This document shows, piece after piece, positions 1-64,000 of a stretch of DNA of 64,000 nt. Position numbers and translations under genes: made by a program. The first letter of the stretch is position 1, and the number at the start of each line of letters is the position of its first letter. The notes under the pieces are model-generated. The model was given only the letters and a program-made list of their open reading frames with translations, was not told the DNA's origin and did no database searches. The DNA comes from an uncultured Dongia sp. (GTDB lineage Bacteria > Pseudomonadota > Alphaproteobacteria > Dongiales > Dongiaceae). The DNA lies in contig NZ_CAKZGO010000006.1 of NCBI RefSeq assembly GCF_936916975.1, forward strand, positions 62,001 to 126,000, given 5' to 3'.

Positions 1-1
1 C

Positions 2-742
2 GCTGCGATCCCCGAAGAAATCGCCAAGTTCCTGATCGTCTGGTTCTACATTCGCCGGCATCCGCAATGCGATTCCGGCGGCGACCTGTTCTGTGGCGCG
101 GCCCTTGTCGGCCTCGGTTTTGCGCTGCTTGAGAACATTCTCTATCTCCTCAACTCAGCCAATTGGGTCATGACCGGCTTGCTGCGTGGCGCCATGGCGG
201 TCCCCGGCCACACGATCGACGGCATGATGATGGGTGTGTTCCTCGCCTGGTGGTGGCGCAAGGACATCCTGGCACCGGCCGCGCTGATCCTGGCGCTGGG
301 CTTGCCCATCCTGGCGCATGGCTTCTACGATTTTCCGCTGATGGCTCTCGACGCCATGGATGAGCTGCCGATCAGCGATCCGCGGAGTCTGCGCGAGGCG
401 CTGTTCGGTCTCTATCTGGTCACCGTGCTGATTTCAGCCGCCGCTGCCATTTGGGCGGGGCGCATGGAAATGATCGAGGTCTTTCTGCGCGCTCAGCCCG
501 ACATTGATCTTCATCCGCCTGTCGCCAGCGAGCTGCGTATCTGGCGCTGGATCGGCCGGGCCATGATTGTTGGCGCCGGGGTGCTGGCACTGATCGGCGT
601 GATAAAGGCGCTCAACGTCGATCCGCTTGAAGGCGGCTGGCTCATGGTGATCGCCACGTTCCCGGCTGCTTTTGGCGTGATCATGACGATGAAGCTGCCG
701 ACGCAGATACGGACAGCATCGGGTCACTGGCTGCGGATTTGA
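2..742 (+). CDS. PrsW-family intramembrane protease (5' truncated by window)
   Basis: The reading frame is already open at base 2, so the N-terminus lies outside the window; 246 residues are visible. PrsW-type glutamic proteases cleave membrane-bound substrates such as anti-sigma factors. The visible part carries the family motifs in order: PEEIAKF near residue 4 (paired glutamates), ALLENILYLL near residue 41 and GHTIDGMMMG near residue 70, each in or beside a hydrophobic helix. Several more membrane segments follow, up to a soluble C-terminus. An internal ATG at 170 is not the real start, because the first catalytic motif lies upstream of it. The substrate cannot be told from the sequence. 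Confidence 0.8.
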   Translation, partial: AAIPEEIAKFLIVWFYIRRHPQCDSGGDLFCGAALVGLGFALLENILYLLNSANWVMTGLLRGAMAVPGHTIDGMMMGVFLAWWWRKDILAPAALILALGLPILAHGFYDFPLMALDAMDELPISDPRSLREALFGLYLVTVLISAAAAIWAGRMEMIEVFLRAQPDIDLHPPVASELRIWRWIGRAMIVGAGVLALIGVIKALNVDPLEGGWLMVIATFPAAFGVIMTMKLPTQIRTASGHWLRI

Positions 743-778
743 CAGCGGGGTCGTTTTCCCTAAACTGCGCAGCGTTGT

Positions 779-860
779 AACGCGGGGTGTCCGTCCATTG
801 GGGCGGGCTGAGATCATACCCGAAGAACCTGATCTGGATCATGCCAGCGAAGGGATCGTT
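779..860 (+). ncRNA. TPP riboswitch aptamer (thi box)
   Basis: Conserved thi-box blocks appear in order and spacing: GGGGTG at 784-789, CTGAGA at 808-813, ATACCC at 816-821, AACCTGATCTGG at 826-837 and ATGCCAGCGAAGGGA at 841-855. Closing stem P1 can form from AACG (779-782) with CGTT (857-860). It lies about 90 nt upstream of thiM, the first gene of a thiamine operon, which is the expected target. Thiamine pyrophosphate binding is established for the family; here it is inferred from the match. Confidence 0.96.
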
Positions 861-947
861 GCACCGCCCGGCAAACGACCCTTCGCATTGAGCGGTAATT
901 TGTCTGTTGGTGTCTTTCCCCTCGCTGTTACCGGGAGCAAAGACACC
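847..947 (+). promoter_or_regulatory. Riboswitch expression platform: anti-P1 stem and SD-region hairpin
   Basis: Bases 847-860, the 3' end of the aptamer, can pair with 874-886 over 13 bp with a single bulged A855. That stem would destroy P1, so it is mutually exclusive with the ligand-bound fold. Further on, GGTGTCTTT (909-917) pairs perfectly with AAAGACACC (939-947), immediately before the thiM ATG at 949. This hairpin encloses the likely Shine-Dalgarno GGGAG (933-937). CGGTAA (893-898) can alternatively pair with TTACCG (928-933). No U-tract follows, so translational rather than transcriptional control is inferred. Confidence 0.65.
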
Positions 948-948
948 G

Positions 949-1761
949 ATGCCAAACCATCCGACCGAACGATTCGCCATCGCCCTTGCCGATATCCGGG
1001 CAAGCGCGCCGCTCATCCACAACATCGCCAATATCGTCGTCACCAACGTCACCGCGAATGCGCTCCTCGCCTTGGGCGCCTCGCCGGCCATGGTGGAGAA
1101 CACCGAGGAGGTGACTGAACTGGCGGCCATTGCCGGTGCGCTGGTCGTCAATCTCGGCACCATCTCGCCGGCCTGGGCGGCGGCGATGCGGCTGGCAGTG
1201 CAGAGCGCCTATCAAGCGGGCACACCCTGGGTACTGGACCCGGTAGCAGTCGGCGCGCTCGGCTATCGCACGCGGCTTGCGGGCGACTTGCTGGAAAGCC
1301 ATCCCACCGTCATCCGCGGCAACGCTTCCGAGATCATGGCGCTGGCCGGTATGGCAGCAGGCGGCAAGGGCGTCGACAGCCTGCTGCCTTCCGATGCCGC
1401 CATCACCGCGGCCAAGGAACTGGCGCTGCGCTATGGCAGCGTGGTGTCGGTGAGTGGTGCGGTCGATTACGTCACAGACGGCGCGCGCGTGGTCGGGATT
1501 GAGAATGGACATGCGATCATGACGCGTGTGACCGGGATGGGATGCACGGCGAGCGCTGTGACCGGCGCCTATCTCGCGGTCCTGGAGGACCCGTTCGAGG
1601 CCGCCATCGCCGCGATGGTTACCATGGGCGTCGCTGGTGACATTGTCATGGGTGGAGAAGGCGCCTCGCCCATCGGATCGGGCACGTTCCAGGTCGCCTT
1701 CCTGGATGCCCTCTATCACCTGGATGGCAATCAGCTCTGCAGCCAAGCGAGGCTGGTATGA
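949..1761 (+). CDS. thiM: Hydroxyethylthiazole kinase
   Basis: ThiM phosphorylates the thiamine thiazole moiety (HET) so that ThiE can couple it to the pyrimidine. The 270-residue product has the family start (IHNIANIVVTNVTANALLALGASPAM), the VLDPVAVGALGYRT block and the GNASEIMALAG block. The C-terminal anion-hole motif is TRVTGMGCTASAVTGAYLA. The start at 949 follows the riboswitch hairpin and gives the usual family length; an in-frame start further upstream would lie inside the regulatory RNA. It is the first gene of a four-gene thiamine operon and its stop overlaps the thiE start (ATGA at 1758-1761). Confidence 0.95.
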   Translation: MPNHPTERFAIALADIRASAPLIHNIANIVVTNVTANALLALGASPAMVENTEEVTELAAIAGALVVNLGTISPAWAAAMRLAVQSAYQAGTPWVLDPVAVGALGYRTRLAGDLLESHPTVIRGNASEIMALAGMAAGGKGVDSLLPSDAAITAAKELALRYGSVVSVSGAVDYVTDGARVVGIENGHAIMTRVTGMGCTASAVTGAYLAVLEDPFEAAIAAMVTMGVAGDIVMGGEGASPIGSGTFQVAFLDALYHLDGNQLCSQARLV

Positions 1762-2392
1762 GCATCAAGTTCGATCTGTCGCTGTATCTCGTGACGGATT
1801 CCATCCTGTGTGGCGCGATGGGAGTGGTTGCCACGGCAGAAGCGGCGATCAGGGGCGGCGTTACTATGCTGCAGCTTCGCGGTCCACGCGACAATCTCCG
1901 GCAGCTGCTCGATGATGCGATCGCCCTGCGCGATGTGGCGCGGCATCACGGCATTCCGTTTGTCGTCAATGATCACGTCGATATCGCACTGGCGGTGCAG
2001 GCGGACGGGGTTCATGTCGGACAGGACGACATGCCGGCCGCATTTGCGCGTCAGTTGCTGGGGCGGGAGAAGATCGTCGGTATCTCGATTACGTCGGTGG
2101 CCGATCTTCCCAGCGCCGATCCTGCCGTCGTGGACTATGTCGGGCTGGGTCCGGTCTTTGCGACAACGACGAAGCTCAATGCGGCACCCGCACTGGGGCT
2201 GGACGGCTTTCGCGGTCTCCGCCAGAGGGTCGGCCTGCCGGTCGTGGCGATCGGAGGTCTGAATCTTGGCAACATCGCCGGCGTGATGGCGGCAGGTGCC
2301 GATGGCGTTGCCGTCGTGTCGGCGATCTGCGGTACGCCGGATCCAGCACGCGCCGCGCGCGACCTCCGCCAGATCGTCAGAGGAGGTCAAAC

Positions 2393-2396
<4 letters not shown>
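1758..2396 (+). CDS. thiE: Thiamine phosphate synthase
   Basis: ThiE joins HMP-pyrophosphate and thiazole phosphate to make thiamine phosphate. The 212-residue TIM-barrel protein shows [11 protein letters not shown] near the N-terminus, [27 protein letters not shown] (substrate and Mg contacts), [14 protein letters not shown] and the phosphate-binding [12 protein letters not shown] followed by [13 protein letters not shown]. All are standard ThiE blocks. It overlaps thiM by four bases and thiD by four bases, so translation is probably coupled. Control is by the TPP riboswitch upstream of thiM. Confidence 0.95.
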
Positions 2397-3201
<805 letters not shown>

Positions 3202-3205
<4 letters not shown>

Positions 3206-3870
3206 CGTCATTTCTCGAAGAGGCGCGCGCGCAGACAACGCGATTACGGCGGGCGATTCACGATCTGCCCTTTAACCGCGAGCTCGCCCAGGGGGTGTTG
3301 CGGCGGGATCGCTTCCAGCATTACCTGGTTCAGGATTCGCTCTATCTCACGGCCTATGCACGGGCCTTGTCGATGCTGGCCGTAAAGGCGCCCACGGCGC
3401 AAATCATGGTGCAGTTCAATCAGGCGGCAGCGGGGGCCGTTCTGTTCGAGCAGGCGATGCAGCGTGACTATCTGGATGGCTTCGGTGTCGTGATGACCGG
3501 TACCGAGCCATCGCCAACCTGCCTCGCCTATACCAGCTTCATGCTGACTGAGGCTCAGACTGGATCTTATGAGACCTTGCTGGCGTCGGTATTGCCGTGT
3601 TTCAGCATCTATGCCGAAGTGGGTACCGCTATCGCAGCGCAGGCGGTTAAGGACAACCCATTCCAGCTTTGGATCGACACCTACGCCTCGCCGGAATTCC
3701 AGGTGAGTGTCATGGCGGCGGAAGCCGCGGCCGAAGGTGCAGCCGCCGAGGCCAGCCCATCTTTGCGCCGGCGCATGCTGGCGCTGTTCCAGCGCTCGGT
3801 CGAGTTCGAATGGATGTTCTGGGATGCGGCCTACCGCCTGGAAGCCTGGCCGACGCGGAGTTTTCGCTAA
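3202..3870 (+). CDS. tenA: TenA-family aminopyrimidine aminohydrolase
   Basis: TenA salvages degraded thiamine by hydrolysing aminopyrimidine products to HMP. The 222-residue all-helical protein starts at the ATG overlapping the thiD stop; a longer upstream frame inside thiD is not used. The family block QDSLYLTAYARAL is present, Cys133 in LPCFSIY aligns with the catalytic Cys135 of B. subtilis TenA, and the C-terminal FEWMFWDAAYRLE supplies the conserved glutamate. Placement after thiD suggests that recycled pyrimidine feeds ThiD and ThiE. A strong hairpin follows 6 bp after the stop. Confidence 0.9.
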
Positions 3871-3876
3871 AGAAAA

Positions 3877-3905
3877 GGGCGGCGCGAGATTGCCTCGCGC
3901 CGCCC
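3877..3905. terminator. Convergent terminator between tenA and ppiA
   Basis: A perfect 12-bp GC-rich stem (3877-3888 with 3894-3905) has a 5-nt loop. On the minus strand it is followed by TTTTCTTT, so it is a good intrinsic terminator for the cyclophilin gene. On the plus strand no U-tract follows, so it may only stabilise the tenA transcript end. Confidence 0.8.
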
Positions 3906-3929
3906 GAATTCAGTCTCGCCGTAAAACGC

Positions 3930-4469
3930 TCACTGTGCGTCGGCGGCGACCTGAACCTTAACAACCTTGTCCGGCATCATGACGATGCCGTTTTCTTCTT
4001 CCGTGCCGGCCTTGATGCGATCGACGAACTGCATGCCGTCGACGACGCGACCCCAGATGGTGTAGCGACCATCGAGCGACGGCGCCGGGGCAAAGCAGAT
4101 AAAGAACTGACTGTCGGCGCTGTTCAGGCTCTGCGACCGCGCCATGGAGACAATGCCGCGGTCATGCTTCATGGAGCTGAATTCGGCCTCCTGGTTCTGA
4201 CCGGAACCTCCAGTTCCTGTCCCTGTCGGATCGCCCATCTGCGCCATGAAACCGGGGATGACGCGGTGGATCGGCGTATTGTCGAAGAAGCCCTGGCGTG
4301 CCAGTTCCTTCATGCGAGCGACGGTCTTTGGCGCCACCTGTGGCAGCATCTCGATCACCACGCGGCCATCTTTCAAATCCAGATAGAGCGTATTTTCGAG
4401 ATCGAGGGCGAGGGCAGGCATGCTGGTTCCGAGCAGGAGGGCCAGCACCAATAGAATGCGTTTCAACAT
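3930..4469 (-). CDS. Peptidyl-prolyl cis-trans isomerase, cyclophilin type, exported
   Basis: Cyclophilins catalyse proline isomerisation during protein folding. The 179-residue product starts with a clear signal peptide (MLKRILLVLALLLGTSMPALA), so the mature enzyme should be periplasmic. The domain shows the catalytic IHRVIPGFMAQMGDPTGTG block, EFSSMKHDRGIVSMAR, SQFFICFAP and the GRVVDGM strand. The tryptophan of the cyclosporin site is not evident. It lies 4 bp downstream of icd on the same strand and may be co-transcribed with it. Confidence 0.92.
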   Translation of the reverse strand: MLKRILLVLALLLGTSMPALALDLENTLYLDLKDGRVVIEMLPQVAPKTVARMKELARQGFFDNTPIHRVIPGFMAQMGDPTGTGTGGSGQNQEAEFSSMKHDRGIVSMARSQSLNSADSQFFICFAPAPSLDGRYTIWGRVVDGMQFVDRIKAGTEEENGIVMMPDKVVKVQVAADAQ

Positions 4470-4473
4470 GATA

Positions 4474-5688
4474 TCAGGCCATCGCTTTCTTGAGGTTTTC
4501 GTCGAGCTTGTCGAGGAACTGGGTGGTGGAGAGCCATTTCTGGTCCGGGCTGATGAGCAAGGCGAGGTCCTTGGTCATGAAACCTGATTCGACCGTGTCG
4601 ACGCAGACCTTCTCGAGGTCGGTGGCGAATTTCTGCAGGTCCGCATTGTTGTCGAACTTGCCGCGATACCACAGGCCGCGGGTCCAGGCATAGATCGAGG
4701 CGATCGGGTTGGTCGACGTCTCCTTGCCCTTCTGATGCTCGCGGTAATGACGGGTCACGGTACCGTGGGCCGCTTCCGCTTCGACCACGCTGCCATCCGG
4801 CGAGAGCAGGACGGAGGTCATCAGGCCCAATGAACCGAAGCCCTGTGCCACGGTGTCGGACTGCACGTCGCCGTCATAGTTCTTGCAGGCCCAGACGAAG
4901 CCGCCGGACCATTTCAGGGCTGAGGCAACCATGTCGTCGATCAGGCGATGTTCGTAACGGATGTTCTTCGCCTTGAACTGGTCGGCGAATTCCTTGTCAA
5001 AGACTTCCTGGAAGATGTCCATGAAGCGGCCGTCATAGACCTTGAGGATGGTGTTCTTGGTCGAGAGATAGACCGGCCAGCCCAGCATCAGACCATAGTT
5101 GAAGCAGGAGCGGGCGAAGCCACGGATCGAATCATCAAGGTTGTACATGCCCATGGCGACGCCGGCGCCGGGGAATTTGAAGATTTCCTTCTCGATCGGC
5201 GCGCTGCCGTCTTCCGGCACGAAGGTCATGGTGAGCCGGCCCTTGCTGGGCACGATGAAGTCGGTGGCGCGGTACTGATCGCCGAAGGCATGGCGGCCGA
5301 TGACGATCGGCTGCGTCCAGCCCGGTACCAAACGCGGCACGTTCTTGCAGATGATCGGCTGGCGGAACACGGTGCCGTCAAGGATGTTGCGGATGGTGCC
5401 GTTGGGCGACTTCCACATCGACTTGAGGTTGAATTCCTTCACGCGGCCTTCATCGGGCGTGATGGTCGCGCATTTGACGCCGACGCCGTACTGCTTGATC
5501 GCGTTGGCGGCGTCGATGGTGATCTGGTCGCCGGTCTTGTCGCGGCTTTCGACGCCGAGATCGTAATATTTCAGGTCGATATCCAAATAGGGCAGGATCA
5601 GCTTGTTCTTGATGAAGGCCCAGATGATGCGAGTCATCTCGTCGCCATCGAGCTCGACGACCGGGGTCTTGACCTTAATTTTTGCCAT
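4474..5688 (-). CDS. icd: NADP-dependent isocitrate dehydrogenase
   Basis: This TCA-cycle enzyme oxidatively decarboxylates isocitrate to 2-oxoglutarate. The 404-residue sequence is of the homodimeric eukaryote-like type: [15 protein letters not shown] at the start, substrate-binding [16 protein letters not shown], the [16 protein letters not shown] and [23 protein letters not shown] blocks with metal-binding aspartates, and [17 protein letters not shown] for NADP. Length matches that class. Start ATG at 5688 is preceded by GGAAAG. The cyclophilin gene follows directly. Confidence 0.96.
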
Positions 5689-5860
5689 GAAGCAGCTTTC
5701 CTTCTAGCGGGGGCGCCGGTTGGCGCAGGAGGCGAAATTCGGGCGCAGTCTAGTGGTTAGACCGCCCGATTTGAAGGAATTTGGACCAAACGCCCGCCCG
5801 ATTCCGCAGCGCTGAAGGCGTACAAATACGCTAAATCCAGTGCGGCGGAAAGGCAGCCCG

Positions 5861-6445
5861 TCAGATTCGTTCTGGATGGTCGGGTTCCTGGGTCTCGGGC
5901 GGCGCTGCCAGAATGTCGAACAGGCGACCGATCGAATTGACGACCGAGAAATACTGCCGGGCCGATGGTTGTACGAAACCGTCGTCGATGATGCCGTCGA
6001 TCATGCCGACGAGCTTGTCCCAATAGCCATCGAGGTTGAGGACGACGATCGGCTTGTCATGCATGCCGAGCTGCCGCCATGTGACGACCTCGAACAATTC
6101 CTCAAGCGTGCCAAGCCCGCCGGGCAGCACACAAAAGGCATCGGAGAGATCGAACATCATGCGCTTGCGCGTATGCATGTTGTCGACCACCTTCAGCTCG
6201 GTGAGGCCGCTATGGCCGATTTCGCGATCTTGCAGATGCTGCGGAATAATACCGATAACTTCGCCACCACTGGCCATGACGCCATCGGCACAGGCACCCA
6301 TCAGGCCGACCCGGCCGCCACCATAGATCAGGCGGATCTTGCGCTCCGCCATCTGGCGGCCGAGATCGGTGGCCATGGGTACGAAATTGGGATTGGCCCC
6401 ACGCGAGGACCCGCAATAGACACAAAGGGATGAGATCGGAGACAT
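5861..6445 (-). CDS. LOG-family TIGR00730 Rossmann-fold protein (nucleotide 5'-monophosphate phosphoribohydrolase)
   Basis: LOG-family proteins hydrolyse nucleoside monophosphates at the N-glycosidic bond, including cytokinin ribotides. The 194-residue product has an N-terminal CVYCGSSRGANP block, the GGGRVGLMGACADG phosphate loop and the signature PGGLGTLEELFEVVTWRQLG. These define the family. The substrate in this organism is unknown. It stands alone, about 170 bp from icd on the same strand. Confidence 0.9.
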   Translation of the reverse strand: MSPISSLCVYCGSSRGANPNFVPMATDLGRQMAERKIRLIYGGGRVGLMGACADGVMASGGEVIGIIPQHLQDREIGHSGLTELKVVDNMHTRKRMMFDLSDAFCVLPGGLGTLEELFEVVTWRQLGMHDKPIVVLNLDGYWDKLVGMIDGIIDDGFVQPSARQYFSVVNSIGRLFDILAAPPETQEPDHPERI

Positions 6446-6749
6446 TCCGATTAGTTACTCCTGTTGATTATGGACCTGTGATCTTTTGGATGGCCGCGAC
6501 GATACGCGGTCTTGCCGGGAAGATTGTGGCCCTGGACTGGAACGCCCAAGCGGCAGGCGGGAAAACAGATGATCATTAACAGCCAATATGAGCCAGCTTC
6601 GGCGACAGTTCAATGACCATCCGGGTGGCCGGACCCCTCGCCAGGGGGCGATGGCGGCGATTGCTTGAGGCAGGACATGGGTTTAGCCTGCATGAAACGG
6701 GCCTGAGGGGTCAGGCCGCGTCTTAAGAAACGGGGAAGGTAGCAGGTAG
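6446..6749. other. Intergenic region, no gene seen
   Basis: About 300 bp lie between the divergent LOG-family gene and the LysM gene. I find no convincing small ORF, RNA gene or terminator. It must hold both promoters, but I cannot pick -35/-10 boxes with confidence. Confidence 0.6.
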
Positions 6750-7934
6750 ATGTCCAGGCTGGCTTTGATTGGTGTCACGGGCGCCGCGGTGGTGGTCCTC
6801 GCGGCCGGTCTGATTTATGCGATCGCCCAGCAGGAAGGCGACGATGCCACGGATGCTGGCAATCCCCCGGCACCGGCCACAGCGACGAGCGAAGGCACGG
6901 CGACGCCGGGAAACGATAGCGGCACCGGTAATGCGCAGGGGACCACTGCTGCGGCAACCTCGGGCGGGACCACTGGTACAGCCACTGGCGATGCAGCGCC
7001 GGCGGGCAATACCACGCAAACCGCCTCGACAGCGGCGCCCACCGCCAATGTCGTTGCCAACGCGGCGGGCCAGTCGGGCGACGCGGCGACAGCGCCCAGC
7101 TTTGACGTGGTCCGGATCAATCCCAACGGCGACGCTGTGATTGCCGGCCGCGCCGTTCCCGGCGCTACCGTAACTTTGCTTGATGACGGCAAGGTGGTGG
7201 GGGAGGCAAAGGCCGACGACCGCGGCGACTGGGTGTTGCTCCCCAACAGCGCGGTAGCGCCAGGCGAACATAAATTTACTCTGCAGGCACAGACGAAAGA
7301 TGGGGTCGCGCAGCAATCCGAGCGCATGGTGATCGTTGTGGTGCCTGCGCCTGCCAAGGATATCGCCGGCAACGCCGTGGCGGCACCGGCCGGCGCCTTG
7401 GCTTTGTCGGTCCCGCAGAACGGCGACGGCGCCAGCCAGATACTCAATATGCCGAGTTCTTCGAGTTCGGCCGACATCCCGGTGGGACCGGCCACGGCAC
7501 CAACGCTCGATGTCATCGATTTCGACAAGGATGGCCGCATGACCTTGGCCGGCCGCGCGCCCGCCGAAGCCAAGATTGCGCTCTATCTCGACGACAAACT
7601 GCTGGGTTCGGCCGATGCCGATGCGCAAGGCCGCTGGAGTTTCGTGCCCCCGGATACGCTTGCCGTGGGTCGACATGAGTTGCGGGTGGATCAGGTCGAT
7701 ACGGCCGGCAAAGTGATCGCCCGCATCGTGCAGCCGATCGAGCAGCCCGATTTTGCAGCGATGATGCCGGCGGGGGCCCAGGTCGTGGTGCAGCCCGGCA
7801 ATTCACTGTGGCGGCTGGCGCGTCGCACTTATGGCAACGGATTGCGCTTCAGCGTGATCTATGAGGCCAATAAGGAGCGGGTGCGCGACCCGGACCTGAT
7901 CTATCCCGGCCAAGTGCTGGTCGTTCCGCAATAG
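6750..7934 (+). CDS. LysM-domain envelope protein with Ig-like repeats
   Basis: The 394-residue protein has one N-terminal membrane segment (about residues 4-26). A long Ala/Thr/Gly-rich, low-complexity linker follows (about 30-110). Two related beta-sandwich repeats come next, each with a pattern like AGRAxPGAxVxLxxDxKxxG, then ADDRGDW or ADAQGRW (about 120-190 and 250-330). The C-terminal LysM domain is about residues 340-394: VVVQPGNSLWRLARRTYG and DPDLIYPGQVLVVP. LysM binds peptidoglycan, so a periplasmic, membrane-anchored cell-wall role is inferred. The exact function is unknown. Confidence 0.85.
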   Translation: MSRLALIGVTGAAVVVLAAGLIYAIAQQEGDDATDAGNPPAPATATSEGTATPGNDSGTGNAQGTTAAATSGGTTGTATGDAAPAGNTTQTASTAAPTANVVANAAGQSGDAATAPSFDVVRINPNGDAVIAGRAVPGATVTLLDDGKVVGEAKADDRGDWVLLPNSAVAPGEHKFTLQAQTKDGVAQQSERMVIVVVPAPAKDIAGNAVAAPAGALALSVPQNGDGASQILNMPSSSSSADIPVGPATAPTLDVIDFDKDGRMTLAGRAPAEAKIALYLDDKLLGSADADAQGRWSFVPPDTLAVGRHELRVDQVDTAGKVIARIVQPIEQPDFAAMMPAGAQVVVQPGNSLWRLARRTYGNGLRFSVIYEANKERVRDPDLIYPGQVLVVPQ

Positions 7935-7941
7935 AGAGGGC

Positions 7942-8403
7942 TCAACCCTCGGTCTGCTGCTTGGGCCAGGTCGGCAGGATTTCAGCCAGGATCAGCAGGA
8001 ATGGCCGTACCTCAAGAATGACGCTCACCGTGGCCGCGATCAGATCGGTGGGGGTCCAGGGCGAGACGACCGGCGCCTTGCCGACGCACAAAATGGTTTT
8101 CTGCTTGCTGATTGCCAGACGCGTATGGGTCAGTTCCTGGCTGGCGTCGATGATGGCCATGGCCGAGCGGCGAATGGCGACACCTTCGGCGGAGTAGGGG
8201 AGTGGCGCGATCTCGCCGGATATCTGGACGATGGGGCCGGACTGAATCTGGCGCGTATTGGCCGTAAAGCGCACGTCCATGTACCGGAAGCCGAACTCAA
8301 CCAATCCGCCACCGCGCCCGATGCGCACTGCGCCCGCAGCGTCGATGTGCATTTGATCTACATCTGGCGGCAGCGTGTTATTGGCTAACATCTCAATGGT
8401 CAC
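7942..8403 (-). CDS. Hypothetical protein
   Basis: A 153-residue protein that I do not recognise. It starts with GTG at 8403, with ATG at 8391 as an alternative. The N-terminal two thirds look like an all-beta domain, with alternating residues in FGFRYMDVRFTANTRQI and GPIVQISGEIAPLPYS; the C-terminal third is a helix with a hydrophobic stretch (LIAATVSVILEVRPFLLILAEIL). No signal peptide and no catalytic motif is visible. It converges with the LysM gene with only a 7-bp gap. Confidence 0.65.
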   Translation of the reverse strand: MTIEMLANNTLPPDVDQMHIDAAGAVRIGRGGGLVEFGFRYMDVRFTANTRQIQSGPIVQISGEIAPLPYSAEGVAIRRSAMAIIDASQELTHTRLAISKQKTILCVGKAPVVSPWTPTDLIAATVSVILEVRPFLLILAEILPTWPKQQTEG

Positions 8404-8612
8404 TATACCGAATCCCTTGCCCTCGTCGCGCCCGATGCTAGGTGGTCCCGCTTAACGATGTGTAAAAACTTAACAGTCGGATGCAGAAAAAGTGCCACTG
8501 TGACGCGGGATTTCATCCGTGACGTGGTGTCCAATATGTGGCAAATCATGGGATTAGCTGACGGAGCGCGCCTATTGGTGCGATCTCGGCGACGATCCAG
8601 TGAGGGATAATT

Positions 8613-9299
8613 TTGACGCCTAAAGTTCTGTGTCCGATTCATCGTGCCGGCTGGCCTTTTGTTGCCGGTTTTGCGGCTGCCACGGCCTTGTTGTGGTGGC
8701 TTGCCGAACCGCTCGGCCTAATCGGCCTCGTTCTTACCTTATGGTGTGCGTATTTCTTCCGGGATCCGGATCGCGTGACTCCCAACCGGGTTGGCTTGGT
8801 GATCAGCCCGGCCGATGGTGTGGTGCAGATGATCCAGCCCGCGGTACCGCCGGCGGAACTTGGCCTCGACCAGCGCCCGCGGACGCGTATCAGCGTCTTC
8901 ATGAATGTCTTTAACGTGCACATCAATCGTTCGCCGATCGACGCCGAGGTGATCGGCAGTGCCTATCGTCCCGGTAAATTCGTCAACGCCGCCCTCGACA
9001 AGGCCAGTGACGAGAATGAGCGGAGTTCGCTGCACCTACGGACGAGCGACGGCCAGGACATTTGTGTCGTGCAGATCGCCGGCCTGGTGGCCCGCCGCAT
9101 CCTGTGCTGGACCAAGCCGGGGCAAAAGCTGCGCGCGGGCGAGCGTTACGGTATGATCAGGTTTGGCAGCCGCGTCGATGTCTATCTGCCGGATGGCGTG
9201 CAGCCGATGGTGAGCGTCGGCCAAATTGCGATCGCCGGTGAAACCGTTCTCGCTGATTTGCGTTCTGAAGAAGCGGCCCGTCTCGGCGAGATGCGCTAG
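8613..9299 (+). CDS. psd: Phosphatidylserine decarboxylase proenzyme
   Basis: This enzyme decarboxylates phosphatidylserine to phosphatidylethanolamine at the inner membrane. The 228-residue protein has two N-terminal membrane helices and the FFRDPDR motif. It also has the [13 protein letters not shown] block, [18 protein letters not shown] and the self-cleavage site RFGS (about residue 185), where the serine becomes the pyruvoyl group. This short form is typical of alphaproteobacteria. The start is TTG with GAGGGA 5 nt upstream. pssA follows 23 bp later, as expected for consecutive steps. Confidence 0.93.
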
Positions 9300-9322
9300 G
9301 ACCATTTGAAGAGGAGGATGCG

Positions 9323-10117
9323 GTGAGGATCAGACGCAACAGGTTGCGCGACCACTCGATCAACCGACTCATCCCAAACATGCTGACCATCACCGCGCTA
9401 TGCGCTGGATTGACCGGCATCCGCCAGGCATTGCTGGGGCATTGGGAACTGGCGGTCCTCGCCATTCTGATCGCGGCCATCTTCGACGCGCTTGATGGCC
9501 GTATCGCGCGCCTGCTGGATTCCTCCAGCAAGTTCGGGGCCGAGCTGGATTCCTTGAGCGACTTCGTCAGCTTTGGCGTGGCGCCGGCGATGATCATGTT
9601 CCTGTGGAGTACCCAGGAAGTGAAAGGTTTCGGCTGGGCCCTGACGCTGGCGTTCAGCGCCTGCATGGCGCTGCGTCTGGCGCGCTTCAACACCAAGCTC
9701 GACAACGCCGATCTGCCTGCCTGGACCAGCCGCTTCTTTACTGGCGTGCCCGCCCCGGCCGGCGCCGGGCTGGTTCTGATGCCGCTTATCGCCTGGCTGG
9801 AATATGGCGCCGACTTCCTACGCGCGCCGGCTTTTGTCGGCCTGTTTCTGATTTGCGTCGCTGGCCTGCTGGTGAGCCGACTGCCGACCTTCTCGTTCAA
9901 GCGTGTCCGCGTGACGCAAGCCTGGGTCCTGCCGACCATGATCGGCGTCGTTGTCTATGCGTCGTTGCTGGTGAGCGTGCCCTGGGCGACGTTGTTCTTC
10001 ACCTTGCTCGCCTATCTCGGGACCTTGCCGGTTGCCTATCGGACGCAGCGACGGCTACAGGCGCAGCGGCCAGCGCCGACGCCGAGCGCCGTGCCGGTGG
10101 ATACGGATCACGACTGA
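9323..10117 (+). CDS. pssA: CDP-diacylglycerol--serine O-phosphatidyltransferase
   Basis: PssA makes phosphatidylserine from CDP-diacylglycerol and serine, the substrate of the preceding decarboxylase. The 264-residue membrane protein carries the CDP-alcohol phosphotransferase signature FDALDGRIARLLDSSSKFGAELDSLSD (the D..DG..AR..G..D..D pattern) and about seven hydrophobic helices. It starts at GTG 9323 after GAGGAGG. An ATG at 9318 is out of frame. The stop overlaps the ATG of the next gene by one base (TGATG). Confidence 0.93.
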   Translation: MRIRRNRLRDHSINRLIPNMLTITALCAGLTGIRQALLGHWELAVLAILIAAIFDALDGRIARLLDSSSKFGAELDSLSDFVSFGVAPAMIMFLWSTQEVKGFGWALTLAFSACMALRLARFNTKLDNADLPAWTSRFFTGVPAPAGAGLVLMPLIAWLEYGADFLRAPAFVGLFLICVAGLLVSRLPTFSFKRVRVTQAWVLPTMIGVVVYASLLVSVPWATLFFTLLAYLGTLPVAYRTQRRLQAQRPAPTPSAVPVDTDHD

Positions 10118-10722
10118 TGTTCGACCGCGCCGTCCGGCGGCGCATCGATCCCTTCCTCGAACAGATTGCCGGCGCCGCTAAGGATCGGCGCATTGGTGCT
10201 GATCAGATTACCTGGGCGGGCTTTGCCATCGGCCTTCTGTGCATGGTGGCCGTGGCGCAAGGCTGGTATGGCGTGGGCCTCATCCTGCTGCTGGCCAATC
10301 GCCTGTGCGATGGGCTCGATGGTGCGGTGGCGCGCCTGACAGGGCCGACCGATCGCGGCGCCTATCTCGACATCGTGTTGGATTTCCTGTTTTACGCGGG
10401 CTTTGTCTTTGCCTGCGCGATTGCACAGCCCCAGGCGACGCTGGCTGCGGCTTTCCTCATCTTCAGCTTCGTCGGCACGGGGACAAGTTTTCTGGCCTTC
10501 GCCATCATCGCGGCACAGCGCAACTGGCCGGTTGATGTGGGCGGCAAGAAAGGTTTTGCGCATCTCGGCGGCCTGACCGAGGGCACCGAGACGATCTTCG
10601 TCTTCGTTGCCATGCTGCTATGGCCGGAAGCCTTTGCCACGCTTGCCTGGATATTTGGCGGCCTCTGCTGGCTCACCACCTTCAGCCGTATCGCAACGAC
10701 GTTACGGACATTGCGTCCTTAG
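10117..10722 (+). CDS. CDP-alcohol phosphatidyltransferase family protein
   Basis: A 201-residue integral membrane enzyme with its own CDP-alcohol signature: NRLCDGLDGAVARLTGPTD, then RGAYLDIVLDFLFYAG, so all catalytic aspartates are kept. It is separate from PssA and overlaps it by one base, so the two are probably translated together. The acceptor alcohol cannot be read from the sequence; phosphatidylglycerol phosphate, phosphatidylcholine and inositol-type products are all possible for the family. A longer open frame upstream, inside pssA, is a shadow. Confidence 0.88.
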   Translation: MFDRAVRRRIDPFLEQIAGAAKDRRIGADQITWAGFAIGLLCMVAVAQGWYGVGLILLLANRLCDGLDGAVARLTGPTDRGAYLDIVLDFLFYAGFVFACAIAQPQATLAAAFLIFSFVGTGTSFLAFAIIAAQRNWPVDVGGKKGFAHLGGLTEGTETIFVFVAMLLWPEAFATLAWIFGGLCWLTTFSRIATTLRTLRP

Positions 10723-10742
10723 CATCGGGCTGCTGCCTGAAG

Positions 10743-11465
10743 TTACTTGTGGCTGTGATGCGCCTGCAGCGTCTGCACCAGCTCTTCGAGCTTGGTCTTA
10801 TCCATCAGATAAAGATTGCGGCCCTTACGCTTGAGCAGGCCGCTCGGATAAAGCTGGCTCACGGCGCGGTTGACGGTCTCGCGCGTGGTGCTGGTGATGC
10901 CGGCGATTTCGTGCATCGGCGGCAAGGGGCGCACGACCCAGAGGCCGGGGACAGCAGCTTCCGGCTGCGCCATGCGGAGCAATTCGGCATAGACGCGCTG
11001 CGCCGCCTGCAGGGTCGAGAGTTCCATGATGCGCAGGCCGCTCTGGCGCACGAGGCGCGCCATGCGCTGCAGCAGCCGGAACGAGACCACGGCATTTGTC
11101 CGCACGAGATCCATGAAGACTTCCGGCGGCATGATGCAGAGTTCGGACTTTTCGATCGCCGTCACGCTGGCCGAGCGCGGCTGTTCATCGATCGCCGCCA
11201 GTTCGCCGAAGGATTCCCCCGGCTTGACCGTCGCCAGGGTGACTTCCTTGCCGGATGGCGAGAACGTGACCACAGCGACCGACCCCTTGAGGACGAAGAA
11301 TACCTCACGGGAGTTGGCACCCTTGTCGAGGACGGTCTGTCCCTTGTCACATATGCGCCAGCGACAGCGGGCCTCCAGCGCCTTCAAATCAGGTTCCGGT
11401 ATGCCCTCAAGCAGCGCAAAAGCGCGCAAGGTGCGTTCAACGGTTTGTGTCTGAGTCGTTCCCAT
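10743..11465 (-). CDS. Crp/Fnr-family transcriptional regulator
   Basis: The 240-residue product has an N-terminal cyclic-nucleotide-binding fold: VFFVLKGSVAVVT, then GESFGELAAIDEQPRSASV, which resembles the phosphate-binding cassette of cAMP-type members. A long dimerisation helix and a C-terminal winged helix (MHEIAGITSTTRETVNRAVSQL) follow. The FNR iron-sulfur cysteine cluster is absent. The start at 11465 is chosen because the family alignment begins shortly after it; an in-frame ATG at 11501 would add 12 residues and neither has a strong ribosome site. Target genes are unknown, but see the CRP-type palindrome at 43193. Confidence 0.88.
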   Translation of the reverse strand: MGTTQTQTVERTLRAFALLEGIPEPDLKALEARCRWRICDKGQTVLDKGANSREVFFVLKGSVAVVTFSPSGKEVTLATVKPGESFGELAAIDEQPRSASVTAIEKSELCIMPPEVFMDLVRTNAVVSFRLLQRMARLVRQSGLRIMELSTLQAAQRVYAELLRMAQPEAAVPGLWVVRPLPPMHEIAGITSTTRETVNRAVSQLYPSGLLKRKGRNLYLMDKTKLEELVQTLQAHHSHK

Positions 11466-11604
11466 GGCGGGCAGCATAATCGAAAGGTTTCGCCGCGCCA
11501 ACCGGCCGCGGCAATGATGGCTAAGAATGCACTCTTTCCGATCAGCACCCGATAATGCGGTGGTGCTACGATGCGATGGAACTCATCGTGAACGGCAACC
11601 TGAT

Positions 11605-12243
11605 CTACCAGCGCAGGCACAGCCTGCCAAGAACGGCTCCGACCGCGGTGACGATCCCGATGGCGCCCAGATACCAGATGGCGACATAAAACGGCGAATC
11701 ATTGTCACAATGGACTGCATAGAGGAGGGCACCGATACCGCCGGCGGCAAAACCGGCGATTGCGCCGGCCACGGTCGGCGATTGCGGCGCGCCATGACGA
11801 AGCGCCAATAGCGCCGCCCCAAGAGGACCGACGGCCATGAGCGGCACCATGGTCAGGCAATAGACGGGATTGAAGCCCATGGCGCTGGCTGGCCACTGGT
11901 CCATCGGCAACATCACCATCTCCAACAGCAACCCCAGCCCCAGCGGCACCAAGGCCAGCAATATCCATTTGAGCGCCGTCCTGGGCGCCGTCTGTGGGCG
12001 CGCCATGTGGAACAGCAACAGAGTTCCGAAAGCGGCGACGCTGGCGGCGACCAGGATCTTGAAGTCATAGCGCCAGGTCATAAGCGCGTCGCCGAAATCG
12101 GGCCGCATTTCCAGGAACGTCCGAAAGACGCCATAAGCCACCAGCAAGGCCAGCGGCAAGGCGAACGCGAAGGTGCGGCGGGACGACGTGGGTGGGCGGT
12201 CCTGATCCGCGACCAGGCTGCCGATAAGATCGTCGGTCTTCAT
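11605..12243 (-). CDS. nrsF: NrsF (DUF1109) family anti-sigma factor
   Basis: NrsF proteins are inner-membrane inhibitors of SigF-type ECF sigma factors. The 212-residue product has a short cytoplasmic N-terminus and about six membrane helices. Cys129 (NPVYC) and Cys179 (AVHC) lie close to the positions of the two cysteines known to matter in the Caulobacter homologue, consistent with redox or metal sensing. It overlaps sigF by four bases (ATGA), the usual sigma/anti-sigma arrangement, and is next to a bufferin operon. Confidence 0.9.
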   Translation of the reverse strand: MKTDDLIGSLVADQDRPPTSSRRTFAFALPLALLVAYGVFRTFLEMRPDFGDALMTWRYDFKILVAASVAAFGTLLLFHMARPQTAPRTALKWILLALVPLGLGLLLEMVMLPMDQWPASAMGFNPVYCLTMVPLMAVGPLGAALLALRHGAPQSPTVAGAIAGFAAGGIGALLYAVHCDNDSPFYVAIWYLGAIGIVTAVGAVLGRLCLRW

Positions 12244-12791
12244 GTCTCGCTCCTTCGGGCCGCCGCGGCGAGGGCGGCCAGCCCACGATGCAGCGCCACC
12301 CGGACAGCACCTTCACTCAGGGTGAGGCGCTTTGCAGTCTCGGCCGGCGACAGGCCATCGATTGAAATCGCCCGCACCACCTGGGACTGGCCCGGCGGCA
12401 GGGTTGCAAGATGCCGGTCCAGCGCCTCGGTCGAGAGCGTCTGCTCGGGCTCCGGCGCTGCCAGCGTTTCGAGCAGATCATCGACCGGCACCATGATGCG
12501 GCGGCCACGGCGGCGCAGATTGTCGATCAGCTTGTGGCGCGTGACCGCGCGCAACCAGGGCAGGATGGCTCGGTCGGCGTCCCAGCTGCCGCGCTTGAGA
12601 TGGATGGCCAGCAATGTTTCCTGCACGATGTCCTCGGCCTCCGCGATCTCATAACCCTGGCGCGAGAGTTCCCGCCTGACCCAGCGGCGCAGCATATCGG
12701 CCAAGGCGGTCAGCAGGCGCCGATAGGCCACCGCATCGCCCGCCTGGGCCGCGCGCATCCAACCGGCCAGTTCGTCTTCCAAATCACTCAC
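12240..12791 (-). CDS. sigF: RNA polymerase ECF sigma factor, SigF type
   Basis: The 183-residue sigma-70 family protein shows region 2 (LRRWVRRELSRQGYEIAEAEDIVQETLLAIHLKR, AILPWLRAVTRHKLIDNLRR) and region 4 (LATLPPGQSQVVRAISIDGLSPAETAKRLTLSEGAVRVALHRGL). It starts at GTG with AGG just upstream. The partner anti-sigma gene nrsF overlaps its 3' end. The divergent bufferin operon, and a SigF-type promoter before it, indicate the target. In Caulobacter the homologue answers to heavy metals and oxidants. Confidence 0.92.
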   Translation of the reverse strand: MSDLEDELAGWMRAAQAGDAVAYRRLLTALADMLRRWVRRELSRQGYEIAEAEDIVQETLLAIHLKRGSWDADRAILPWLRAVTRHKLIDNLRRRGRRIMVPVDDLLETLAAPEPEQTLSTEALDRHLATLPPGQSQVVRAISIDGLSPAETAKRLTLSEGAVRVALHRGLAALAAAARRSET

Positions 12792-12806
12792 ACCTGCATC
12801 CCCACA

Positions 12807-12831
12807 TACGGCGACCGGACGTCATTGTTAC
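12807..12831 (-). promoter_or_regulatory. Candidate SigF-dependent promoter for sigF-nrsF
   Basis: On the minus strand GTAACA (12831-12826) is followed after 15 bases by CGTA (12810-12807). This resembles the bufA1 promoter in the same gap and would give autoregulation. The implied leader is only about 10 nt and the spacer is one base short, so the call is tentative. Confidence 0.4.
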
Positions 12832-12898
12832 TTGCTGCCCATAGCATCGTGACGAACGCCGTTTTGACGGTAAACCGAGCTCGGCGGTCGTGTCGACT

Positions 12899-12924
12899 GT
12901 AACAACGCCGACCATGCCGCCGAA
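12899..12924 (+). promoter_or_regulatory. SigF-type promoter of the bufferin operon
   Basis: GTAACA (12899-12904), a 16-bp spacer, then CGAA (12921-12924). This matches the published Caulobacter SigF consensus GTAACC-N16-CGAA with one change. Transcription would start near 12930, about 45 nt before the bufA1 ATG. Confidence 0.7.
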
Positions 12925-12974
12925 CTGGTCTGGGCAGGGCCAATCAGGGCCCATGACATCAGGAGGAAATTACC

Positions 12975-13265
12975 ATGGATCGTCGTACTGTCAGCCTGGC
13001 CATTGCCGGCTCCCTGTTGACCGCGCTTGCCATGTCCAGCGCACCTGCTGCCGCCGATGACACCAAGGAAAAGTGCTTTGGCATCGCCATGGCGGGCAAG
13101 AATGATTGCGCGTCCGCGGGCAACAATTCCTGTGCCGGCCAATCCAAGGCCGATTTCGACAAGGCCGCCTGGAAGGCTGTTCCCAAGGGCACCTGCGAAA
13201 CTACGATGGTGAAGCTGCCGGATGGCACTGAGCGCGCCGGCACCTTGATGCCGATGGGCTCGTAA
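12975..13265 (+). CDS. bufA1: Bufferin precursor, BufA1 type (DUF2282)
   Basis: Bufferins are exported peptides whose cysteines are modified by the BufB/BufC pair so that they bind copper in the periplasm. The 96-residue precursor has a cleavable signal peptide (about residues 1-27, ending APAAA). The core has four cysteines, Cys34 (KEKC), Cys45 (KNDC), Cys53 (NNSC) and Cys74 (KGTC), in the BufA1 arrangement. A strong AGGAGG lies 8 nt before the ATG. It is the first gene of bufA1-bufB-bufC-doxX under a SigF-type promoter. Confidence 0.92.
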
Positions 13266-13291
13266 GTTCACGCCGTCATAGTTTCACCGCC

Positions 13292-14173
13292 GTGACCGCG
13301 CTCCGTCCCCTCGGTGCGGATGGCAGGAACCCGATCCCAGCATCTGCTGGGGTCGGGTTGCGGCCGCAGCACTACGCCGACATTCTTGGCGCGCCATCGC
13401 CACTAGGATGGTTCGAAGTACATCCTGAAAATTACCTGTGTGCGGGCGGGCCGCAACACGACGCGCTTGCGCAGATCCGCGCACAATATCCGCTCTCGTT
13501 TCACGGCGTCGGCCTGTCACTGGGCAGCGAGGCGCGGCCTGATGCACTTCATCTTGCGCGCCTGCGCGTGCTGATCGATCGCTATCAGCCGGCTCTGTTC
13601 TCAGAGCATCTCGCCTGGTCGAGCCATGGTGGAAAATTTCTCAATGACCTGCTGCCCTTGCCATATACGCAGCAGACACTCGACCGGTTCGTCAGTCATG
13701 TCGACGAGACGCAGGAGGCGCTCGGCCGGCAAATCCTGATCGAGAATCCGTCGCTCTATGTTCAGTTTTCTGCCAGCGACATGACTGAACCGGAATTTCT
13801 GAACACCCTGGCGCAACGGACCGGCTGCGGCCTGTTGCTCGACATCAACAACGCATACGTCACCAGCATCAATTTTGCCCGCGATCCCATAGCCTATCTT
13901 GCCGCCTTTCCCTGGCAGCATGTGCGCGAGATACATCTTGCCGGACATGCGACGGAATCCGATGCGCTTGGACGCCCCCTGCTGATCGATGCCCATGACG
14001 GCCCTGTCTGCGACGCGGTCTGGGCACTCTATCGTCGTATGGTCCGGCAGATGGGCGCGGTGCCGACCTTGATCGAATGGGACCAGGAGATGCCGGTTTG
14101 GGACGCGCTGCTAGGCGAAGCCCTTTCCGCCGATCGGATACTGCAGCAGGAGCGTGACCGTGCCGTCGCGTGA
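13292..14173 (+). CDS. bufB: DUF692 multinuclear non-heme iron oxidase (MNIO), BufB
   Basis: MNIO enzymes use a multi-iron centre to oxidise cysteines of ribosomal peptides; BufB is reported to form thiooxazoles in bufferins. The 293-residue TIM-barrel protein shows likely metal and active-site residues in GVGLRPQHYADIL, WFEVHPENYL, FHGVGLSLGS, LLLDINNAYV, EIHLAGHA, LIDAHDGPV and LIEWDQEMP. The start is GTG. It follows bufA1 by 26 bp and overlaps bufC by 20 bp. Confidence 0.92.
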   Translation: MTALRPLGADGRNPIPASAGVGLRPQHYADILGAPSPLGWFEVHPENYLCAGGPQHDALAQIRAQYPLSFHGVGLSLGSEARPDALHLARLRVLIDRYQPALFSEHLAWSSHGGKFLNDLLPLPYTQQTLDRFVSHVDETQEALGRQILIENPSLYVQFSASDMTEPEFLNTLAQRTGCGLLLDINNAYVTSINFARDPIAYLAAFPWQHVREIHLAGHATESDALGRPLLIDAHDGPVCDAVWALYRRMVRQMGAVPTLIEWDQEMPVWDALLGEALSADRILQQERDRAVA

Positions 14174-14942
14174 GACAATGCAGGCATCGTTCGCCGCTGC
14201 CATTTGGGCACCTGAACGAGACGTGCCCGCAGGCATCTCGCCGCAGCGGAATTTTGCGGTCTACCGGAACAATGTCTATGCCGGTCTGATCAAGAGCCTG
14301 CAGGCGCGCTTTCCAGTGGTTCAGCGTCTGGTTGGGGATGAATTCTTCGCACGATGTGCCGGCATCTTTGTCGAACGGCAGCCACCGCTGTCACCGGTAA
14401 TGATGGAGTATGGCGCCGATTTTCCGGGTTTTCTGGCGGCGTTCGAACCGATCCGTCATCTGCCGTATCTGGCTCCGGTCGCGGAATTGGAATGGCAATA
14501 TCATGTGGCACAGCATGGTCCCGACGCACAGCCGCTGGACACCGCAGCGCTCGCGACATTGCCGTTGGCGGAAATGGATCGTCTCACCTTCAGCCTGCAT
14601 CCGACATGCCACATTCTGGCGTCGCCTTATCCGATCCTGTCGATCTGGCGCACCAACACTTTCGATACCGTCACTCAAGAGATAGCGGCCGGCAGTCCGG
14701 GCGAAACCGTCATGCTGGTTCGCCCGCACAATGTCGTGCTGCTGCTGCCGCTGACTGACGGTATCGACGTTTTTGTGACGCATCTTCAGCAGGGGACTGC
14801 GCTGGCTGAAGCCGCCGCATTGGCACAAGCAGCCAGTACCCGGTTCGATCTTGCCGGCGCCTTGGCGCTGTTGTTCCGTGTGCAGGCGCTCTCGGGGTTT
14901 CATGCCATCAATGCTCAAAATGGAAATAGCGATGTCTCTTAA
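14154..14942 (+). CDS. bufC: DUF2063 partner protein, BufC
   Basis: BufC/HvfC proteins present the precursor peptide to the MNIO partner. The 262-residue product has the N-terminal DUF2063 helical domain (RNFAVYRNNVYAGLIKSLQARFPVVQRLVG, FFARCAGIFVERQPP, YGADFPGFLAAFEP). Its C-terminal half is more variable and probably binds the peptide. It starts at GTG inside the 3' end of bufB and ends inside doxX, so the three genes are translationally linked. The DNA-binding name given to this family in databases is unlikely to be its role here. Confidence 0.9.
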   Translation: MTVPSRETMQASFAAAIWAPERDVPAGISPQRNFAVYRNNVYAGLIKSLQARFPVVQRLVGDEFFARCAGIFVERQPPLSPVMMEYGADFPGFLAAFEPIRHLPYLAPVAELEWQYHVAQHGPDAQPLDTAALATLPLAEMDRLTFSLHPTCHILASPYPILSIWRTNTFDTVTQEIAAGSPGETVMLVRPHNVVLLLPLTDGIDVFVTHLQQGTALAEAAALAQAASTRFDLAGALALLFRVQALSGFHAINAQNGNSDVS

Positions 14943-15375
14943 GCAAATGTTTGATCTCTTCCCGCGCATTCCCAACGACTTGATTGCGCTTTTGGCCCGC
15001 ATCGGCATCGGCACAATCTTTCTGCGGTCCGGCCTTCTCAAGCTCGAGGGCTGGAGCAATGGCAACACTTTGTTCCTGTTCCAGAGCGAGTATCACCTGC
15101 CATTAATTCCGCCCGAACTTGCGGCACCTTTGGCAATGTCCATGGAACTCGCCATGCCGATGTTCCTGTTCGCCGGGCTGGCGACACGCTTTGCGGCCCT
15201 GGCGCTTCTCGGCATGACGCTGGTCATCGAGATTTTCGTCTATCCGAACGCCTTCGACACCCATGCGGTCTGGGCCGTGGCGTTGCTATTCCTCATCAAG
15301 TTTGGGGCGGGGAAGCTATCGCTTGACCATCTTCTGAAGAATATGGCGGCTCAGCGAGCCGGCGCACTGCGGTGA
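14932..15375 (+). CDS. DoxX-family membrane protein
   Basis: A 147-residue protein with four hydrophobic helices and the DoxX-like pattern LLARIGIGTIFLRSGLLKLEGW near the N-terminus. DoxX proteins are frequent last members of bufferin-type operons; a redox or quinone-linked role is suggested but not proven. The start is taken at ATG 14932, overlapping the bufC stop by 11 bases; ATG 14911 is an alternative. The 3' end overlaps the convergent MFS gene by 25 bp. Confidence 0.85.
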   Translation: MSLKQMFDLFPRIPNDLIALLARIGIGTIFLRSGLLKLEGWSNGNTLFLFQSEYHLPLIPPELAAPLAMSMELAMPMFLFAGLATRFAALALLGMTLVIEIFVYPNAFDTHAVWAVALLFLIKFGAGKLSLDHLLKNMAAQRAGALR

Positions 15376-16592
15376 GGTGCCGCGTAGCGGCCCGTCACAT
15401 ACCAGGCGAAGGCCAGCAGCTGCAGAACGAGAAGTGCCCCGAAGGCGATGGCGTAGCTCGTCGTCGGCGATTGGGAAAATCCGTGCCCCAGATGATCGAG
15501 CACCCAGCCGATCGATGACTGGAACAGAGCGGAGGCCAGGAACAGCATCAGATTGGCGGCGGATTGCGCGCGGCCGGCGAGGTCGCGTCCGAAATGGGCG
15601 CCGAGTGTTGCGTAGCCGAGATTGGCGGCCTGGCCGGTGAAGCCGTAGATGATCCAGATCACCGGCAATGGCACGGGCAGGGCGAAGATCATCGCAAGCT
15701 GTGCCGCGACATAGAGCGAAAAGGCGCCGGCCACGACGGTTTTGAGGCCGATACCACGGCGCTGCACTCGGTCGGCGATAATGCCCGTCAGCAGCGAGCC
15801 GATGGCAAAGGCAAGGCCCAGCACCATCAATTGCTGGCCGGCGGTATGACGATCGAGGCCGATCACGTCGGTCATCCAGCGCGTCGCCCACAGGGTCTGG
15901 ACGGCGATGAAGGTGCCGGAGATTGCGGCCACCATCGGGGTTACGCGCCAGAAGATCGGATCCTTGAAGATGCCGAGATAGCCGCGCAGCTGTGCGGCAA
16001 GCGCGACTGGCCGATGATCGTCGTCCCGCTTGGGCACCAGGAAGTAGATCGAGGCGGTGACGCACAGTGTGAAGACAACCAGCACGGCGAAAAGCGCACG
16101 CCAGCCGATGATGTCGGCGGCAAGGTTCGCAGGATACGTGCCGCATAGGAAGCCGAGGCCGCCAAAGGTGACGACCGTGGAATTGCCAAGCGCCAGTCGC
16201 TCCGGCGGCAGCCACATCGCATTGGCCTTGAAGGCTGACATCAGGCAACCGCCAAGGCCGATGCCGATCAGCAGCCGCGCCCCAGCAAGACTGGCCGTCG
16301 TTTCACCCATGGCAAACCAGGCGGCACCGCTTGCCGCCAACAGCAACAGCCATGTCTGCACAAGCCGCGGTCCGAAGCGGTCGAGCAGCAATCCCAGCGG
16401 TAGCTGGAACAGCACGAAGCCGTAGAGATACATCGATGTCATCAAGCCGAGATCGGTATTGCTGAGCGAGAGTTCGGCGATGAGATCGTCGGAAATGGCG
16501 GCGTTCACGACACGGAACAGATAGGACGTGAAATAGCCCGCGGCGAAGGGGCCGAGGGCGCGCAGCAGCGTGCTGCGTGTCAGCGGTGTCAT
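15351..16592 (-). CDS. MFS transporter
   Basis: A 413-residue, roughly 12-helix major facilitator. The loop 2-3 region GLLLDRFGPRL resembles motif A, and GARLLIGIGLGGCLMSAF the motif C/B region. Its substrate is not evident. The start ATG overlaps the stop of the preceding DMT transporter by four bases (16589-16592), so the two are probably one transcript. The C-terminus overlaps doxX by 25 bp tail to tail. Confidence 0.88.
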   Translation of the reverse strand: MTPLTRSTLLRALGPFAAGYFTSYLFRVVNAAISDDLIAELSLSNTDLGLMTSMYLYGFVLFQLPLGLLLDRFGPRLVQTWLLLLAASGAAWFAMGETTASLAGARLLIGIGLGGCLMSAFKANAMWLPPERLALGNSTVVTFGGLGFLCGTYPANLAADIIGWRALFAVLVVFTLCVTASIYFLVPKRDDDHRPVALAAQLRGYLGIFKDPIFWRVTPMVAAISGTFIAVQTLWATRWMTDVIGLDRHTAGQQLMVLGLAFAIGSLLTGIIADRVQRRGIGLKTVVAGAFSLYVAAQLAMIFALPVPLPVIWIIYGFTGQAANLGYATLGAHFGRDLAGRAQSAANLMLFLASALFQSSIGWVLDHLGHGFSQSPTTSYAIAFGALLVLQLLAFAWYVTGRYAAPHRSAPAR

Positions 16593-17485
16593 GCGACGTT
16601 GAGTGGCTGGCGTGCGGCGCGGCGCTGGTCATAGAGCGTGTTGCCGGCGACGGCTGCCAGCACCAGCGCACCCCCATAGAGCGCGAAGACGCCCGGGTTC
16701 TCGCCCAGGAACAGGAACACCCAGAAGGCGCCCAGCACCGTTTCCACCAGCGAGATGAGCGCTGCTTCCGCTGCTGGGATCAACCGCGCGCCGGTGGTGA
16801 AGAAGATGAGCCCGATCGACAATTGCACCGCGCCGAACAGGAACAGATAGAAGAGATCGCTGGTCGAGACGTCCAAGCTCTCTACGCCCGCCATACAGAA
16901 GCCGATGATGCCCATGATGGCGGTACCCAGGCAGGTGGCTGGCGTCATGCGGACATGGCTGTAACGGCGGGTGAGTACCGTGGCGCAGGCGAAGCTGATG
17001 GCGATGACGCCGGAGAGGATCATGCCGGTGGCATCGGTGTGCCCCTCCGCCTTGGAGACCATCAGCAGAATGCCGGAGAGTGCCACCAGCATCGCGATCA
17101 CGCGGGGCCAGCCGAGACGTTCGCCCATCCAGACCCAGGCGAGCAGGCCCGCGATGAGCGGTGCCGTCGATTGCACGACCAGGATGAGGGCGACGGTCGC
17201 ATGCTCAAGCGCGATGACGAAGGAGATCGAGGCGGTCGCGAAGCAGATGCCGACGCCGATGCCGCCGGGACCCATGTTGCGGAAATGGCTCCAGGTCTGG
17301 CGCCCGTCACGGATCAGCAGGAAAATCAGCAGCGCCACGGCGGCGATGGCGCCGCGCCAACCGACAGTGACCCATGGCTCGACCGTGATCTGCCGCGCGA
17401 TCAGCCCACCGAGGCTCCAGCAGATCGCAGCCGCCACGACGAGCAGGGTGCCCTTGCGGTGCAGTGAGGCGGCATTGTCCGACAT
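16589..17485 (-). CDS. EamA/DMT-family transporter
   Basis: A 298-residue, ten-helix drug/metabolite transporter with two EamA repeats (first AAAICWSLGGLIARQITVEPWVTVGWRG, second from about residue 155). The start is set at ATG 17485 because GGGGGAAG lies just upstream; the frame extends to 17560 but without support. It lies between a LysR regulator gene, 90 bp upstream on the same strand, and the MFS gene. The substrate is unknown. Confidence 0.87.
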   Translation of the reverse strand: MSDNAASLHRKGTLLVVAAAICWSLGGLIARQITVEPWVTVGWRGAIAAVALLIFLLIRDGRQTWSHFRNMGPGGIGVGICFATASISFVIALEHATVALILVVQSTAPLIAGLLAWVWMGERLGWPRVIAMLVALSGILLMVSKAEGHTDATGMILSGVIAISFACATVLTRRYSHVRMTPATCLGTAIMGIIGFCMAGVESLDVSTSDLFYLFLFGAVQLSIGLIFFTTGARLIPAAEAALISLVETVLGAFWVFLFLGENPGVFALYGGALVLAAVAGNTLYDQRRAARQPLNVA

Positions 17486-17577
17486 GAAGAATCTTCCCCC
17501 GAAAATATCGATCCGCAGCATAGAGAGGACAGCATTCACCACAAGGGTGTGCCGTCTCATGGCAGATATGCAGCGGC

Positions 17578-18465
17578 CTAGTTGTCTGTGATGGTACTGC
17601 GTTGCACTTCCGCCAGCAGCCAGCTGCGGAAGGCGGCGAAAGGTGCGTCGGCCAACGTCTCTTCCCGGTAGATGAGCTGCCAGGCCATGCCCGGATCGAC
17701 CAGTTCGAGATCGAACAGGCGCGCCAATCGGCCGGCTTTGAGGTCATCCTGCACATATGGCGCACGGGCCAGCGCGATGCCGAGGCCATCCAGCGCAGCC
17801 TGGATGGCATAGGTGGAATAGTCGAAAGACAGGCGCCGTCGGAAGCGAGCCGGGTCAAGTCCGCTTTCGGCAAGCCAGCGCGGCCATTCCTTGGGTGAAT
17901 GCGCGACTTCCAAAAGCGTATATTGCTGCAGATCGGCGCGCCGCTTGATGCTGTCCGCCAAAGCAGGTGCCGCCACCGGGAACAGCGAGGCACCGAACAG
18001 CCGCTCGGTGATGAGGCCGGGTAGTTGCGCGGCGCTCAGGCGAATGGTTGCTGCCCAATCCGGCCGCAAGGTCACATGATCGTCGATCGCCGTCACCAGC
18101 CGTACCTCGATGCCGGGATGCTGGCGCTGGAAATGCTGCAGCCTTGGTATCAGCCAGCGCATGGCGAAGGTCGGGCCGGCTGCGACCGAGAGGCCGGGCA
18201 GGGTGTTTCGCTGAACGCTGTCGACCGCTGCCTCAAGCCGCCGGAACGCGTCATCCAGCAGGGGGGCGAGGCTCTTGCCGGCCGGCGTCGGCATGAGCGA
18301 ATTGGCATGGCGTTCAAAGAGGGTCTGGCCGATCTGACCCTCGACCAGCTTCACCAGGCGGCTGATCGCCGTCTGGGTGACGTTGAGTTCACTGGCCGCG
18401 GAGACAAAGCTGCCCAAGCGCAAGGCAGCCTCAACCGCCTTTAACCCCTTGAGAGATGGCATCAT
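17578..18465 (-). CDS. LysR-family transcriptional regulator
   Basis: A 295-residue protein with an N-terminal winged helix-turn-helix (LKAVEAALRLGSFVSAASELNVTQTAISRLVKLVEGQIGQTLFER). A periplasmic-binding-protein-like effector domain follows. The start region resembles GcvA-type members. It is divergent from a TauE/SafE exporter with 41 bp between starts, and the EamA/MFS pair follows it on the same strand; either could be its target. The effector is unknown. Confidence 0.9.
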   Translation of the reverse strand: MMPSLKGLKAVEAALRLGSFVSAASELNVTQTAISRLVKLVEGQIGQTLFERHANSLMPTPAGKSLAPLLDDAFRRLEAAVDSVQRNTLPGLSVAAGPTFAMRWLIPRLQHFQRQHPGIEVRLVTAIDDHVTLRPDWAATIRLSAAQLPGLITERLFGASLFPVAAPALADSIKRRADLQQYTLLEVAHSPKEWPRWLAESGLDPARFRRRLSFDYSTYAIQAALDGLGIALARAPYVQDDLKAGRLARLFDLELVDPGMAWQLIYREETLADAPFAAFRSWLLAEVQRSTITDN

Positions 18466-18506
18466 TCTGATTCTACCATAACAAAAACTTGGGCTAGTCT
18501 GTCATA

Positions 18507-19322
18507 ATGGCGCTGGCAGGGAAAGCCGCATCGGCGCAGACCAAGACAGACCTATCTGGGGAACCCGCTGCCGTGAGCGTCGCCGCCACTCTGATCGCCG
18601 TCGTCATCGCAGTGCTGAGCACCTCGTTCCTGTCCGGCATTTTCGGCATGTTGGGTGGCCTGATCCTGATGGGCCTGCTGCTTCTGGTGCTGCCGGTGCC
18701 GGCGGCGATGAGCCTTCATGCCGTGACGCAGATGACTTCGAACGGGTGGCGCGCCTTGTTGTGGCACCGGCTCATTCTATGGCGCGTGATGCCGGGCTAC
18801 ATCTTTGGTTCGTCCATTGCCTTCGGCATTCTCGCCTGGGTAAGTTTCCAGCCGCCGACCGCCTGGGTCTATATCGGTCTCGGCATCGTGCCCTTGTTGG
18901 CCGTTGCCGTGCCAGCCCATATCGCCCCCGATATCCGAAGGCCCTATGCCTCGACCATTCTCGGTTTCCTGGTGATGAGCATCCAACTGCTCTCCGGGGT
19001 CGCCGGCGTGCTGGTCGACATCTTCTTCTTCCGCACCGATCTCGACCGGCGCCAGATCGTCGCCACCAAGGCTTTCTCACAGCTGATCGGCCATGTCTTT
19101 CGGCTGACCTATTTCACCCTGGTGGCGACTCACTCAGACGTGAACACCGAAATTCCCATCTGGGTCTTCGGCGTCTCAATCGTGTGTGCGGTGGCGGGGA
19201 CGAGCTTGGCGCGCCTCGCCCTGGAACGGCTGACCAACAGGGCATTCCTGATGTGGACACGCTGGCTGGGCGTCACCGTCGGATGTGTGTATCTGGCGCG
19301 CGGCCTCTATTTGATGATGTAA
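18507..19322 (+). CDS. TauE/SafE-family sulfite/organic anion exporter
   Basis: A 271-residue protein with about eight hydrophobic helices and the family pattern FLSGIFGMLGGLILMGLLLLVLPVPAAMSLHAVTQM. A second half-repeat (LLSGVAGVLVDIFF, TKAFSQLIGHVFRLTYF) follows. TauE/SafE proteins move sulfite or sulfur-containing organic acids. The start at 18507 leaves a polar N-terminal tail of about 20 residues; GTG 18573 would start directly before the first helix. The divergent LysR gene may regulate it. Confidence 0.85.
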   Translation: MALAGKAASAQTKTDLSGEPAAVSVAATLIAVVIAVLSTSFLSGIFGMLGGLILMGLLLLVLPVPAAMSLHAVTQMTSNGWRALLWHRLILWRVMPGYIFGSSIAFGILAWVSFQPPTAWVYIGLGIVPLLAVAVPAHIAPDIRRPYASTILGFLVMSIQLLSGVAGVLVDIFFFRTDLDRRQIVATKAFSQLIGHVFRLTYFTLVATHSDVNTEIPIWVFGVSIVCAVAGTSLARLALERLTNRAFLMWTRWLGVTVGCVYLARGLYLMM

Positions 19323-19402
19323 GCCCCCGCCGTCTGGCGGTGACATTCGCCGCATTGCGCCCTATCCTGCGGCCCATGATTCGAAAGCGGCGAGGGCAGT
19401 TC

Positions 19403-20746
19403 ATGGACGCGTTGACGGGTAAGACAAGTTCGCAGGCGCGTTCCGGCAAGATCGTTTCCGCCGCGTTGCTGGCAGCACTCCTCACCGGTTGCGCGGCACA
19501 ACCGACGCAGCCGCCTGTGGCGACGGCACCGGCGCCCGCTCCAGCACCTGCGGCACCGGTACCCGGCGTTCCGGACTTCACCCAACTGACCCAGACGAGC
19601 TGCCCGGGGACGACGCCCAGCTATGCTGAATGGGTGGCCCGCTTCGGCGCCTATGCGCTCCATCAGGGGCAGGCGGAACCGGTCATCCGTACGGCCTTTG
19701 CCAACGTCACCGAAAACCCGAAGATCCGCGACCGCGCCGGCAAACAGGCCGAATTCGTGACCCCTGTCTGGACCTATCTCGACCGCGCCGTCTCGCCGGA
19801 GCGCATCGCCAAGGGCCAGGCCAAGCTGCCGGAAGTGCGTGCCCTCATTGCCGATATCGAACGTGATTACGGGGTCAGCGACGCGACCTTGATGGGCATC
19901 TGGGGGATCGAAACCGATTTCGGCAACAATTTCGGCGATGTCGACGTGTTCGAAGCGCTCAGCAACGTGGGCTATGGCACCAGCCGCAAGGACTTTGCCT
20001 GCAACGAGTTGATGTCGGCGCTGAAGATCGTTTCCGCTGGCAAGGTGCAGCCCAGCCAGATGATCGGCTCCTGGGCCGGCGCCATGGGGCACAGCCAGTT
20101 CCTGCCCTCGAACTACCTCACCATCGCCGTCGACCGCGATGGCTCGGGTGCCCCGGATCTGTGGACCTCGATGCCGGATGTTTTCGCCTCGACCGCCAAT
20201 CACTTGGTGCGCGATGGTTGGCAGCGCGGCCTCACCTGGGGCTTTGAAGTGAAGCTGCCGCAGGGCTTTGCCTATCAGGAAGCCGAACTCGATATCGAAC
20301 AGCCGATCGGCCATTGGCAGCAGAAGGGCGTCAAAACCATCAACGGCACGGCCTTGCCCAATCTGCCCGGTGGCACGTCGATCCTCATTCTTGCCGGCTA
20401 TAAGGGCCCGGCCTTCCTGGTCACCAAGAACTACAAGACCATCCTCAAATACAACTACTCGACCTCCTATGCCCTCGCAGTGGCCTATCTTGGCCAGCGC
20501 GTGATGGGCGGTCCGGGCGTGGTGGCGAAGTGGCCGGTCGACGAGCCGCTGCTCTCGCTCGAGGAGCGCGAAGAGCTGCAGCAGCGCCTCGTGGATCGTG
20601 GCCTGCTCGCCGGCAGCGTCGATGGCGTCATCGGTCTGAAGAGCCGCAAGGCGATCCGCGCCTTCCAGCTTCAGGCCGGACTTCCAGCGGATGGATTCGC
20701 GACCAAGGCACTGCTTGCCGAACTGCGCCGCCGCGCGGCCAGCTGA
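19403..20746 (+). CDS. Lytic murein transglycosylase (MltB/SLT_2 type) lipoprotein with peptidoglycan-binding domain
   Basis: This enzyme cuts peptidoglycan glycan strands to form anhydro-muropeptides. The 447-residue product has a signal peptide ending in the lipobox LLTGC (Cys near residue 30) and a Pro/Ala-rich linker. The catalytic domain has the likely acid glutamate in GIWGIETDFGNNFG and the GAMGHSQFLPSNYL block. A C-terminal PG_binding_1 repeat ends the protein (REELQQRLVDRG, IGLKSRKAIRAFQ). The start at 19403 has GAGGG 6 nt upstream; ATG 19376 would add nine residues. The open frame runs far upstream through the TauE gene, but that part is a shadow. Confidence 0.9.
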   Translation: MDALTGKTSSQARSGKIVSAALLAALLTGCAAQPTQPPVATAPAPAPAPAAPVPGVPDFTQLTQTSCPGTTPSYAEWVARFGAYALHQGQAEPVIRTAFANVTENPKIRDRAGKQAEFVTPVWTYLDRAVSPERIAKGQAKLPEVRALIADIERDYGVSDATLMGIWGIETDFGNNFGDVDVFEALSNVGYGTSRKDFACNELMSALKIVSAGKVQPSQMIGSWAGAMGHSQFLPSNYLTIAVDRDGSGAPDLWTSMPDVFASTANHLVRDGWQRGLTWGFEVKLPQGFAYQEAELDIEQPIGHWQQKGVKTINGTALPNLPGGTSILILAGYKGPAFLVTKNYKTILKYNYSTSYALAVAYLGQRVMGGPGVVAKWPVDEPLLSLEEREELQQRLVDRGLLAGSVDGVIGLKSRKAIRAFQLQAGLPADGFATKALLAELRRRAAS

Positions 20747-20771
20747 TACACGGTAACCACCTATAATATAA

Positions 20772-20795
20772 GGAAAAGCGCTCGATTGCTTTTCC
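20772..20795 (+). terminator. Hairpin after the transglycosylase gene
   Basis: GGAAAAGC (20772-20779) pairs perfectly with GCTTTTCC (20788-20795) around an 8-nt loop. There is no U-tract after the stem, so it may be a weak terminator or a processing signal ahead of yajC. Confidence 0.4.
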
Positions 20796-20881
20796 CTGCC
20801 CGATGGTTATAGTCCCGCCTTTCGGGAAGGTTGGGGCGGTTTGCCGTACCCTGACGGCCAAAATTTGCAGGGAGAGATTTC

Positions 20882-21277
20882 ATGTTCATTTCAGAAGCTT
20901 ACGCTCAGGCGGCAGCACCCGCACCGGGTGCCACCGACATGCTGACCAGCTTTCTGCCGCTGGTCCTCATCTTCGTCGTGTTCTGGTTCCTGATGATCCG
21001 CCCTCAGCAGAAGCGGATGAAGGAACATCGCGCGCTGGTGAGTGCGGCGAAGAAGGGCGACAAGGTCGTCACCAATGGCGGCATCCTCGGCACGATCACC
21101 AAGGCGGTCGACGGCGAGAACGATGTCGAAGTCGAAATCGCCACCGGCGTCAAAGTGCGCGTGCTGCGCTCTGCCATTCAGGATGTGCTCAACCGCACCA
21201 TGCCGGCGGGCAAAGGCGGCAAGGCTGTCGAAGCCAAGACGGTCGAGACCAAGAGTGAAGGCGCCAACGACGCCTGA
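20882..21277 (+). CDS. yajC: Preprotein translocase subunit YajC
   Basis: YajC is the small single-span partner of the SecDF complex at the Sec translocon. The 131-residue protein has one N-terminal membrane helix (LPLVLIFVVFWFLMIRPQQKRMKEH). The conserved cytosolic block KKGDKVVTNGGILGTITK follows. It has the usual neighbours secD and secF. GGGAGAG lies a few bases before the ATG. Confidence 0.95.
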   Translation: MFISEAYAQAAAPAPGATDMLTSFLPLVLIFVVFWFLMIRPQQKRMKEHRALVSAAKKGDKVVTNGGILGTITKAVDGENDVEVEIATGVKVRVLRSAIQDVLNRTMPAGKGGKAVEAKTVETKSEGANDA

Positions 21278-21287
21278 ACATATGCAT

Positions 21288-21316
21288 GATGGCCTGCCAG
21301 CCTATGGCGGGCCATC
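21288..21316 (+). promoter_or_regulatory. Intercistronic hairpin between yajC and secD
   Basis: An 11-bp stem with one T-G wobble (21288-21298 with 21306-21316) and a 7-nt loop lies in the 92-bp gap. It may protect the yajC message or partly terminate it; no clear U-tract follows. Confidence 0.5.
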
Positions 21317-21369
21317 TGCTTGTTAAAGCGGCCGGGCCACCCCGCGCCACGTCAAGGACATAGGGCGAT

Positions 21370-22929
21370 ATGCTGCAGTTCTCAAAATACAAAATCACGC
21401 TGATCCTGGCGGTGTTGTTGCTCGGTCTCTATACCGCGCTGCCAAACCTGTTCAGCGCAGCTCATATCGCCAGTCTGCCCTCCTGGCTGCCGGCCCGCAC
21501 CGTCAGTCTCGGCCTCGATCTACAGGGCGGTTCGCATCTGCTTTATGAAGTCGATACCGAAGCGCTGGTCAAAGGGCGGCTTGAGGCGGTCGAAGATGAA
21601 ATCCGCAGCGCGATGCGCGACAAGAAGCTGGGTTACACCGACCTTGGCGTGAAGGGCGACCGCATCACCTTCAAGCTGCGCGACCTCAGCGCTATCGACA
21701 CCGCGCGAGCGGCGCTCGCCACCACCACCACCGGCTTGCAGCTGGATATCGCCGATGATGGCGGCGTCAGCGTCTATTTCAGCGAAGCGGCGCTGACCGA
21801 GGTCAAGAAGCACGCGGTCGAACAATCGATCGAGATCATCAGCAAGCGTATCGACCAGACCGGCACCAAGGAACCGACCATCATCCGCCAGGGTGAAGAC
21901 CGCATCGTTGTCCAGGTCCCGGGCTTCGGCGACCCGCAGCGCCTCAAGGAGCTGATCGGCAAGACCGCCAAGATGGAATTCAAGATGGTGGATGAAACGG
22001 CGGAATCGACCGGTAACGGTCCCGCCACCTCGGTTCAGCTGCCGGTCATCGAGAAAGATGGCTCGCCGGGTCAGAAGCTGTGGATCCGCAAGCCGGTGAT
22101 GGTGTCCGGCGAGAACCTCACCGACGCCCAGCAGGGCTTCGATGGCGGCATGCCGATCGTCCAGTTCAAGTTTGACTCGGTGGGTGCGCGCAAATTCGGC
22201 GACGCCACCAAGGCCAATGTCGGCAAGCGCTTTGCGATCGTGCTCGACAACCAGATCATCAGCGCCCCGGTCATCCGCGACGCGATCCTGGGCGGCAGCG
22301 GCGTCATCAGCGGCAACTTCACGACTGAATCGGCGCGAGACCTCTCGATCCTGCTCCGTGCGGGCGCCTTGCCGGCGCCGCTCACGGTGCTGGAAGAGCG
22401 CACGGTCGGTGCTGACCTCGGCGCCGATTCGATCGAGGCCGGCAAGCGCGCCTGCCTCATCGCGGTCGTCTTCATTGCCGTGGCGATGATCCTGCTCTAC
22501 GGCCTCTTTGGCGTGTTCGCGAACATCGCGATGCTGCTCAATGCGGTTCTGATGCTGGGCTTCCTGTCCGCCATCGGCGCCACGCTGACCTTCCCCGGCA
22601 TTGCCGGCATGGTCTTGACGCTCGGCATGGCGGTCGATGCCAACGTGCTGATCCTGGAGCGTGTGCGCGAGGAGATGCGCAATGGTCGCTCGCCGGTCAA
22701 CGCGATGGAAGCCGGCTACCGCGAGGCGCAGGCGACGATCTTCGACGCCAACGTCACCCACGCCATCTCGACCATGTTCCTGTTCGCCTTCGGCTCCGGC
22801 CCGATCAAGGGCTTCGCCATCACGCTGCTCATCGGCATCGTCAGTTCGGTCTTCACCGCCGTCGTCGTGACGCGCCTGATGACGTCGATCTGGCTGCGCC
22901 AGGCGCGACCCAAAGCGCTGCCGTTGTAA
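21370..22929 (+). CDS. secD: Protein translocase subunit SecD
   Basis: SecD, with SecF, uses the proton gradient to help pull exported proteins across the inner membrane. The 519-residue product has an N-terminal helix, the LGLDLQGGSHLLYEVD motif and a large periplasmic domain. Five C-terminal helices follow, with FPGIAGMVLTLGMAVDANVLILERVREE, containing the conserved aspartate, and the late block FGSGPIKGFAITLLIGI. secF follows 16 bp later. Confidence 0.97.
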   Translation: MLQFSKYKITLILAVLLLGLYTALPNLFSAAHIASLPSWLPARTVSLGLDLQGGSHLLYEVDTEALVKGRLEAVEDEIRSAMRDKKLGYTDLGVKGDRITFKLRDLSAIDTARAALATTTTGLQLDIADDGGVSVYFSEAALTEVKKHAVEQSIEIISKRIDQTGTKEPTIIRQGEDRIVVQVPGFGDPQRLKELIGKTAKMEFKMVDETAESTGNGPATSVQLPVIEKDGSPGQKLWIRKPVMVSGENLTDAQQGFDGGMPIVQFKFDSVGARKFGDATKANVGKRFAIVLDNQIISAPVIRDAILGGSGVISGNFTTESARDLSILLRAGALPAPLTVLEERTVGADLGADSIEAGKRACLIAVVFIAVAMILLYGLFGVFANIAMLLNAVLMLGFLSAIGATLTFPGIAGMVLTLGMAVDANVLILERVREEMRNGRSPVNAMEAGYREAQATIFDANVTHAISTMFLFAFGSGPIKGFAITLLIGIVSSVFTAVVVTRLMTSIWLRQARPKALPL

Positions 22930-22945
22930 AGCGAGGGATATAAAA

Positions 22946-23887
22946 ATGTTCAAACCGATCCATCTCGTTCCCGCCGGCACCCGCATCAACTTCATGCGCC
23001 CGCACAAGATCGCCTTCATCATCTCGGTGATCATGATCCTGGGGTCCTTCGCCCTGGTCTTCACCAAGGGTCTCAATTTCGGCATCGACTTTGCCGGCGG
23101 CGTGATCATGGAAGTGAAGAGTTCCACACCGGTGGCCGACCTCGCCTCCATGCGCAGTGAACTTGACAATCTGGAGCTCGGCGAAATCGCGCTCCAGGAA
23201 TTCGGCGCGCCGGATATCGTGCTCATCCGCATCCCGCAGCAGGAGGGCGGCGAAGTGGCGACCCAAGCCGCCGTTGCCAAGGTCAAGGAATCGCTCGGCA
23301 GCGACTGGCAGTACCGCCGCACGGAATCGGTTGGCCCCAAGGTCGGCGACGAGTTGAAGAGCAGCGCCGTCTGGGCGTCCATCTTCGCCATGCTCGGCAT
23401 CATGGCCTATATCTGGTTCCGCTATGAATGGCAGTTCGGCATCAATGCCGTGCTGGCGCTGTTCCACGACTGCGTCACCACAGTCGGATTTTTTGCACTC
23501 ACCGGGCTCGAGTTCAACCTCACCACGGTTGCTGCGGTCCTGACCATCGCCGGCTATTCGGTCAACGACACCGTCGTCATCTATGACCGCATCCGCTACG
23601 ATCTGCGCCGCTATAAAAAAATGCCGCTCTCACAGCTGATCAACCAGGCGCTCAACGAGACGCTGGCACGTACCACGGTGACGTCGGGCCTGACCTTGCT
23701 CTCAGTCCTCGCATTGGCCATCTGGGGCGGCGAGGCGATGCGCGGTTTCTCGATTGCGATGATCTGGGGCATCCTTATCGGCACCTATTCGACCATCTGC
23801 GTCGCGTCGCCGATGCTGCTCTATATGAACATTCGTAATATCGGGTCGGACAAGGGCAAGACTGCCGAGGTCGAGGCGCAAGCCTGA
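22946..23887 (+). CDS. secF: Protein translocase subunit SecF
   Basis: The 313-residue partner of SecD has LNFGIDFAGGVIMEVK near the N-terminus, a smaller periplasmic domain and six membrane helices in total. Its proton-path block is VLTIAGYSVNDTVVIYDRIR, and INQALNETLARTTVTSGLTLLSVL and GFSIAMIWGILIGTYSTI follow. Order and spacing (yajC-secD-secF) are canonical. A Mth938-like gene follows 25 bp downstream, probably in the same operon. Confidence 0.97.
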   Translation: MFKPIHLVPAGTRINFMRPHKIAFIISVIMILGSFALVFTKGLNFGIDFAGGVIMEVKSSTPVADLASMRSELDNLELGEIALQEFGAPDIVLIRIPQQEGGEVATQAAVAKVKESLGSDWQYRRTESVGPKVGDELKSSAVWASIFAMLGIMAYIWFRYEWQFGINAVLALFHDCVTTVGFFALTGLEFNLTTVAAVLTIAGYSVNDTVVIYDRIRYDLRRYKKMPLSQLINQALNETLARTTVTSGLTLLSVLALAIWGGEAMRGFSIAMIWGILIGTYSTICVASPMLLYMNIRNIGSDKGKTAEVEAQA

Positions 23888-23912
23888 CCTTAACTCTGCG
23901 GAGGAGGGCCTC

Positions 23913-24293
23913 ATGGATGTGACGCCCCTGATTCCGGCTGGTCGCCAGATCATCGAGACCTATGGCGACGGCCGTTTCCGCATCGCCAACACTTTACATG
24001 AGGGATCGGTGCTGGTCTTCCCCGGCCAGACGCTCGCTTGGCCGGTCGCGGACATGGCCGGTTTGACTGCTGCCTCGCTCAACGCCGTTTCGGACGCGGC
24101 GAAGAAGGGTGAGATCGAGCTGCTGCTTGTCGGTTGCGGCGCCCGCATGGCGATGATCCCGCGCGACCTCCGCGCGGCGCTTCGCGCCGAAGGTGTCGTG
24201 CTGGAGCCGATGGATACCGGTGCAGCCGCGCGGACCTTCAACGTTCTGATGGCAGAAGGCCGCCGGGTTGCGGCGGCCTTGATCGCGGTTTAG
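23913..24293 (+). CDS. Mth938-like domain protein (DUF498)
   Basis: A 126-residue soluble protein of the Mth938/NDUFAF3-like fold: LIPAGRQIIETYGDGRFRIANTLHEGSVLVFP, then IELLLVGCGARMAMIPRDLRAAL and EPMDTGAAARTFNVLMAEGRRVAAALI. The human relative NDUFAF3 is a complex I assembly factor; the bacterial role is unknown, but the link to SecDF is common in alphaproteobacteria. GGAGG lies just before the ATG. The repeat element at 24305-24392 follows directly. Confidence 0.88.
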   Translation: MDVTPLIPAGRQIIETYGDGRFRIANTLHEGSVLVFPGQTLAWPVADMAGLTAASLNAVSDAAKKGEIELLLVGCGARMAMIPRDLRAALRAEGVVLEPMDTGAAARTFNVLMAEGRRVAAALIAV

Positions 24294-24304
24294 CTATAAA
24301 GACG

Positions 24305-24392
24305 TCGTCATGGTCGGCGCAGGCCGACCACCCACGACTTACTTTCATCCGTTAGAAACTCGTGGGTGGTCCGCCTACGCGGACCATGACGA
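24305..24392. repeat. REP-like palindromic element
   Basis: Outer arms TCGTCATGGTC (24305-24315) and GACCATGACGA (24382-24392) are perfect inverted repeats. Inner arms around ACCACCCACGA also pair with TCGTGGGTGGT. The element lies between convergent genes (Mth938-like and sod) and probably also ends both transcripts. Elements of this look are scattered in many alphaproteobacterial genomes. Confidence 0.75.
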
Positions 24393-24401
24393 AAGAAAGA
24401 A

Positions 24402-25022
24402 TCAGCTCGCCTTGCGAATGCCGGCCTTGTCGGCGGCACCGCTTGCCATGTTCTCAGCCGCAAACTTCCAGTTCACGACGTTCCAGAATGCGCCGACATA
24501 ATCCGGCCGCTTGTTGCGATAGTCGATGTAATAGGCGTGCTCCCACACATCGCAGGTGAGCAAGGGCTTGTCCGCCGTAGTAAGCGGCGTCTGCGCGTTG
24601 CTGGTGCTCTTGAGATCGAGCCCGCCATCGGGCGTCTGCACCAGCCAGACCCAGCCGGAACCGAAGGTATCCGCTGCGACCTTGCCGAACTCGGTCTTGA
24701 ATGTATCGAACGGACCCCACTTCTTCTCGATCGCTTCACCCAGTACACCATCCGGCTCGCCGCCAGCCTTAGGGGCCATGCTGTTCCAATAGAAGGTGTG
24801 GTTCCACACCTGAGCGGCGTTGTTGAAGATCTTGCCGGAGGATTTTTTGACGATCTCCTCAAGCGACTTGTTTTCAAATTCGGTGCCGGCAATCAGCTTG
24901 TTGAGGGTCTCGACATAGGTCTTGTGATGCTTGCCGTAATGGAACTCCAGGGTCTCCTTGGAGATATGGGGGCTGAGTGCGTCCATGGCGTAGGGAAGCT
25001 CGGGGAGGGTGATCTTGGCCAT
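24402..25022 (-). CDS. sodB: Superoxide dismutase, Fe type
   Basis: The enzyme dismutates superoxide in the cytoplasm. The 206-residue protein has metal ligands in [13 protein letters not shown] (His), [11 protein letters not shown] (His) and [19 protein letters not shown] (Asp and His). The Gln in AAQVWNH and the GSGWVWLV block fit the iron-type subclass, though metal use is not certain. The start is set at ATG 25022 by homology; the frame extends 69 bp further upstream. Confidence 0.94.
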
Positions 25023-25160
25023 GATGAAACCTTTCTGCTGCGGGAACGGCAGCTTGGCAGGCCGCCACATCCGCATTGGCAGGGACGGCACTGGCTGCTA
25101 GTTCCAACATAACCGGCAGGCAGGGTCATGGTTCCGCGATCTGCTGCGGCGTTTTGCCAC

Positions 25161-25190
25161 AAAAAAAACGGGGCCCCGAAGGACCCCGTT
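25161..25190 (-). terminator. Intrinsic terminator of the PuuD-like gene
   Basis: On the minus strand a 10-bp stem (outer arms 25190-25184 and 25173-25167, with one wobble pair near the loop) closes a TTCG tetraloop. An eight-T run (25168-25161) follows. This is a classic strong terminator, located 27 bp after the stop of the gene at 25217. Confidence 0.9.
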
Positions 25191-25216
25191 CTTGTTGCAG
25201 ACCTGTCAGCGGAAGA

Positions 25217-25801
25217 TCAGTTACCGATCCCCTGCTGCTGGGCCACCATGCAATAGAGCATGGGGATCGACAGCATTGTATTGACGCGCGAGGTCAACAT
25301 CGCCATGCGGGCCGACTTTTTCTTGGTGTCGGCGTCGGCATCGACGATGCCCAGCGCACGCTTCTGGTTCGGCCAGATGATGAACCAGACGTTGAAGCCC
25401 ATGATCAGCGCCAGCCACATGCCGATACCGATGGTGCGGAAGCCGGGCTGGAAGCTCAACGCCTCCAGGATGTAGCCGTTATGCGCGGCGGTGATCAGGC
25501 CGAACACGATCGTGCCCAACGCCGCCCAACGGAAGAAATAGAGCGCGGTCGGTGCGATGACCTTGCCGATCGCCGGCTTCTGCTCGTCGGGAATCTTGGG
25601 CATCGACGGGATCTGCACGAAGTTGAAATAATACAGCAGTCCGATCCACAGGATGCCGAACCAGACGTGGATGAAGCGGAACAGGAACGCCATATACGGA
25701 CCGGCATCGAAGCCGCCCAGATTGACGATTGCGAAGACAACGATGGCCAGCACCACGCCGGCCGCCAGTGTCCTGTGAAGATTCTCGAGAATTTTGCTCA
25801 T
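25217..25801 (-). CDS. PuuD-like (urate oxidase N-terminal domain) membrane protein, short form
   Basis: PuuD proteins are membrane urate hydroxylases with an N-terminal multi-helix domain and a C-terminal cytochrome c. This 194-residue protein has only the membrane domain: about five helices, FIHVWFGILWIGLLYYFNFVQIP, a middle helix AALGTIVFGLITAAHNGY and FNVWFIIWPNQ. No CxxCH haem motif is present. The start is placed at ATG 25801, preceded by GGAGGGG. Whether the short form acts on urate is unknown. Confidence 0.75.
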   Translation of the reverse strand: MSKILENLHRTLAAGVVLAIVVFAIVNLGGFDAGPYMAFLFRFIHVWFGILWIGLLYYFNFVQIPSMPKIPDEQKPAIGKVIAPTALYFFRWAALGTIVFGLITAAHNGYILEALSFQPGFRTIGIGMWLALIMGFNVWFIIWPNQKRALGIVDADADTKKKSARMAMLTSRVNTMLSIPMLYCMVAQQQGIGN

Positions 25802-25889
25802 TGCTAACCCCTCCAAGCAAAAGCGGTGTGGCTATGGGGCGCATTCTATAGGATGCCCTGTGCCATAGAAACTGATTCCCCCTAATCCA

Positions 25890-26801
25890 TTGGAAAATTA
25901 TGGGAATAGTGTGGAACCGATAGTCGAAAATCCAGCTCCTGCCAATCGCGACTCGTTTGCCATCACCGAATATCAGGTGCGGGCGCTCGGGGACCTGCAG
26001 CGTGCCGATCGCGACCGCTATCTCTGCGCGCTGGCGGCGCCGGCGGCGCTGCGTGCGGATCTGGTGACGCTCTATGCCTTCAACGCGGAACTGGCAGGGA
26101 TCGCCGACAAGGTGTCGGAAACGATGCTGGGGCTGATCCGCCTGCAATGGTGGCGCGATGCCCTGGCCGATGTCGCGGCAGGCCGCGGCCATCGCCACCA
26201 TCTGGTGCAGGACCTTGCCGAACTCGCGGCGCGGCACCAGCTGACGCTGGGTCTGCTGAATAGCCTTATCGATGCTCGTGAGCGGGATGTCGAGGCGCGG
26301 CAGCCGGCTGATCTCGCTGAGCTCGAAACCTATGCGGCCGCCACCGCCGGCACGCTGTGCGAACTCGCTCTCGAAATCTGCGTGAGGCAGCCGAAGGCAG
26401 AATGGCGCGCGGTCGCTCGCTTGGCCGGCACCGCTTACGGCCTCGTCGGCATAGCGCGGGCGACGCCTTACCTGGTGCGTCATCGCCGCATCATGCTGCC
26501 GGCCCAGGAAATGTCAGCGGCCGGCTTGTCCCCCGATTTGCTGCTGGAGATGAAACCGGGCCCGGCCATCCGGCCCGTGCTGGAGCAGGTGTCAGGCCGT
26601 GCTGCCGGTCTCCTTGCTGCAGCGCGGAAGCAACGTCTGCCACGCCAAGCCATCGCGGCACTCTTTCCGGGACGCCTTGCCGCGGCACAGCTTGAGCGGC
26701 TGCGCCGCGACGGCTACGATCCTTTTGCGGCGGGCAGTTCAGCGCCCTCCGGCCTCAACATCTGGCGCCTCATCTCGGCGCGCTGCCTGGGGCACATTTA
26801 G
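25890..26801 (+). CDS. Squalene/phytoene synthase-fold protein, NDUFAF6-like
   Basis: The 303-residue all-helical protein aligns by eye with the trans-isoprenyl diphosphate synthase fold: ALRADLVTLYAFNAELAGIADKVSE, LIRLQWWRDALADV and YAAATAGTLCELALEI. The first aspartate-rich motif is AGIADKVSE rather than DxxxD, so prenyl-diphosphate condensation is doubtful. That degenerate pattern is typical of NDUFAF6, a complex I assembly factor. A BKACE gene follows on the same strand, with no obvious link. Confidence 0.75.
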   Translation: MENYGNSVEPIVENPAPANRDSFAITEYQVRALGDLQRADRDRYLCALAAPAALRADLVTLYAFNAELAGIADKVSETMLGLIRLQWWRDALADVAAGRGHRHHLVQDLAELAARHQLTLGLLNSLIDARERDVEARQPADLAELETYAAATAGTLCELALEICVRQPKAEWRAVARLAGTAYGLVGIARATPYLVRHRRIMLPAQEMSAAGLSPDLLLEMKPGPAIRPVLEQVSGRAAGLLAAARKQRLPRQAIAALFPGRLAAAQLERLRRDGYDPFAAGSSAPSGLNIWRLISARCLGHI

Positions 26802-26822
26802 CAAGCGAGAACAGATAAGATC

Positions 26823-27653
26823 ATGAGCACGCCAGCTATCATCACCGTCGCCATCACCGGCAGCCAGCCATCAAAGGCGCAGAATCCGGCAGTGCCGACG
26901 CAGCCCGCCGAGCAGGTCGAAAGTACCCATGCCGCTTATGAAGCGGGCGCCAGTCTCGTTCATATCCATGTGCGCGATGATCAGGACAAATCCTCGTCCG
27001 ACATCGAAAAGTTCCGCCAGGTGCAGGTGGGCATCGCCAAGCATTGCCCCGGCATGATCATCCAGTTCTCGACCGGCGGCCGTGGCCGTGAAGCATCGGA
27101 GCGCGGTGCCGCTTTGGCCCTGAAACCGGATATGGGATCGCTTGCCACCGGCTCCGTCAATTTCGCCACGATCATCTATGAGAACCCGCCGCAACTGATC
27201 GATGACCTCGCCAACGACATGCTGAAATATGACGTGAAGCCGGAATGCGAGTTGTTCGATCTCGCCATGCTCTACAACGCCAAGGTGCTGGTCGATCGCG
27301 GCCTCCTGAAAGGCCCGGCCCATGTGCAGTTCGTGCTGGGCATTCCCGGTGCCTTGCCGGCGCGCGAGAAGATCGTCGACTTCATGCTTGAGGAGTTGAC
27401 CGAGATGCTGCCGGACGCGACCTGGACCGCAGCCGCCATCGGCCGCCAGCAATTGGAAGCCAATCACTGGGCGCTGAAGCGCGGCGGGCACGTGCGCACC
27501 GGGCTCGAGGACAATATCTATTTCGAAAAGGGCCGGCTCGCCGCGAGCAATGCCGAACTGGTCAAGCGCGTGGCCGACCTCTGCGGTAAATATGATCGCC
27601 ATCCGGCGACAACCGCCGAAGCACGCGCGCTGTTGGGGCTAAGGGCTGCCTGA
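26823..27653 (+). CDS. Beta-keto acid cleavage enzyme (BKACE, DUF849)
   Basis: BKACE enzymes cleave beta-keto acids with acetyl-CoA; 3-keto-5-aminohexanoate is the founding substrate. The 276-residue TIM-barrel protein has the metal-binding HIHVRDDQ, GMIIQFSTGGRG, PDMGSLATGSVNF and CELFDLAMLYNAKVLV. The late blocks AAIGRQQ and GGHVRTGLEDNIYF are also present. All family landmarks are there. The native substrate cannot be read from sequence or neighbours. Confidence 0.92.
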   Translation: MSTPAIITVAITGSQPSKAQNPAVPTQPAEQVESTHAAYEAGASLVHIHVRDDQDKSSSDIEKFRQVQVGIAKHCPGMIIQFSTGGRGREASERGAALALKPDMGSLATGSVNFATIIYENPPQLIDDLANDMLKYDVKPECELFDLAMLYNAKVLVDRGLLKGPAHVQFVLGIPGALPAREKIVDFMLEELTEMLPDATWTAAAIGRQQLEANHWALKRGGHVRTGLEDNIYFEKGRLAASNAELVKRVADLCGKYDRHPATTAEARALLGLRAA

Positions 27654-27675
27654 AATCGCAAACGAGGCAAATGCA

Positions 27676-27707
27676 AACGGGGCGCTTCCGATGGGAAGCG
27701 CCCCGTT
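27676..27707. terminator. Bidirectional terminator between BKACE gene and rpmG
   Basis: A perfect 14-bp GC-rich stem (27676-27689 with 27694-27707) with a GATG loop lies between convergent genes. There is no strong T-run on either side, but stem strength and position support termination for both. Confidence 0.75.
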
Positions 27708-27732
27708 CAAATAGCGTCGTGGAACAGCCAGA

Positions 27733-27900
27733 TTACTTAATCTTGGCTTCCTTGAAGGCCACATGCTTCTTCACGACCGGATCATACTTGCGGAATTCAA
27801 GCTTCTCGGTGGTCGAGCGCGGGTTCTTCTTGGTCACGTAGTAGAAACCGGTGTCAGCGGTGCTGACGAGTTTCACAAGGATGGTCGCTGACTTGGCCAT
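27733..27900 (-). CDS. rpmG: 50S ribosomal protein L33
   Basis: A 55-residue basic protein, too short for routine ORF cut-offs. It translates as [18 protein letters not shown], then [37 protein letters not shown], a clear L33 of the cysteine-free (zinc-independent) type. The start ATG at 27900 is preceded by GAGACGG. It is a component of the large ribosomal subunit near the E site. Confidence 0.96.
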
Positions 27901-27987
27901 GGCCGTCTCTCAATAAAATGCGTGTCGCTGCAAAAGGATGGCGCAAAATAGCGGGGAAACGCCGAATGTCAAGTTAATGGGGCATGG

Positions 27988-28695
27988 TTAACCGGGCGGC
28001 CGACGCTGACGGCTGAGCGTCATGATATCCTTTCGGTAATTCAATAGCTTAGCTGCGCTGGACCCGATCGCGGATTGTGCCTTCCAGCGCGCGAGGGCGG
28101 TCTCCAGGGCATATTGGGTCACGTCCACCAGCGTCAGTTCCCCCAGTTTGGCGACTGGATGCCAGGCCAGATCCTCCAACTCCCCGTTTCCGGCCAAATT
28201 CCCGCCGACGTGATTCCCATTGCCGAGGAAGAATCGGGTGTTGAAACGGCGCTTTGAGGTTACCGGCGTGATCGCCCGGCACAGATAATCCAGCCCGGCA
28301 TAATCCGGCGCCAAGCCTGCGTCTCGGTATGCCTGCCAGAAGGGGGAGGTGGGCCTGCCCTCGGTGCCAGCGATGGGAATCCCGGCAAGGAGGCCGGTCT
28401 CCTCGAAGGTCTCGCGCAATGCCGCATGCAGGAAGGCGATCGGTGGCCGCTTGCCACCGAGGGCCACGGCCACGGCGGGATGAGGCGCGCCAGGAAAGCC
28501 GCTCGGCGCTGAATCAGGTGGATCGACCCGCCCACCCGGCATCACGTGAATGCCGGGCAGGAAGCCCATGCGCGACGGCCGGCGGCCGAGCAGGATTTCA
28601 GGCTCGCCGGATTTGGTGGCACGAATTAGAACGAGACCCGCGGCATCGACCGGTTTGACCGGGCTGCGGCGCGGCGAGGGGGCCGACGTGCCCAA
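27988..28695 (-). CDS. NUDIX hydrolase, NUDT19-like
   Basis: A 235-residue hydrolase for nucleoside-diphosphate-linked compounds, possibly acyl-CoA/CoA as in NUDT19. An N-terminal VDAAGLVLIRATKSGEPEILLGRRP strand pair and GIHVMPGGRVDP precede the NUDIX box core, ALRETFEETGLL. The first glutamate of the usual GX5EX7REUXEEXGU box is replaced by hydrophobic residues. That fits the NUDT19-like group rather than a broken gene. It ends 2 bp before the S41 peptidase start region on the same strand. Confidence 0.85.
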   Translation of the reverse strand: MGTSAPSPRRSPVKPVDAAGLVLIRATKSGEPEILLGRRPSRMGFLPGIHVMPGGRVDPPDSAPSGFPGAPHPAVAVALGGKRPPIAFLHAALRETFEETGLLAGIPIAGTEGRPTSPFWQAYRDAGLAPDYAGLDYLCRAITPVTSKRRFNTRFFLGNGNHVGGNLAGNGELEDLAWHPVAKLGELTLVDVTQYALETALARWKAQSAIGSSAAKLLNYRKDIMTLSRQRRPPG

Positions 28696-28697
28696 GA

Positions 28698-30347
28698 TCA
28701 GGGAATGAAGGGCAGCAATGCCTCGGCGGCGTCATCCACCTGTGCCGCTTCCGGCGGCGTGGCGAGATCGACGGCGCTGGCATAGAGGCTGGGCTGGTCG
28801 ATCAATTTCAGTGCGAGTTCAAGATCGACCGGATCTTCGCTCTTCCGTGCCGGGCAAGACTGGCGCAAGGCGTCCAGGGCCTTGGTGTCATCCGGTTTCG
28901 CGGCATTGCGCTTTATCATCGGCACTTCTGGTAATTCGCCGAGGCGGAGTTCGTTCATCAACGCGTCGGAACTATGCTTGCCCGCAGTACAGATGGTGGG
29001 CAGCACGCCCAAATGATGCAGCGTGTAGCCGGACGGCGCATGGAAGCGCGCCCAGGTGATCTTGATCTCGCCGCTATTGGGCAATTGCTGGATGTTCTGG
29101 ACCGAGCCCTTGCCATAGGAATTAGACCCGATCAGCACCGCCCGGCCATTGTCCTGCAAGGCCGCGGCGACGATCTCGGCCGCCGAAGCGGAATTGCCAT
29201 CGATCAGCACGACCAGCGGCTTGCCCTTGGCGATATCGCCATCGGTCGATTCGAAATACTGGTGGCTGTCGGGGTGGCGTCCATGCACCGAGATGACGCG
29301 GCCCTCGTTCAGGAAGAGGTCGGCCGTCGCCACCGATTGGGGTACAAGCCCGCCTGGATTGTTGCGGAGGTCGAGGATATATCCCTTGAGCTTCTTGCCG
29401 ATCTCGTCCTTGGCATCGTTGATCGTCCGCTTCAGGCTGGTGGCGGTGCCGGAATTGAAGCTGAAGATGCGGAAATAGGCGATGTCGCCTTCGCGCCGAT
29501 AGCTCACGGTTTCGGGCACGACATGGGCGCGCTTGATGCTGATGTCGAAGGGGTCGTCCTTGCCGTCGCGCAGCAGGGTCAGGGTCACGCGGCTGTCGAC
29601 CTCGCCGCGCAATTCGTTGATGACCTGTTGCTGGGTCCAGCCCTCGACCGATTTGTTGTCGACCTTCAGGATGATGTCGTCACGCTTGAGGCCAAGCCGT
29701 TCCGCCGGCGTGTAATGCATGATGGCAGTGATGCGTACCTCGCCATCCTCGACCGAAATACGGATGCCGATGCCACCGAAACCATCGCGGGCGGCACGTT
29801 CCTCGCGGGCGGCTTCCGTACCGGAATAGCGCGAAAAGCCGTCGAGCTTGCCAACGATACCGGTAAAGATGGCTTCGTAGATTTTCTCGTCGCCGACCGC
29901 AGCCAGTTTGGGCGATTTTTCACGGGCTTCGCGCAGAATCCTGGCGGCAGCCTTGCCCCACTGCTTGCCGGTGGCTTCCTCGCCGTCTTCGACCTTTTCG
30001 GTCTCGATCACGATCTTCTTCAGGAGCAGCTTCAACTCGTCGCTGTCGCCATCGACCGAGAGATCGGGATCGAGGCTGGAAAGCTGCTGCATGCCACTCA
30101 GCGTCAGCTTGGGCATGTCCGGCTTGTTGATGTAGATCGAGTCGATGTCGGCAAGACCGGTCTGCAGCATGTCGCGGTCCATCGCCGCGATCTTGTCTTC
30201 CGGTGATTTGCTGGCGGTGCTGGCGCAGGCGTAAAGCCCGAGCAAAAGGGGCAAAAATACGAGCCGGCGTGCCACCTGCTTGCCAGGCCACCCGGTAACC
30301 GCACCCTCAGGACGAAACGCACTCAATCGGTTTGGTATCCACTGCAT
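28698..30347 (-). CDS. ctpA: S41-family carboxy-terminal processing peptidase, lipoprotein
   Basis: A 549-residue protein with an N-terminal signal ending in the lipobox LLGLYAC (Cys41), so probably anchored in the periplasm. A helical N-terminal domain, a PDZ domain (FGGIGIRISVEDGEVRITAIM, GLKRDDIILKVDNKSVEGW) and the S41 core (YILDLRNNPGGLVPQSV) follow. The catalytic serine is in DGNSASAAEIVAAAL and the lysine in SYGKGSVQ. The C-terminal tail of about 110 residues is long. Substrates are unknown. Confidence 0.9.
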   Translation of the reverse strand: MQWIPNRLSAFRPEGAVTGWPGKQVARRLVFLPLLLGLYACASTASKSPEDKIAAMDRDMLQTGLADIDSIYINKPDMPKLTLSGMQQLSSLDPDLSVDGDSDELKLLLKKIVIETEKVEDGEEATGKQWGKAAARILREAREKSPKLAAVGDEKIYEAIFTGIVGKLDGFSRYSGTEAAREERAARDGFGGIGIRISVEDGEVRITAIMHYTPAERLGLKRDDIILKVDNKSVEGWTQQQVINELRGEVDSRVTLTLLRDGKDDPFDISIKRAHVVPETVSYRREGDIAYFRIFSFNSGTATSLKRTINDAKDEIGKKLKGYILDLRNNPGGLVPQSVATADLFLNEGRVISVHGRHPDSHQYFESTDGDIAKGKPLVVLIDGNSASAAEIVAAALQDNGRAVLIGSNSYGKGSVQNIQQLPNSGEIKITWARFHAPSGYTLHHLGVLPTICTAGKHSSDALMNELRLGELPEVPMIKRNAAKPDDTKALDALRQSCPARKSEDPVDLELALKLIDQPSLYASAVDLATPPEAAQVDDAAEALLPFIP

Positions 30348-30449
30348 CCCAGTGCCGACACGCTGCCCCGATCGCGCCGTCCGGTAACCCCTTGTTCGCG
30401 GCCAATCTAGCAGAATTCCTGCCCTAGGCTAGGGGCTCTGATGTGTGAA

Positions 30450-32912
30450 TCAGGGGCGTTTCTTACCTTTATTTGCGGGCTTTTTTCCTTTTTTGCCCGA
30501 ACCGGGCCCGTTCTTGCCCAGCCGAAGGTTTTTCGGGCGACCCTGCCCGGGGCCTTTGTGGCGCGAATCCTTCTGAGCTTGGCGCTGCGAGGTGCGGCCA
30601 GTAAACCGATCCGCCCCTTCCGCCAGCGGCTCGGCCGACAGCATTTCCAGCGTGATCCCGCCGGTCAGCGCATCGGCGCTCACCAGCCGCACGGTGACCG
30701 ATTGGCCAAGCTGATAACGGCGACCCGAACGGCGCCCGACCAGCGCATGGCGCTGTTCGTCATGGTCATAGAAATCGTTCGGCAAAGTGGAGATGGGAAT
30801 GATGCCATCCGCCCCAGTCTCGCGGAGGTTGATGAACAGGCCAAACCGCGCCACGCCTGAAATGCGCCCGGCGAATTCCGAGTCCACCTTGTCGGCGAGG
30901 AAGGCCGCGACATAGCGATCGACCGCATCGCGTTCGGCCGCCGCCGCGCGCCGCTCGGTGCCAGAGATATGAACGCCGGTCTCGGCGAACTCAGTAACCG
31001 CCGATTTGTCGAGCGCGCCGTCGCCGAAATCGTAGGCACCGATCAGCGCCCGGTGGACCAGCAGATCGGCATAGCGCCGGATGGGCGACGTGAAATGCGC
31101 ATACCGCGCCAGCGCCAGCCCGAAATGGCCGAGATTTTCCGGCGCATAGACCGCCTGTGCCTGGGAGCGCAGCACCAGCGTGCTGATCATCTCGGCATAG
31201 GGCGTGTCCTTGGCCTTCTGCAGCAACTGGGTGAAGTGCTTGGGCAGCAGGACCTGGCCGCGGGCAAGATTGAAATCGAGCGAGGCCAGGAATTCGCGCA
31301 ACGCCTCGATCCGCGTCGCATCCGGCTGGTCGTGGACGCGGTACATGCAGGGCCAGCGCTTCTTCTCCAGCGCTTCCGCCGCCGCGACATTGGCGGCGAT
31401 CATGAATTCCTCGATCAGCCGATGGCTATCAAGGCGCTCACGGGCCTCAATCCGGTCGATCTGGCCCTCCTTGCTGATGAAGACCCGGCGCTCCGGCAGA
31501 TCGAGCTCCAGGGTGCCGCGCGCCTCACGCGCCTTCAGCAGGGATTGGAACGCGCCATAAAGCGGCTTGATCACCGGTTCCAGCAGCGGCCCGGTCAGGT
31601 CATTGGGCTGGCCATCCATGGCCGCCTGCGCCTGTTCATAGGTGAGGCGCGCCGCGGAGCGCATCAACCCGCGCATGAACTGGTGCCGCAGCTTTTTGCC
31701 TTGGGCATCGATCACCATTTCGACCGCCATCACCGGGCGATCTTCATGGGGCCTGAGCGAACACCAGCCATTGCTGAGTTCTTCCGGCAGCATCGGCACG
31801 ACCCGGTCCGGGAAATAGACCGAATTACCGCGATCCCTGGCCGAACGATCGAGCGCATCGTCAGGTCGCACATACCAGGCGACATCGGCTATGGCGACCA
31901 TGATGCGCCAGCCACCGGGATTGTCGGCATGATCGTCAGCCGTGGCCCACACCGCATCGTCGAAATCGCGCGCATCGTCGCCATCAATGGTGACGAGCGG
32001 CACCTGGCGCAAATCCGTGCGGTTGCCGAGCGGTGCCGCGATCGCCGTCTCCGCCTGTTCAAGCGCCGCCGGCGGGAACTGGAATGGAATGTGATGCTCG
32101 GCGATCGAGATGATGCTGACCGATTTTGCTTCGCCAACACTGCCGATGCGCTCGACGATGCGCGCCTTTGGCGTTCCGAGGCGCTTCGCCGGTTCGACCT
32201 CCGCGACCACGATCTCGCCGGGCTTGGCGCCGCCATTGTCCTTCGGATCGACGGTGAACTCGGTCTTCACGCGCTTGCTGGTGGGGATCAGGCGGCCGCT
32301 GCCATGCGGGCCTTTCTCATAGACGCCGACCACGCGCTCGGCGCGGCTTTGCAGGCGGCGGATCGGCCGCGCTTCATAGATATCGGCATCCGTCCGTGCC
32401 AGGCGCGCCAGCACACGGTCGCCGGCAGCCAACGGCCGGTCGAGCTTCTTGTCCTCGATGATGATGATCTGTGGTTCGGCATCATCCTTGGGAAAGTCGA
32501 TCGGCCTTGCCCAGATATCGCCATCAGCATCCGGGCCGATGATCTGGATCACCGCGACCTCCGGCAGCGCGCCCGGGGCCGCAAGGCGCCGTGCCTTGCC
32601 GCGATCGACGGCGCCGCCTTGCTCCAGATCCTTCAGCAGCGCCTTCAACGGAATGCGATCTTGGCCGCGCAAATGAAACGCCCGCGCGATCTCCCGCTTG
32701 CCGACCGGTACCGGCGAGCTGCGGATGAATTCCAGTACCTGTTCCTTGGTGGGGAAGGGCACGGCCTTGCCGCCACTGATTTCTGCCGCCCGCGCCTTGT
32801 CCTTGCGTGCCGCGCGCGAATCCTTGCGTGGACCCCGCGAAGGTGTGGGCTTGGCGGGCTTGCCGTCAGTTGGCGGGATGGGCGGCTTTGAATTCGATTT
32901 CGACAAAGACAT
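30450..32912 (-). CDS. rnr: Ribonuclease R
   Basis: A 3'-5' exoribonuclease that degrades structured RNA. From ATG 32912 the protein is 820 residues: basic N-terminal tail, helix-turn-helix-like segment and two cold-shock OB domains. The RNB catalytic domain carries the metal site (LVTIDGDDARDFDDAVWA), an RPVMAVEMVID block and HFTSPIRRYADLLVHRAL. An S1 domain and a Lys/Gly-rich C-terminus, typical of RNase R, complete it. The open frame reaches 33011, but upstream codons overlap the cupin gene and lack homology. Confidence 0.93.
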   Translation of the reverse strand: MSLSKSNSKPPIPPTDGKPAKPTPSRGPRKDSRAARKDKARAAEISGGKAVPFPTKEQVLEFIRSSPVPVGKREIARAFHLRGQDRIPLKALLKDLEQGGAVDRGKARRLAAPGALPEVAVIQIIGPDADGDIWARPIDFPKDDAEPQIIIIEDKKLDRPLAAGDRVLARLARTDADIYEARPIRRLQSRAERVVGVYEKGPHGSGRLIPTSKRVKTEFTVDPKDNGGAKPGEIVVAEVEPAKRLGTPKARIVERIGSVGEAKSVSIISIAEHHIPFQFPPAALEQAETAIAAPLGNRTDLRQVPLVTIDGDDARDFDDAVWATADDHADNPGGWRIMVAIADVAWYVRPDDALDRSARDRGNSVYFPDRVVPMLPEELSNGWCSLRPHEDRPVMAVEMVIDAQGKKLRHQFMRGLMRSAARLTYEQAQAAMDGQPNDLTGPLLEPVIKPLYGAFQSLLKAREARGTLELDLPERRVFISKEGQIDRIEARERLDSHRLIEEFMIAANVAAAEALEKKRWPCMYRVHDQPDATRIEALREFLASLDFNLARGQVLLPKHFTQLLQKAKDTPYAEMISTLVLRSQAQAVYAPENLGHFGLALARYAHFTSPIRRYADLLVHRALIGAYDFGDGALDKSAVTEFAETGVHISGTERRAAAAERDAVDRYVAAFLADKVDSEFAGRISGVARFGLFINLRETGADGIIPISTLPNDFYDHDEQRHALVGRRSGRRYQLGQSVTVRLVSADALTGGITLEMLSAEPLAEGADRFTGRTSQRQAQKDSRHKGPGQGRPKNLRLGKNGPGSGKKGKKPANKGKKRP

Positions 32913-33186
32913 ACTCGTAATCGTTGGCGTTGATGACATTGTGTTCGACGCCAACCGGGCGGTAATAGGATTTCCCGGCGACGAGTTCGACGATGCGCTG
33001 CTCCTTGCCATCGTCGATCTGCAATCGGCCGTTTTTCATCGGCACGACGACGTAATCATAGCCGTGTCGGTGCCAGGTCGTCTCGGCCCCCGGCGCGAAG
33101 CGCCATTCGGTGACAAGAACGCGCTCGTTATCAACCTGGACCGTCCCGACAGCTGCGGGGCGCGAGGAGGTGGCGTTTGCGGGCAT
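32866..33186 (-). CDS. Cupin-domain protein
   Basis: A small beta-barrel protein of 106 residues from ATG 33186 (114 from ATG 33210). The two cupin motifs are visible: TTWHRHGYDYVVVPMKNG and YYRPVGVEHNVINAN, with metal-ligand histidines. Its substrate is unknown. The 3' end overlaps the rnr start by 47 bp on the same strand, so the pair is probably co-transcribed. Confidence 0.8.
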   Translation of the reverse strand: MPANATSSRPAAVGTVQVDNERVLVTEWRFAPGAETTWHRHGYDYVVVPMKNGRLQIDDGKEQRIVELVAGKSYYRPVGVEHNVINANDYEYVFVEIEFKAAHPAN

Positions 33187-33345
33187 TATGTGATCTTTCA
33201 GTAGAATCAACTGGCTGGCGGGCTAGAGCAAGGTTTATCGTCACGTCAAGCCATTGAACCCTACTCATGCCTCCGCTACAAGGCCCGCCTTTCGCCCCCG
33301 GCTGTCATGGTCTGGGCCGCCCTAGACCGATTCGGGAGAGACCGC

Positions 33346-35673
33346 ATGAAATCCATCGAAGCCAGGATTGCCGAGGAACTGAACGCACGTGATGTGCAGG
33401 TCCGGGCGGCGGTCGAATTGCTCGATGGTGGCGCGACCGTTCCGTTCATCTCACGCTACCGCAAGGAAGTCACCGGCGGCCTCGACGACACTCAGCTGCG
33501 CAAGTTGGAGGAGCGCCTCTCTTATCTCCGCGAACTCGAGGATCGCCGTGCCGCGATCTTCAAGAGCATCGACGAGCAGGGCAAGATGACCGACGCGCTG
33601 TCGCTGGAAATCGCGGTCGCCGATACCAAGGCGCGTCTGGAAGATCTCTATCTGCCCTACAAGGTGAAGCGCCGCACCAAGGCGCAGATCGCGCGCGAAG
33701 CCGGGCTGGAGCCGCTGGCCGACCTGCTGCTGGCGGAACCCACGCGCAATCCGCAAAGTGAAGCTGCCGCCTATGTGAATGCCGAAAAGAACGTCGCCGA
33801 TGTGAAGGCAGCCCTCGAAGGTGCCCGCGACATCCTTGCCGAACGTTTTGCCGAAAGCGCCGATCTCCTCGGCCGTCTCCGCGACTTCATGTGGGAAAAG
33901 GCGCGCCTCGTCTCGAAGGTCATGGAAGGCAAGCAGGAGTCAGGCGCCAAGTTCTCCGATTACTTCGACGCGGCCGAACCCATCAACAAGGTGCCGTCAC
34001 ACCGCGCACTCGCCATGTTCCGTGGACAGAAGGAAGAAATCCTCGCCCTCAACCTCGCCATCGACGAGCCGGAAGACCGCAAGGCGCTCAATGAAGCCGA
34101 GCGCGCGATTGCCGCCAGCGCCGGCATCGCCGATCAGGGCCGCGTAGCGGATAGCTGGCTGATCGATGTCGTGCATTGGTGCTGGCGCGTGAAGCTGAAG
34201 CTGAGCCTGGAACTCGATCTCATGGGCCGTCTGCGCCAGGCGGCGGAAGACGAGGCCGTGCGCGTGTTCGCGTCCAACCTCAAGGACGTGCTGATGTCGG
34301 CGCCGGCCGGCGGTCGCGCCACACTCGGTCTCGACCCCGGCATCCGCACCGGCTGCAAGGTGGCCGTCATCGCCGCCACGGGCAAAGTGCTGGAATTTGC
34401 CACCATCTATCCGCATGAGCCGATGCGCAAATGGGATGAGTCGATCGCGGTGCTGGCAGCACTCTGCCTGCGTCACAAGCTGGAGCTGGTCGCCATCGGC
34501 AACGGTACCGCCAGCCGCGAGACCGACAAGCTGGTCGATGACCTCATGAAGCGCCACCCGGAATTGACACTCACTAAGGTGATGGTGTCGGAAGCCGGCG
34601 CTTCGATCTATTCGGCCTCGGAATATGCCTCCAAGGAATTGCCGGAACTCGATGTGACCATCCGTGGTGCCGTCTCCATCGCGCGGCGCCTGCAGGATCC
34701 ACTCGCCGAACTGGTGAAGATCGATCCGAAATCGATCGGTGTCGGCCAATACCAGCACGACATTGCCGAGTTCCGCTTGTCCAAGGCACTCGATGCGGTG
34801 GTCGAGGACTGCGTGAACGCGGTCGGCGTCGAGATCAACACGGCCTCGGCCAAACTGCTGGCGCGTGTCTCCGGCCTCGGTGAAAGCCTCGCCCAGAACA
34901 TCGTCGCCTTCCGCGATGCCAATGGCCCCTTCAAATCCAGGAAGCAATTGCTGAGCGTGCCGCGTTTGGGGCCCAAGGCCTTCGAACAGGCAGCGGGCTT
35001 CATGCGCATCCGCGACGGCGAAGATCCACTCGATCGCTCATCGGTGCATCCGGAAGCCTATCCGGTCGTCCGCCGCATCATGGCGGTGACGGGCCGCGAG
35101 ATGAGTGCGGTCATCGGCGACAGCACCTTGCTGCGCAGCCTGAAGGCGGAAGAATTCACCGACGAGACCTTCGGTGTGCCGACTGTCACCGACATCCTCA
35201 AGGAACTGGAGAAACCCGGCCGCGATCCGCGCCCTGAGTTCAAGACGGCGACCTTCAAGGAAGGCGTCGAGGAGATGAAGGATTTGCAGCCCGGCATGCA
35301 ATTGGAAGGCGTCGTCACCAACGTCGCGGCCTTCGGCGCCTTCGTCGATATCGGCGTCCACCAGGACGGCCTGGTCCATGTCTCGGCTCTGGCCGACCGC
35401 TTCGTCAAGGACCCGCGCGAGGTGGTGAAGCCGGGCGACGTGGTCCGCGTGCGCGTGCTGGAAGTGGACATCAAGCGCAAGCGCATCTCGCTCACCATGC
35501 GCTCCGGCGACACCCCCGCCACCCGCCAGCAGACCGAGGCGCCCAAAGACCGTCCGATGGCCCGCGGCGACCGCAAGTTCATGCAGGACAACAAGCCGGC
35601 GGCGAAATCGGACTCCCCCTTCGGCGGCGCGATGGCGGCGGCGCTGGCGAAGGCTGGACTCAATAAGAAGTAG
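33346..35673 (+). CDS. tex: Tex-family transcription accessory / RNA-binding protein
   Basis: Tex is a nucleic-acid-binding factor with a YqgF-like RNase fold and a C-terminal S1 domain. The 775-residue protein begins [38 protein letters not shown]. It contains the YqgF-like segment ([22 protein letters not shown]), a helix-hairpin-helix segment ([17 protein letters not shown]) and the S1 domain ([34 protein letters not shown]). It ends in a basic low-complexity tail. The start at 33346 follows GGGAGAG; an upstream GTG 33307 is less likely. Confidence 0.95.
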
Positions 35674-35688
35674 GCCCGTCGCGAGCGC

Positions 35689-35835
35689 CCCCTCACCCCA
35701 ACCCCTCTCCCGCGAGGGGAGAGGGGCTCGGTGCGCACGGTGCAATAGGCTTCAGTTTTGCTGGTCGTTGCCGGCGGCACCTCATCCCCTCTCCCCTCTC
35801 CCCTCGCGGGAGAGGGGAGAGGGTGAGGGGGTATC
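35689..35835. repeat. Inverted pair of REP-like CCCTCTCCC elements
   Basis: Two copies of a C-rich unit (core CCTCTCCCGCGAGGGGAGAGG and variants) lie head to head with about 50 bp between them. The first is at about 35689-35730, the second, reversed and slightly longer, at about 35780-35835. Each copy also folds on itself through CTCTCCC/GGGAGAG. This element type is widespread in proteobacterial intergenic regions. It separates tex from the next gene. Confidence 0.8.
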
Positions 35836-35888
35836 GCCAACGCTCGGTCTAGCGGTTACGCTCTCGTTCTCTTGGAATCGGGGGTGCA

Positions 35889-36968
35889 TTGAGCAAGCTG
35901 CTGCTGATATCGCTGGGCAAGCTGACCGGTGCGGTGCTGGAAGCCGCGGCGCGTGATGGCCGATTCCCGCATATCATCGTGGCGACGCGCGATGTGGCAC
36001 ATGCCCGCGCCAAGGCCAATGCGGCCCGTATCGGTGCAGCGCTGGAGGGTGAATATCCGCGCATCGATGTGGTGGCGTTCGATTTCAACGCACCCAATGC
36101 CGCCGACATTCTGCGCAAGATCCAGCCCGATCTGATGTTCGCCGCACCTTGCCTGCTGCCCTGGTGGAAGGCCGCCTTCAGCACCAACACGAAGCTTAAA
36201 TCGCTGCCCTTCGCCGGCTGGCTCGCCTGCCATCTCGCACCCATGCTGGCTTTGCGTGCCGCGTGGGAGAAATCCGAACTGCACTGCCCGTGGGTAACCG
36301 GTACCTATCCCGACGTGGTCAACGCCATCCTGCACATGACCGGCGCCGGCCCCACGATCGGTATCGGCAATATCAGCGAATGCCTGCCCAAGATCCGCTT
36401 CCTCGCGGCCCAGCATACCGGTGCGCCGATCGCTGAACTGGCGATCAAGCTGGTCGGCGGTCATGCGCTCTCCGCGCTGTTCTACGGGCAGGAGGCGGTG
36501 AAGGAATTGCCGCCTTTCCTGCTGCAGGTCCTATGGCACGGCCATGACATTTCTTTGGCGGTGAAGGACAAGCTACGCAGCGTCAAGATGCCGGTCGTCC
36601 ATGACCTCGACATCAACCGCATCACGGCTTCGGCCAGCCTTGATGTGCTCGCGGCGTTGCTCAGTGAAGAACCTTACGCGCTGCATGCGCCGGCGCCCAA
36701 CGGTCTGGTCGGCGGCTATCCGGTCACCATCAGCCGCAAAGGTGTCGTCATCGATCTCCCCAATGACTGGACGCTCGAACACGCGCTCAGCATCAACGCG
36801 GCAGCGCTCACCTTCGACGGTATCACCGCCATCGAGAAGGATGGCACCGTGATCTTCACCGAGAAGACGGCGACGGCATTGAGGGCGCTGTTGGGAGAAG
36901 ACTGGCCACGGTTGCGGCCGGAAGATGCAGCGGCGATGGCAGTGAAACTGATGGCATTGGCATCATGA
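35889..36968 (+). CDS. Hypothetical protein with Rossmann-like N-terminus
   Basis: A 359-residue protein that I do not recognise. The N-terminal 100 residues alternate strands and helices (LLLISLGKLTGAVLEAAARDG, HIIVATRDVAHARAKANAARIG, IDVVAFDFNAPNAADILRKIQPDLMFAAP), like saccharopine dehydrogenase-type NAD(P)-binding domains but without a clean GxGxxG loop. The rest could be a substrate domain. No signal peptide or membrane helix is seen. It starts at TTG 35889. It overlaps the small membrane gene at 36965 by four bases. Confidence 0.7.
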   Translation: MSKLLLISLGKLTGAVLEAAARDGRFPHIIVATRDVAHARAKANAARIGAALEGEYPRIDVVAFDFNAPNAADILRKIQPDLMFAAPCLLPWWKAAFSTNTKLKSLPFAGWLACHLAPMLALRAAWEKSELHCPWVTGTYPDVVNAILHMTGAGPTIGIGNISECLPKIRFLAAQHTGAPIAELAIKLVGGHALSALFYGQEAVKELPPFLLQVLWHGHDISLAVKDKLRSVKMPVVHDLDINRITASASLDVLAALLSEEPYALHAPAPNGLVGGYPVTISRKGVVIDLPNDWTLEHALSINAAALTFDGITAIEKDGTVIFTEKTATALRALLGEDWPRLRPEDAAAMAVKLMALAS

Positions 36969-37147
36969 ACGATGAGGCGAGACTGGTGAGGGACCTGCTG
37001 TTTCTTTCAATGGCTGCCGCCGTCGTGATCGGTTTGGCCTTCGTTGCATGGAAGCGCGGCGGTAAGATGCCCTTTGGACGTGTCGGCGCCATCACGTGGG
37101 TATGTGCGGCGGCATGGATTGTCCTGTGGTTGACGAGCCGCCGGTGA
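36965..37147 (+). CDS. Small two-helix membrane protein, hypothetical
   Basis: A 60-residue product with two predicted membrane helices (LLFLSMAAAVVIGLAFVAW and VGAITWVCAAAWIVLWL) joined by a short basic loop. Its ATG overlaps the stop of the preceding gene (ATGA), which supports real translation. The function is unknown; it might act with the upstream protein. Confidence 0.6.
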   Translation: MNDEARLVRDLLFLSMAAAVVIGLAFVAWKRGGKMPFGRVGAITWVCAAAWIVLWLTSRR

Positions 37148-37189
37148 GGCCAATCCGCGGCCATGTCCCACGAGATGAAACAATCTCAG

Positions 37190-38125
37190 TCACACTTCCG
37201 TCGCTCGCGCTTCCTCCAGGATCCAGTCCAGTAACCCCTGCGCCTCTGGCCGCTTCAGCACGTCGGGGCTATGCACCAGGTAATAAGCAAACGGCGTGAT
37301 GATGCTTTTTTCGAAGGGCGACACCAGGCGCCCATCCGTCAGCAGATCGGCGACGACACCCGTCGTGCCCAGTGCCACACCCTGACCCGCCGCTGCGGCC
37401 TGCAGGCAGAGGGCAAAATCGGTGAAGTGGATGCCGCGCGAGGTGTCGACATCCGGCACCCCGGCCGCGCGCAACCAGGCCGGCCAATCCGGCCAGATGA
37501 CCGATTGCCCGGTCCAGTCGAGATGGAGGAGGGTGTGGTGCTGCAGGTCGCGCGGCTCGGTCAGCGGATGTTTCTGCAGGATGCGCGGGCTGCACACTGG
37601 GAACACTTCATCCGCGAACAGGCGATGCGCCGTTACATCGGGCCAGTCGCCGAGGCCAAATCGGATATCGAAGTCGAACGCATCAGGCTCCAACTGCGCC
37701 CAATGGGTCGCCGTTTCCAGCACCACATCGACACTGTCTGGCCGCGCGCGATAGCGCTGCAGGCGGGTGAGCAGCCAGTTGGCGGCCAGCGCCGGGTCCT
37801 CGATCCGCAGGCGCAAGGAGAGGCCTTTGAGCCCTTGCCGCATGCGATCGGAGACGCGCCCTAACAACCGGAAGGCGGCGGTGAGGTCGTCCTTCACCTC
37901 CTGGCCCATGCGGGTGAGCACGATGCCGGTGCCTTGGCGCTGCACCAACGCGCGGCCGATTTCAGCTTCCAGGGCCTTCACCTGCTGGCTGACGGCACCG
38001 GGTGTCACATTGAGCTCGGCCGCAGCCTGCCGGACGCTGCCGAGGCGCGCCACGGCTTCGAATGCCCGCAGGCCGGGCAGTGCCACCATGCGGCGGGTGA
38101 GGAAGGGCGGGAGAGGATTTAGCAT
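37190..38125 (-). CDS. LysR-family transcriptional regulator, GcvA-like
   Basis: A 311-residue regulator with the N-terminal block LPGLRAFEAVARLGSVRQAAAELNVTPGAVSQQVKALEAEIGRALVQR. The effector domain, typical of GcvA/AmpR-like members, follows. It is divergent from a small DUF1127-like gene across a 160-bp AT-richer gap. Target and effector are unknown. Confidence 0.9.
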   Translation of the reverse strand: MLNPLPPFLTRRMVALPGLRAFEAVARLGSVRQAAAELNVTPGAVSQQVKALEAEIGRALVQRQGTGIVLTRMGQEVKDDLTAAFRLLGRVSDRMRQGLKGLSLRLRIEDPALAANWLLTRLQRYRARPDSVDVVLETATHWAQLEPDAFDFDIRFGLGDWPDVTAHRLFADEVFPVCSPRILQKHPLTEPRDLQHHTLLHLDWTGQSVIWPDWPAWLRAAGVPDVDTSRGIHFTDFALCLQAAAAGQGVALGTTGVVADLLTDGRLVSPFEKSIITPFAYYLVHSPDVLKRPEAQGLLDWILEEARATEV

Positions 38126-38285
38126 AACTAAACATAATCGTTAATACATATCGCGTGTCAAGCGGCCTCAAACGCCCTATTTTAGCCATATCAGATCGAT
38201 GCTGCAGAGCGGCATGAACCGGAAGGCCGGCTTGTGCGCCGCAGATCAGCTAAACGCTGAGCAGCTAAACTAGTGGAGACTTAAG

Positions 38286-38492
38286 ATGTTGACCCGTTTG
38301 TTCCTCCGCAGCCGTGCCAAGGCGATCGCGCCGAGCTTGGAAGTGGTCCTGTCGGATTGCGACAGCCATCTGCTGCAGGACATGGGCTTGCTGCGCGATC
38401 CGGCGAACAATTTGATGCGCGCGCCCGCTGAATTCTATGCCTATGACGTGACCAAGTTTGCCAATGACTTTGGGGGCCCCAAGGCCGCCTGA
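38286..38492 (+). CDS. Small DUF1127-like protein
   Basis: A 68-residue product. The segment LSDCDSHLLQDMGLLRDP resembles the DUF1127 signature (L.D.D.HLL.DIGL.R), and the Arg-rich N-terminus (MLTRLFLRSRAKA) also fits. Alphaproteobacterial DUF1127 proteins are linked to small-RNA turnover and phosphate/carbon metabolism, but this match is weak. AGACTTAAG precedes the ATG. A strong terminator 78 bp after the stop supports a real transcript. Confidence 0.55.
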   Translation: MLTRLFLRSRAKAIAPSLEVVLSDCDSHLLQDMGLLRDPANNLMRAPAEFYAYDVTKFANDFGGPKAA

Positions 38493-38569
38493 CGGCGTCC
38501 GAACAAGCACTCCGAACAGGCCGGATCACCCCCGATCCGCACCTGAATCTCCCTACCATCCCTGACTCC

Positions 38570-38611
38570 GGCCTGCCGCTTTCGCAAGATCGCGGCGGGC
38601 CTTTGTTTTTA
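38570..38611 (+). terminator. Intrinsic terminator of the small DUF1127-like gene
   Basis: A 10-bp stem, with one wobble, pairs GGCCTGCCGC (38570-38579) with GCGGCGGGCC (38592-38601). TTTGTTTTT follows at once. It ends the transcript of 38286-38492 and isolates gyrA. Confidence 0.88.
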
Positions 38612-38741
38612 TTGGCTTTTTCGAAGCAAACGGAACCCGGCATTTGTTGTGACCGGAGGGCCGATCTGCTATCTTCGCGACGCGATTTCGGGGGCTTCCG
38701 CGACTCGCCATAAAGCATTGACCAATAAGGCATAATTTAAA

Positions 38742-41546
38742 GTGACCGAGACGCCGACGACACCCGGATTCGATATCACGACGATCAACATCGAAGAGGA
38801 GATGAAACGCTCCTATCTCGACTATGCCATGAGCGTCATTGTCAGCCGTGCGCTGCCTGATGTGCGCGACGGCCTGAAGCCGGTGCACCGGCGCATTCTC
38901 TACGGCATGTCCGAGGGCGGCTTCTCGTCCTCCGCGGGCTTCAAGAAGTCGGCCCGCGCGGTCGGTGAGGTGATGGCGAAATACCATCCCCATGGTGACC
39001 AATCGATCTATTTCGCCATGGTCCGCATGGCACAGGATTTCTCCCTCCGCCTGCTTCTGGTCGATGGCCAGGGTAATTTCGGCTCGATGGACGGCGATAT
39101 GCCCGCCGCCATGCGATACACGGAATCCCGTCTCTCCAAGGCCGGCGAAGCGCTGCTCGACGACATCGAAAAGGAAACCGTCGATTTCCAGGACAATTAC
39201 GACGGTCGCGAGCAGGAGCCGGTGGTCCTGCCTGCGCGCTATCCTAATCTCCTGGTCAATGGCGCCGGCGGCATCGCGGTCGGCATGGCGACCAACATTC
39301 CGACCCATAACCTGTCGGAAGTGATCGACGCGACCTGCGCCTATATCGACAACAACGACATCACGATCGACGAGTTGATGGCGCATGTGCCGGGACCCGA
39401 TTTCCCGACCGGCGGCACCATCCTGGGGCGCAACGGCATCCGCGAGGCCTATCACCTGGGCCGTGGCTCGGTGGTCATGCGCGGCCGCACGCATATCGAG
39501 GAGATCCGTAAGGATCGCGACGCCATCGTCATCACCGAGATTCCATATCAGGTGAACAAGGCGCGCATGATCGAGCGCATGGCCGAATGCGTGCGCGAGA
39601 AGATCATCGAGGGCATCTCGGATCTGCGCGACGAGAGCGATCGCGACGGTGTCCGCGTCGTCGTCGAGCTGAAGCGTGACGCGATGGCGGAGGTGGTGCT
39701 GAACCAGCTGTTCCGCTTCACGCCGCTGCAATCCTCCTTCGGCGTCAACATGCTGGCGCTCAACGGCGGCAAGCCGGAGATGCTGTCGCTGAAATCCGTC
39801 CTGGTGGCCTTCGTCGCCTTCCGCGAAGAAGTGATCACCCGCCGGACCATATTCGATCTGCGCAAGGCGCGCGAACGGGCCCATGTCTTGGTCGGTCTCG
39901 CCATTGCAGTCGCCAATATCGACGAAGTGATCCAGGCCATCCGCACGGCGCCGGATCCGGTGGTCGCCAAGGAGCGCCTGATGGCGCGCGATTGGCCGGC
40001 AGCGGATGTCGAGGCGCTCATCCGCCTCATCGACGATCCCGAACACCCGATGGGCGAAGGCGATACCTATCGCCTCAGCGATGCCCAGGCGAAGGCCATT
40101 CTCGATCTGCGTCTGCAGCGCCTGACCGGGCTTGAACGCAACAAGATCGCTGACGAACTCAATGAGCTCTCCAAGGAGATCGTCGATCACCTTGAAACGT
40201 TGGAAAGCCGGCCGAAGCGCTTGCGCATCCTGCGCGACGACCTTTTGCTCATCAAGGAGCAGTTCGGTTCGCCGCGTAAGACGACGATCGAGGAATCCGA
40301 ATTCGAACACGATATCGAAGACCTGATCCAGCGCGAGGACATGGTCGTGACCGTCACCCATGGCGGCTATATCAAGCGCGTCCCGCTCTCGGCCTATCGG
40401 GCGCAGCGGCGTGGCGGCAAAGGTCGCTCCGGCATGTCGACCCGTGACGAGGATTTCGTCAGCCAGGTGTTCGTCGCTGATACGCATACCCCGGTGCTGT
40501 TCTTCTCGACCAAGGGCATGGTCTACAAGACCAAGGTCTACCGCTTGCCGCTCGGCAACCCGCAGGCGCGCGGCAAGGCGCTGGTCAACATGCTGCCCTT
40601 GGGCGATGGCGAGACCATTTCGACCCTGATGCCGTTGCCCGAGGACGAGGCAAGCTGGCGCAACAGCCATGTCATGTTCGCGACCGCCAGCGGCTATGTG
40701 CGTCGGAACGAGCTCAGCGACTTCGTCGATGTGAAGGCCAACGGCAAGATCGCCATGAAGCTGGAAGAGGGCGACAAGCTGATCGGCGTCGCCGTCTGCA
40801 CCGATGATTACGACATTCTCCTGGCCGCTCGCAGCGGCAAGGCGATCCGCTTCCCGGTGACCGATGTCCGCGTCTTTGCCGGCCGCGATTCCGTCGGTGT
40901 CCGGGGCATCAAGCTGCAGGAAGCCAGCGACAATGTCGTCTCCATGTCGGTCCTCAACCATATCGAGGTCGAGACCGAGGAACGCGACGCCTATCTGCGC
41001 TATGCCGCCCAGAAGCGCCGCGAAGGCTCGGAGGTCGAAGAGGGTACCGGTGAGGTCGCGGCGGAAATCCCCGGCGACGCGCCGGCTGCCGAAACCGTGC
41101 AATTGTCCCCGGAACGCCTGGCCGAGCTGGAAGGCAAGGACGAACTCATCCTCACCATCACCGCCAAGGGCTTTGGCAAGCGCACCTCCGCCTATGAATA
41201 CCGGGTCACCGGGCGCGGCGGGCAGGGTATCGCCAATATCGAAACCTCGGCCCGCAACGGCACCGTCGTGGCGTCGTTCCCGGTCACGGAACGCGACCAG
41301 ATCATGTTGGTGACCGATGGCGGCCAGATGATCCGCTGCCCGGTCCATGACATCCGTGTCGCCCGCCGCCAGACCCAGGGCGTTACGGTGTTCAAGGTCG
41401 CCGGCGACGAGCAGGTCGTGGCGGTCGCCGTCGCTGATATCGGCGATGAGGACGAGGATACCGAGGTGATGGCCGAGACCGGGGACAACCCGGCCGCCGA
41501 AACCGCGGCGCCTGACGTCACTGAGGGGGAGGGGGAGAATGGCTAA
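38742..41546 (+). CDS. gyrA: DNA gyrase subunit A
   Basis: GyrA breaks and rejoins DNA in the gyrase heterotetramer. The 934-residue protein starts at GTG. It has the winged-helix domain with [20 protein letters not shown] (quinolone region), active-site Tyr126 in [12 protein letters not shown], the coiled coil and a beta-pinwheel with the GyrA box [10 protein letters not shown]. An acidic C-terminal tail ends the protein. In the quinolone pocket Gln87 and Phe91 stand where E. coli has Ser83 and Asp87. The stop overlaps coaD by 8 bases. Confidence 0.97.
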
Positions 41547-42048
41547 CCGGATCGGCGTCTACCCCGGCACCTTCGACCCGGTCACCAACGGGCATCTCGA
41601 CATCATCCGCCGCGCCAGCCTGCTGGCCGACCGGCTGATCATTGCCGTCTCGACCAATGCCGGGAAGGGCCCGCTGCTCTCGATCGAGGAGCGGATGGAC
41701 CTCATGCAGGCCGAGCTCGCCGACCCCAAGAACGGCCTCGACCAGGCCAAGATCGAAGTCCGCGCCTTCAACAACCTGCTCATGCACTTCGTCGAGGAAA
41801 TGGGCGCCCATTTCATCATCCGTGGTTTGCGGGCGGTGTCAGATTTTGAGTACGAGTTCCAGATGGCCGGCATGAATGCGCGGCTGGATCCCGATGTGGA
41901 GACGGTGTTCCTCATGGCATCCGAGCGGCAGCAATTCATCTCGTCGCGCTTTATCAAGGAGATCGGGCGGCTGGGCGGTCGAATCGATGAATTCGTCTCG
42001 CCCCGGGTCAATGAGCACCTCCAGCGAGCTTTTCGCTCTGGCCGATAA
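41539..42048 (+). CDS. coaD: Pantetheine-phosphate adenylyltransferase
   Basis: CoaD adenylates 4'-phosphopantetheine, the fourth step of coenzyme A synthesis. The 169-residue nucleotidyltransferase has the [18 protein letters not shown] motif with the HxGH-like ATP site. It also has [29 protein letters not shown] and [22 protein letters not shown]. Its ATG lies within the last codons of gyrA. This adjacency is common in Rhodospirillales. Confidence 0.95.
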
Positions 42049-42173
42049 GCGATTGAATTTAAAGTAAGTTATTTTCCGATTTCGCGCAGCATGTCGAGCA
42101 GTTGCCGCGGCGTGATGGGAGCTTGCTTTTTGCCCAGGATAATGGGATTTCATCGCCGCCACAGATATGGTGA

Positions 42174-42248
42174 GGGCCGGTAGCTCAGCGGTAGAGCACC
42201 CGACTTTTAATCGAGTGGTCGCGGGTTCGATCCCCGCCCGGCCCACCA
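42174..42248 (+). tRNA. tRNA-Lys (TTT)
   Basis: A full cloverleaf: 7-bp acceptor GGGCCGG/CCGGCCC, D arm TAGCTCAGCGGTAGAGC, T arm GCGGGTTCGATCCCCGC and encoded CCA (42246-42248). The anticodon loop CTTTTAA gives anticodon TTT (42206-42208), so lysine. The anticodon stem CCCGA/TCGAG has one C-A mismatch. Confidence 0.96.
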
Positions 42249-42261
42249 ATTCTCAGCCTGT

Positions 42262-42296
42262 TTTTCTGTGCGATTGATAATCATTCGCACAGAAAA
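42262..42296. promoter_or_regulatory. 35-bp palindrome with Fur-box-like core before bioY
   Basis: TTTTCTGTGCGA (42262-42273) and TCGCACAGAAAA (42285-42296) are perfect inverted arms. The centre TTGATAATCAT continues the symmetry with one mismatched pair. The core (42271-42289) matches the 19-bp E. coli Fur box at 14 of 19 positions by my count. Centred about 53 bp before the bioY ATG, it could be an operator. The T/A arrangement is wrong for a normal terminator. Confidence 0.5.
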
Positions 42297-42331
42297 CGCG
42301 CACAGATTTCCTGCCCCAAAGGACCCCCAAA

Positions 42332-42889
42332 ATGAACGCGACACTGGTCGAAACCCTCTGGGCCGGCGTTGCCGGCAGCCGTCTCCAGCAGGCCGCCCTG
42401 GCCCTGATCGGCACCCTGGCCCTGGCCGTCTCGGCCCATATCCAGGTGCCGTTCTGGCCGGTGCCGATGACCATGCAGACCTTCGTCGTGCTGATGATCG
42501 GCGCCGCGTTTGGCGCGCGCCTGGCTGCAGCCACCGTGCTGGCCTACCTGATCGAGGGTGCGCTGGGCCTGCCGGTCTTCGCGACCGGCGCCGGTCTGGC
42601 CTATATGGCGGGGCCGACGGCTGGCTATCTCGTCGGCTTCCTGACAGCAGCGACCCTTGTCGGCTGGTTTGCCGACCGTGGCCATGGCCGGTCGGTCATG
42701 ACGACACTCGTCGCCTTCCTGGTTGGCGAGGCGGTTATCCTGTCGCTGGGCGCCGGTTGGCTTGCCATCCTGTTCGGGCCGGAGAAGGCCTTGTCGGCCG
42801 GCCTGTTACCCTTCCTGCCGGGTGAGGGCATCAAGGTGGCGCTTGCCTGCGCGCTGCTGCCGGTGATGTGGCGCCTCGCGCGTCGCTGA
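42332..42889 (+). CDS. bioY: Biotin transporter BioY
   Basis: BioY is the substrate-binding membrane subunit of biotin ECF transporters and can work alone in some bacteria. The 185-residue protein has six hydrophobic helices and the signature blocks HIQVPFWPVPMTMQTFVVLMIGAAFG, GALGLPVFATGAGLAYMAGPTAGYLVGF and FLVGEAVI. No energising ATPase genes lie nearby. A long palindrome upstream may regulate it. Confidence 0.93.
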   Translation: MNATLVETLWAGVAGSRLQQAALALIGTLALAVSAHIQVPFWPVPMTMQTFVVLMIGAAFGARLAAATVLAYLIEGALGLPVFATGAGLAYMAGPTAGYLVGFLTAATLVGWFADRGHGRSVMTTLVAFLVGEAVILSLGAGWLAILFGPEKALSAGLLPFLPGEGIKVALACALLPVMWRLARR

Positions 42890-42907
42890 ACCAACGGGCT
42901 GGAAAAA

Positions 42908-42982
42908 TGGTGCCGGCGGAGGGACTTGAACCCCCGACCTTCGGTTTACAAAACCGCTGCACTACCACTGTGCTACGCCGGC
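42908..42982 (-). tRNA. tRNA-Thr (TGT)
   Basis: On the minus strand: acceptor GCCGGCG/CGCCGGC, D arm TAGCACAGTGGTAGTGC, T arm GGGGGTTCAAGTCCCTC and encoded CCA (42910-42908). The anticodon loop TTTGTAA reads TGT, so threonine. Confidence 0.95.
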
Positions 42983-43050
42983 ACGGCTATGAAGACCGGC
43001 TTCTTTAGCCTCGGGCGGTGTCCCAGGGCAAGTGTTAAAGGCGACAAGTT

Positions 43051-43113
43051 CCCGCACTGAACCTGGGCTGGAATCAGTGCGGGCGCCCGATGGGGATGGC
43101 ATCGGACGCCCGC
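43051..43113. other. Two mutually exclusive stem-loops in an intergenic region
   Basis: Stem A: CCCGCACTGA (43051-43060) with TCAGTGCGGG (43074-43083), 10 bp perfect. Stem B: 43079-43091 with 43101-43113, 12 bp with one C-A mismatch. They share 43079-43083, so only one can form at a time. Further stems follow at 43119-43155 and 43175-43190. The region (42983-43227) has no gene and may encode an RNA or leader; the direction is unknown. Confidence 0.5.
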
Positions 43114-43192
43114 GGTACGAAGCGGAGATGGGGACGGTTGGGTGAGCCCCGCTTCATGACGGACAATCTAGGTCCGCCGGCGCCCCGGCGTC

Positions 43193-43208
43193 TGTGACTG
43201 GGGTCACA
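43193..43208. promoter_or_regulatory. CRP-consensus palindrome
   Basis: TGTGA-CTGGGG-TCACA is an exact TGTGA-N6-TCACA match to the E. coli CRP consensus half-sites. It lies in the structured gap upstream of the methyltransferase gene (possible starts 43228 and 43381). A Crp/Fnr-family regulator with a cAMP-like pocket is encoded at 10743-11465. Confidence 0.5.
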
Positions 43209-43380
43209 TTCCCGTCGCGGCATTCAGATGGTGGCGAAATCTCAAATAGGCCGGCAGAAGCCGGCCCCAGTCGGTGTCGGCCGCCAGCAATCTTCCTTGG
43301 CGCGCGGGGCGAATCTGGATAGGTTCCCGGCCCTGACTGGCGGGTTCGCCGGCACACGGTTTCTTTTGACGGGGTTCGGC

Positions 43381-44103
43381 GTGGCGGAAAAATTCACGGT
43401 GAAGCGCTGGTGGCGCAAGTTGAAGCGTTACCTCGGCTGGCGCCTCAAGCATCCTTTTGCCCCTTATGAGGACTACTACGTCCATTCAGTGATGAAGAAG
43501 ATCCGCGAGGGCAGCGGCCATCCAGCCATCGGCTCGGCCTCCAGGCCCGTACGCGAGCATTCCGAATTGCTCGAGTTTCTTCAGAAATATGGGCTGCAAC
43601 CAACTGATGTTGCGGTTGATTATGGCTGCGGATCCCTGCGCCTCGGACGCGCGGTCATCGATTACCTTGAGCCGGGAAAATTCTGGGGCGTCGATATCAC
43701 TGACGAGTTCTACAAGCTTGGGCTTGAGGCGATGGACCCGGCCTGGCTGCAGCAGAAGGCACCGAAGCTGGGTGTCATCAACCCCGAAACGCTGGCCAAA
43801 GTGAAGGCCGATAGGCCCCGCCTGATCGGGTCCTGGCATGTCTGCTCGAAGGTGCCGGAAGCGCGCCTGGACGCCTATATCGGCAATATCGTCTCGCTGC
43901 TGTCGCCGGGCAGCATTGCCTTGGTGCATTTTCCGGAAACGGCTGAACGGCGCAAGCTTTCCGGCCTTGCGTGGGCGAGCCCGCGCAGCCTGCTGGAGAA
44001 GGTCGCCCGGAGTCACGCGCCGAAGGCCGAGATCAGCTTTGATGCGCTCACCGATACTGAAGTGGACGGAATCCGCCAGACCTTGCTGGTAATCCGCGCT
44101 TAG
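43381..44103 (+). CDS. Class I SAM-dependent methyltransferase
   Basis: A 240-residue protein (from GTG 43381) with SAM-binding motif I in VAVDYGCGSLRLGRAVIDYL and the following acidic strand FWGVDITDEFY. A later SPGSIALVHFPETAE strand fits the Rossmann methyltransferase fold. The substrate is unknown. The open frame extends to 43228, but its first 50 residues look unstructured. The stop overlaps the convergent hutC stop by four bases. Confidence 0.75.
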   Translation: MAEKFTVKRWWRKLKRYLGWRLKHPFAPYEDYYVHSVMKKIREGSGHPAIGSASRPVREHSELLEFLQKYGLQPTDVAVDYGCGSLRLGRAVIDYLEPGKFWGVDITDEFYKLGLEAMDPAWLQQKAPKLGVINPETLAKVKADRPRLIGSWHVCSKVPEARLDAYIGNIVSLLSPGSIALVHFPETAERRKLSGLAWASPRSLLEKVARSHAPKAEISFDALTDTEVDGIRQTLLVIRA

Positions 44104-44822
44104 CCTTCCCGTTTGGGGGCGATGCGGCCTGACAGGCGATAGCGGCTGCCCGGATAGATCAGGCGCACATGGCTCACCGGCTTGCCGGCGGACCATGTGC
44201 GCCTTGTCAGTTGCAGGCAGGGCTCGTGGGCGTCGATCTTGAGCAGCTTGCGCTCCGCGGCGCTGGGCAGCACAGCCTCGATGATGTGTTCCGCCTCCGA
44301 GATCGGCGCGATGGCGGTCAGATAGACATAGGGTGTCTGGCGGGTGAAGTCCTGCTGCAGGTAATCGGCGGCATGGCGGGGGTCGACATAGCGATCCTCC
44401 AGCTGGACCGGCAGCTCGTTTTCCCGATGCAGCAGCACCGAATGGAAGACCTTCACCCCCGGCTTCAGCCCGAAGGTCGCGGCGATGTCCTCCGGCGCCG
44501 GTTCGGCCTTGAGGGTCAGGACTTCGGCCCGGTGCTGGTGCCCGCGTTCGGCTATCTCCTCGGCGATGTTGCGCACCTCGAACAGGGCCGCCTGCGGTTT
44601 TGCCGTGGCAACGAAGGTGCCGACCCCTTGAACGCGGGTGAGCACGCCCTCGATCGTCAGTTCGCGGAGCGCCCGGTTGATGGTCATGCGGCTGACGCCC
44701 AGCGCCTTCACCAACTCTGCCTCGGATGAAATGCGGTCGCCGGGCGTCCAGCTGCCGGCCGCGATACGGTCGGCGATCATCCGTTTTACACGCTGGTAAT
44801 GCGGCACGAGTTGCTGGTTCAT
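44100..44822 (-). CDS. hutC: Histidine utilisation repressor HutC (GntR/UTRA)
   Basis: A 240-residue GntR-family repressor that in relatives responds to urocanate. The N-terminal winged helix (YQRVKRMIADRIAAGSWTPGDRISSEAELVKALGVSRMTINRALRELTIEGVLTRVQGVGTFVA) is followed by a UTRA effector domain (VFHSVLLHRENELPVQLEDRYVDP). ATG 44822 is the natural start; the frame extends upstream to 45023 through hutF as a shadow. It is divergent from hutF, with an operator-like sequence between them. Confidence 0.93.
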   Translation of the reverse strand: MNQQLVPHYQRVKRMIADRIAAGSWTPGDRISSEAELVKALGVSRMTINRALRELTIEGVLTRVQGVGTFVATAKPQAALFEVRNIAEEIAERGHQHRAEVLTLKAEPAPEDIAATFGLKPGVKVFHSVLLHRENELPVQLEDRYVDPRHAADYLQQDFTRQTPYVYLTAIAPISEAEHIIEAVLPSAAERKLLKIDAHEPCLQLTRRTWSAGKPVSHVRLIYPGSRYRLSGRIAPKREG

Positions 44823-44875
44823 TTGGCGTCCCGACGTCCCGGTTGGACTCGACAGTGGGCGGAAAATCCAAGATA

Positions 44876-44893
44876 TATATACATGTATAGACA
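44876..44893. promoter_or_regulatory. HutC operator candidate between hutC and hutF
   Basis: TATATACATGTATAGACA contains the perfect palindrome ATACATGTAT. It matches the sequence before hutU (54444-54461) at 17 of 18 bases, so both are likely HutC-binding sites. It lies 18 bp before the hutF start and would also control hutC. Confidence 0.75.
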
Positions 44894-44910
44894 GCCAGCC
44901 GGGAAGTCCC

Positions 44911-46272
44911 ATGCCGAAAGCCGTTTTTGCCCCCATCGCCATGTTGCCGGAGGGCTGGGCCGAGCAGGTCCTGATCGAATTCGATGACGATGGGACGGTG
45001 ACCAGCGTCAAGGCAGGCGCCAAGCCGGCGGCTGGCGCCGATCACTGCCGCGGTCCGGTGCTGCCCGGCATGCCGAACCTTCACTCCCATGCGTTTCAGC
45101 GGGCGATGGCGGGTCTCGCGGAAGTGGCACTGAACCCGGAAGACAGTTTCTGGACCTGGCGCGACCTCATGTACCGGCTGGTCGGGCGGCTCACACCGGA
45201 ACAGGTCGAGGATATCGCCCGCTATCTCTATATCGACATGCTGAAGGGCGGCTATACGGCGGTGGCGGAGTTCCACTATCTGCACCATGGGTTGGACGGC
45301 AAGCCCTATGCCGATCCGGCGGAGATGTCGCGCCGGGTGCTGAGTGCCGCCGACCGCGCCGGCATCGGCATTACCCTGCTGCCGGTGCTCTACGCTCATG
45401 GCGGCTTTGGCGGCAAAGCGCCGACCGATGGCCAGCGTCGCTTCATCAATTCCGCCGAGCAGTATTTGAAGCTGCAGGAGATTCTGGCCAAGGATTGCGA
45501 CGGTCCCGGCAAGCGGCTCGGCTTCTGCTTTCATTCCCTGCGCGCGGTGACGCTGGACGAGATCAAGACAGTCATGGGCAGCGCCCAAGACGACCGCCCG
45601 GTCCATGTCCATATCGCCGAGCAGCAGAAGGAAGTGGATGATTGCCTGGCCTGGAGCGGGCGCCGTCCGATCCAATGGCTCTATGATAATGTTGCCGTCG
45701 ATGATCGCTGGTGCCTGATTCACGCGACCCATGCAGAAGCCGATGAAGTCACGGCAATGGCAAAGAGCCGTGCCGTGGCCGGCCTGTGTCCGACGACCGA
45801 GGCCAATCTCGGTGACGGCCTGTTTCCGGCGGTCGAGTTCCTGGCAGAAGACGGGATCATCGGCATCGGTTCGGACAGCCATGTCTCGCTGAGCGTGGTC
45901 GAGGAATTGCGCTGGCTGGAATATGGCCAGCGGCTGAAGCATGAGCGGCGCAACCGGCTCTATGGCGCCAACAAGCATGTCGCCGGCCATCTCTATCGCG
46001 CCTCGCTGCAGGGTGGGGCGCAGGCGCTGGGCCAGAAGATGGGCGCCATCAAGGTCGGCCACCGTGCCGATCTGGTGGTGCTCGATGGCCAGCATCCGCT
46101 GCTGGCGCATGTCAGCGGCGACGATATCCTCGGTCGCTGGCTGTTCGCCGGCCTTAACCGGATGGTGAAGGACGTGATGGTGGGCGGCGATTGGGTCGTG
46201 CAAGATGGGCGCCATGGCGACGAGATCGAGGCAGGCCGCGCCTTCGCCGCGGCGGTGAAGGCGGTGGTTTGA
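44911..46272 (+). CDS. hutF: Formimidoylglutamate deiminase
   Basis: HutF deiminates N-formimidoyl-L-glutamate to N-formyl-L-glutamate, the fourth step of the five-step histidine pathway. The 453-residue amidohydrolase shows the metal motif LHSHAFQRAMAGLAE, the FHYLHH block, VHVHIAEQQKEV, LIHATHAE and the metal-binding aspartate in GIGSDSHVSLS. It pairs with HutG further along. The HutC-like operator lies just upstream. Confidence 0.94.
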   Translation: MPKAVFAPIAMLPEGWAEQVLIEFDDDGTVTSVKAGAKPAAGADHCRGPVLPGMPNLHSHAFQRAMAGLAEVALNPEDSFWTWRDLMYRLVGRLTPEQVEDIARYLYIDMLKGGYTAVAEFHYLHHGLDGKPYADPAEMSRRVLSAADRAGIGITLLPVLYAHGGFGGKAPTDGQRRFINSAEQYLKLQEILAKDCDGPGKRLGFCFHSLRAVTLDEIKTVMGSAQDDRPVHVHIAEQQKEVDDCLAWSGRRPIQWLYDNVAVDDRWCLIHATHAEADEVTAMAKSRAVAGLCPTTEANLGDGLFPAVEFLAEDGIIGIGSDSHVSLSVVEELRWLEYGQRLKHERRNRLYGANKHVAGHLYRASLQGGAQALGQKMGAIKVGHRADLVVLDGQHPLLAHVSGDDILGRWLFAGLNRMVKDVMVGGDWVVQDGRHGDEIEAGRAFAAAVKAVV

Positions 46273-46295
46273 GTTAGATGGTCCGATAATACAGT

Positions 46296-46374
46296 CGTCA
46301 TCCCCGGGCGACGACCCGGGGATCCACTGTTGCCGTGGATGGCGTGGATGCCCGGGTCAAGCCCGGGGATGACG
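46296..46374. repeat. REP-like palindrome (GTCATCCCCGGG type)
   Basis: Perfect 14-bp outer arms CGTCATCCCCGGGC (46296-46309) and GCCCGGGGATGACG (46361-46374). Inner inverted repeats around GGATCCAC/GTGGAT form a second tier. The element is of a kind scattered in many alphaproteobacterial genomes. It fills most of the gap after hutF and may help end its transcript. Confidence 0.8.
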
Positions 46375-46427
46375 AGTAGGGGTGATGATTTAGGGGCGAT
46401 GGCATTTTCGAACGAGGGAGGGTCGTT

Positions 46428-47864
46428 ATGCCGTGGGTGCTGGTGCCGATCCTGCCGTTGCTCCTCTACAGTTCGCCCGTCTTCGCGGGCGTTTCACTCT
46501 CCTTGCCTTATCTGTTCATTCCGATCGCAGCGCTGCTTGGCCGGCGCTACGGAACAGCCGGATTCATGACGGTGCTGCTGGGTGGGGTGCTGGCTCTGGC
46601 GCCGTATCTGGAGACGTCGGGCGGGACGTTCGGCGGCGGCATCGATATCTATCTCATCGCCGTCTGGGTGTGCCGCGCGGCGCTTTCGAACGATCCGGTC
46701 GGTGCGCTGATCGGGAACAACAGCTTTTGGCGCTCGCCCTGGGTGTTCGCCGCTGTTGTCATCCTTCTCCCGCTCAGCCTGTTCTTTGGCCGGCATGATC
46801 TGCAGGATGACATCGTCGTCGATGTCTATATTTCGATGCTCTCGTTGTTTTTCTTCGCCCTCTTCATCCATGGGCTAGCCGGCTTTCGGACGGCATGGGT
46901 GGTGGGTGGACTGGCCGCAGCGACCCTCATCGGCATTTTTCTTGGCATCGGCCAATTGCTGCCGGCGGGGGGTATGGAGGTGCGATATCATCTCGACGAT
47001 CTGGCAACATCTGCGGCCGGTCTTGGCTATTTCTTCGCGGGGCGCATTGTTGCCAACATGGATGACACCCGTAATCCTTGGCAGCATCCTTATCTGACGA
47101 TTGCGGGATTCGTGTTGCTTGCCGTGCTATCGCAGCTGACCTGGGCTTTCCTGCCCGAACTGCCGCCCAGCGCCGACTATGTTGGTCTCTACGGCCAGTA
47201 TCTCGCTTTGCCGCTGGCCGCACTCATGGCCGGCTATCTTCTGGGATACGGTGGCATCGGCTATGCCCTCGTCGTGACGATCATTCTCCTGGCGATCGCC
47301 AATGCGGGGTCCCTGCTGCTGGCGCAGCGGGGATTGTGGGTCCATGCCGAGCAGCCGCTGTTCTGTATCGCGTTCGGAATTCTGGGTGTTCGCCTGCGCG
47401 ATGTGCAGACAGGCGGGGCCCGCGCGTGGCCGGGTGGGCGTTGGTATGTCTATGGCCTGGTCGTGCTGCTGTTCCTGCCGGCGCTGTTCTCATGGGACGA
47501 GTTGCTCAAACTCGTCTGGCCATTCATTGCGGCACTCGGTGCAGCATTGCTTGCGGCCTGTCTTGAGTGGTTGAGGCGGCGCCTGAAACTGCAGGATGTC
47601 ACGCTGACCGGGGAAGGCTGGCTGAAGCTTGTGATCGCCATTGCCGTGCTGGCGGCCATCGCGATCAACGCCCGTACCCTATTCGACAGCCTGCTCGGTG
47701 AAGCAGACGCGCTCGACCTGCCGATAGAAATCGCCCTGCCGGCGGTCCTCGTCATCCTCCATCTGCCGCTGGCCTATCTGGCGCGCGTGCTGGCGGAGGT
47801 CTGGCCGAAGATCGCCGGGGACGTTCGGAGCATCGCCACGATATGGCGGGCGCCGGTGGGCTAG
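46428..47864 (+). CDS. Hypothetical multi-pass membrane protein
   Basis: A 478-residue protein with about 12 hydrophobic segments over its whole length and no soluble domain. I see no transporter signature or catalytic motif that I can name. Recurrent features are Gly/Leu-rich helices and short charged loops (GRRYGTAG, LEWLRRRLKLQD). GAGGGAGGG lies upstream of the ATG. Its stop overlaps the convergent PepSY gene by four bases. O-antigen ligase or MASE-type sensor families are possible but unproven. Confidence 0.7.
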   Translation: MPWVLVPILPLLLYSSPVFAGVSLSLPYLFIPIAALLGRRYGTAGFMTVLLGGVLALAPYLETSGGTFGGGIDIYLIAVWVCRAALSNDPVGALIGNNSFWRSPWVFAAVVILLPLSLFFGRHDLQDDIVVDVYISMLSLFFFALFIHGLAGFRTAWVVGGLAAATLIGIFLGIGQLLPAGGMEVRYHLDDLATSAAGLGYFFAGRIVANMDDTRNPWQHPYLTIAGFVLLAVLSQLTWAFLPELPPSADYVGLYGQYLALPLAALMAGYLLGYGGIGYALVVTIILLAIANAGSLLLAQRGLWVHAEQPLFCIAFGILGVRLRDVQTGGARAWPGGRWYVYGLVVLLFLPALFSWDELLKLVWPFIAALGAALLAACLEWLRRRLKLQDVTLTGEGWLKLVIAIAVLAAIAINARTLFDSLLGEADALDLPIEIALPAVLVILHLPLAYLARVLAEVWPKIAGDVRSIATIWRAPVG

Positions 47865-49207
47865 GCCGTTTTTGTCCGCCAGTCGCGTGGAATCATGAAG
47901 TCGATCGCGAGGGCCACCAAGATCGACAGGCCGACCAACGGAAAGACGATCCCGAGAATAGCCAGGATGAGGATGGCGCCCTTGGCAACACGATAGTCGC
48001 TGGGATAGCGCGGCGCGCCGAGCGAACCTGCTGGGCGGCGTTTCCACCACATGACGATGGCGGAGACGCACATCAAGACGATGGCAAGGCAGGCAGCCGC
48101 CATCACGAGTTGATTCACCAGGCCGAATTCCTGGCCCATATGGACGCTGACGCCCCATTCGATGGCCTTGCCGCCGGCGCCGAGATCCTTGAAGCCGGCA
48201 TCGAACAGGATCTTGCCGTTGTATTGGTCGAGATGAATGATCCGTTCGTCGGCGATGCTGTCGGGATAGACCGAGGCCGTGTAGACACCTTCCGGGTTCT
48301 GCGGCAGATCGATCGCATAACCCTTTGCCATGCCGAGTTGGTCGAAGGTTGCGATGGCGCGAGCGAGGCTGAAGGCCGGCGCTCCCGTGGGTGTGGATTC
48401 TGGCATGGGCGCGTTTTCCAGCGTCCAATTCACCGCCGTCATTGCGTCCTTCATCGGCACGGTTGAGACCGGCACGTTTTCCCAATAGCCGGTCGGATAG
48501 CCGATGCCGGCCTGGTTCACATAGGCGTTGACCTTGTCGCCCCAGAACCCCGACCAGGGCAGGCCGGTGATGGCAAGAAAGACGATGAAGGCGCCGGTAT
48601 AGAGGCCGGTGACGGCATGAAGGTCGCGCCAGAAGGGTCGCTTCACGGCACCGCTGCGGATCTTGTAGACACCGACGCCCTTGTTGCGCGGCCACCAGAG
48701 ATAGATGCCGCTGACCACCAGCACGACGGCCCAGCCGGCGACAAGCTCGATCACGCGATTGGCGAGCCACCCGAAATAGTCGAGGCTGTGAATCTTGCGG
48801 ATGAGCAGCATGATCGGCGAGCGCGCGGCGCCGCCGTCATCCAAGACGCCGAGCACGTCTCCCGAGTATGGATCGACATAGACCCGTTGCTTGCCGGCAT
48901 CACTCTTGATCGTGACGACAGCGGAGGCATCGGCGGCGTCCGGTGGCAGGAAACTTGTGGCCGTGCCGGGCAAGGCCGTCTGGGCGCGCGCCATGATGTC
49001 GTCGGGCGATAGCTGAGCTTCGGCTTGCGGTTCGACATGCAGGTATCTGGCGTAGATGAGGCTGTTGAGTTCATCCTTGAAGAGATAGATGCCGCCGGTC
49101 ACGGCAAGGTTGAGGAGGAACGGCAAGACGAGCAGGCCGGCGTAAAAATGCCAGCGCCAGATGGCGCGGTAGAGCGGCGAAAGCGCCGCAGTGGACGGTG
49201 TCGACAT
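47861..49207 (-). CDS. PepSY-associated transmembrane protein
   Basis: A 448-residue inner-membrane protein of the PiuB/PepSY_TM family: an N-terminal helix (WRWHFYAGLLVLPFLLNLAVTGGIYLF), a periplasmic PepSY region and GWAVVLVVSGIYLWWPR. A second helix region (DLHAVTGLYTGAFIVFLAITGLPWSGFWG) and WGVSVHMGQEFGLVNQLVMA follow. Such proteins often sit with iron-siderophore uptake genes and may reduce ferric chelates. Here the only likely partner is the DUF2946-like gene upstream. Confidence 0.9.
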   Translation of the reverse strand: MSTPSTAALSPLYRAIWRWHFYAGLLVLPFLLNLAVTGGIYLFKDELNSLIYARYLHVEPQAEAQLSPDDIMARAQTALPGTATSFLPPDAADASAVVTIKSDAGKQRVYVDPYSGDVLGVLDDGGAARSPIMLLIRKIHSLDYFGWLANRVIELVAGWAVVLVVSGIYLWWPRNKGVGVYKIRSGAVKRPFWRDLHAVTGLYTGAFIVFLAITGLPWSGFWGDKVNAYVNQAGIGYPTGYWENVPVSTVPMKDAMTAVNWTLENAPMPESTPTGAPAFSLARAIATFDQLGMAKGYAIDLPQNPEGVYTASVYPDSIADERIIHLDQYNGKILFDAGFKDLGAGGKAIEWGVSVHMGQEFGLVNQLVMAAACLAIVLMCVSAIVMWWKRRPAGSLGAPRYPSDYRVAKGAILILAILGIVFPLVGLSILVALAIDFMIPRDWRTKTA

Positions 49208-49271
49208 GGAGATACCCCATAGCTGAATGCGCGCAGCAAGTGCCGCGCAACCGATCGAGATGAAACGAGAC

Positions 49272-49703
49272 TCAGATCAGGGCAGCCGGGGGTGCCTGTG
49301 CGGCGAGGTCGGAGGGGAAGAGGGCAGCACGGGCAACGATGCCGGCGACACGCGGTGTCGGGGCGATCGTTGCCGAAGACGGGACAATGAAGAGGGCGGC
49401 GGCTTCGGGCAGCGGCAAGACCGGCATGCCGATCGCGGCGGCACAGGCGATCTTGCAGGCGAGGCAATCGCCATCGGGCGCCTGATCCTGTGGTGCCGAT
49501 TTGGCAGGATCGGCCACGACGATACGGCCATCCTCCAAGCACAGCATGCCGAGGCCAAGCGCCTCATGCTGCGCCATCGCGAAGGCATGGGCGTTCGCCG
49601 CCGCTTGTCCCAGCGTAGTCTGGAACAGCAGCGCGTAGGCCAGCGCCAGGATCGGCCAAAGCGACCGGCGGCGCAGAGGTTTGAGAAAGTTGGTAGCCCG
49701 CAT
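49272..49703 (-). CDS. DUF2946-like small exported protein
   Basis: A 143-residue protein with an N-terminal membrane segment or signal (RSLWPILALAYALLFQTTLGQAAANAHA). A CLACKIAC cysteine cluster lies mid-sequence, followed by a second hydrophobic stretch. The arrangement fits DUF2946, small proteins often found beside PepSY or TonB genes and suspected to bind metal. It lies 64 bp upstream of the PepSY gene on the same strand, so the two may be co-transcribed. Confidence 0.7.
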   Translation of the reverse strand: MRATNFLKPLRRRSLWPILALAYALLFQTTLGQAAANAHAFAMAQHEALGLGMLCLEDGRIVVADPAKSAPQDQAPDGDCLACKIACAAAIGMPVLPLPEAAALFIVPSSATIAPTPRVAGIVARAALFPSDLAAQAPPAALI

Positions 49704-49751
49704 GCGGTTCTATTTACGTGCGCGCAGTTAGGACAGCAAGATCGAAAACCT

Positions 49752-50042
49752 TCAGGCCCTGACGGTCAGCCTTCCGGCTGTCTTTTTCTTGTAAGGTCCG
49801 CGTGCCCAACGATCACTATATAGCCAAAAATGGTCGAGGCGGCCCGGACCAGAATGTCCGTCTGCAGTCCTCCAGAATGCACTTAGAGTTAGGGCTAATC
49901 TGTGTTCCGATATAGTGGTGTTAGACCAAGTGGCCGTGTGCTTTAGGAGGCCAAACTTGGCAGCCCTCAACTTCGTTGCGAGTTTGTTTCGCAGGGCACC
50001 GTCTTTTTCATTATCAATTGAGAATCTGATGATCACCCTCAT
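49752..50042 (-). CDS. Small orphan protein, hypothetical
   Basis: A 96-residue basic protein that I do not recognise. The N-terminal pattern MRVIIRFSIDNEKDG, then LRNKLATKLRAAKFGLLKHTATWS, suggests a small ferredoxin-like alpha/beta fold. A good ribosome site, GAGGAGA, lies about 8 nt before ATG 50042. Base composition is clearly more AT-rich than the neighbours, which suggests recent acquisition. No partner gene is visible. Confidence 0.5.
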   Translation of the reverse strand: MRVIIRFSIDNEKDGALRNKLATKLRAAKFGLLKHTATWSNTTISEHRLALTLSAFWRTADGHSGPGRLDHFWLYSDRWARGPYKKKTAGRLTVRA

Positions 50043-50139
50043 GACCGTGTCTCCTCACGTCAAATCGCTGCTTGCGAATGAATACTACTAAGAGGAGAGA
50101 TATAAAATGTAATTTATTGAATAAGAGTAAGCTGGGCAT
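50043..50139. other. AT-rich gap with a start-stop element
   Basis: This gap is notably AT-rich. It holds AGGAG (50093-50097) followed, 9 nt later, by ATG-TAA (50107-50112), a start codon directly followed by a stop on the plus strand. No longer ORF or terminator is seen. It could be a decayed gene start or chance. Confidence 0.4.
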
Positions 50140-50931
50140 TTAGACTGGCCGCCAATTGACCATGGTCTCCACAAAACGCGCCAGGACCGCTTGCACACGG
50201 GCGGCGAGCGCGGCTTGGTAGTTGAAAGGTGGTTCCTCGCGCATATAGGTGCGCTGTGCCAGCTCAAGCTGCACGGCATGGATGCCGTGGGCCGGGTCGC
50301 CGTAATGGCGCGTGATATGGCCGCCTTTGAAGCGGCCGTTCACGACATGGGTGTAGTCCGGCGCGTCGCAGGCCTGGGCGAGGCGGGCGGTGAGATCTGC
50401 GGCACAGCTCTTGCCGTCATTGGTGCCAAGGTTGAAATCCGGCAACTGCCCGTCGAACAGGCGGGGGACGAAACCTTTGATCGAATGCGCGTCGAACAGG
50501 ACCGCATGGCCGTGCTCGCTATGCAGTCGCTCAAGCTCGGCACCGATGCGGTTGTGATAGGGATGCCAGATCTCGTCGAGCGCCCGCGCGCGGATTTCAG
50601 CGCCTGGTATTTTGCCGGGCACAAACAACGGCTGGCCGTCGAACAGGATGTCGGGATAGAGGCCGGTGGTGGCCGTCGTATAAAGCGGCTTGTCGTCGGA
50701 CGGGCGGTTGAGGTCGATGTTAAAGCGCGACCACCGCGCGATGAGCAGGCTGGCGCCCATTTCGCGGGCGAAGTCGTAGAGGATCGGCAGATGCCAATCG
50801 GTGTCGCACAGTTCTTTGGCCGGCTCAGCAAGGCCAGCGGCCACTTCGGGCATCAGTTCGATACCGACATGGGGCATGCTGATGAGGAGCGGTGACGAAC
50901 CTGGGATGAAGTCGTAGGCGTGGCTCGTCAT
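50140..50931 (-). CDS. hutG: N-formylglutamate deformylase
   Basis: HutG hydrolyses N-formyl-L-glutamate to glutamate and formate, the last step of the HutF route. The 263-residue protein shows SPLLISMPHVGIELMP, TDWHLPILYDFAREMGASLLIARWSRFNIDLNRP, AVLFDAHSIKGFVPRLFDG and GGHITRHYGDPAHGIHAVQLEL, all standard for the family. It is the last gene of hutU-hutI-hutD-hutG and overlaps hutD by four bases. Confidence 0.94.
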   Translation of the reverse strand: MTSHAYDFIPGSSPLLISMPHVGIELMPEVAAGLAEPAKELCDTDWHLPILYDFAREMGASLLIARWSRFNIDLNRPSDDKPLYTTATTGLYPDILFDGQPLFVPGKIPGAEIRARALDEIWHPYHNRIGAELERLHSEHGHAVLFDAHSIKGFVPRLFDGQLPDFNLGTNDGKSCAADLTARLAQACDAPDYTHVVNGRFKGGHITRHYGDPAHGIHAVQLELAQRTYMREEPPFNYQAALAARVQAVLARFVETMVNWRPV

Positions 50932-51515
50932 GCCGCCTCGCTGCCATGTGCTTTGAGCGAGATGGCGACCAGCCGCGCCTTTGGGCTGCTCACGGCAAAG
51001 GTGGTGGTCTCCGTTGTCTCACTCTCGAGATACAAGGTCTGGCCGTCCTGCAGTTTCTGTCCCTGACACTCGGCGCTGCCGGTCAGCAGATGGAGGATGG
51101 TGAGCGGCGCCACGGCCAGGGTCAGACGCTGGTCCTTGACCAGATCGAAGCCGTTGACCGCCGCCATGCCCCAATCGCGCCGGACCATGACGTTGAAATC
51201 CTGGATGGCGCCGTCGATCAGCCGGCAATCGGTTTTCCATTCGCCCTTGAAGGCCTGCGGGCGTAGCGGTTTCGAGATGACGACAGGCGGCGCTTCCTGA
51301 TCGAAGCTCAGCACCATGCCGTGACCGTTCACCAGCATGATCTGCCGGTCGATGCCCTCGAAGGTCGAGAAGGGACCGGGTGTTGCGACATCGGCGATGG
51401 AGAGGCGCCAGTTGAAGCCACCGTCGGGAGCCGGGTCCTGCAGCAGTTCGAGGGTCGAGCCGCCGCCATTCTTCCACGGCATGCGGCGGTAATTCTTGGC
51501 GCCGTAGAGTTTCAT
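50928..51515 (-). CDS. hutD: HutD-family protein
   Basis: A 195-residue cupin-like protein of the HutD family, found in hut operons and proposed to limit or sense pathway intermediates. The family start is visible ([27 protein letters not shown], then [24 protein letters not shown]). The start at 51515 overlaps the hutI stop as ATGA; ATG 51521 is an alternative. No catalytic activity is known. Confidence 0.9.
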
Positions 51516-52735
51516 GCGCATTGCTTCACCCAGGCGCCTGACTTGATGATGCCGGCGCAGGGATTGCCGCCGAACCAGTAGCTGAGCTCCGCCGGCCGGT
51601 CGACCGACCAGATCGCGATGTCTGCCGCCATGCCGGTCTTCAGCATGCCGTGGCTCTGTTGCAGGCCGAGCGCCTTGGCGGCGTGACGGGTTGCACCGAG
51701 GAGGACTTCTTCCGGCGTCATGCGGAAAAATGTGGTGGCCATGCTGAGCATGAGCAGCAGCGACAAGGTGGGAGAAGTGCCGGGGTTATGATCGGTGGAG
51801 ATGGCGATGGGGACGCCGGCCTTGCGGAAACCGTCGATCGGCGGCAGCTTGGTTTCGCGCAGCGCGTAGAAGGCGCCGGGCAGCAGCACCGCAATCGTGC
51901 CGGCCTTGGCCATGGCGTCGATACCGGCCTCGCTCACATATTCCAGATGATCGCAGGAGAGAGCGTTGAATTCGGTGGCGAGCTCAGTGCCGCCCTGGTC
52001 GGAAAGTTGTTCCGCATGCAGCTTCACCGGCAGGCCGAGGCGCTTTGCCGTCTCGAACACGCGGCGCGTCTGGGCGGTCGAGAAGGCAATCTTCTCGCAG
52101 AACGCATCGACGGCGTCGGCGAGATTTTCCCTCGCGATTGCCGGCAGGATGTCGTTGCAGACGAGGTCGATATAGCCGTCGCTGTTGCCGGCGAATTCGG
52201 CTGGCAGAGCATGGGCCGCGAGGCAGGTGGTACGGACGGTGACCGGATTGCTCTCGCCCAGTTTTCGCGCGGCCGTCAGTTGTTTGCGTTCATGTTCGAG
52301 GCTGAGGCCGTAGCCGGATTTGATCTCGATCGTGGTGACGCCTTCCGCGGTCAGTTCCGCCAAGCGCTTGCCGGCGGACGCCACGAGATCATCGAGGCTG
52401 GCGGCACGGGTGGCTTTCACGGTCGAGGCGATGCCGCCGCCGGCCTTGGCGATCTCCTCATAGGTGGCGCCTTTGAGGCGCAGCTCGAATTCCGCCGCGC
52501 GGTCGCCGCCATAGACGAGATGCGTGTGGCAATCGATGAGGCCCGGCGTCACCCAGCGGCCGCCGAGCTTGACGGTCTCCTTGGAATCGCTGGAGGGGAG
52601 GTCGGCGCGCTTGCCGATCCACGCGATCTTGCCGCCGGTGATCGCCACAGCGGCATCGTCGATGGCACCATAAGGCTGGCCGTTCTCCGCCATGGTGGCG
52701 GCGCGGCAATCGGTCAGCAGGACGTCCCAGGTCAT
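51512..52735 (-). CDS. hutI: Imidazolonepropionase
   Basis: HutI hydrolyses imidazolone propionate to formimidoylglutamate, the third step. The 407-residue amidohydrolase has the metal motif [45 protein letters not shown]. It also has [35 protein letters not shown] and [21 protein letters not shown]. Length is typical. It lies between hutU (15-bp gap) and hutD (4-bp overlap). Confidence 0.95.
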
Positions 52736-52750
52736 GAAGGGGCCAGTTCT

Positions 52751-54418
52751 TTACTTATTGAGCATCGGCAGATTTAGACCCTGTTCGTGCGCGCATTCAA
52801 TGGCGCTTTCATAGCCGGCATCGGCATGGCGCATGACGCCGGTGCCGGGATCGTTGGTCAGCACATTGCGGAGGCGCCGGTCGGCATCTTCCGAGCCGTC
52901 GCAGAGCACGACCATGCCGGAATGCTGCGAGAAGCCCATGCCGACACCACCACCGTGATGGAGGCTGACCCAGGTAGCACCCGAGGCGGTGTTGAGGAGC
53001 GCATTCAGCAGCGGCCAGTCGGAGACGGCGTCGGAGCCGTCCATCATGCCTTCGGTCTCGCGGTTGGGGCTGGCGACGGAGCCGGAATCGAGATGGTCGC
53101 GGCCGATGACGATCGGCGCCTTCAATTCGCCCTTGCGCACCATCTCGTTGAAAGCGAGGCCGAGCTTCATGCGCTGGCCCAGACCCACCCAGCAGATGCG
53201 GGCGGGGAGGCCTTGAAACTTGATGCGCGCCGCTGCCATGTCGAGCCAGTTGTGGAGATGTTTGTCGTCAGGGATCAACTCCTTGACCTTGGCATCGGTC
53301 TTGTAGATGTCCTCGGCCTCGCCGGAGAGCGCCACCCAGCGGAACGGACCGATCCCGCGGCAGAAGAGGGGGCGGATATAGGCCGGCACGAAGCCCGGAA
53401 AATCGAACGCGTGTTCGAGGCCGACTTCCTTGGCCATCTGGCGGATGTTGTTGCCGTAATCGAAGGTGGGGACGCCCATCTTCTGGAAGTCCAGCATCGC
53501 CTGGACCTGAACCTTCATCGATTCCTTGGCGGCCTTCACCACCGCTGCCGGATCCTTCTGGCGCATCTCGGCGGCCTTGGCCAGCGACCAGCCGGCGGGG
53601 AGGTAGCCGTTCAAGGGATCATGGGCACTGGTCTGATCGGTGACCATGTCGGGGCGGATGCCGCGTTTGTAAATCTCGGGGAAAATTTCGGCGGCATTGC
53701 CGAGAAGGCCGATCGAGATCGCCTTGCCGTCCTTCTTCGCCTTTTCCAGGATGGCCAACGCTTCGTCCAGAGAATTGGCTTTGACATCGACATAGCGCGT
53801 CTCAAGCCGCTTTTCGATGCGCGAGGGTTCGCATTCGACAGCGATCATCGAGGCGCCGGCCATGGTCGCAGCCAAGGTCTGCGCGCCACCCATGCCACCG
53901 AGGCCACCGGTCAGAATCCAGCGGCCCTTGAGGTCGCCGCCGTAATGCTGGCGGCCGGCTTCGACAAAGGTCTCGTAGGTGCCCTGCACGATGCCCTGGC
54001 TGCCGATATAGATCCAGGAGCCGGCCGTCATCTGGCCGTACATCATCAAACCCTTGGCATCCAACTCGCGGAAGTGTTCCCAATTCGCCCAATGCGGGAC
54101 GAGGTTGGAATTGGCGAGGAGGACGCGCGGCGCGTTCTCATGGGTGCGGAAGACACCGACCGGCTTGCCGGACTGGATAAGCAGCGTTTCGTCACCTTCC
54201 ATCTTCTTCAGAGTCTCGACGATCTTGTCGAAGCAGGCCCAGTTGCGCGCCGCCTTGCCGATGCCGCCATATACCACCAGTTCGCCCGGATTTTCGGCCA
54301 CCTCGGGGTCGAGATTGTTCATCAGCATGCGCAGCGGCGCTTCCGTGGCCCAGGATTTTGCGTTGAGCTTGGTGCCGCGCGGGGCACGGATAATCCGCTG
54401 GTTGGTCGGGGCGTTCAT
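52751..54418 (-). CDS. hutU: Urocanate hydratase
   Basis: HutU adds water to urocanate using bound NAD. The 555-residue protein shows [75 protein letters not shown] and [10 protein letters not shown]. The conserved NAD-site region [36 protein letters not shown] follows. ATG 54418 matches the family N-terminus; the frame continuing to 54763 is a shadow. It is the first gene of the hutUIDG unit, just downstream of a HutC-like site. Confidence 0.96.
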
Positions 54419-54443
54419 GGCGTCACTCCGTCGCGTTAACTTG

Positions 54444-54461
54444 TATATACATGTATGGACA
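54444..54461. promoter_or_regulatory. HutC operator candidate upstream of hutU
   Basis: TATATACATGTATGGACA is the same 18-nt element as before hutF, with one base changed. It has the palindrome ATACATGTAT and lies 26 bp before the hutU start. Confidence 0.75.
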
Positions 54462-54574
54462 ATATCATGCTCGTTTCCGTTGGACAACAGCCAAGGCATG
54501 AGTTGTCGCGGACGCTGGATACTCGAACAAAGGATGTATAAGGTGCCTGTCAATTCGGGTGGGGTGGGGGCCAA

Positions 54575-55450
54575 ATGTCGAATGAAATGAAGGGTGTGCT
54601 GCTGGCGATCGGGGCGACGATCGGCTGGAGCCTCAGTGGAGTCTTCGTCCGTTATGTCCCCACTGTCGACCCTTGGACGTTCAACGCCTATCGTGGCGCC
54701 AGCATGAGCTGCGCGCTGCTGCTGTGGATGCTGGTTCGGTATCGAGGCGATATCATTTCGCACTTCCGACAGGCGACGCCGATCCCGTTGATCGCCACGG
54801 CCGGCTTCTTCGGAATCGGCTCGTCGCTCTACATCCTGGCCATGCAGATGACCAGCGTCGCCGCGGTCTCCTGCGTCGCGGCGACCTCACCGCTTTTTGC
54901 CGCCATGCTGGCCTGGGTGTGGCTCGGCGAGCGGACGCGGCTCGTGGTGTTCATCGCGATTTTCGTGGCGCTGGCCGGTGTTGCCATCGTCGCTCTCGGC
55001 GACGACAAAGCCTCGATCAATGGGCTGCATGGGTCGCTGATCGCCCTGTTGGTGGCACTGTGCTTTGCCGGGCAGAGTGTCACCTTGCGGCGCTATCATT
55101 CGGTCGAGATGGCGCCATCGCTGATCGTCGGCGGCTTCGGGATCTTTGTGGTTGTCAGCCTGACCGTTGGCTTGAAGCCGATCAGCCTGCAGGACTTTCT
55201 GATCCTGGCCAGCATGGGCACAGTGCAACTGGCGTTGCCGCTGGTACTCTACATGCGCGGTGCGCGCTATGTGCCGGCCGTGCAGATGGTGCTGATTTCA
55301 CTGGCCGATGCGTTCCTCAACCCGTTCTGGGTCTGGCTGGTCCATGGCGAAGTTCCGGTGCTGGATGTATTCTGGGGCGGCGCGCTCATCCTGGGTGCCA
55401 TCGCCGTCGTCACTGTCCGCCGCGCCACACCTGCGACCAGCCAGCCGTAA
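54575..55450 (+). CDS. EamA/DMT-family transporter
   Basis: A 291-residue, ten-helix transporter with two EamA repeats ([36 protein letters not shown] and [24 protein letters not shown]). It is divergent from hutU with 156 bp between them. A GT-rich stretch precedes the ATG and no clear Shine-Dalgarno is seen. The substrate is unknown; a link to histidine catabolism is possible only by position. A cupin gene follows 14 bp later. Confidence 0.87.
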
Positions 55451-55464
55451 CCAAGAGGCAAGCC

Positions 55465-55941
55465 ATGAAGTTTACCAGCGTCAACGAAATGACCGAGATC
55501 GTGCAGCATGTCTCGGCGGACGATCCGCTATGGGTGCCGATCACGGATCAGGTGCAATTTCGGCCGCTGATGTTCGATTGCTCGAACGGTGCCTGGTCGA
55601 ATGTGCTGAAGGTGACCCCGGGCGGAAGCCTTGCCTGCCACTATCACACCGCACCCGTGCATGCCTTCGTGCTGGAAGGCGCCTGGCGCTATCTGGAGCA
55701 TGATTGGGTGGCCGAGACCGGCAGCTTCATCTACGAGCCGCCGGGCGAGGTGCACACGTTGCATGCCGACGAGAAGCGCGGCATGAGCACGTTCTTTGTG
55801 ACGCGTGGCTCGCTGGTCTATACCGACGCCGCCGGCCAGCAGATTGGCTTCGAGGACGTCTTCACTCGGCTGGCGCGGTTCCGTGAGCACCTGTCGCAAT
55901 CGGGGCTTGATCAGACAATTGCCGATCAACTGATTCGCTGA
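55465..55941 (+). CDS. Cupin protein, 2,4'-dihydroxyacetophenone dioxygenase-like
   Basis: A 158-residue cupin with the metal motif GGSLACHYHTAPVHAFVLEGAW (two His, further His and Glu) and EPPGEVHTLHADE. The arrangement resembles dihydroxyacetophenone dioxygenase-type cupins, but the substrate is unknown. AGAGGC precedes the ATG. It is probably co-transcribed with the EamA gene. The last 80 bp overlap the convergent RND pump gene. Confidence 0.8.
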   Translation: MKFTSVNEMTEIVQHVSADDPLWVPITDQVQFRPLMFDCSNGAWSNVLKVTPGGSLACHYHTAPVHAFVLEGAWRYLEHDWVAETGSFIYEPPGEVHTLHADEKRGMSTFFVTRGSLVYTDAAGQQIGFEDVFTRLARFREHLSQSGLDQTIADQLIR

Positions 55942-58900
55942 ACCTGGCGGCGATCAGGCTGTAGGCGACCGGCACCACGAACAGCGTAAAGAAGCTGCCG
56001 AAGGTCAGACCGCCAACGATGACCCAGCCGATCGCCTGACGGGATTCAGCACCGGCACCTTCGGCCAGCGCCAGCGGGATCGTGCCTAGTACCATGGCGC
56101 CGGTGGTCATCAGGATCGGCCGCAGACGCAAGACGGCGGCGTCGATCACCGCCTGGATGCGGTCGGCGCCCGCTTCGCGGCGCTGATTGGCAAATTCGAC
56201 GATCAGGATGCCGTGCTTGGTGATCAGGCCGATCAGCGTCACCAGGCCGATCTGGCTGTAGACATTGAGGGTGCCGCCGGTGAGGTGCATGGCAATGAGC
56301 GCGCCCGTCATGGCGAGCGGCACCGTCAGCATGATGATGAAGGGATCGCGGAAGCTTTCGAACTGCGCGGAGAGCACCAGATAGATGAAGGCGAGGGCCA
56401 GAATGAACACGGTGACGCCGCTCTGGCTGGAGGCGAGGAACTCGCGCGACTGACCTGAATAGTCGATCTGCATCGTGCTGGGAAGGGTTCGGGCGGTAAT
56501 CTCCTGCAGGGCCAGCAGGGCCTCGCCGGAGGTGATGCCGGGCGCCGCATTGGCCGAGATCGTGGCAGCGCGCAACTGGTTCCAGCGATTGAGATCCTTG
56601 GGCGCCACTGTTTCGCGGATGCTGACCAGATTGGACAATGGGATCATCGCACCACCTGCGGCGCGAACATATATCAGCTTGGCCTGGTCCGGCGTGCTAC
56701 GCGACCGGTCATCGACCTTCACCACGACGTCGTATTGCCTGCCGTCCCGCTTGAAGCGGGTGACATCACGGCCCGCCAGCAGTGATTCGATCGTGGCACC
56801 AATGCGGTCGATGTCGATGCCGAGATCGGCAGCTTTGTCGCGATCGACGGTGAGGCGGATTTCTGGTTTTGACAGCTTGAGATCCGATTCCGGATTGGCC
56901 AAACGCGGGTCATCCATTGCCGCATCGACGACAGCCTGGGCGGTCGCATCCAATTCCTCATAAGTGCCAGTGCTGAGGATGACGATCTCGGCTGCTTTCT
57001 GATTGGGACGCCCGCCCAGAGATGCCGGCACATTGACAAAGGCGTTCACGCCGGGGAGTTGCGCCAGGGGCTCCCGCAGCGACGCAGCGATTTCCTTGGA
57101 CGAGCGCTCGCGATCTTCCCAGGGCTTCAGGCGGATCGGCGCCATCGCTTGCGAGGGGCTCTGATTGCCCGTCACGGTGTTGAAGGCACTGACCTCGGGA
57201 ATGGTCGCGAACAGCGCCTCCATCTTCTGCACATAGGCGGATGTATAGTCGACCGTCGCACCTTCGGGCCCAGTGACCGAGGCAAACAGCAGGCCGCGAT
57301 CTTCGACTGGGGTCAGTTCCGAGCGCAGACCGGTCAACAGCCAGAAGGCGGACCCGGCAACACCGATCACCAGCAGGACGACCAGCCAGCGCAGCTTCAT
57401 GCAGAACTCCAGGCTGCTGCGGTAACCATTGGCCAGCGCCACCAGCACATACTCGATGGCCCGGTAAATGAGGCCGTGCTTTTCGTGCTCACGATCCGGC
57501 AGCAACTTGGCGCACAACATCGGCGCCAGGGTGAGGGCGACGAAACCAGAGATCAGCACGGCACCGGCCAGTGTCAGAGCAAATTCGACAAACAGTTTTC
57601 CGGTACGGCCGGTCTGCAGGGCGACCGGCACATAGACGGCGGCCAGCGTGATCGTCATGGCGAGCACGGCGAAGGCGATCTCCCGGCTGCCGACGAGGGC
57701 GGCTTTCAGGGGCGAAAGGCCCTCTTCGATATGGCGATGGATGTTTTCCAGCATGACGATGGCGTCATCGACCACTAGCCCGATGGCGAGCACGAAGGAC
57801 AGCATCGTGAGGGTGTTGAGGCTGAAGCCCAGCGCGTACATGAGCGCGCAGGCACCGACCAGCGACAGAGGAATGGTAACCAGCGGAATGATGGTAGCGC
57901 GGATCGACCGCAGGAAAAACACAATGACCAGCAGCACCAGGACCACGGCTTCGCCGATGGTACGATAAACATTGTCGATCGAGCGGGCAATGAAGGTCGA
58001 CGAATCGTAGGCCAGTTCCAACTTCATGCCGCTCGGCAGCGCTTGCTGAATGGCCGGCAGAGCGGCGCGGATCTCGTCGGATACGTCGAGCGGGTTGGCG
58101 GTCGATTGCTTGATAATGCCGAGCGTGACACCGGTCTTGCCATTGATGCGGGCTCGTACGGTGTCGTCATAGGGCGCCAGTTCGATATCGGCGATATCGC
58201 CAAGTCGCACCAAAGCGGATTTGGATTTGCTGACGATGATGGCAGAAAACTCCTCCGGCGAATTGATGCCGGTGTCCGACAGGACTGAGAACTCGCGCGC
58301 CTGGCTTTCGATGGTACCAGCCGGAATCTCGACGTTCTGGGCGCGGAGCGAGTCTTCGATATCCTGCACCGTGAGGCGGAATGCGGCGAGACGTTCCGGC
58401 TTCAACCAGATACGCATCGCGGGCTTGCGTTCGCCGAAGATGCGCACTTCGGAAATGCCGGTAAGCGTCTGCAGCCGGTTCTTCACGAAACGATCGACGT
58501 AATCGGAAATCTGGAGCGAGGAATCCATTTCGCTGGTGAAGGCCATCCAGATGATCGGCTGGGCGTCGGCCTCAACCTTGGCGATGACCGGCTCCTCGAC
58601 ATCGTCCGGCAGCTTGCCGCGCGCGCGAGAGACCCGGTCGCGGACATCGGCCGCCGCGGCATCGATATCGCGGTCGGAACGGAAGGTGATGCTGATACGC
58701 GACGATTCGGCGCGACTGGTCGATTTGATGAAATCGATGCCTTCGATACCGGAAAGACTTTCTTCCAGCGGCTGCGTCAGCTGCAGTTCGATAATCTCGG
58801 CCGACGCACCACGGAAGGTGGTGGAAACGCTGACGACCGGTTCGTCGATGTTGGGGTACTCGCGCACGGTGAGGCGTTGATAGGCGATGATGCCGATGAG

Positions 58901-58966
58901 CAGGATGACGAGATTGATGACCGTGGCGAAGACGGGCCGGCGGATGCAAAGCTCTGGCAAGCGCAT
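55862..58966 (-). CDS. RND-family efflux transporter permease (HAE1 type)
   Basis: A 1034-residue inner-membrane proton antiporter. It has 12 expected helices and two large periplasmic loops. The proton-relay aspartates lie in VLAIGLVVDDAIVMLENIHRHIEEG, and GLITKHGILIVEFANQRREAG is the C-terminal repeat equivalent. The start (LPELCIRRPVFATVINLVILLIGIIAYQRLTVREYPNIDEP) is typical. It lies directly downstream of its adaptor gene, 11 bp away. No outer-membrane channel gene is next to it. Confidence 0.95.
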   Translation of the reverse strand: MRLPELCIRRPVFATVINLVILLIGIIAYQRLTVREYPNIDEPVVSVSTTFRGASAEIIELQLTQPLEESLSGIEGIDFIKSTSRAESSRISITFRSDRDIDAAAADVRDRVSRARGKLPDDVEEPVIAKVEADAQPIIWMAFTSEMDSSLQISDYVDRFVKNRLQTLTGISEVRIFGERKPAMRIWLKPERLAAFRLTVQDIEDSLRAQNVEIPAGTIESQAREFSVLSDTGINSPEEFSAIIVSKSKSALVRLGDIADIELAPYDDTVRARINGKTGVTLGIIKQSTANPLDVSDEIRAALPAIQQALPSGMKLELAYDSSTFIARSIDNVYRTIGEAVVLVLLVIVFFLRSIRATIIPLVTIPLSLVGACALMYALGFSLNTLTMLSFVLAIGLVVDDAIVMLENIHRHIEEGLSPLKAALVGSREIAFAVLAMTITLAAVYVPVALQTGRTGKLFVEFALTLAGAVLISGFVALTLAPMLCAKLLPDREHEKHGLIYRAIEYVLVALANGYRSSLEFCMKLRWLVVLLVIGVAGSAFWLLTGLRSELTPVEDRGLLFASVTGPEGATVDYTSAYVQKMEALFATIPEVSAFNTVTGNQSPSQAMAPIRLKPWEDRERSSKEIAASLREPLAQLPGVNAFVNVPASLGGRPNQKAAEIVILSTGTYEELDATAQAVVDAAMDDPRLANPESDLKLSKPEIRLTVDRDKAADLGIDIDRIGATIESLLAGRDVTRFKRDGRQYDVVVKVDDRSRSTPDQAKLIYVRAAGGAMIPLSNLVSIRETVAPKDLNRWNQLRAATISANAAPGITSGEALLALQEITARTLPSTMQIDYSGQSREFLASSQSGVTVFILALAFIYLVLSAQFESFRDPFIIMLTVPLAMTGALIAMHLTGGTLNVYSQIGLVTLIGLITKHGILIVEFANQRREAGADRIQAVIDAAVLRLRPILMTTGAMVLGTIPLALAEGAGAESRQAIGWVIVGGLTFGSFFTLFVVPVAYSLIAARFSESVDRQLSDQAPIATGAHGTAPAE

Positions 58967-58977
58967 GCCCTGGGCTC

Positions 58978-60093
58978 CTACGGCTCGACGACCACGGCAT
59001 CCGCGCCGGGCCGCAATTTCATCTGGCCATCGGTGACCACGACGTCACCAACGTTGAGGCCTTCCACGATCTGCACCTTGCCGGCCTGTCGCAGCCCGGT
59101 CTTGACCGGTTTCAGTTCAGCCTTGCCATCTTGCAGGGCGTAGACAAAGACCCGATCACCGCGCGCGATCAGCGTCTGTTCGGGAACCACGACGGCATTC
59201 TCGATGGTGCCCGCGTCAATTTCGACCTCGATAAAGAGGCCCGGCTTCAGTCTGCCGTCCTTGTTGTCGATTTCGGCGCGCACGGAAACGGCGCGTGCCG
59301 CGGCATCGAGCTTGGGGTCGATGGCGAGAATCTTGCCGGTGAAAGTTTCACCGGGATAGGCATCGGTGCGGATGGCGACACCGGTGCCTTGCTTGAGAAT
59401 GGCAAGTTCCGTCTGCGGGACGGAAAAGTCGACATAGAGGGGGTCGATACGGCTGAGCGTAAAAATGGCCTGGCCTGGCGTCATATATTCACCGACGCTG
59501 ACCATGCGCATGCCCAGCGCACCGCCGAAGGGGGCGACAATCTTGGTCTTTGCGAGGTTGGTCTGCGCCAGGTTGAGGGCCGCTTCGGCGATGCCGAGTT
59601 CGGAGGTTGCCTCGTCGACCGACTTCTGGGTGCCGGCACCCTTTGCCATCAGATTGTTGGTGCGTTCAGCATTGGCCCGCCACAGCTTGGTCTTGGCATC
59701 TGCTTCGGCGACCTGGGCGCGATAGATCGAGGTGTCGAGTTCTGCAAGCACATCGCCCTTGGCGACCTTGTCACCCTGTGCTTCGGAGACGCCGACGATG
59801 CGACCCGCGATCTCGGGGCTGACGGTCACGGTGTCCGAGGCGGTGAGCGTGCCGACGGAGCGCGATTGGCGCGTCAGTGTCTCGGCGGTTGCCTTGGCGA
59901 CGTAGACCGGCACCGGTGGCCCCTTTGCCGGCGCATCCGGCGTCTGGGAGGCAGCAGAACTCGGCAGCAGGCCGGCCGGCAGCAGGTTTGCCGGCAAATG
60001 GTCACGGCCCCAGTAAAGCGCGCCAGCCAGTCCCGCCAGCGAGAGCAAGGCAAGGAAGCGTGGCAAGCGGGATCGTTTCTGGCTTCTTTTCAT
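58978..60093 (-). CDS. RND efflux periplasmic adaptor (membrane fusion protein)
   Basis: A 371-residue protein with an N-terminal membrane anchor (FLALLSLAGLAGALYWG). A lipoyl/barrel-sandwich region (VGTLTASDTVTVSPEIAGRIVGVSEAQGDKVAKGDVLAELD), an alpha-helical hairpin and beta-barrel domains (VDFSVPQTELAILK) follow. It bridges the RND permease to an outer-membrane channel encoded elsewhere. It is upstream of the permease on the same strand and probably forms an operon with it. Confidence 0.93.
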   Translation of the reverse strand: MKRSQKRSRLPRFLALLSLAGLAGALYWGRDHLPANLLPAGLLPSSAASQTPDAPAKGPPVPVYVAKATAETLTRQSRSVGTLTASDTVTVSPEIAGRIVGVSEAQGDKVAKGDVLAELDTSIYRAQVAEADAKTKLWRANAERTNNLMAKGAGTQKSVDEATSELGIAEAALNLAQTNLAKTKIVAPFGGALGMRMVSVGEYMTPGQAIFTLSRIDPLYVDFSVPQTELAILKQGTGVAIRTDAYPGETFTGKILAIDPKLDAAARAVSVRAEIDNKDGRLKPGLFIEVEIDAGTIENAVVVPEQTLIARGDRVFVYALQDGKAELKPVKTGLRQAGKVQIVEGLNVGDVVVTDGQMKLRPGADAVVVEP

Positions 60094-60503
60094 CGGGTGA
60101 TCTGTCGTCCAAATCGTTTGGCTAGAGATAAAGTTAGCTGTGTCGGCAATTTGGCTACGATTGGGCCAGCCATCAGGATCAACCGGCCATCAGGCTCAAA
60201 TGGCGTCTTTTGGCGACACTCCTTAGGCGCCCGTCCTTACGCGCTTGGGGTTACACGGCGATGACCCTAAAACCCTGCAGCAGAAAGAGCATACGCCTAA
60301 AATAGCGGCCGACCGAAGCCTCAAAATGCTGCGCCGCATCATGCGGCGTGAGGCAAACTGCATGTCGTGCGCGCCGAAAGCTGCGGCAAAGGCGAGGCAA
60401 AGAGCTTAATACTGTCATTCGTGTTGACAGCCAGTGCAGGGTTGAAGTACATGCTGCCCCGCCGAACAGACGAGCCTGATCAAAGGCTTCGATCCTGTCT
60501 TGC
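60094..60503. other. Intergenic region, no protein gene seen
   Basis: About 400 bp lie between the RND adaptor and tRNA-Asp. It holds a 17-bp near-palindrome (CGCCGCAT-C-ATGCGGCG, 60332-60348), a short direct repeat of GCCATCAGG near 60170-60200 and the probable tRNA promoter. I find no supported ORF. Confidence 0.5.
60424..60453 (+). promoter_or_regulatory. Probable tRNA-Asp promoter
   Basis: TTGACA (60424-60429), an exact -35 box, is followed after 18 bp by TACATG as a weak -10. It lies about 50 bp before the tRNA. No other -35 match of this quality is near. Confidence 0.5.
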
Positions 60504-60580
<77 letters not shown>

Positions 60581-60860
60581 TTCTCCTTTTCGGAAAATTA
60601 ATGAAATTTCAACTAGTTGCTTGTCGTTTCACGGGCAATTCACGGCGTTTTAGGGTGGTTTTTACCCTTCCTTGGCCCAATTAACCTCTTTATAGTGGCG
60701 CCGGTCCGGAGTCGTAATTTTGTTTGCGATCAGGGTCTTTTGCGCTGCGAAAAAATGGCGTAAACGACCGGTGCAAATCCGGTTGAGGATGCGCCCCAGA
60801 TAGGCTCCGCGCCGTGCCTGGGATCGAATTGGGTGATGGAGCGTAGGAAAGCATCTAGGG

Positions 60861-61226
60861 ATGGACGACCTCCTCAAAGAATATCTGCCGATCCTGATCT
60901 TTCTGATCGTCGCCTCGGCGCTGACGCTGGTGATGGTCACGGCGTCTCTCGTTCTCGGCAAGCAGAACCCCGATTCGGAAAAACTGTCGCCGTATGAGTG
61001 CGGCTTCGAAGCCTTCGACGATGCACGCCGGCAGTTCGACGTCCGCTTCTATCTCGTCTCGATTCTCTTCATCATCTTCGATCTTGAAGTCGCCTTCCTG
61101 TTCCCCTGGGCTGTTTCGCTCGGCAATATCGGAATGTTCGGTTTCTGGTCGATGATCATCTTCCTGGGCGTCCTCACCGTAGGGTTCATCTACGAGTGGA
61201 AAAAGGGCGCCTTGGAATGGGAGTAA
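60861..61226 (+). CDS. nuoA: NADH-quinone oxidoreductase subunit A
   Basis: NuoA is a three-helix membrane subunit of complex I. The 121-residue protein has helices at about 10-30, 65-85 and 92-112. The conserved block [43 protein letters not shown] is present, with the family glutamate and cysteine. It opens the nuo operon. Confidence 0.97.
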
Positions 61227-61231
61227 ACCAA

Positions 61232-61786
61232 ATGAGCCAGCCCCTCTCGGTGCCAGCTAATTCAGGTGGTGTTTTGCGTCCCGGCCCGCTCCAGGACCAG
61301 ATCCTCACCGACGTGACGAACGAACTCCAGGACAAGGGCTTCGTCGTCGCACAGATGGACAAGCTGGTGAACTGGGCACGGACCGGTTCGCTCTGGCCGA
61401 TGACCTTTGGCCTCGCCTGCTGCGCCGTCGAAATGATGCATGCCTATATGGCGCGCTATGACCTCGACCGGTTCGGCGTCGTGCCGCGTGGTTCTCCGCG
61501 CCAGTCCGACGTGATGATCGTGGCCGGTACGCTTACCAACAAAATGGCGCCCGCCTTGCGCAAGGTTTACGACCAGATGGCCGAGCCGCGCTGGGTCATC
61601 TCGATGGGTTCCTGCGCCAATGGCGGCGGCTATTATCACTATTCCTATGCCGTGGTACGCGGCTGCGACCGCATCGTGCCGGTCGACGTCTATGTTCCGG
61701 GCTGCCCGCCGACGGCCGAGGCGCTCGTTTACGGGATTCTGCAGCTGCAGAAGAAGATCCGACGTACATCGACGATCGCGCGCTAA
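61232..61786 (+). CDS. nuoB: NADH-quinone oxidoreductase subunit B
   Basis: NuoB carries cluster N2, the last iron-sulfur centre before quinone. In the 184-residue product the four cysteine ligands are Cys63 and Cys64 (LACCAVEMM), Cys128 (SMGSCAN) and Cys158 (VPGCPPT). The start at 61232 has GGGAG 8 nt upstream; ATG 61217 would overlap nuoA. It is followed by nuoC after 49 bp. Confidence 0.97.
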
Positions 61787-61835
61787 GGCGCGGGGTATCG
61801 AGCGTGCTTAGGGGAAGGGTAGGGACAATACCATC

Positions 61836-62474
61836 ATGACAGATGTCTATCGCGAGCTTGGCGACCATATCGCAGCCGCCCTCGGTGACGCCGTGCTGCG
61901 CACGGAAGTCGTTCTTGGTGAATTGATGGTCTATGTGCCGGCGTCGCGCCTCGAGCGCGTGCTCGGATTTCTGCGCGACGATGCGAAATGCCAGTTCAAG
62001 ATGCTGGTTGATGTCTGCGGCGTCGACTACCCGGACCGTGCGGCGCGTTTCGACGTCGTCTACAACCTGCTCAGCCTCACCAAGAATCAGCGCTGCCGGG
62101 TGAAGGTCGCGATCGGCGAAGATGACGCGGTGCCGAGCGCGGTCGAAATCTATCCCGCGGCCGGTTGGTTTGAACGCGAAGCCTACGACATGTACGGCAT
62201 CTTCTTCGATGGCAACCCGGACCTGCGCCGCATTCTCACCGATTACGGTTTCGAGGGGCACCCGTTCCGCAAGGATTTCCCACTCACCGGCTATGTCGAA
62301 GTCCGCTACGACGAGACGCAGAAGCGGGTCATCTACGAACCGGTGAAGCTGGTGCAGGAATTCCGCTCGTTCGATTTCCTGTCACCGTGGGAAGGCATGC
62401 TGCAGCCGCGGCCCGTGCTGCCGGGTGACGAAAAAGCCGGTGAAGCCGGCGCCCCGGCAGGGAAGACAAACTGA
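61836..62474 (+). CDS. nuoC: NADH-quinone oxidoreductase subunit C
   Basis: NuoC is a peripheral-arm subunit of complex I. The 212-residue protein shows [25 protein letters not shown] and the signature [51 protein letters not shown]. It is separate from nuoD, unlike the NuoCD fusion of enterobacteria. Its final base overlaps the nuoD ATG. Confidence 0.97.
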
Positions 62475-63652
62475 TGGCCGAAACGCATATCAAACCGATG
62501 ACCATGAATTTCGGGCCGCAGCATCCTGCGGCTCACGGTGTTCTGCGCATGGTCATGGAGATGGACGGCGAAGTCGTGCGCCGGGTCGATCCGCATATCG
62601 GCCTGCTGCACCGTGGCACCGAGAAGCTGATCGAATACAAGACCTATACGCAGGCCATTCCCTATTTCGACCGCCTCGATTACGTCAGCCCGATGTGCCA
62701 GGAGCATGCCTTCGTGCTGGCCGTCGAGAAGTTGCTGGGTCTCGAAGTGCCGTTGCGCGGCCAGTATATCCGCGTGATGTTCGATGAAATCACCCGCATC
62801 CTCAATCACCTGCTCAACATCCCGGCCTATGCCATGGATGTCGGCGCGATCACGCCGTTCCTGTGGGTGTTCGAGCAGCGCGAATTGCTGATGGAATTCT
62901 ATGAGCGCGTGTCCGGTGCGCGGCTTCATGCGGCCTATTACCGCCCGGGCGGCGTGCATCAGGATCTGCCGGCGGGACTCCTTGATGATCTCTGGGCGTG
63001 GAGCGAGAAGTTCCCCAAAGTCGTCGACGACATGGAAGGCCTGCTCACCAACAACCGCATCTTCAAGCAGCGCCTGGTCGACGTTTGCCCGGTCACGGCG
63101 GAAGACGCCATTGCCTGGGGCTTCACCGGCCCCGTGCTGCGCGCGTCGGGTGTGCCGTGGGATCTCCGCAAGTCGCAGCCCTACATGGTCTATGACCGGA
63201 TGGAGTTCGACATTCCGGTCGGCAAGCATGGCGATTGTTATGACCGCTATCTGGTCCGCGTCGCCGAGATGCGTGAGAGCCTCAAGATCGTGCAGCAATG
63301 CATCAAGCAGATGCCTGGCGGGCCGGCGAGTTCGACCGACCACAAGGTCATGCCGCCCAGCCGCGGCGAGATGAAGCATTCGATGGAAGCCTTGATCCAT
63401 CACTTCAAACTCTACACCGAGGGCTATCACGTCCCGGCCGGCGAGACCTATACCGCCGTCGAAGCGCCTAAGGGCGAGTTCGGCGTCTATCTGGTGTCCG
63501 ACGGCACCAATAAGCCGCATCGCTGCAAAATCCGGGCACCCGGCTTCCCGCATCTCCAGGCCATGGATTTCCTTTGCAAGGGTTACATGCTGGCGGATTC
63601 GGTGGCGATCCTCGGCTCCCTCGACATTGTTTTCGGCGAGATCGACAGATGA
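62474..63652 (+). CDS. nuoD: NADH-quinone oxidoreductase subunit D
   Basis: The 49-kDa-type subunit lines the quinone pocket with NuoB. The 392-residue protein has [22 protein letters not shown] (conserved His), [34 protein letters not shown] and [21 protein letters not shown]. It ends with [16 protein letters not shown], as is usual. It overlaps nuoE by four bases. Confidence 0.97.
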
Positions 63653-64000
63653 GTGCTCCTTCAAACACCGACGTGGTCCAGCCGGACAGCTTCGCCTTCA
63701 CCGCGGAGAATCTGGAAGCAGCCAAGAAGATCATCGCGAAGTACCCCGATGGACGTCAGCCATCGGCGGTGATGCCGCTCCTCGATATGGCGCAGCGCCA
63801 GCATGGCTGGATCCCGCGCGCCGCGATGGACGTCATCGCCGGCATGCTCGATATGGCGCCGATCCGCGTCTATGAGGTCGCGACCTTCTATTCGATGTAC
63901 AATCTGAAGCCGGTCGGCAAATACCTCATCCAGGTCTGCCGCACGACGCCGTGCTGGCTGCGCGGGTCGGATTCGCTCTCCGGCTTTCTCCACAAGAAGC
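63649..64000 (+). CDS. nuoE: NADH-quinone oxidoreductase subunit E (3' end beyond window)
   Basis: NuoE holds a 2Fe-2S cluster in the NADH-oxidising module. About 117 residues are visible, open to the last base. They include [55 protein letters not shown] and the first two cluster cysteines, in [11 protein letters not shown]. The ATG overlaps the nuoD stop (ATGA). The other two cysteines lie beyond the window. Confidence 0.95.

Follow-up and report, generated by a model that had tools for sequence, protein, structure and literature searches.

A SigF/NrsF-paired bufferin operon in an uncultured Dongia species and its predicted regulon in trans

A Divergent SigF/NrsF and Bufferin Locus

The genes at positions 11605-15375 of the window (the whole 64,000-nucleotide stretch analysed) very probably comprise an ECF16-type SigF/NrsF switch and, under its control, a Buf1 bufferin operon that handles copper and thiol stress in the periplasm, with a proposed maturation pathway and a regulon in trans. 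Directly observed were the gene content, the matches at both promoters and, within the genus, a promoter motif conserved ahead of several target genes. The genes nrsF and sigF, on the reverse strand, diverge from bufA1, bufB1, bufC1 and doxX on the forward strand, and all six genes of a SigF/bufferin locus were recognized through Pfam and NCBIfam profiles:

11605..12243, reverse strand: nrsF, six-helix membrane anti-sigma factor (Pfam NrsF PF06532, 166.6 bits, cut-off 26.8)
12240..12791, reverse strand: sigF, ECF16-type sigma factor with a GTG start (NCBIfam NF009165, 239.6, above 198)
12975..13265, forward strand: bufA1, exported bufferin precursor (Pfam DUF2282, 79.2 bits, cut-off 22.4)
13292..14173, forward strand: bufB1, MNIO-family bufferin maturase (NCBIfam NF050167, MNIO_BufB, 380.8, cut-off 310)
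14154..14942, forward strand: bufC1, DUF2063 partner of the MNIO enzyme (Pfam PF09836, 87.8 bits, cut-off 27.2)
14932..15375, forward strand: doxX, DoxX-family membrane protein (Pfam PF07681, 61.5 bits, cut-off 23.6)

These matches bear out the names SigF/NrsF, BufA1-B-C and DoxX proposed in the initial annotation, but its span for the complete locus, 12240-15375, leaves nrsF outside. The overlapping gene order described there applies to bufB1/bufC1 (20 nt) and bufC1/doxX (11 nt), provided that the chosen start codons are correct (14154, 14160 or 14178 for bufC1, where the start is uncertain; 14932 or 14920 for doxX), but not to bufA1 and bufB1, which are separated by 26 nt. The sequence aggagg lies 9-14 nt 5' of the bufA1 ATG, and an Rfam search of window positions 10500-17000 gave no match at gathering thresholds. 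The arrangement itself is already known, having been published for Caulobacter CC3252-CC3257 with mapped promoters (PMC3511200).

The operon has the composition of a Buf1 cluster, with a DUF2282 precursor containing four cysteines (34, 45, 53 and 74), a BufB-family MNIO maturase and a DUF2063 partner. The N-terminus of BufA1, judged by eye, reads as a Sec signal peptide. BufC1 falls below the cut-off of the HvfC equivalog (48.4 against 142) and is therefore not classed as HvfC. By analogy with the chemistry of published relatives, BufB1 and BufC1 would convert the inner pair of precursor cysteines to thiooxazoles by oxidation and a disulfide would join the outer pair, giving a mature product that would chelate periplasmic copper. 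In Caulobacter, Buf1 is reported to chelate Cu(I) and Cu(II) and to improve growth in copper excess (PMC12452194), which argues against an operon devoted mainly to another metal such as gold, silver, chromate, cadmium or mercury. We regard this alternative as very improbable, despite the reported response of Caulobacter SigF to chromate and cadmium (PMC3511200), the response of GIG operons to gold, and a Burkholderia contaminans plasmid locus of the same gene order that adjoins mer genes and chrA.

A second bufferin locus of the window genome lies on contig C35. Its precursor is of the BufA2 type (NCBIfam NF050166, 90 bits, above 60), which rules out another Buf1. The maturase matches MNIO_BufB (384.7, above 310), and the partner protein, identified through similarity to BufC of other loci, scores 42.4 against the HvfC equivalog (cut-off 142).

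The NrsF Switch

With six helices, two conserved cysteines and a PF06532 score well above the cut-off, NrsF conforms to the DUF1109/NrsF anti-sigma type; against the NCBIfam NrsF equivalog it reaches 84.7, below the 300 set for that model. The six helices first described are thus confirmed, but in place of two membrane cysteines the protein has three (129, 179 and 209). Across 26 aligned NrsF rows, Cys129 is kept in all and Cys179 in 23. Of the membrane-length helices in the AlphaFold model (pLDDT 89.7), the fourth has Cys129 close to one of its ends and the fifth is closely followed by Cys179; an N-in topology would put both cysteines on the periplasmic side. Their numbering is that of C129 and C179 in Bradyrhizobium OsrA, which have been tested by mutation (PMC3420878). 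Cysteine mutants of Caulobacter NrsF and induction by copper are likewise published (PMC3511200, PMC8224329), as is, for Caulobacter and Bradyrhizobium, an NrsF cysteine-dependent release of the sigma factor under metal or oxidant stress (PMC3511200, PMC3420878).

Following these relatives, NrsF would keep SigF at the membrane until oxidation of, or metal binding at, the periplasmic-side cysteines released it, with Cys179 as the putative sensor and Cys129 needed for holding the sigma factor. The freed SigF would then fire two back-to-back promoters and a small regulon in trans. Copper is a likely inducer by the same comparison; chromate, cadmium and H2O2 are among the published inducers of systems of this type, and therefore copper need not be the sole signal.

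Promoters at the Locus

Two predicted SigF promoters serve the divergent transcription units:

12807..12831, reverse strand: predicted SigF promoter of sigF-nrsF, GTAAC-N16-CGTA
12899..12924, forward strand: predicted SigF promoter of the bufA1 operon, GTAAC-N17-CGAA

Compared with the Caulobacter SigF consensus GTAACC-N16-CGAA (PMC3511200), the bufA1 promoter has A rather than C as its sixth base and a spacer of N17 instead of N16, and the box of the sigF promoter is CGTA, not CGAA. Promoters of the GTAAC-N16/17-CGAA type are thus present, as sequence matches, before sigF and its targets. The predicted promoter of sigF was found in all six same-genus genomes counted (the seventh, G004, was left out). 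Over the whole genome the motif is not enriched, with 50 matches against 415 for a reversed control pattern, so that only position and conservation support the promoter assignments.

GTAAC-N15-18-CGWA occurs <=300 bp upstream of bufA1 in 19 of 23 cases with sigF/nrsF nearby and in 5 of 78 without (Fisher p 1.8e-12, with rows that are not all independent). The four genes with sigF/nrsF nearby and no motif are those of L100, L101, L103 and L106. This count left out L174-L185, ten of which duplicate loci already counted; the others are L177, with the motif and an NrsF fragment in the stretch, and L185, where the motif is absent, and their inclusion would bring the row without sigF/nrsF to 6/80. 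Before sigF itself, the motif is absent in 10 of 25 rows, fragments and near-duplicates counted.

A Predicted Regulon in trans

Our analysis adds a predicted regulon, since the ECF16-type motif GTAAC-N16/17-CG(A/T)A also lies upstream of genes in trans. These include a Buf2-type operon, preceded by the motif in all five same-genus genomes possessing one. Among six same-genus genomes, two of them only partly examined, the motif also precedes a DUF1223 gene in five, an MsrQ-like gene in five, an MsrA gene in three and the gene of a cytosolic molybdoenzyme in three. The survey took in all N16/17 matches of G000, G003, G005 and G006 (for G000 also N18), together with 16 of the 32 matches of G001 and 8 of the 22 of G002, chosen partly by eye for resemblance. 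No match in G003 precedes a DUF1223, MsrQ or MsrA gene, and none in G000 precedes MsrA. By chance, about 2e-6 genes would be expected to have the motif in three or more genomes, a figure to be taken as a guide only because it treats the genomes as independent and assumes 4,500 ortholog groups and a 100-bp window.

In the window genome the motif also stands 34 bp upstream of CopM (109.2 bits, above 90). Nine other DUF305 loci lack it, which rules out CopM as a conserved target and therefore makes this a single-genome link. An MsrP-like gene was similarly rejected as a target across most of the genus, the motif being absent at L198, L199, L202, L207 and L208; the exception among these homologues is in G004 (L215/L219), with the motif some 29 bp ahead of a candidate start. 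In genus g4 the three readable Buf2 loci are devoid of the motif, and G009, the sole Buf2 genome of that genus checked, encodes NrsF proteins. Several further genes have the motif in two genomes, including an M16 peptidase gene and a DsbD_N-domain gene, where the spacer is conserved and contains TATAAT; we do not claim these as regulon members. A literature search returned no report joining DUF1223 with copper and, among the matches listed, none joining SigF with these predicted targets.

The regulon would contribute the second (Buf2) bufferin, methionine-sulfoxide repair through the MsrQ-like protein and, in three congeners, MsrA, an exported DUF1223 protein and the molybdoenzyme, with CopM as a further member in the window genome. 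The metal-stress role initially proposed is upheld by this predicted content, namely a second bufferin, methionine-sulfoxide repair genes and CopM, and by the agreement of both promoters with the published SigF/ECF16 consensus (PMC3511200).

In an alternative scenario, oxidants (H2O2, HOCl, disulfide stress) are the primary signal and the bufferins scavenge thiols or protect cysteines and methionines, copper being secondary. Msr genes recur in ECF16 regulons (PMC8315932), Bradyrhizobium EcfF/OsrA responds to H2O2 via C179 (PMC3420878), and the motif precedes MsrA, MsrQ-like and, in two genomes, DsbD_N-domain genes. However, copper is reported to induce the Caulobacter SigF regulon under every condition tested, with copper sensitivity in a sigF::Tn5 mutant (PMC8224329), and the motif at CopM points the same way; we thus judge an oxidant primacy unlikely and favor a response to copper together with thiol stress.

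The DoxX Partner

DoxX had been singled out as an added partner that made the locus special. It is present in 72 of 80 related loci, listed after bufC, as well as in the operons published for Caulobacter (CC3257), Cupriavidus and Legionella (PMC3511200, PMC5413113), and is therefore neither an added partner nor an unusual trait. The product is a DoxX-family protein and is not classed as HvfX (NCBIfam NF050144, 49.7 against a curated cut-off of 80). Its AlphaFold model (pLDDT 97.2) weakly resembles NACHO/TMEM35A and vitamin K-dependent carboxylase, and searching PDB sequences with the DoxX profile gave nothing up to E 1. An action through conserved cysteines of its own was dismissed, as 48 of 86 bufferin-locus DoxX proteins have none.

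R23, K37, E72, G82, R86, W114, G125 and D132 are invariant across 56 sequences. The charged residues among them are not bufferin-specific, being largely common to two paralogues that the same genome encodes away from bufferin loci (L036 and L037, the alignment of the latter spanning the second half only). This would suit a DoxX unrelated to the peptide and merely co-regulated as a general redox or sulfur protein, as would the lack of DoxX across >4 kb of flank at L099 and L109 and beside the Buf2 operon of the window genome. Its recurrence after bufC speaks against such a separation, which we find somewhat doubtful.

In three congeners a bufferin DoxX has a type II NADH dehydrogenase-like gene as its neighbour, and in a Rhizobium plasmid locus an oxidoreductase gene adjoins DoxX. 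From Legionella, a NADH dehydrogenase that includes a DoxX domain has been reported in such a bufferin cluster. Together with the weak likeness of the model to a vitamin K-using enzyme fold, these suggest a testable, though unproven, quinone-linked role for this unexplained partner. A more elaborate proposal, which we put forward as speculation and consider quite unlikely, casts the DoxX of bufferin loci as a membrane redox module, coupled to quinone and passing electrons between the quinone pool and the bufferin's periplasmic cysteines or copper. It would act on its own in the SigF operon and together with a type II NADH dehydrogenase in a different type of bufferin locus; SigF would thereby command a combined programme of copper buffering and thiol/methionine repair with both bufferin classes.

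Comparison with Known Systems

The closest parallel is Caulobacter vibrioides/crescentus CC3252-CC3257, with the same nrsF-sigF / bufA1-bufB1-bufC1-doxX genes, SigF/NrsF pairing, promoter consensus and two conserved NrsF cysteines, and with a further bufferin-type operon in trans that depends on SigF, CC2907-2905 (PMC3511200). There, the further SigF target is MsrP/YedY (CC2748; an MsrPQ pair is named in PMC8224329), whereas in the window genus the motif precedes MsrQ-like, MsrA, DUF1223, cytosolic molybdoenzyme and, in one genome, CopM genes. Since Caulobacter already has both this bufferin operon and MsrP/YedY under SigF, the predicted regulon extends a known logic.

The GIG operons of Cupriavidus metallidurans and Legionella pneumophila share the DUF2282, DUF692, DUF2063 and DoxX genes, but for that of Legionella another regulation, by RpoS, is suggested (PMC5413113). 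On the Burkholderia contaminans plasmid pB1701 (NZ_CP092854.1), NrsF and a sigma factor diverge from DUF2282-DUF692-DUF2063-DoxX as in the window; unlike the latter, this locus is plasmid-borne and near mercury and chromate genes. The ECF16 systems BcrS/AbcS of Brucella and EcfF/OsrA of Bradyrhizobium have the six-helix DUF1109/NrsF anti-sigma factor with C129/C179, GTAAC...CG promoters and Msr targets (PMC8315932, PMC3420878), but in the available text of these reports no bufferin operon is named among their targets. The SigF-bufferin pairing worked out in Caulobacter is thus extended to Dongia with a fuller predicted regulon, in which one sensor seems to command two bufferin classes and methionine-sulfoxide repair.

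Gene Set of the Bufferin Locus

The locus is genuine and complete, and it belongs to a known type. All six genes proposed in the initial annotation were confirmed, although the span given there omits nrsF. The genes and the two predicted promoters between them are:

11605-12243, minus strand: nrsF (membrane anti-sigma)
12240-12791, minus strand: sigF (ECF16-type sigma factor)
12807-12831, minus strand: predicted sigF promoter, GTAAC-N16-CGTA
12899-12924, plus strand: predicted bufA1 promoter, GTAAC-N17-CGAA
12975-13265, plus strand: bufA1 (precursor)
13292-14173, plus strand: bufB1 (MNIO maturase)
14154-14942, plus strand: bufC1 (DUF2063 partner)
14932-15375, plus strand: doxX

BufA1 has a signal peptide, read by eye, and cysteines at positions 34, 45, 53 and 74; excerpts of PMC12452194 describe four conserved cysteines in Buf1 precursors, with modification of the central ones and a disulfide between the outermost two. 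Among the best 80 of 492 BufB1 relatives, the closest named one (67% identity) belongs to L038, a MAG labelled Dongia mobilis, whose BufA1 and promoter match those of the congener G003 exactly; the window therefore probably comes from Dongia or a genus close to it.

Predicted SigF Promoters

Scored as GTAAC-N15-18-CGWA within 300 bp upstream of bufA1, the motif was found in 19 of 23 loci with sigF/nrsF nearby versus 5 of 78 without (Fisher p 1.8e-12, which overstates the evidence because some species, or near-identical ones, are represented by more than one row). This count omits L174-L185, comprising ten repeats and two other loci that would give 6/80 without sigF/nrsF. Regarding the five motif-bearing bufA1 genes lacking nearby sigF/nrsF (L049, L066, L114, L156 and L173), the L156 genome encodes NrsF at another place and the edge of L173 carries a sigma fragment. 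The motif also precedes sigF itself in 15 of the 25 rows whose locus has both sigF and nrsF. Genome-wide (5.48 Mb, 47 contigs) there are 50 matches versus 415 for a reversed control; the motif is thus rarer than its control, and a single match alone means little. In all six congeners examined, the GTG start of sigF is 14-17 nt past the -10 box (12791-12831 in the window), so the mRNA leader would be very short if the start codon is right.

The cross-genome footprint covers six genomes, G001 and G002 in part only. The motif precedes sigF and bufA1 in all six, a DUF1223 gene (189.4 > 30.7) and an MsrQ-like gene in five each (both in G000, G001, G002, G005, G006), MsrA in three (G001, G005, G006; TIGR00401, 215.1 > 108.1) and a cytosolic Oxidored_molyb protein also in three (G000, G001, G003; 141.2 > 24). 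The MsrQ-like protein of L026 passes Ferric_reduct (49.7 > 28) and falls below the MsrQ equivalog cut-off (114.3 < 130); four more distant Oxidored_molyb homologues (G004, G009, G010, G020) have no motif. Across genomes both boxes are kept while spacers mostly differ, the pattern expected of a promoter. In the window genome the motif lies 34 bp upstream of CopM (109.2 > 90), and it was absent from nine other DUF305 loci checked. This CopM-family gene (L225 601-1477, contig C23) is directly 3' of a c-type cytochrome-like gene, identified by eye, with the SigF-type motif between them.

Buf2 Operons and the Motif

One of the 50 genomic matches sits upstream of a second MNIO locus:

L147 5082-7036 (contig C35), minus strand: Buf2-type operon bufA2-bufB2-bufC2, motif 120 bp upstream of bufA2

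Its precursor is NCBIfam BufA2 (90 bits, cut-off 60), and no DoxX lies beside the operon. The motif recurs upstream of bufA2 in all five same-genus genomes having a Buf2 locus (G000, G002, G003, G005, G006) and at two loci from Caulobacter genomes (L172, L173); it is absent from the three readable loci of another genus (L163, L168, L170), a fourth, L171, being cut. At these three the Buf2 operon lies ~3 kb from a BufB1/BufC1-like operon, and the neighbourhood includes a gene for a more distantly related sigma factor. Since the motif precedes bufA2 at a separate locus, any control of Buf2 by SigF would reach from one contig to another, and neighbour-based surveys could miss it; excerpts of PMC12452194 place sigma/NrsF genes in Buf1 clusters and report their absence from Buf2 clusters. 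The SigF-dependent CC2907-2905 operon of Caulobacter, whose CC2907 is labelled DUF2282 in the available part of PMC3511200, is probably the same case, because L172 (Caulobacter sp. Root343) is of BufA2 type. At L173 (uncultured Caulobacter L109), bufA1, doxX, bufA2, bufB and bufC are consecutive, with SigF-type motifs before both precursor genes; a single maturase may therefore serve both classes.

NrsF Cysteines

NrsF has cysteines 129, 179 and 209, the first in 26/26 rows and the second in 23/26. Its model (pLDDT 89.7, from 15 sequences) contains six stretches of membrane-spanning length, with a kink in the third. Cys129 lies close to an end of the fourth and Cys179 immediately past the fifth, on the same side, which would be periplasmic provided that the N-terminus is inside. 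Bradyrhizobium OsrA was mutated at the same two positions: responding to H2O2 requires C179, and holding the sigma factor requires C129 (PMC3420878, in part). Caulobacter NrsF C131/C181 are required for keeping SigF targets low (PMC3511200, excerpt).

DoxX

DoxX is ranked a core gene of bufferin clusters in excerpts of PMC12452194, and it occurs in 72 of the best 80 of 492 BufB1 relatives' loci. Of the eight loci lacking DoxX, five break off no more than ~350 bp beyond the final buf gene detected; at L059 a further ~1.5 kb is available, in which BufC and DoxX both went undetected, and L099 and L109 have no DoxX in >4 kb of flank. Residues R23, K37, E72, G82, R86, W114, G125 and D132 are invariant in 56 sequences, and two paralogues outside bufferin loci largely retain the charged ones, which therefore mark the DoxX family rather than a bufferin role. 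A plasmid collection search returned related DoxX-family proteins in 301 records, 60 of them Escherichia.

With the DoxX model (pLDDT 97.2), Foldseek yielded nothing at E 0.001; its top hit was NACHO/TMEM35A (9h9e_B, E 0.079, TM 0.59), and gamma-glutamyl carboxylase was also returned (9bum_A, E 2.2, TM 0.59). Gamma-carboxylase uses reduced vitamin K. Three congeners (G001, G002, G004) carry a further bufferin locus:

L150 3549-9355 (also L153, L156): four-cysteine precursor, DoxX, type II NADH dehydrogenase-like protein, BufB, BufC

The dehydrogenase-like gene lies between doxX and bufB (at L150, Pfam Pyr_redox_2 156.4 and NDH2_C 41.3). A patatin-like gene, seen by eye, lies upstream at L150. 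A Rhizobium sophoriradicis plasmid has the order DUF2282-DUF692-DUF2063-DoxX-NAD(P)/FAD-dependent oxidoreductase. On the Rhizobium plasmid L332, a set similar to this locus type is preceded by genes for a patatin-like protein and 3-hydroxybutyrate dehydrogenase and followed by one with an adenylate cyclase domain. The window doxX has no NADH dehydrogenase or oxidoreductase neighbour of this sort. Excerpts of PMC5413113 mention a Legionella DoxX-domain protein encoding NADH dehydrogenase inside such a cluster, and likeness to DoxD of thiosulphate:quinone oxidoreductase. Together, the carboxylase fold likeness, these neighbours and the DoxD likeness make a quinone-linked role worth testing, short of proof. 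Elsewhere it has been proposed that bufferin DoxX contributes to copper binding (PMC13097082, excerpt) or protects against oxidative or sulphur stress (PMC12452194, excerpt).

Comparison with Known Systems

What the analysis adds is a regulon predicted in a new genus, supported by genome comparison, together with a more sharply drawn hypothesis for DoxX. Of the loci of the best 80 of 492 BufB1 relatives, 15 have both sigF and nrsF: divergent in 11, and in the other four located downstream in the same orientation. The same divergent set is found on a Burkholderia contaminans plasmid, near mercury and chromate genes. Excerpts of PMC8224329 report the Caulobacter SigF regulon as copper-induced under all tested conditions and a sigF::Tn5 mutant as copper-sensitive. 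In Caulobacter, according to the available part of PMC3511200, sigF-nrsF and the operon DUF2282-DUF692-DUF2063-DoxX are arranged as in the window, with promoters resembling GTAACC-N16-CGAA, supported by 5' RACE for the two DUF2282 operons and primer extension for sigF.
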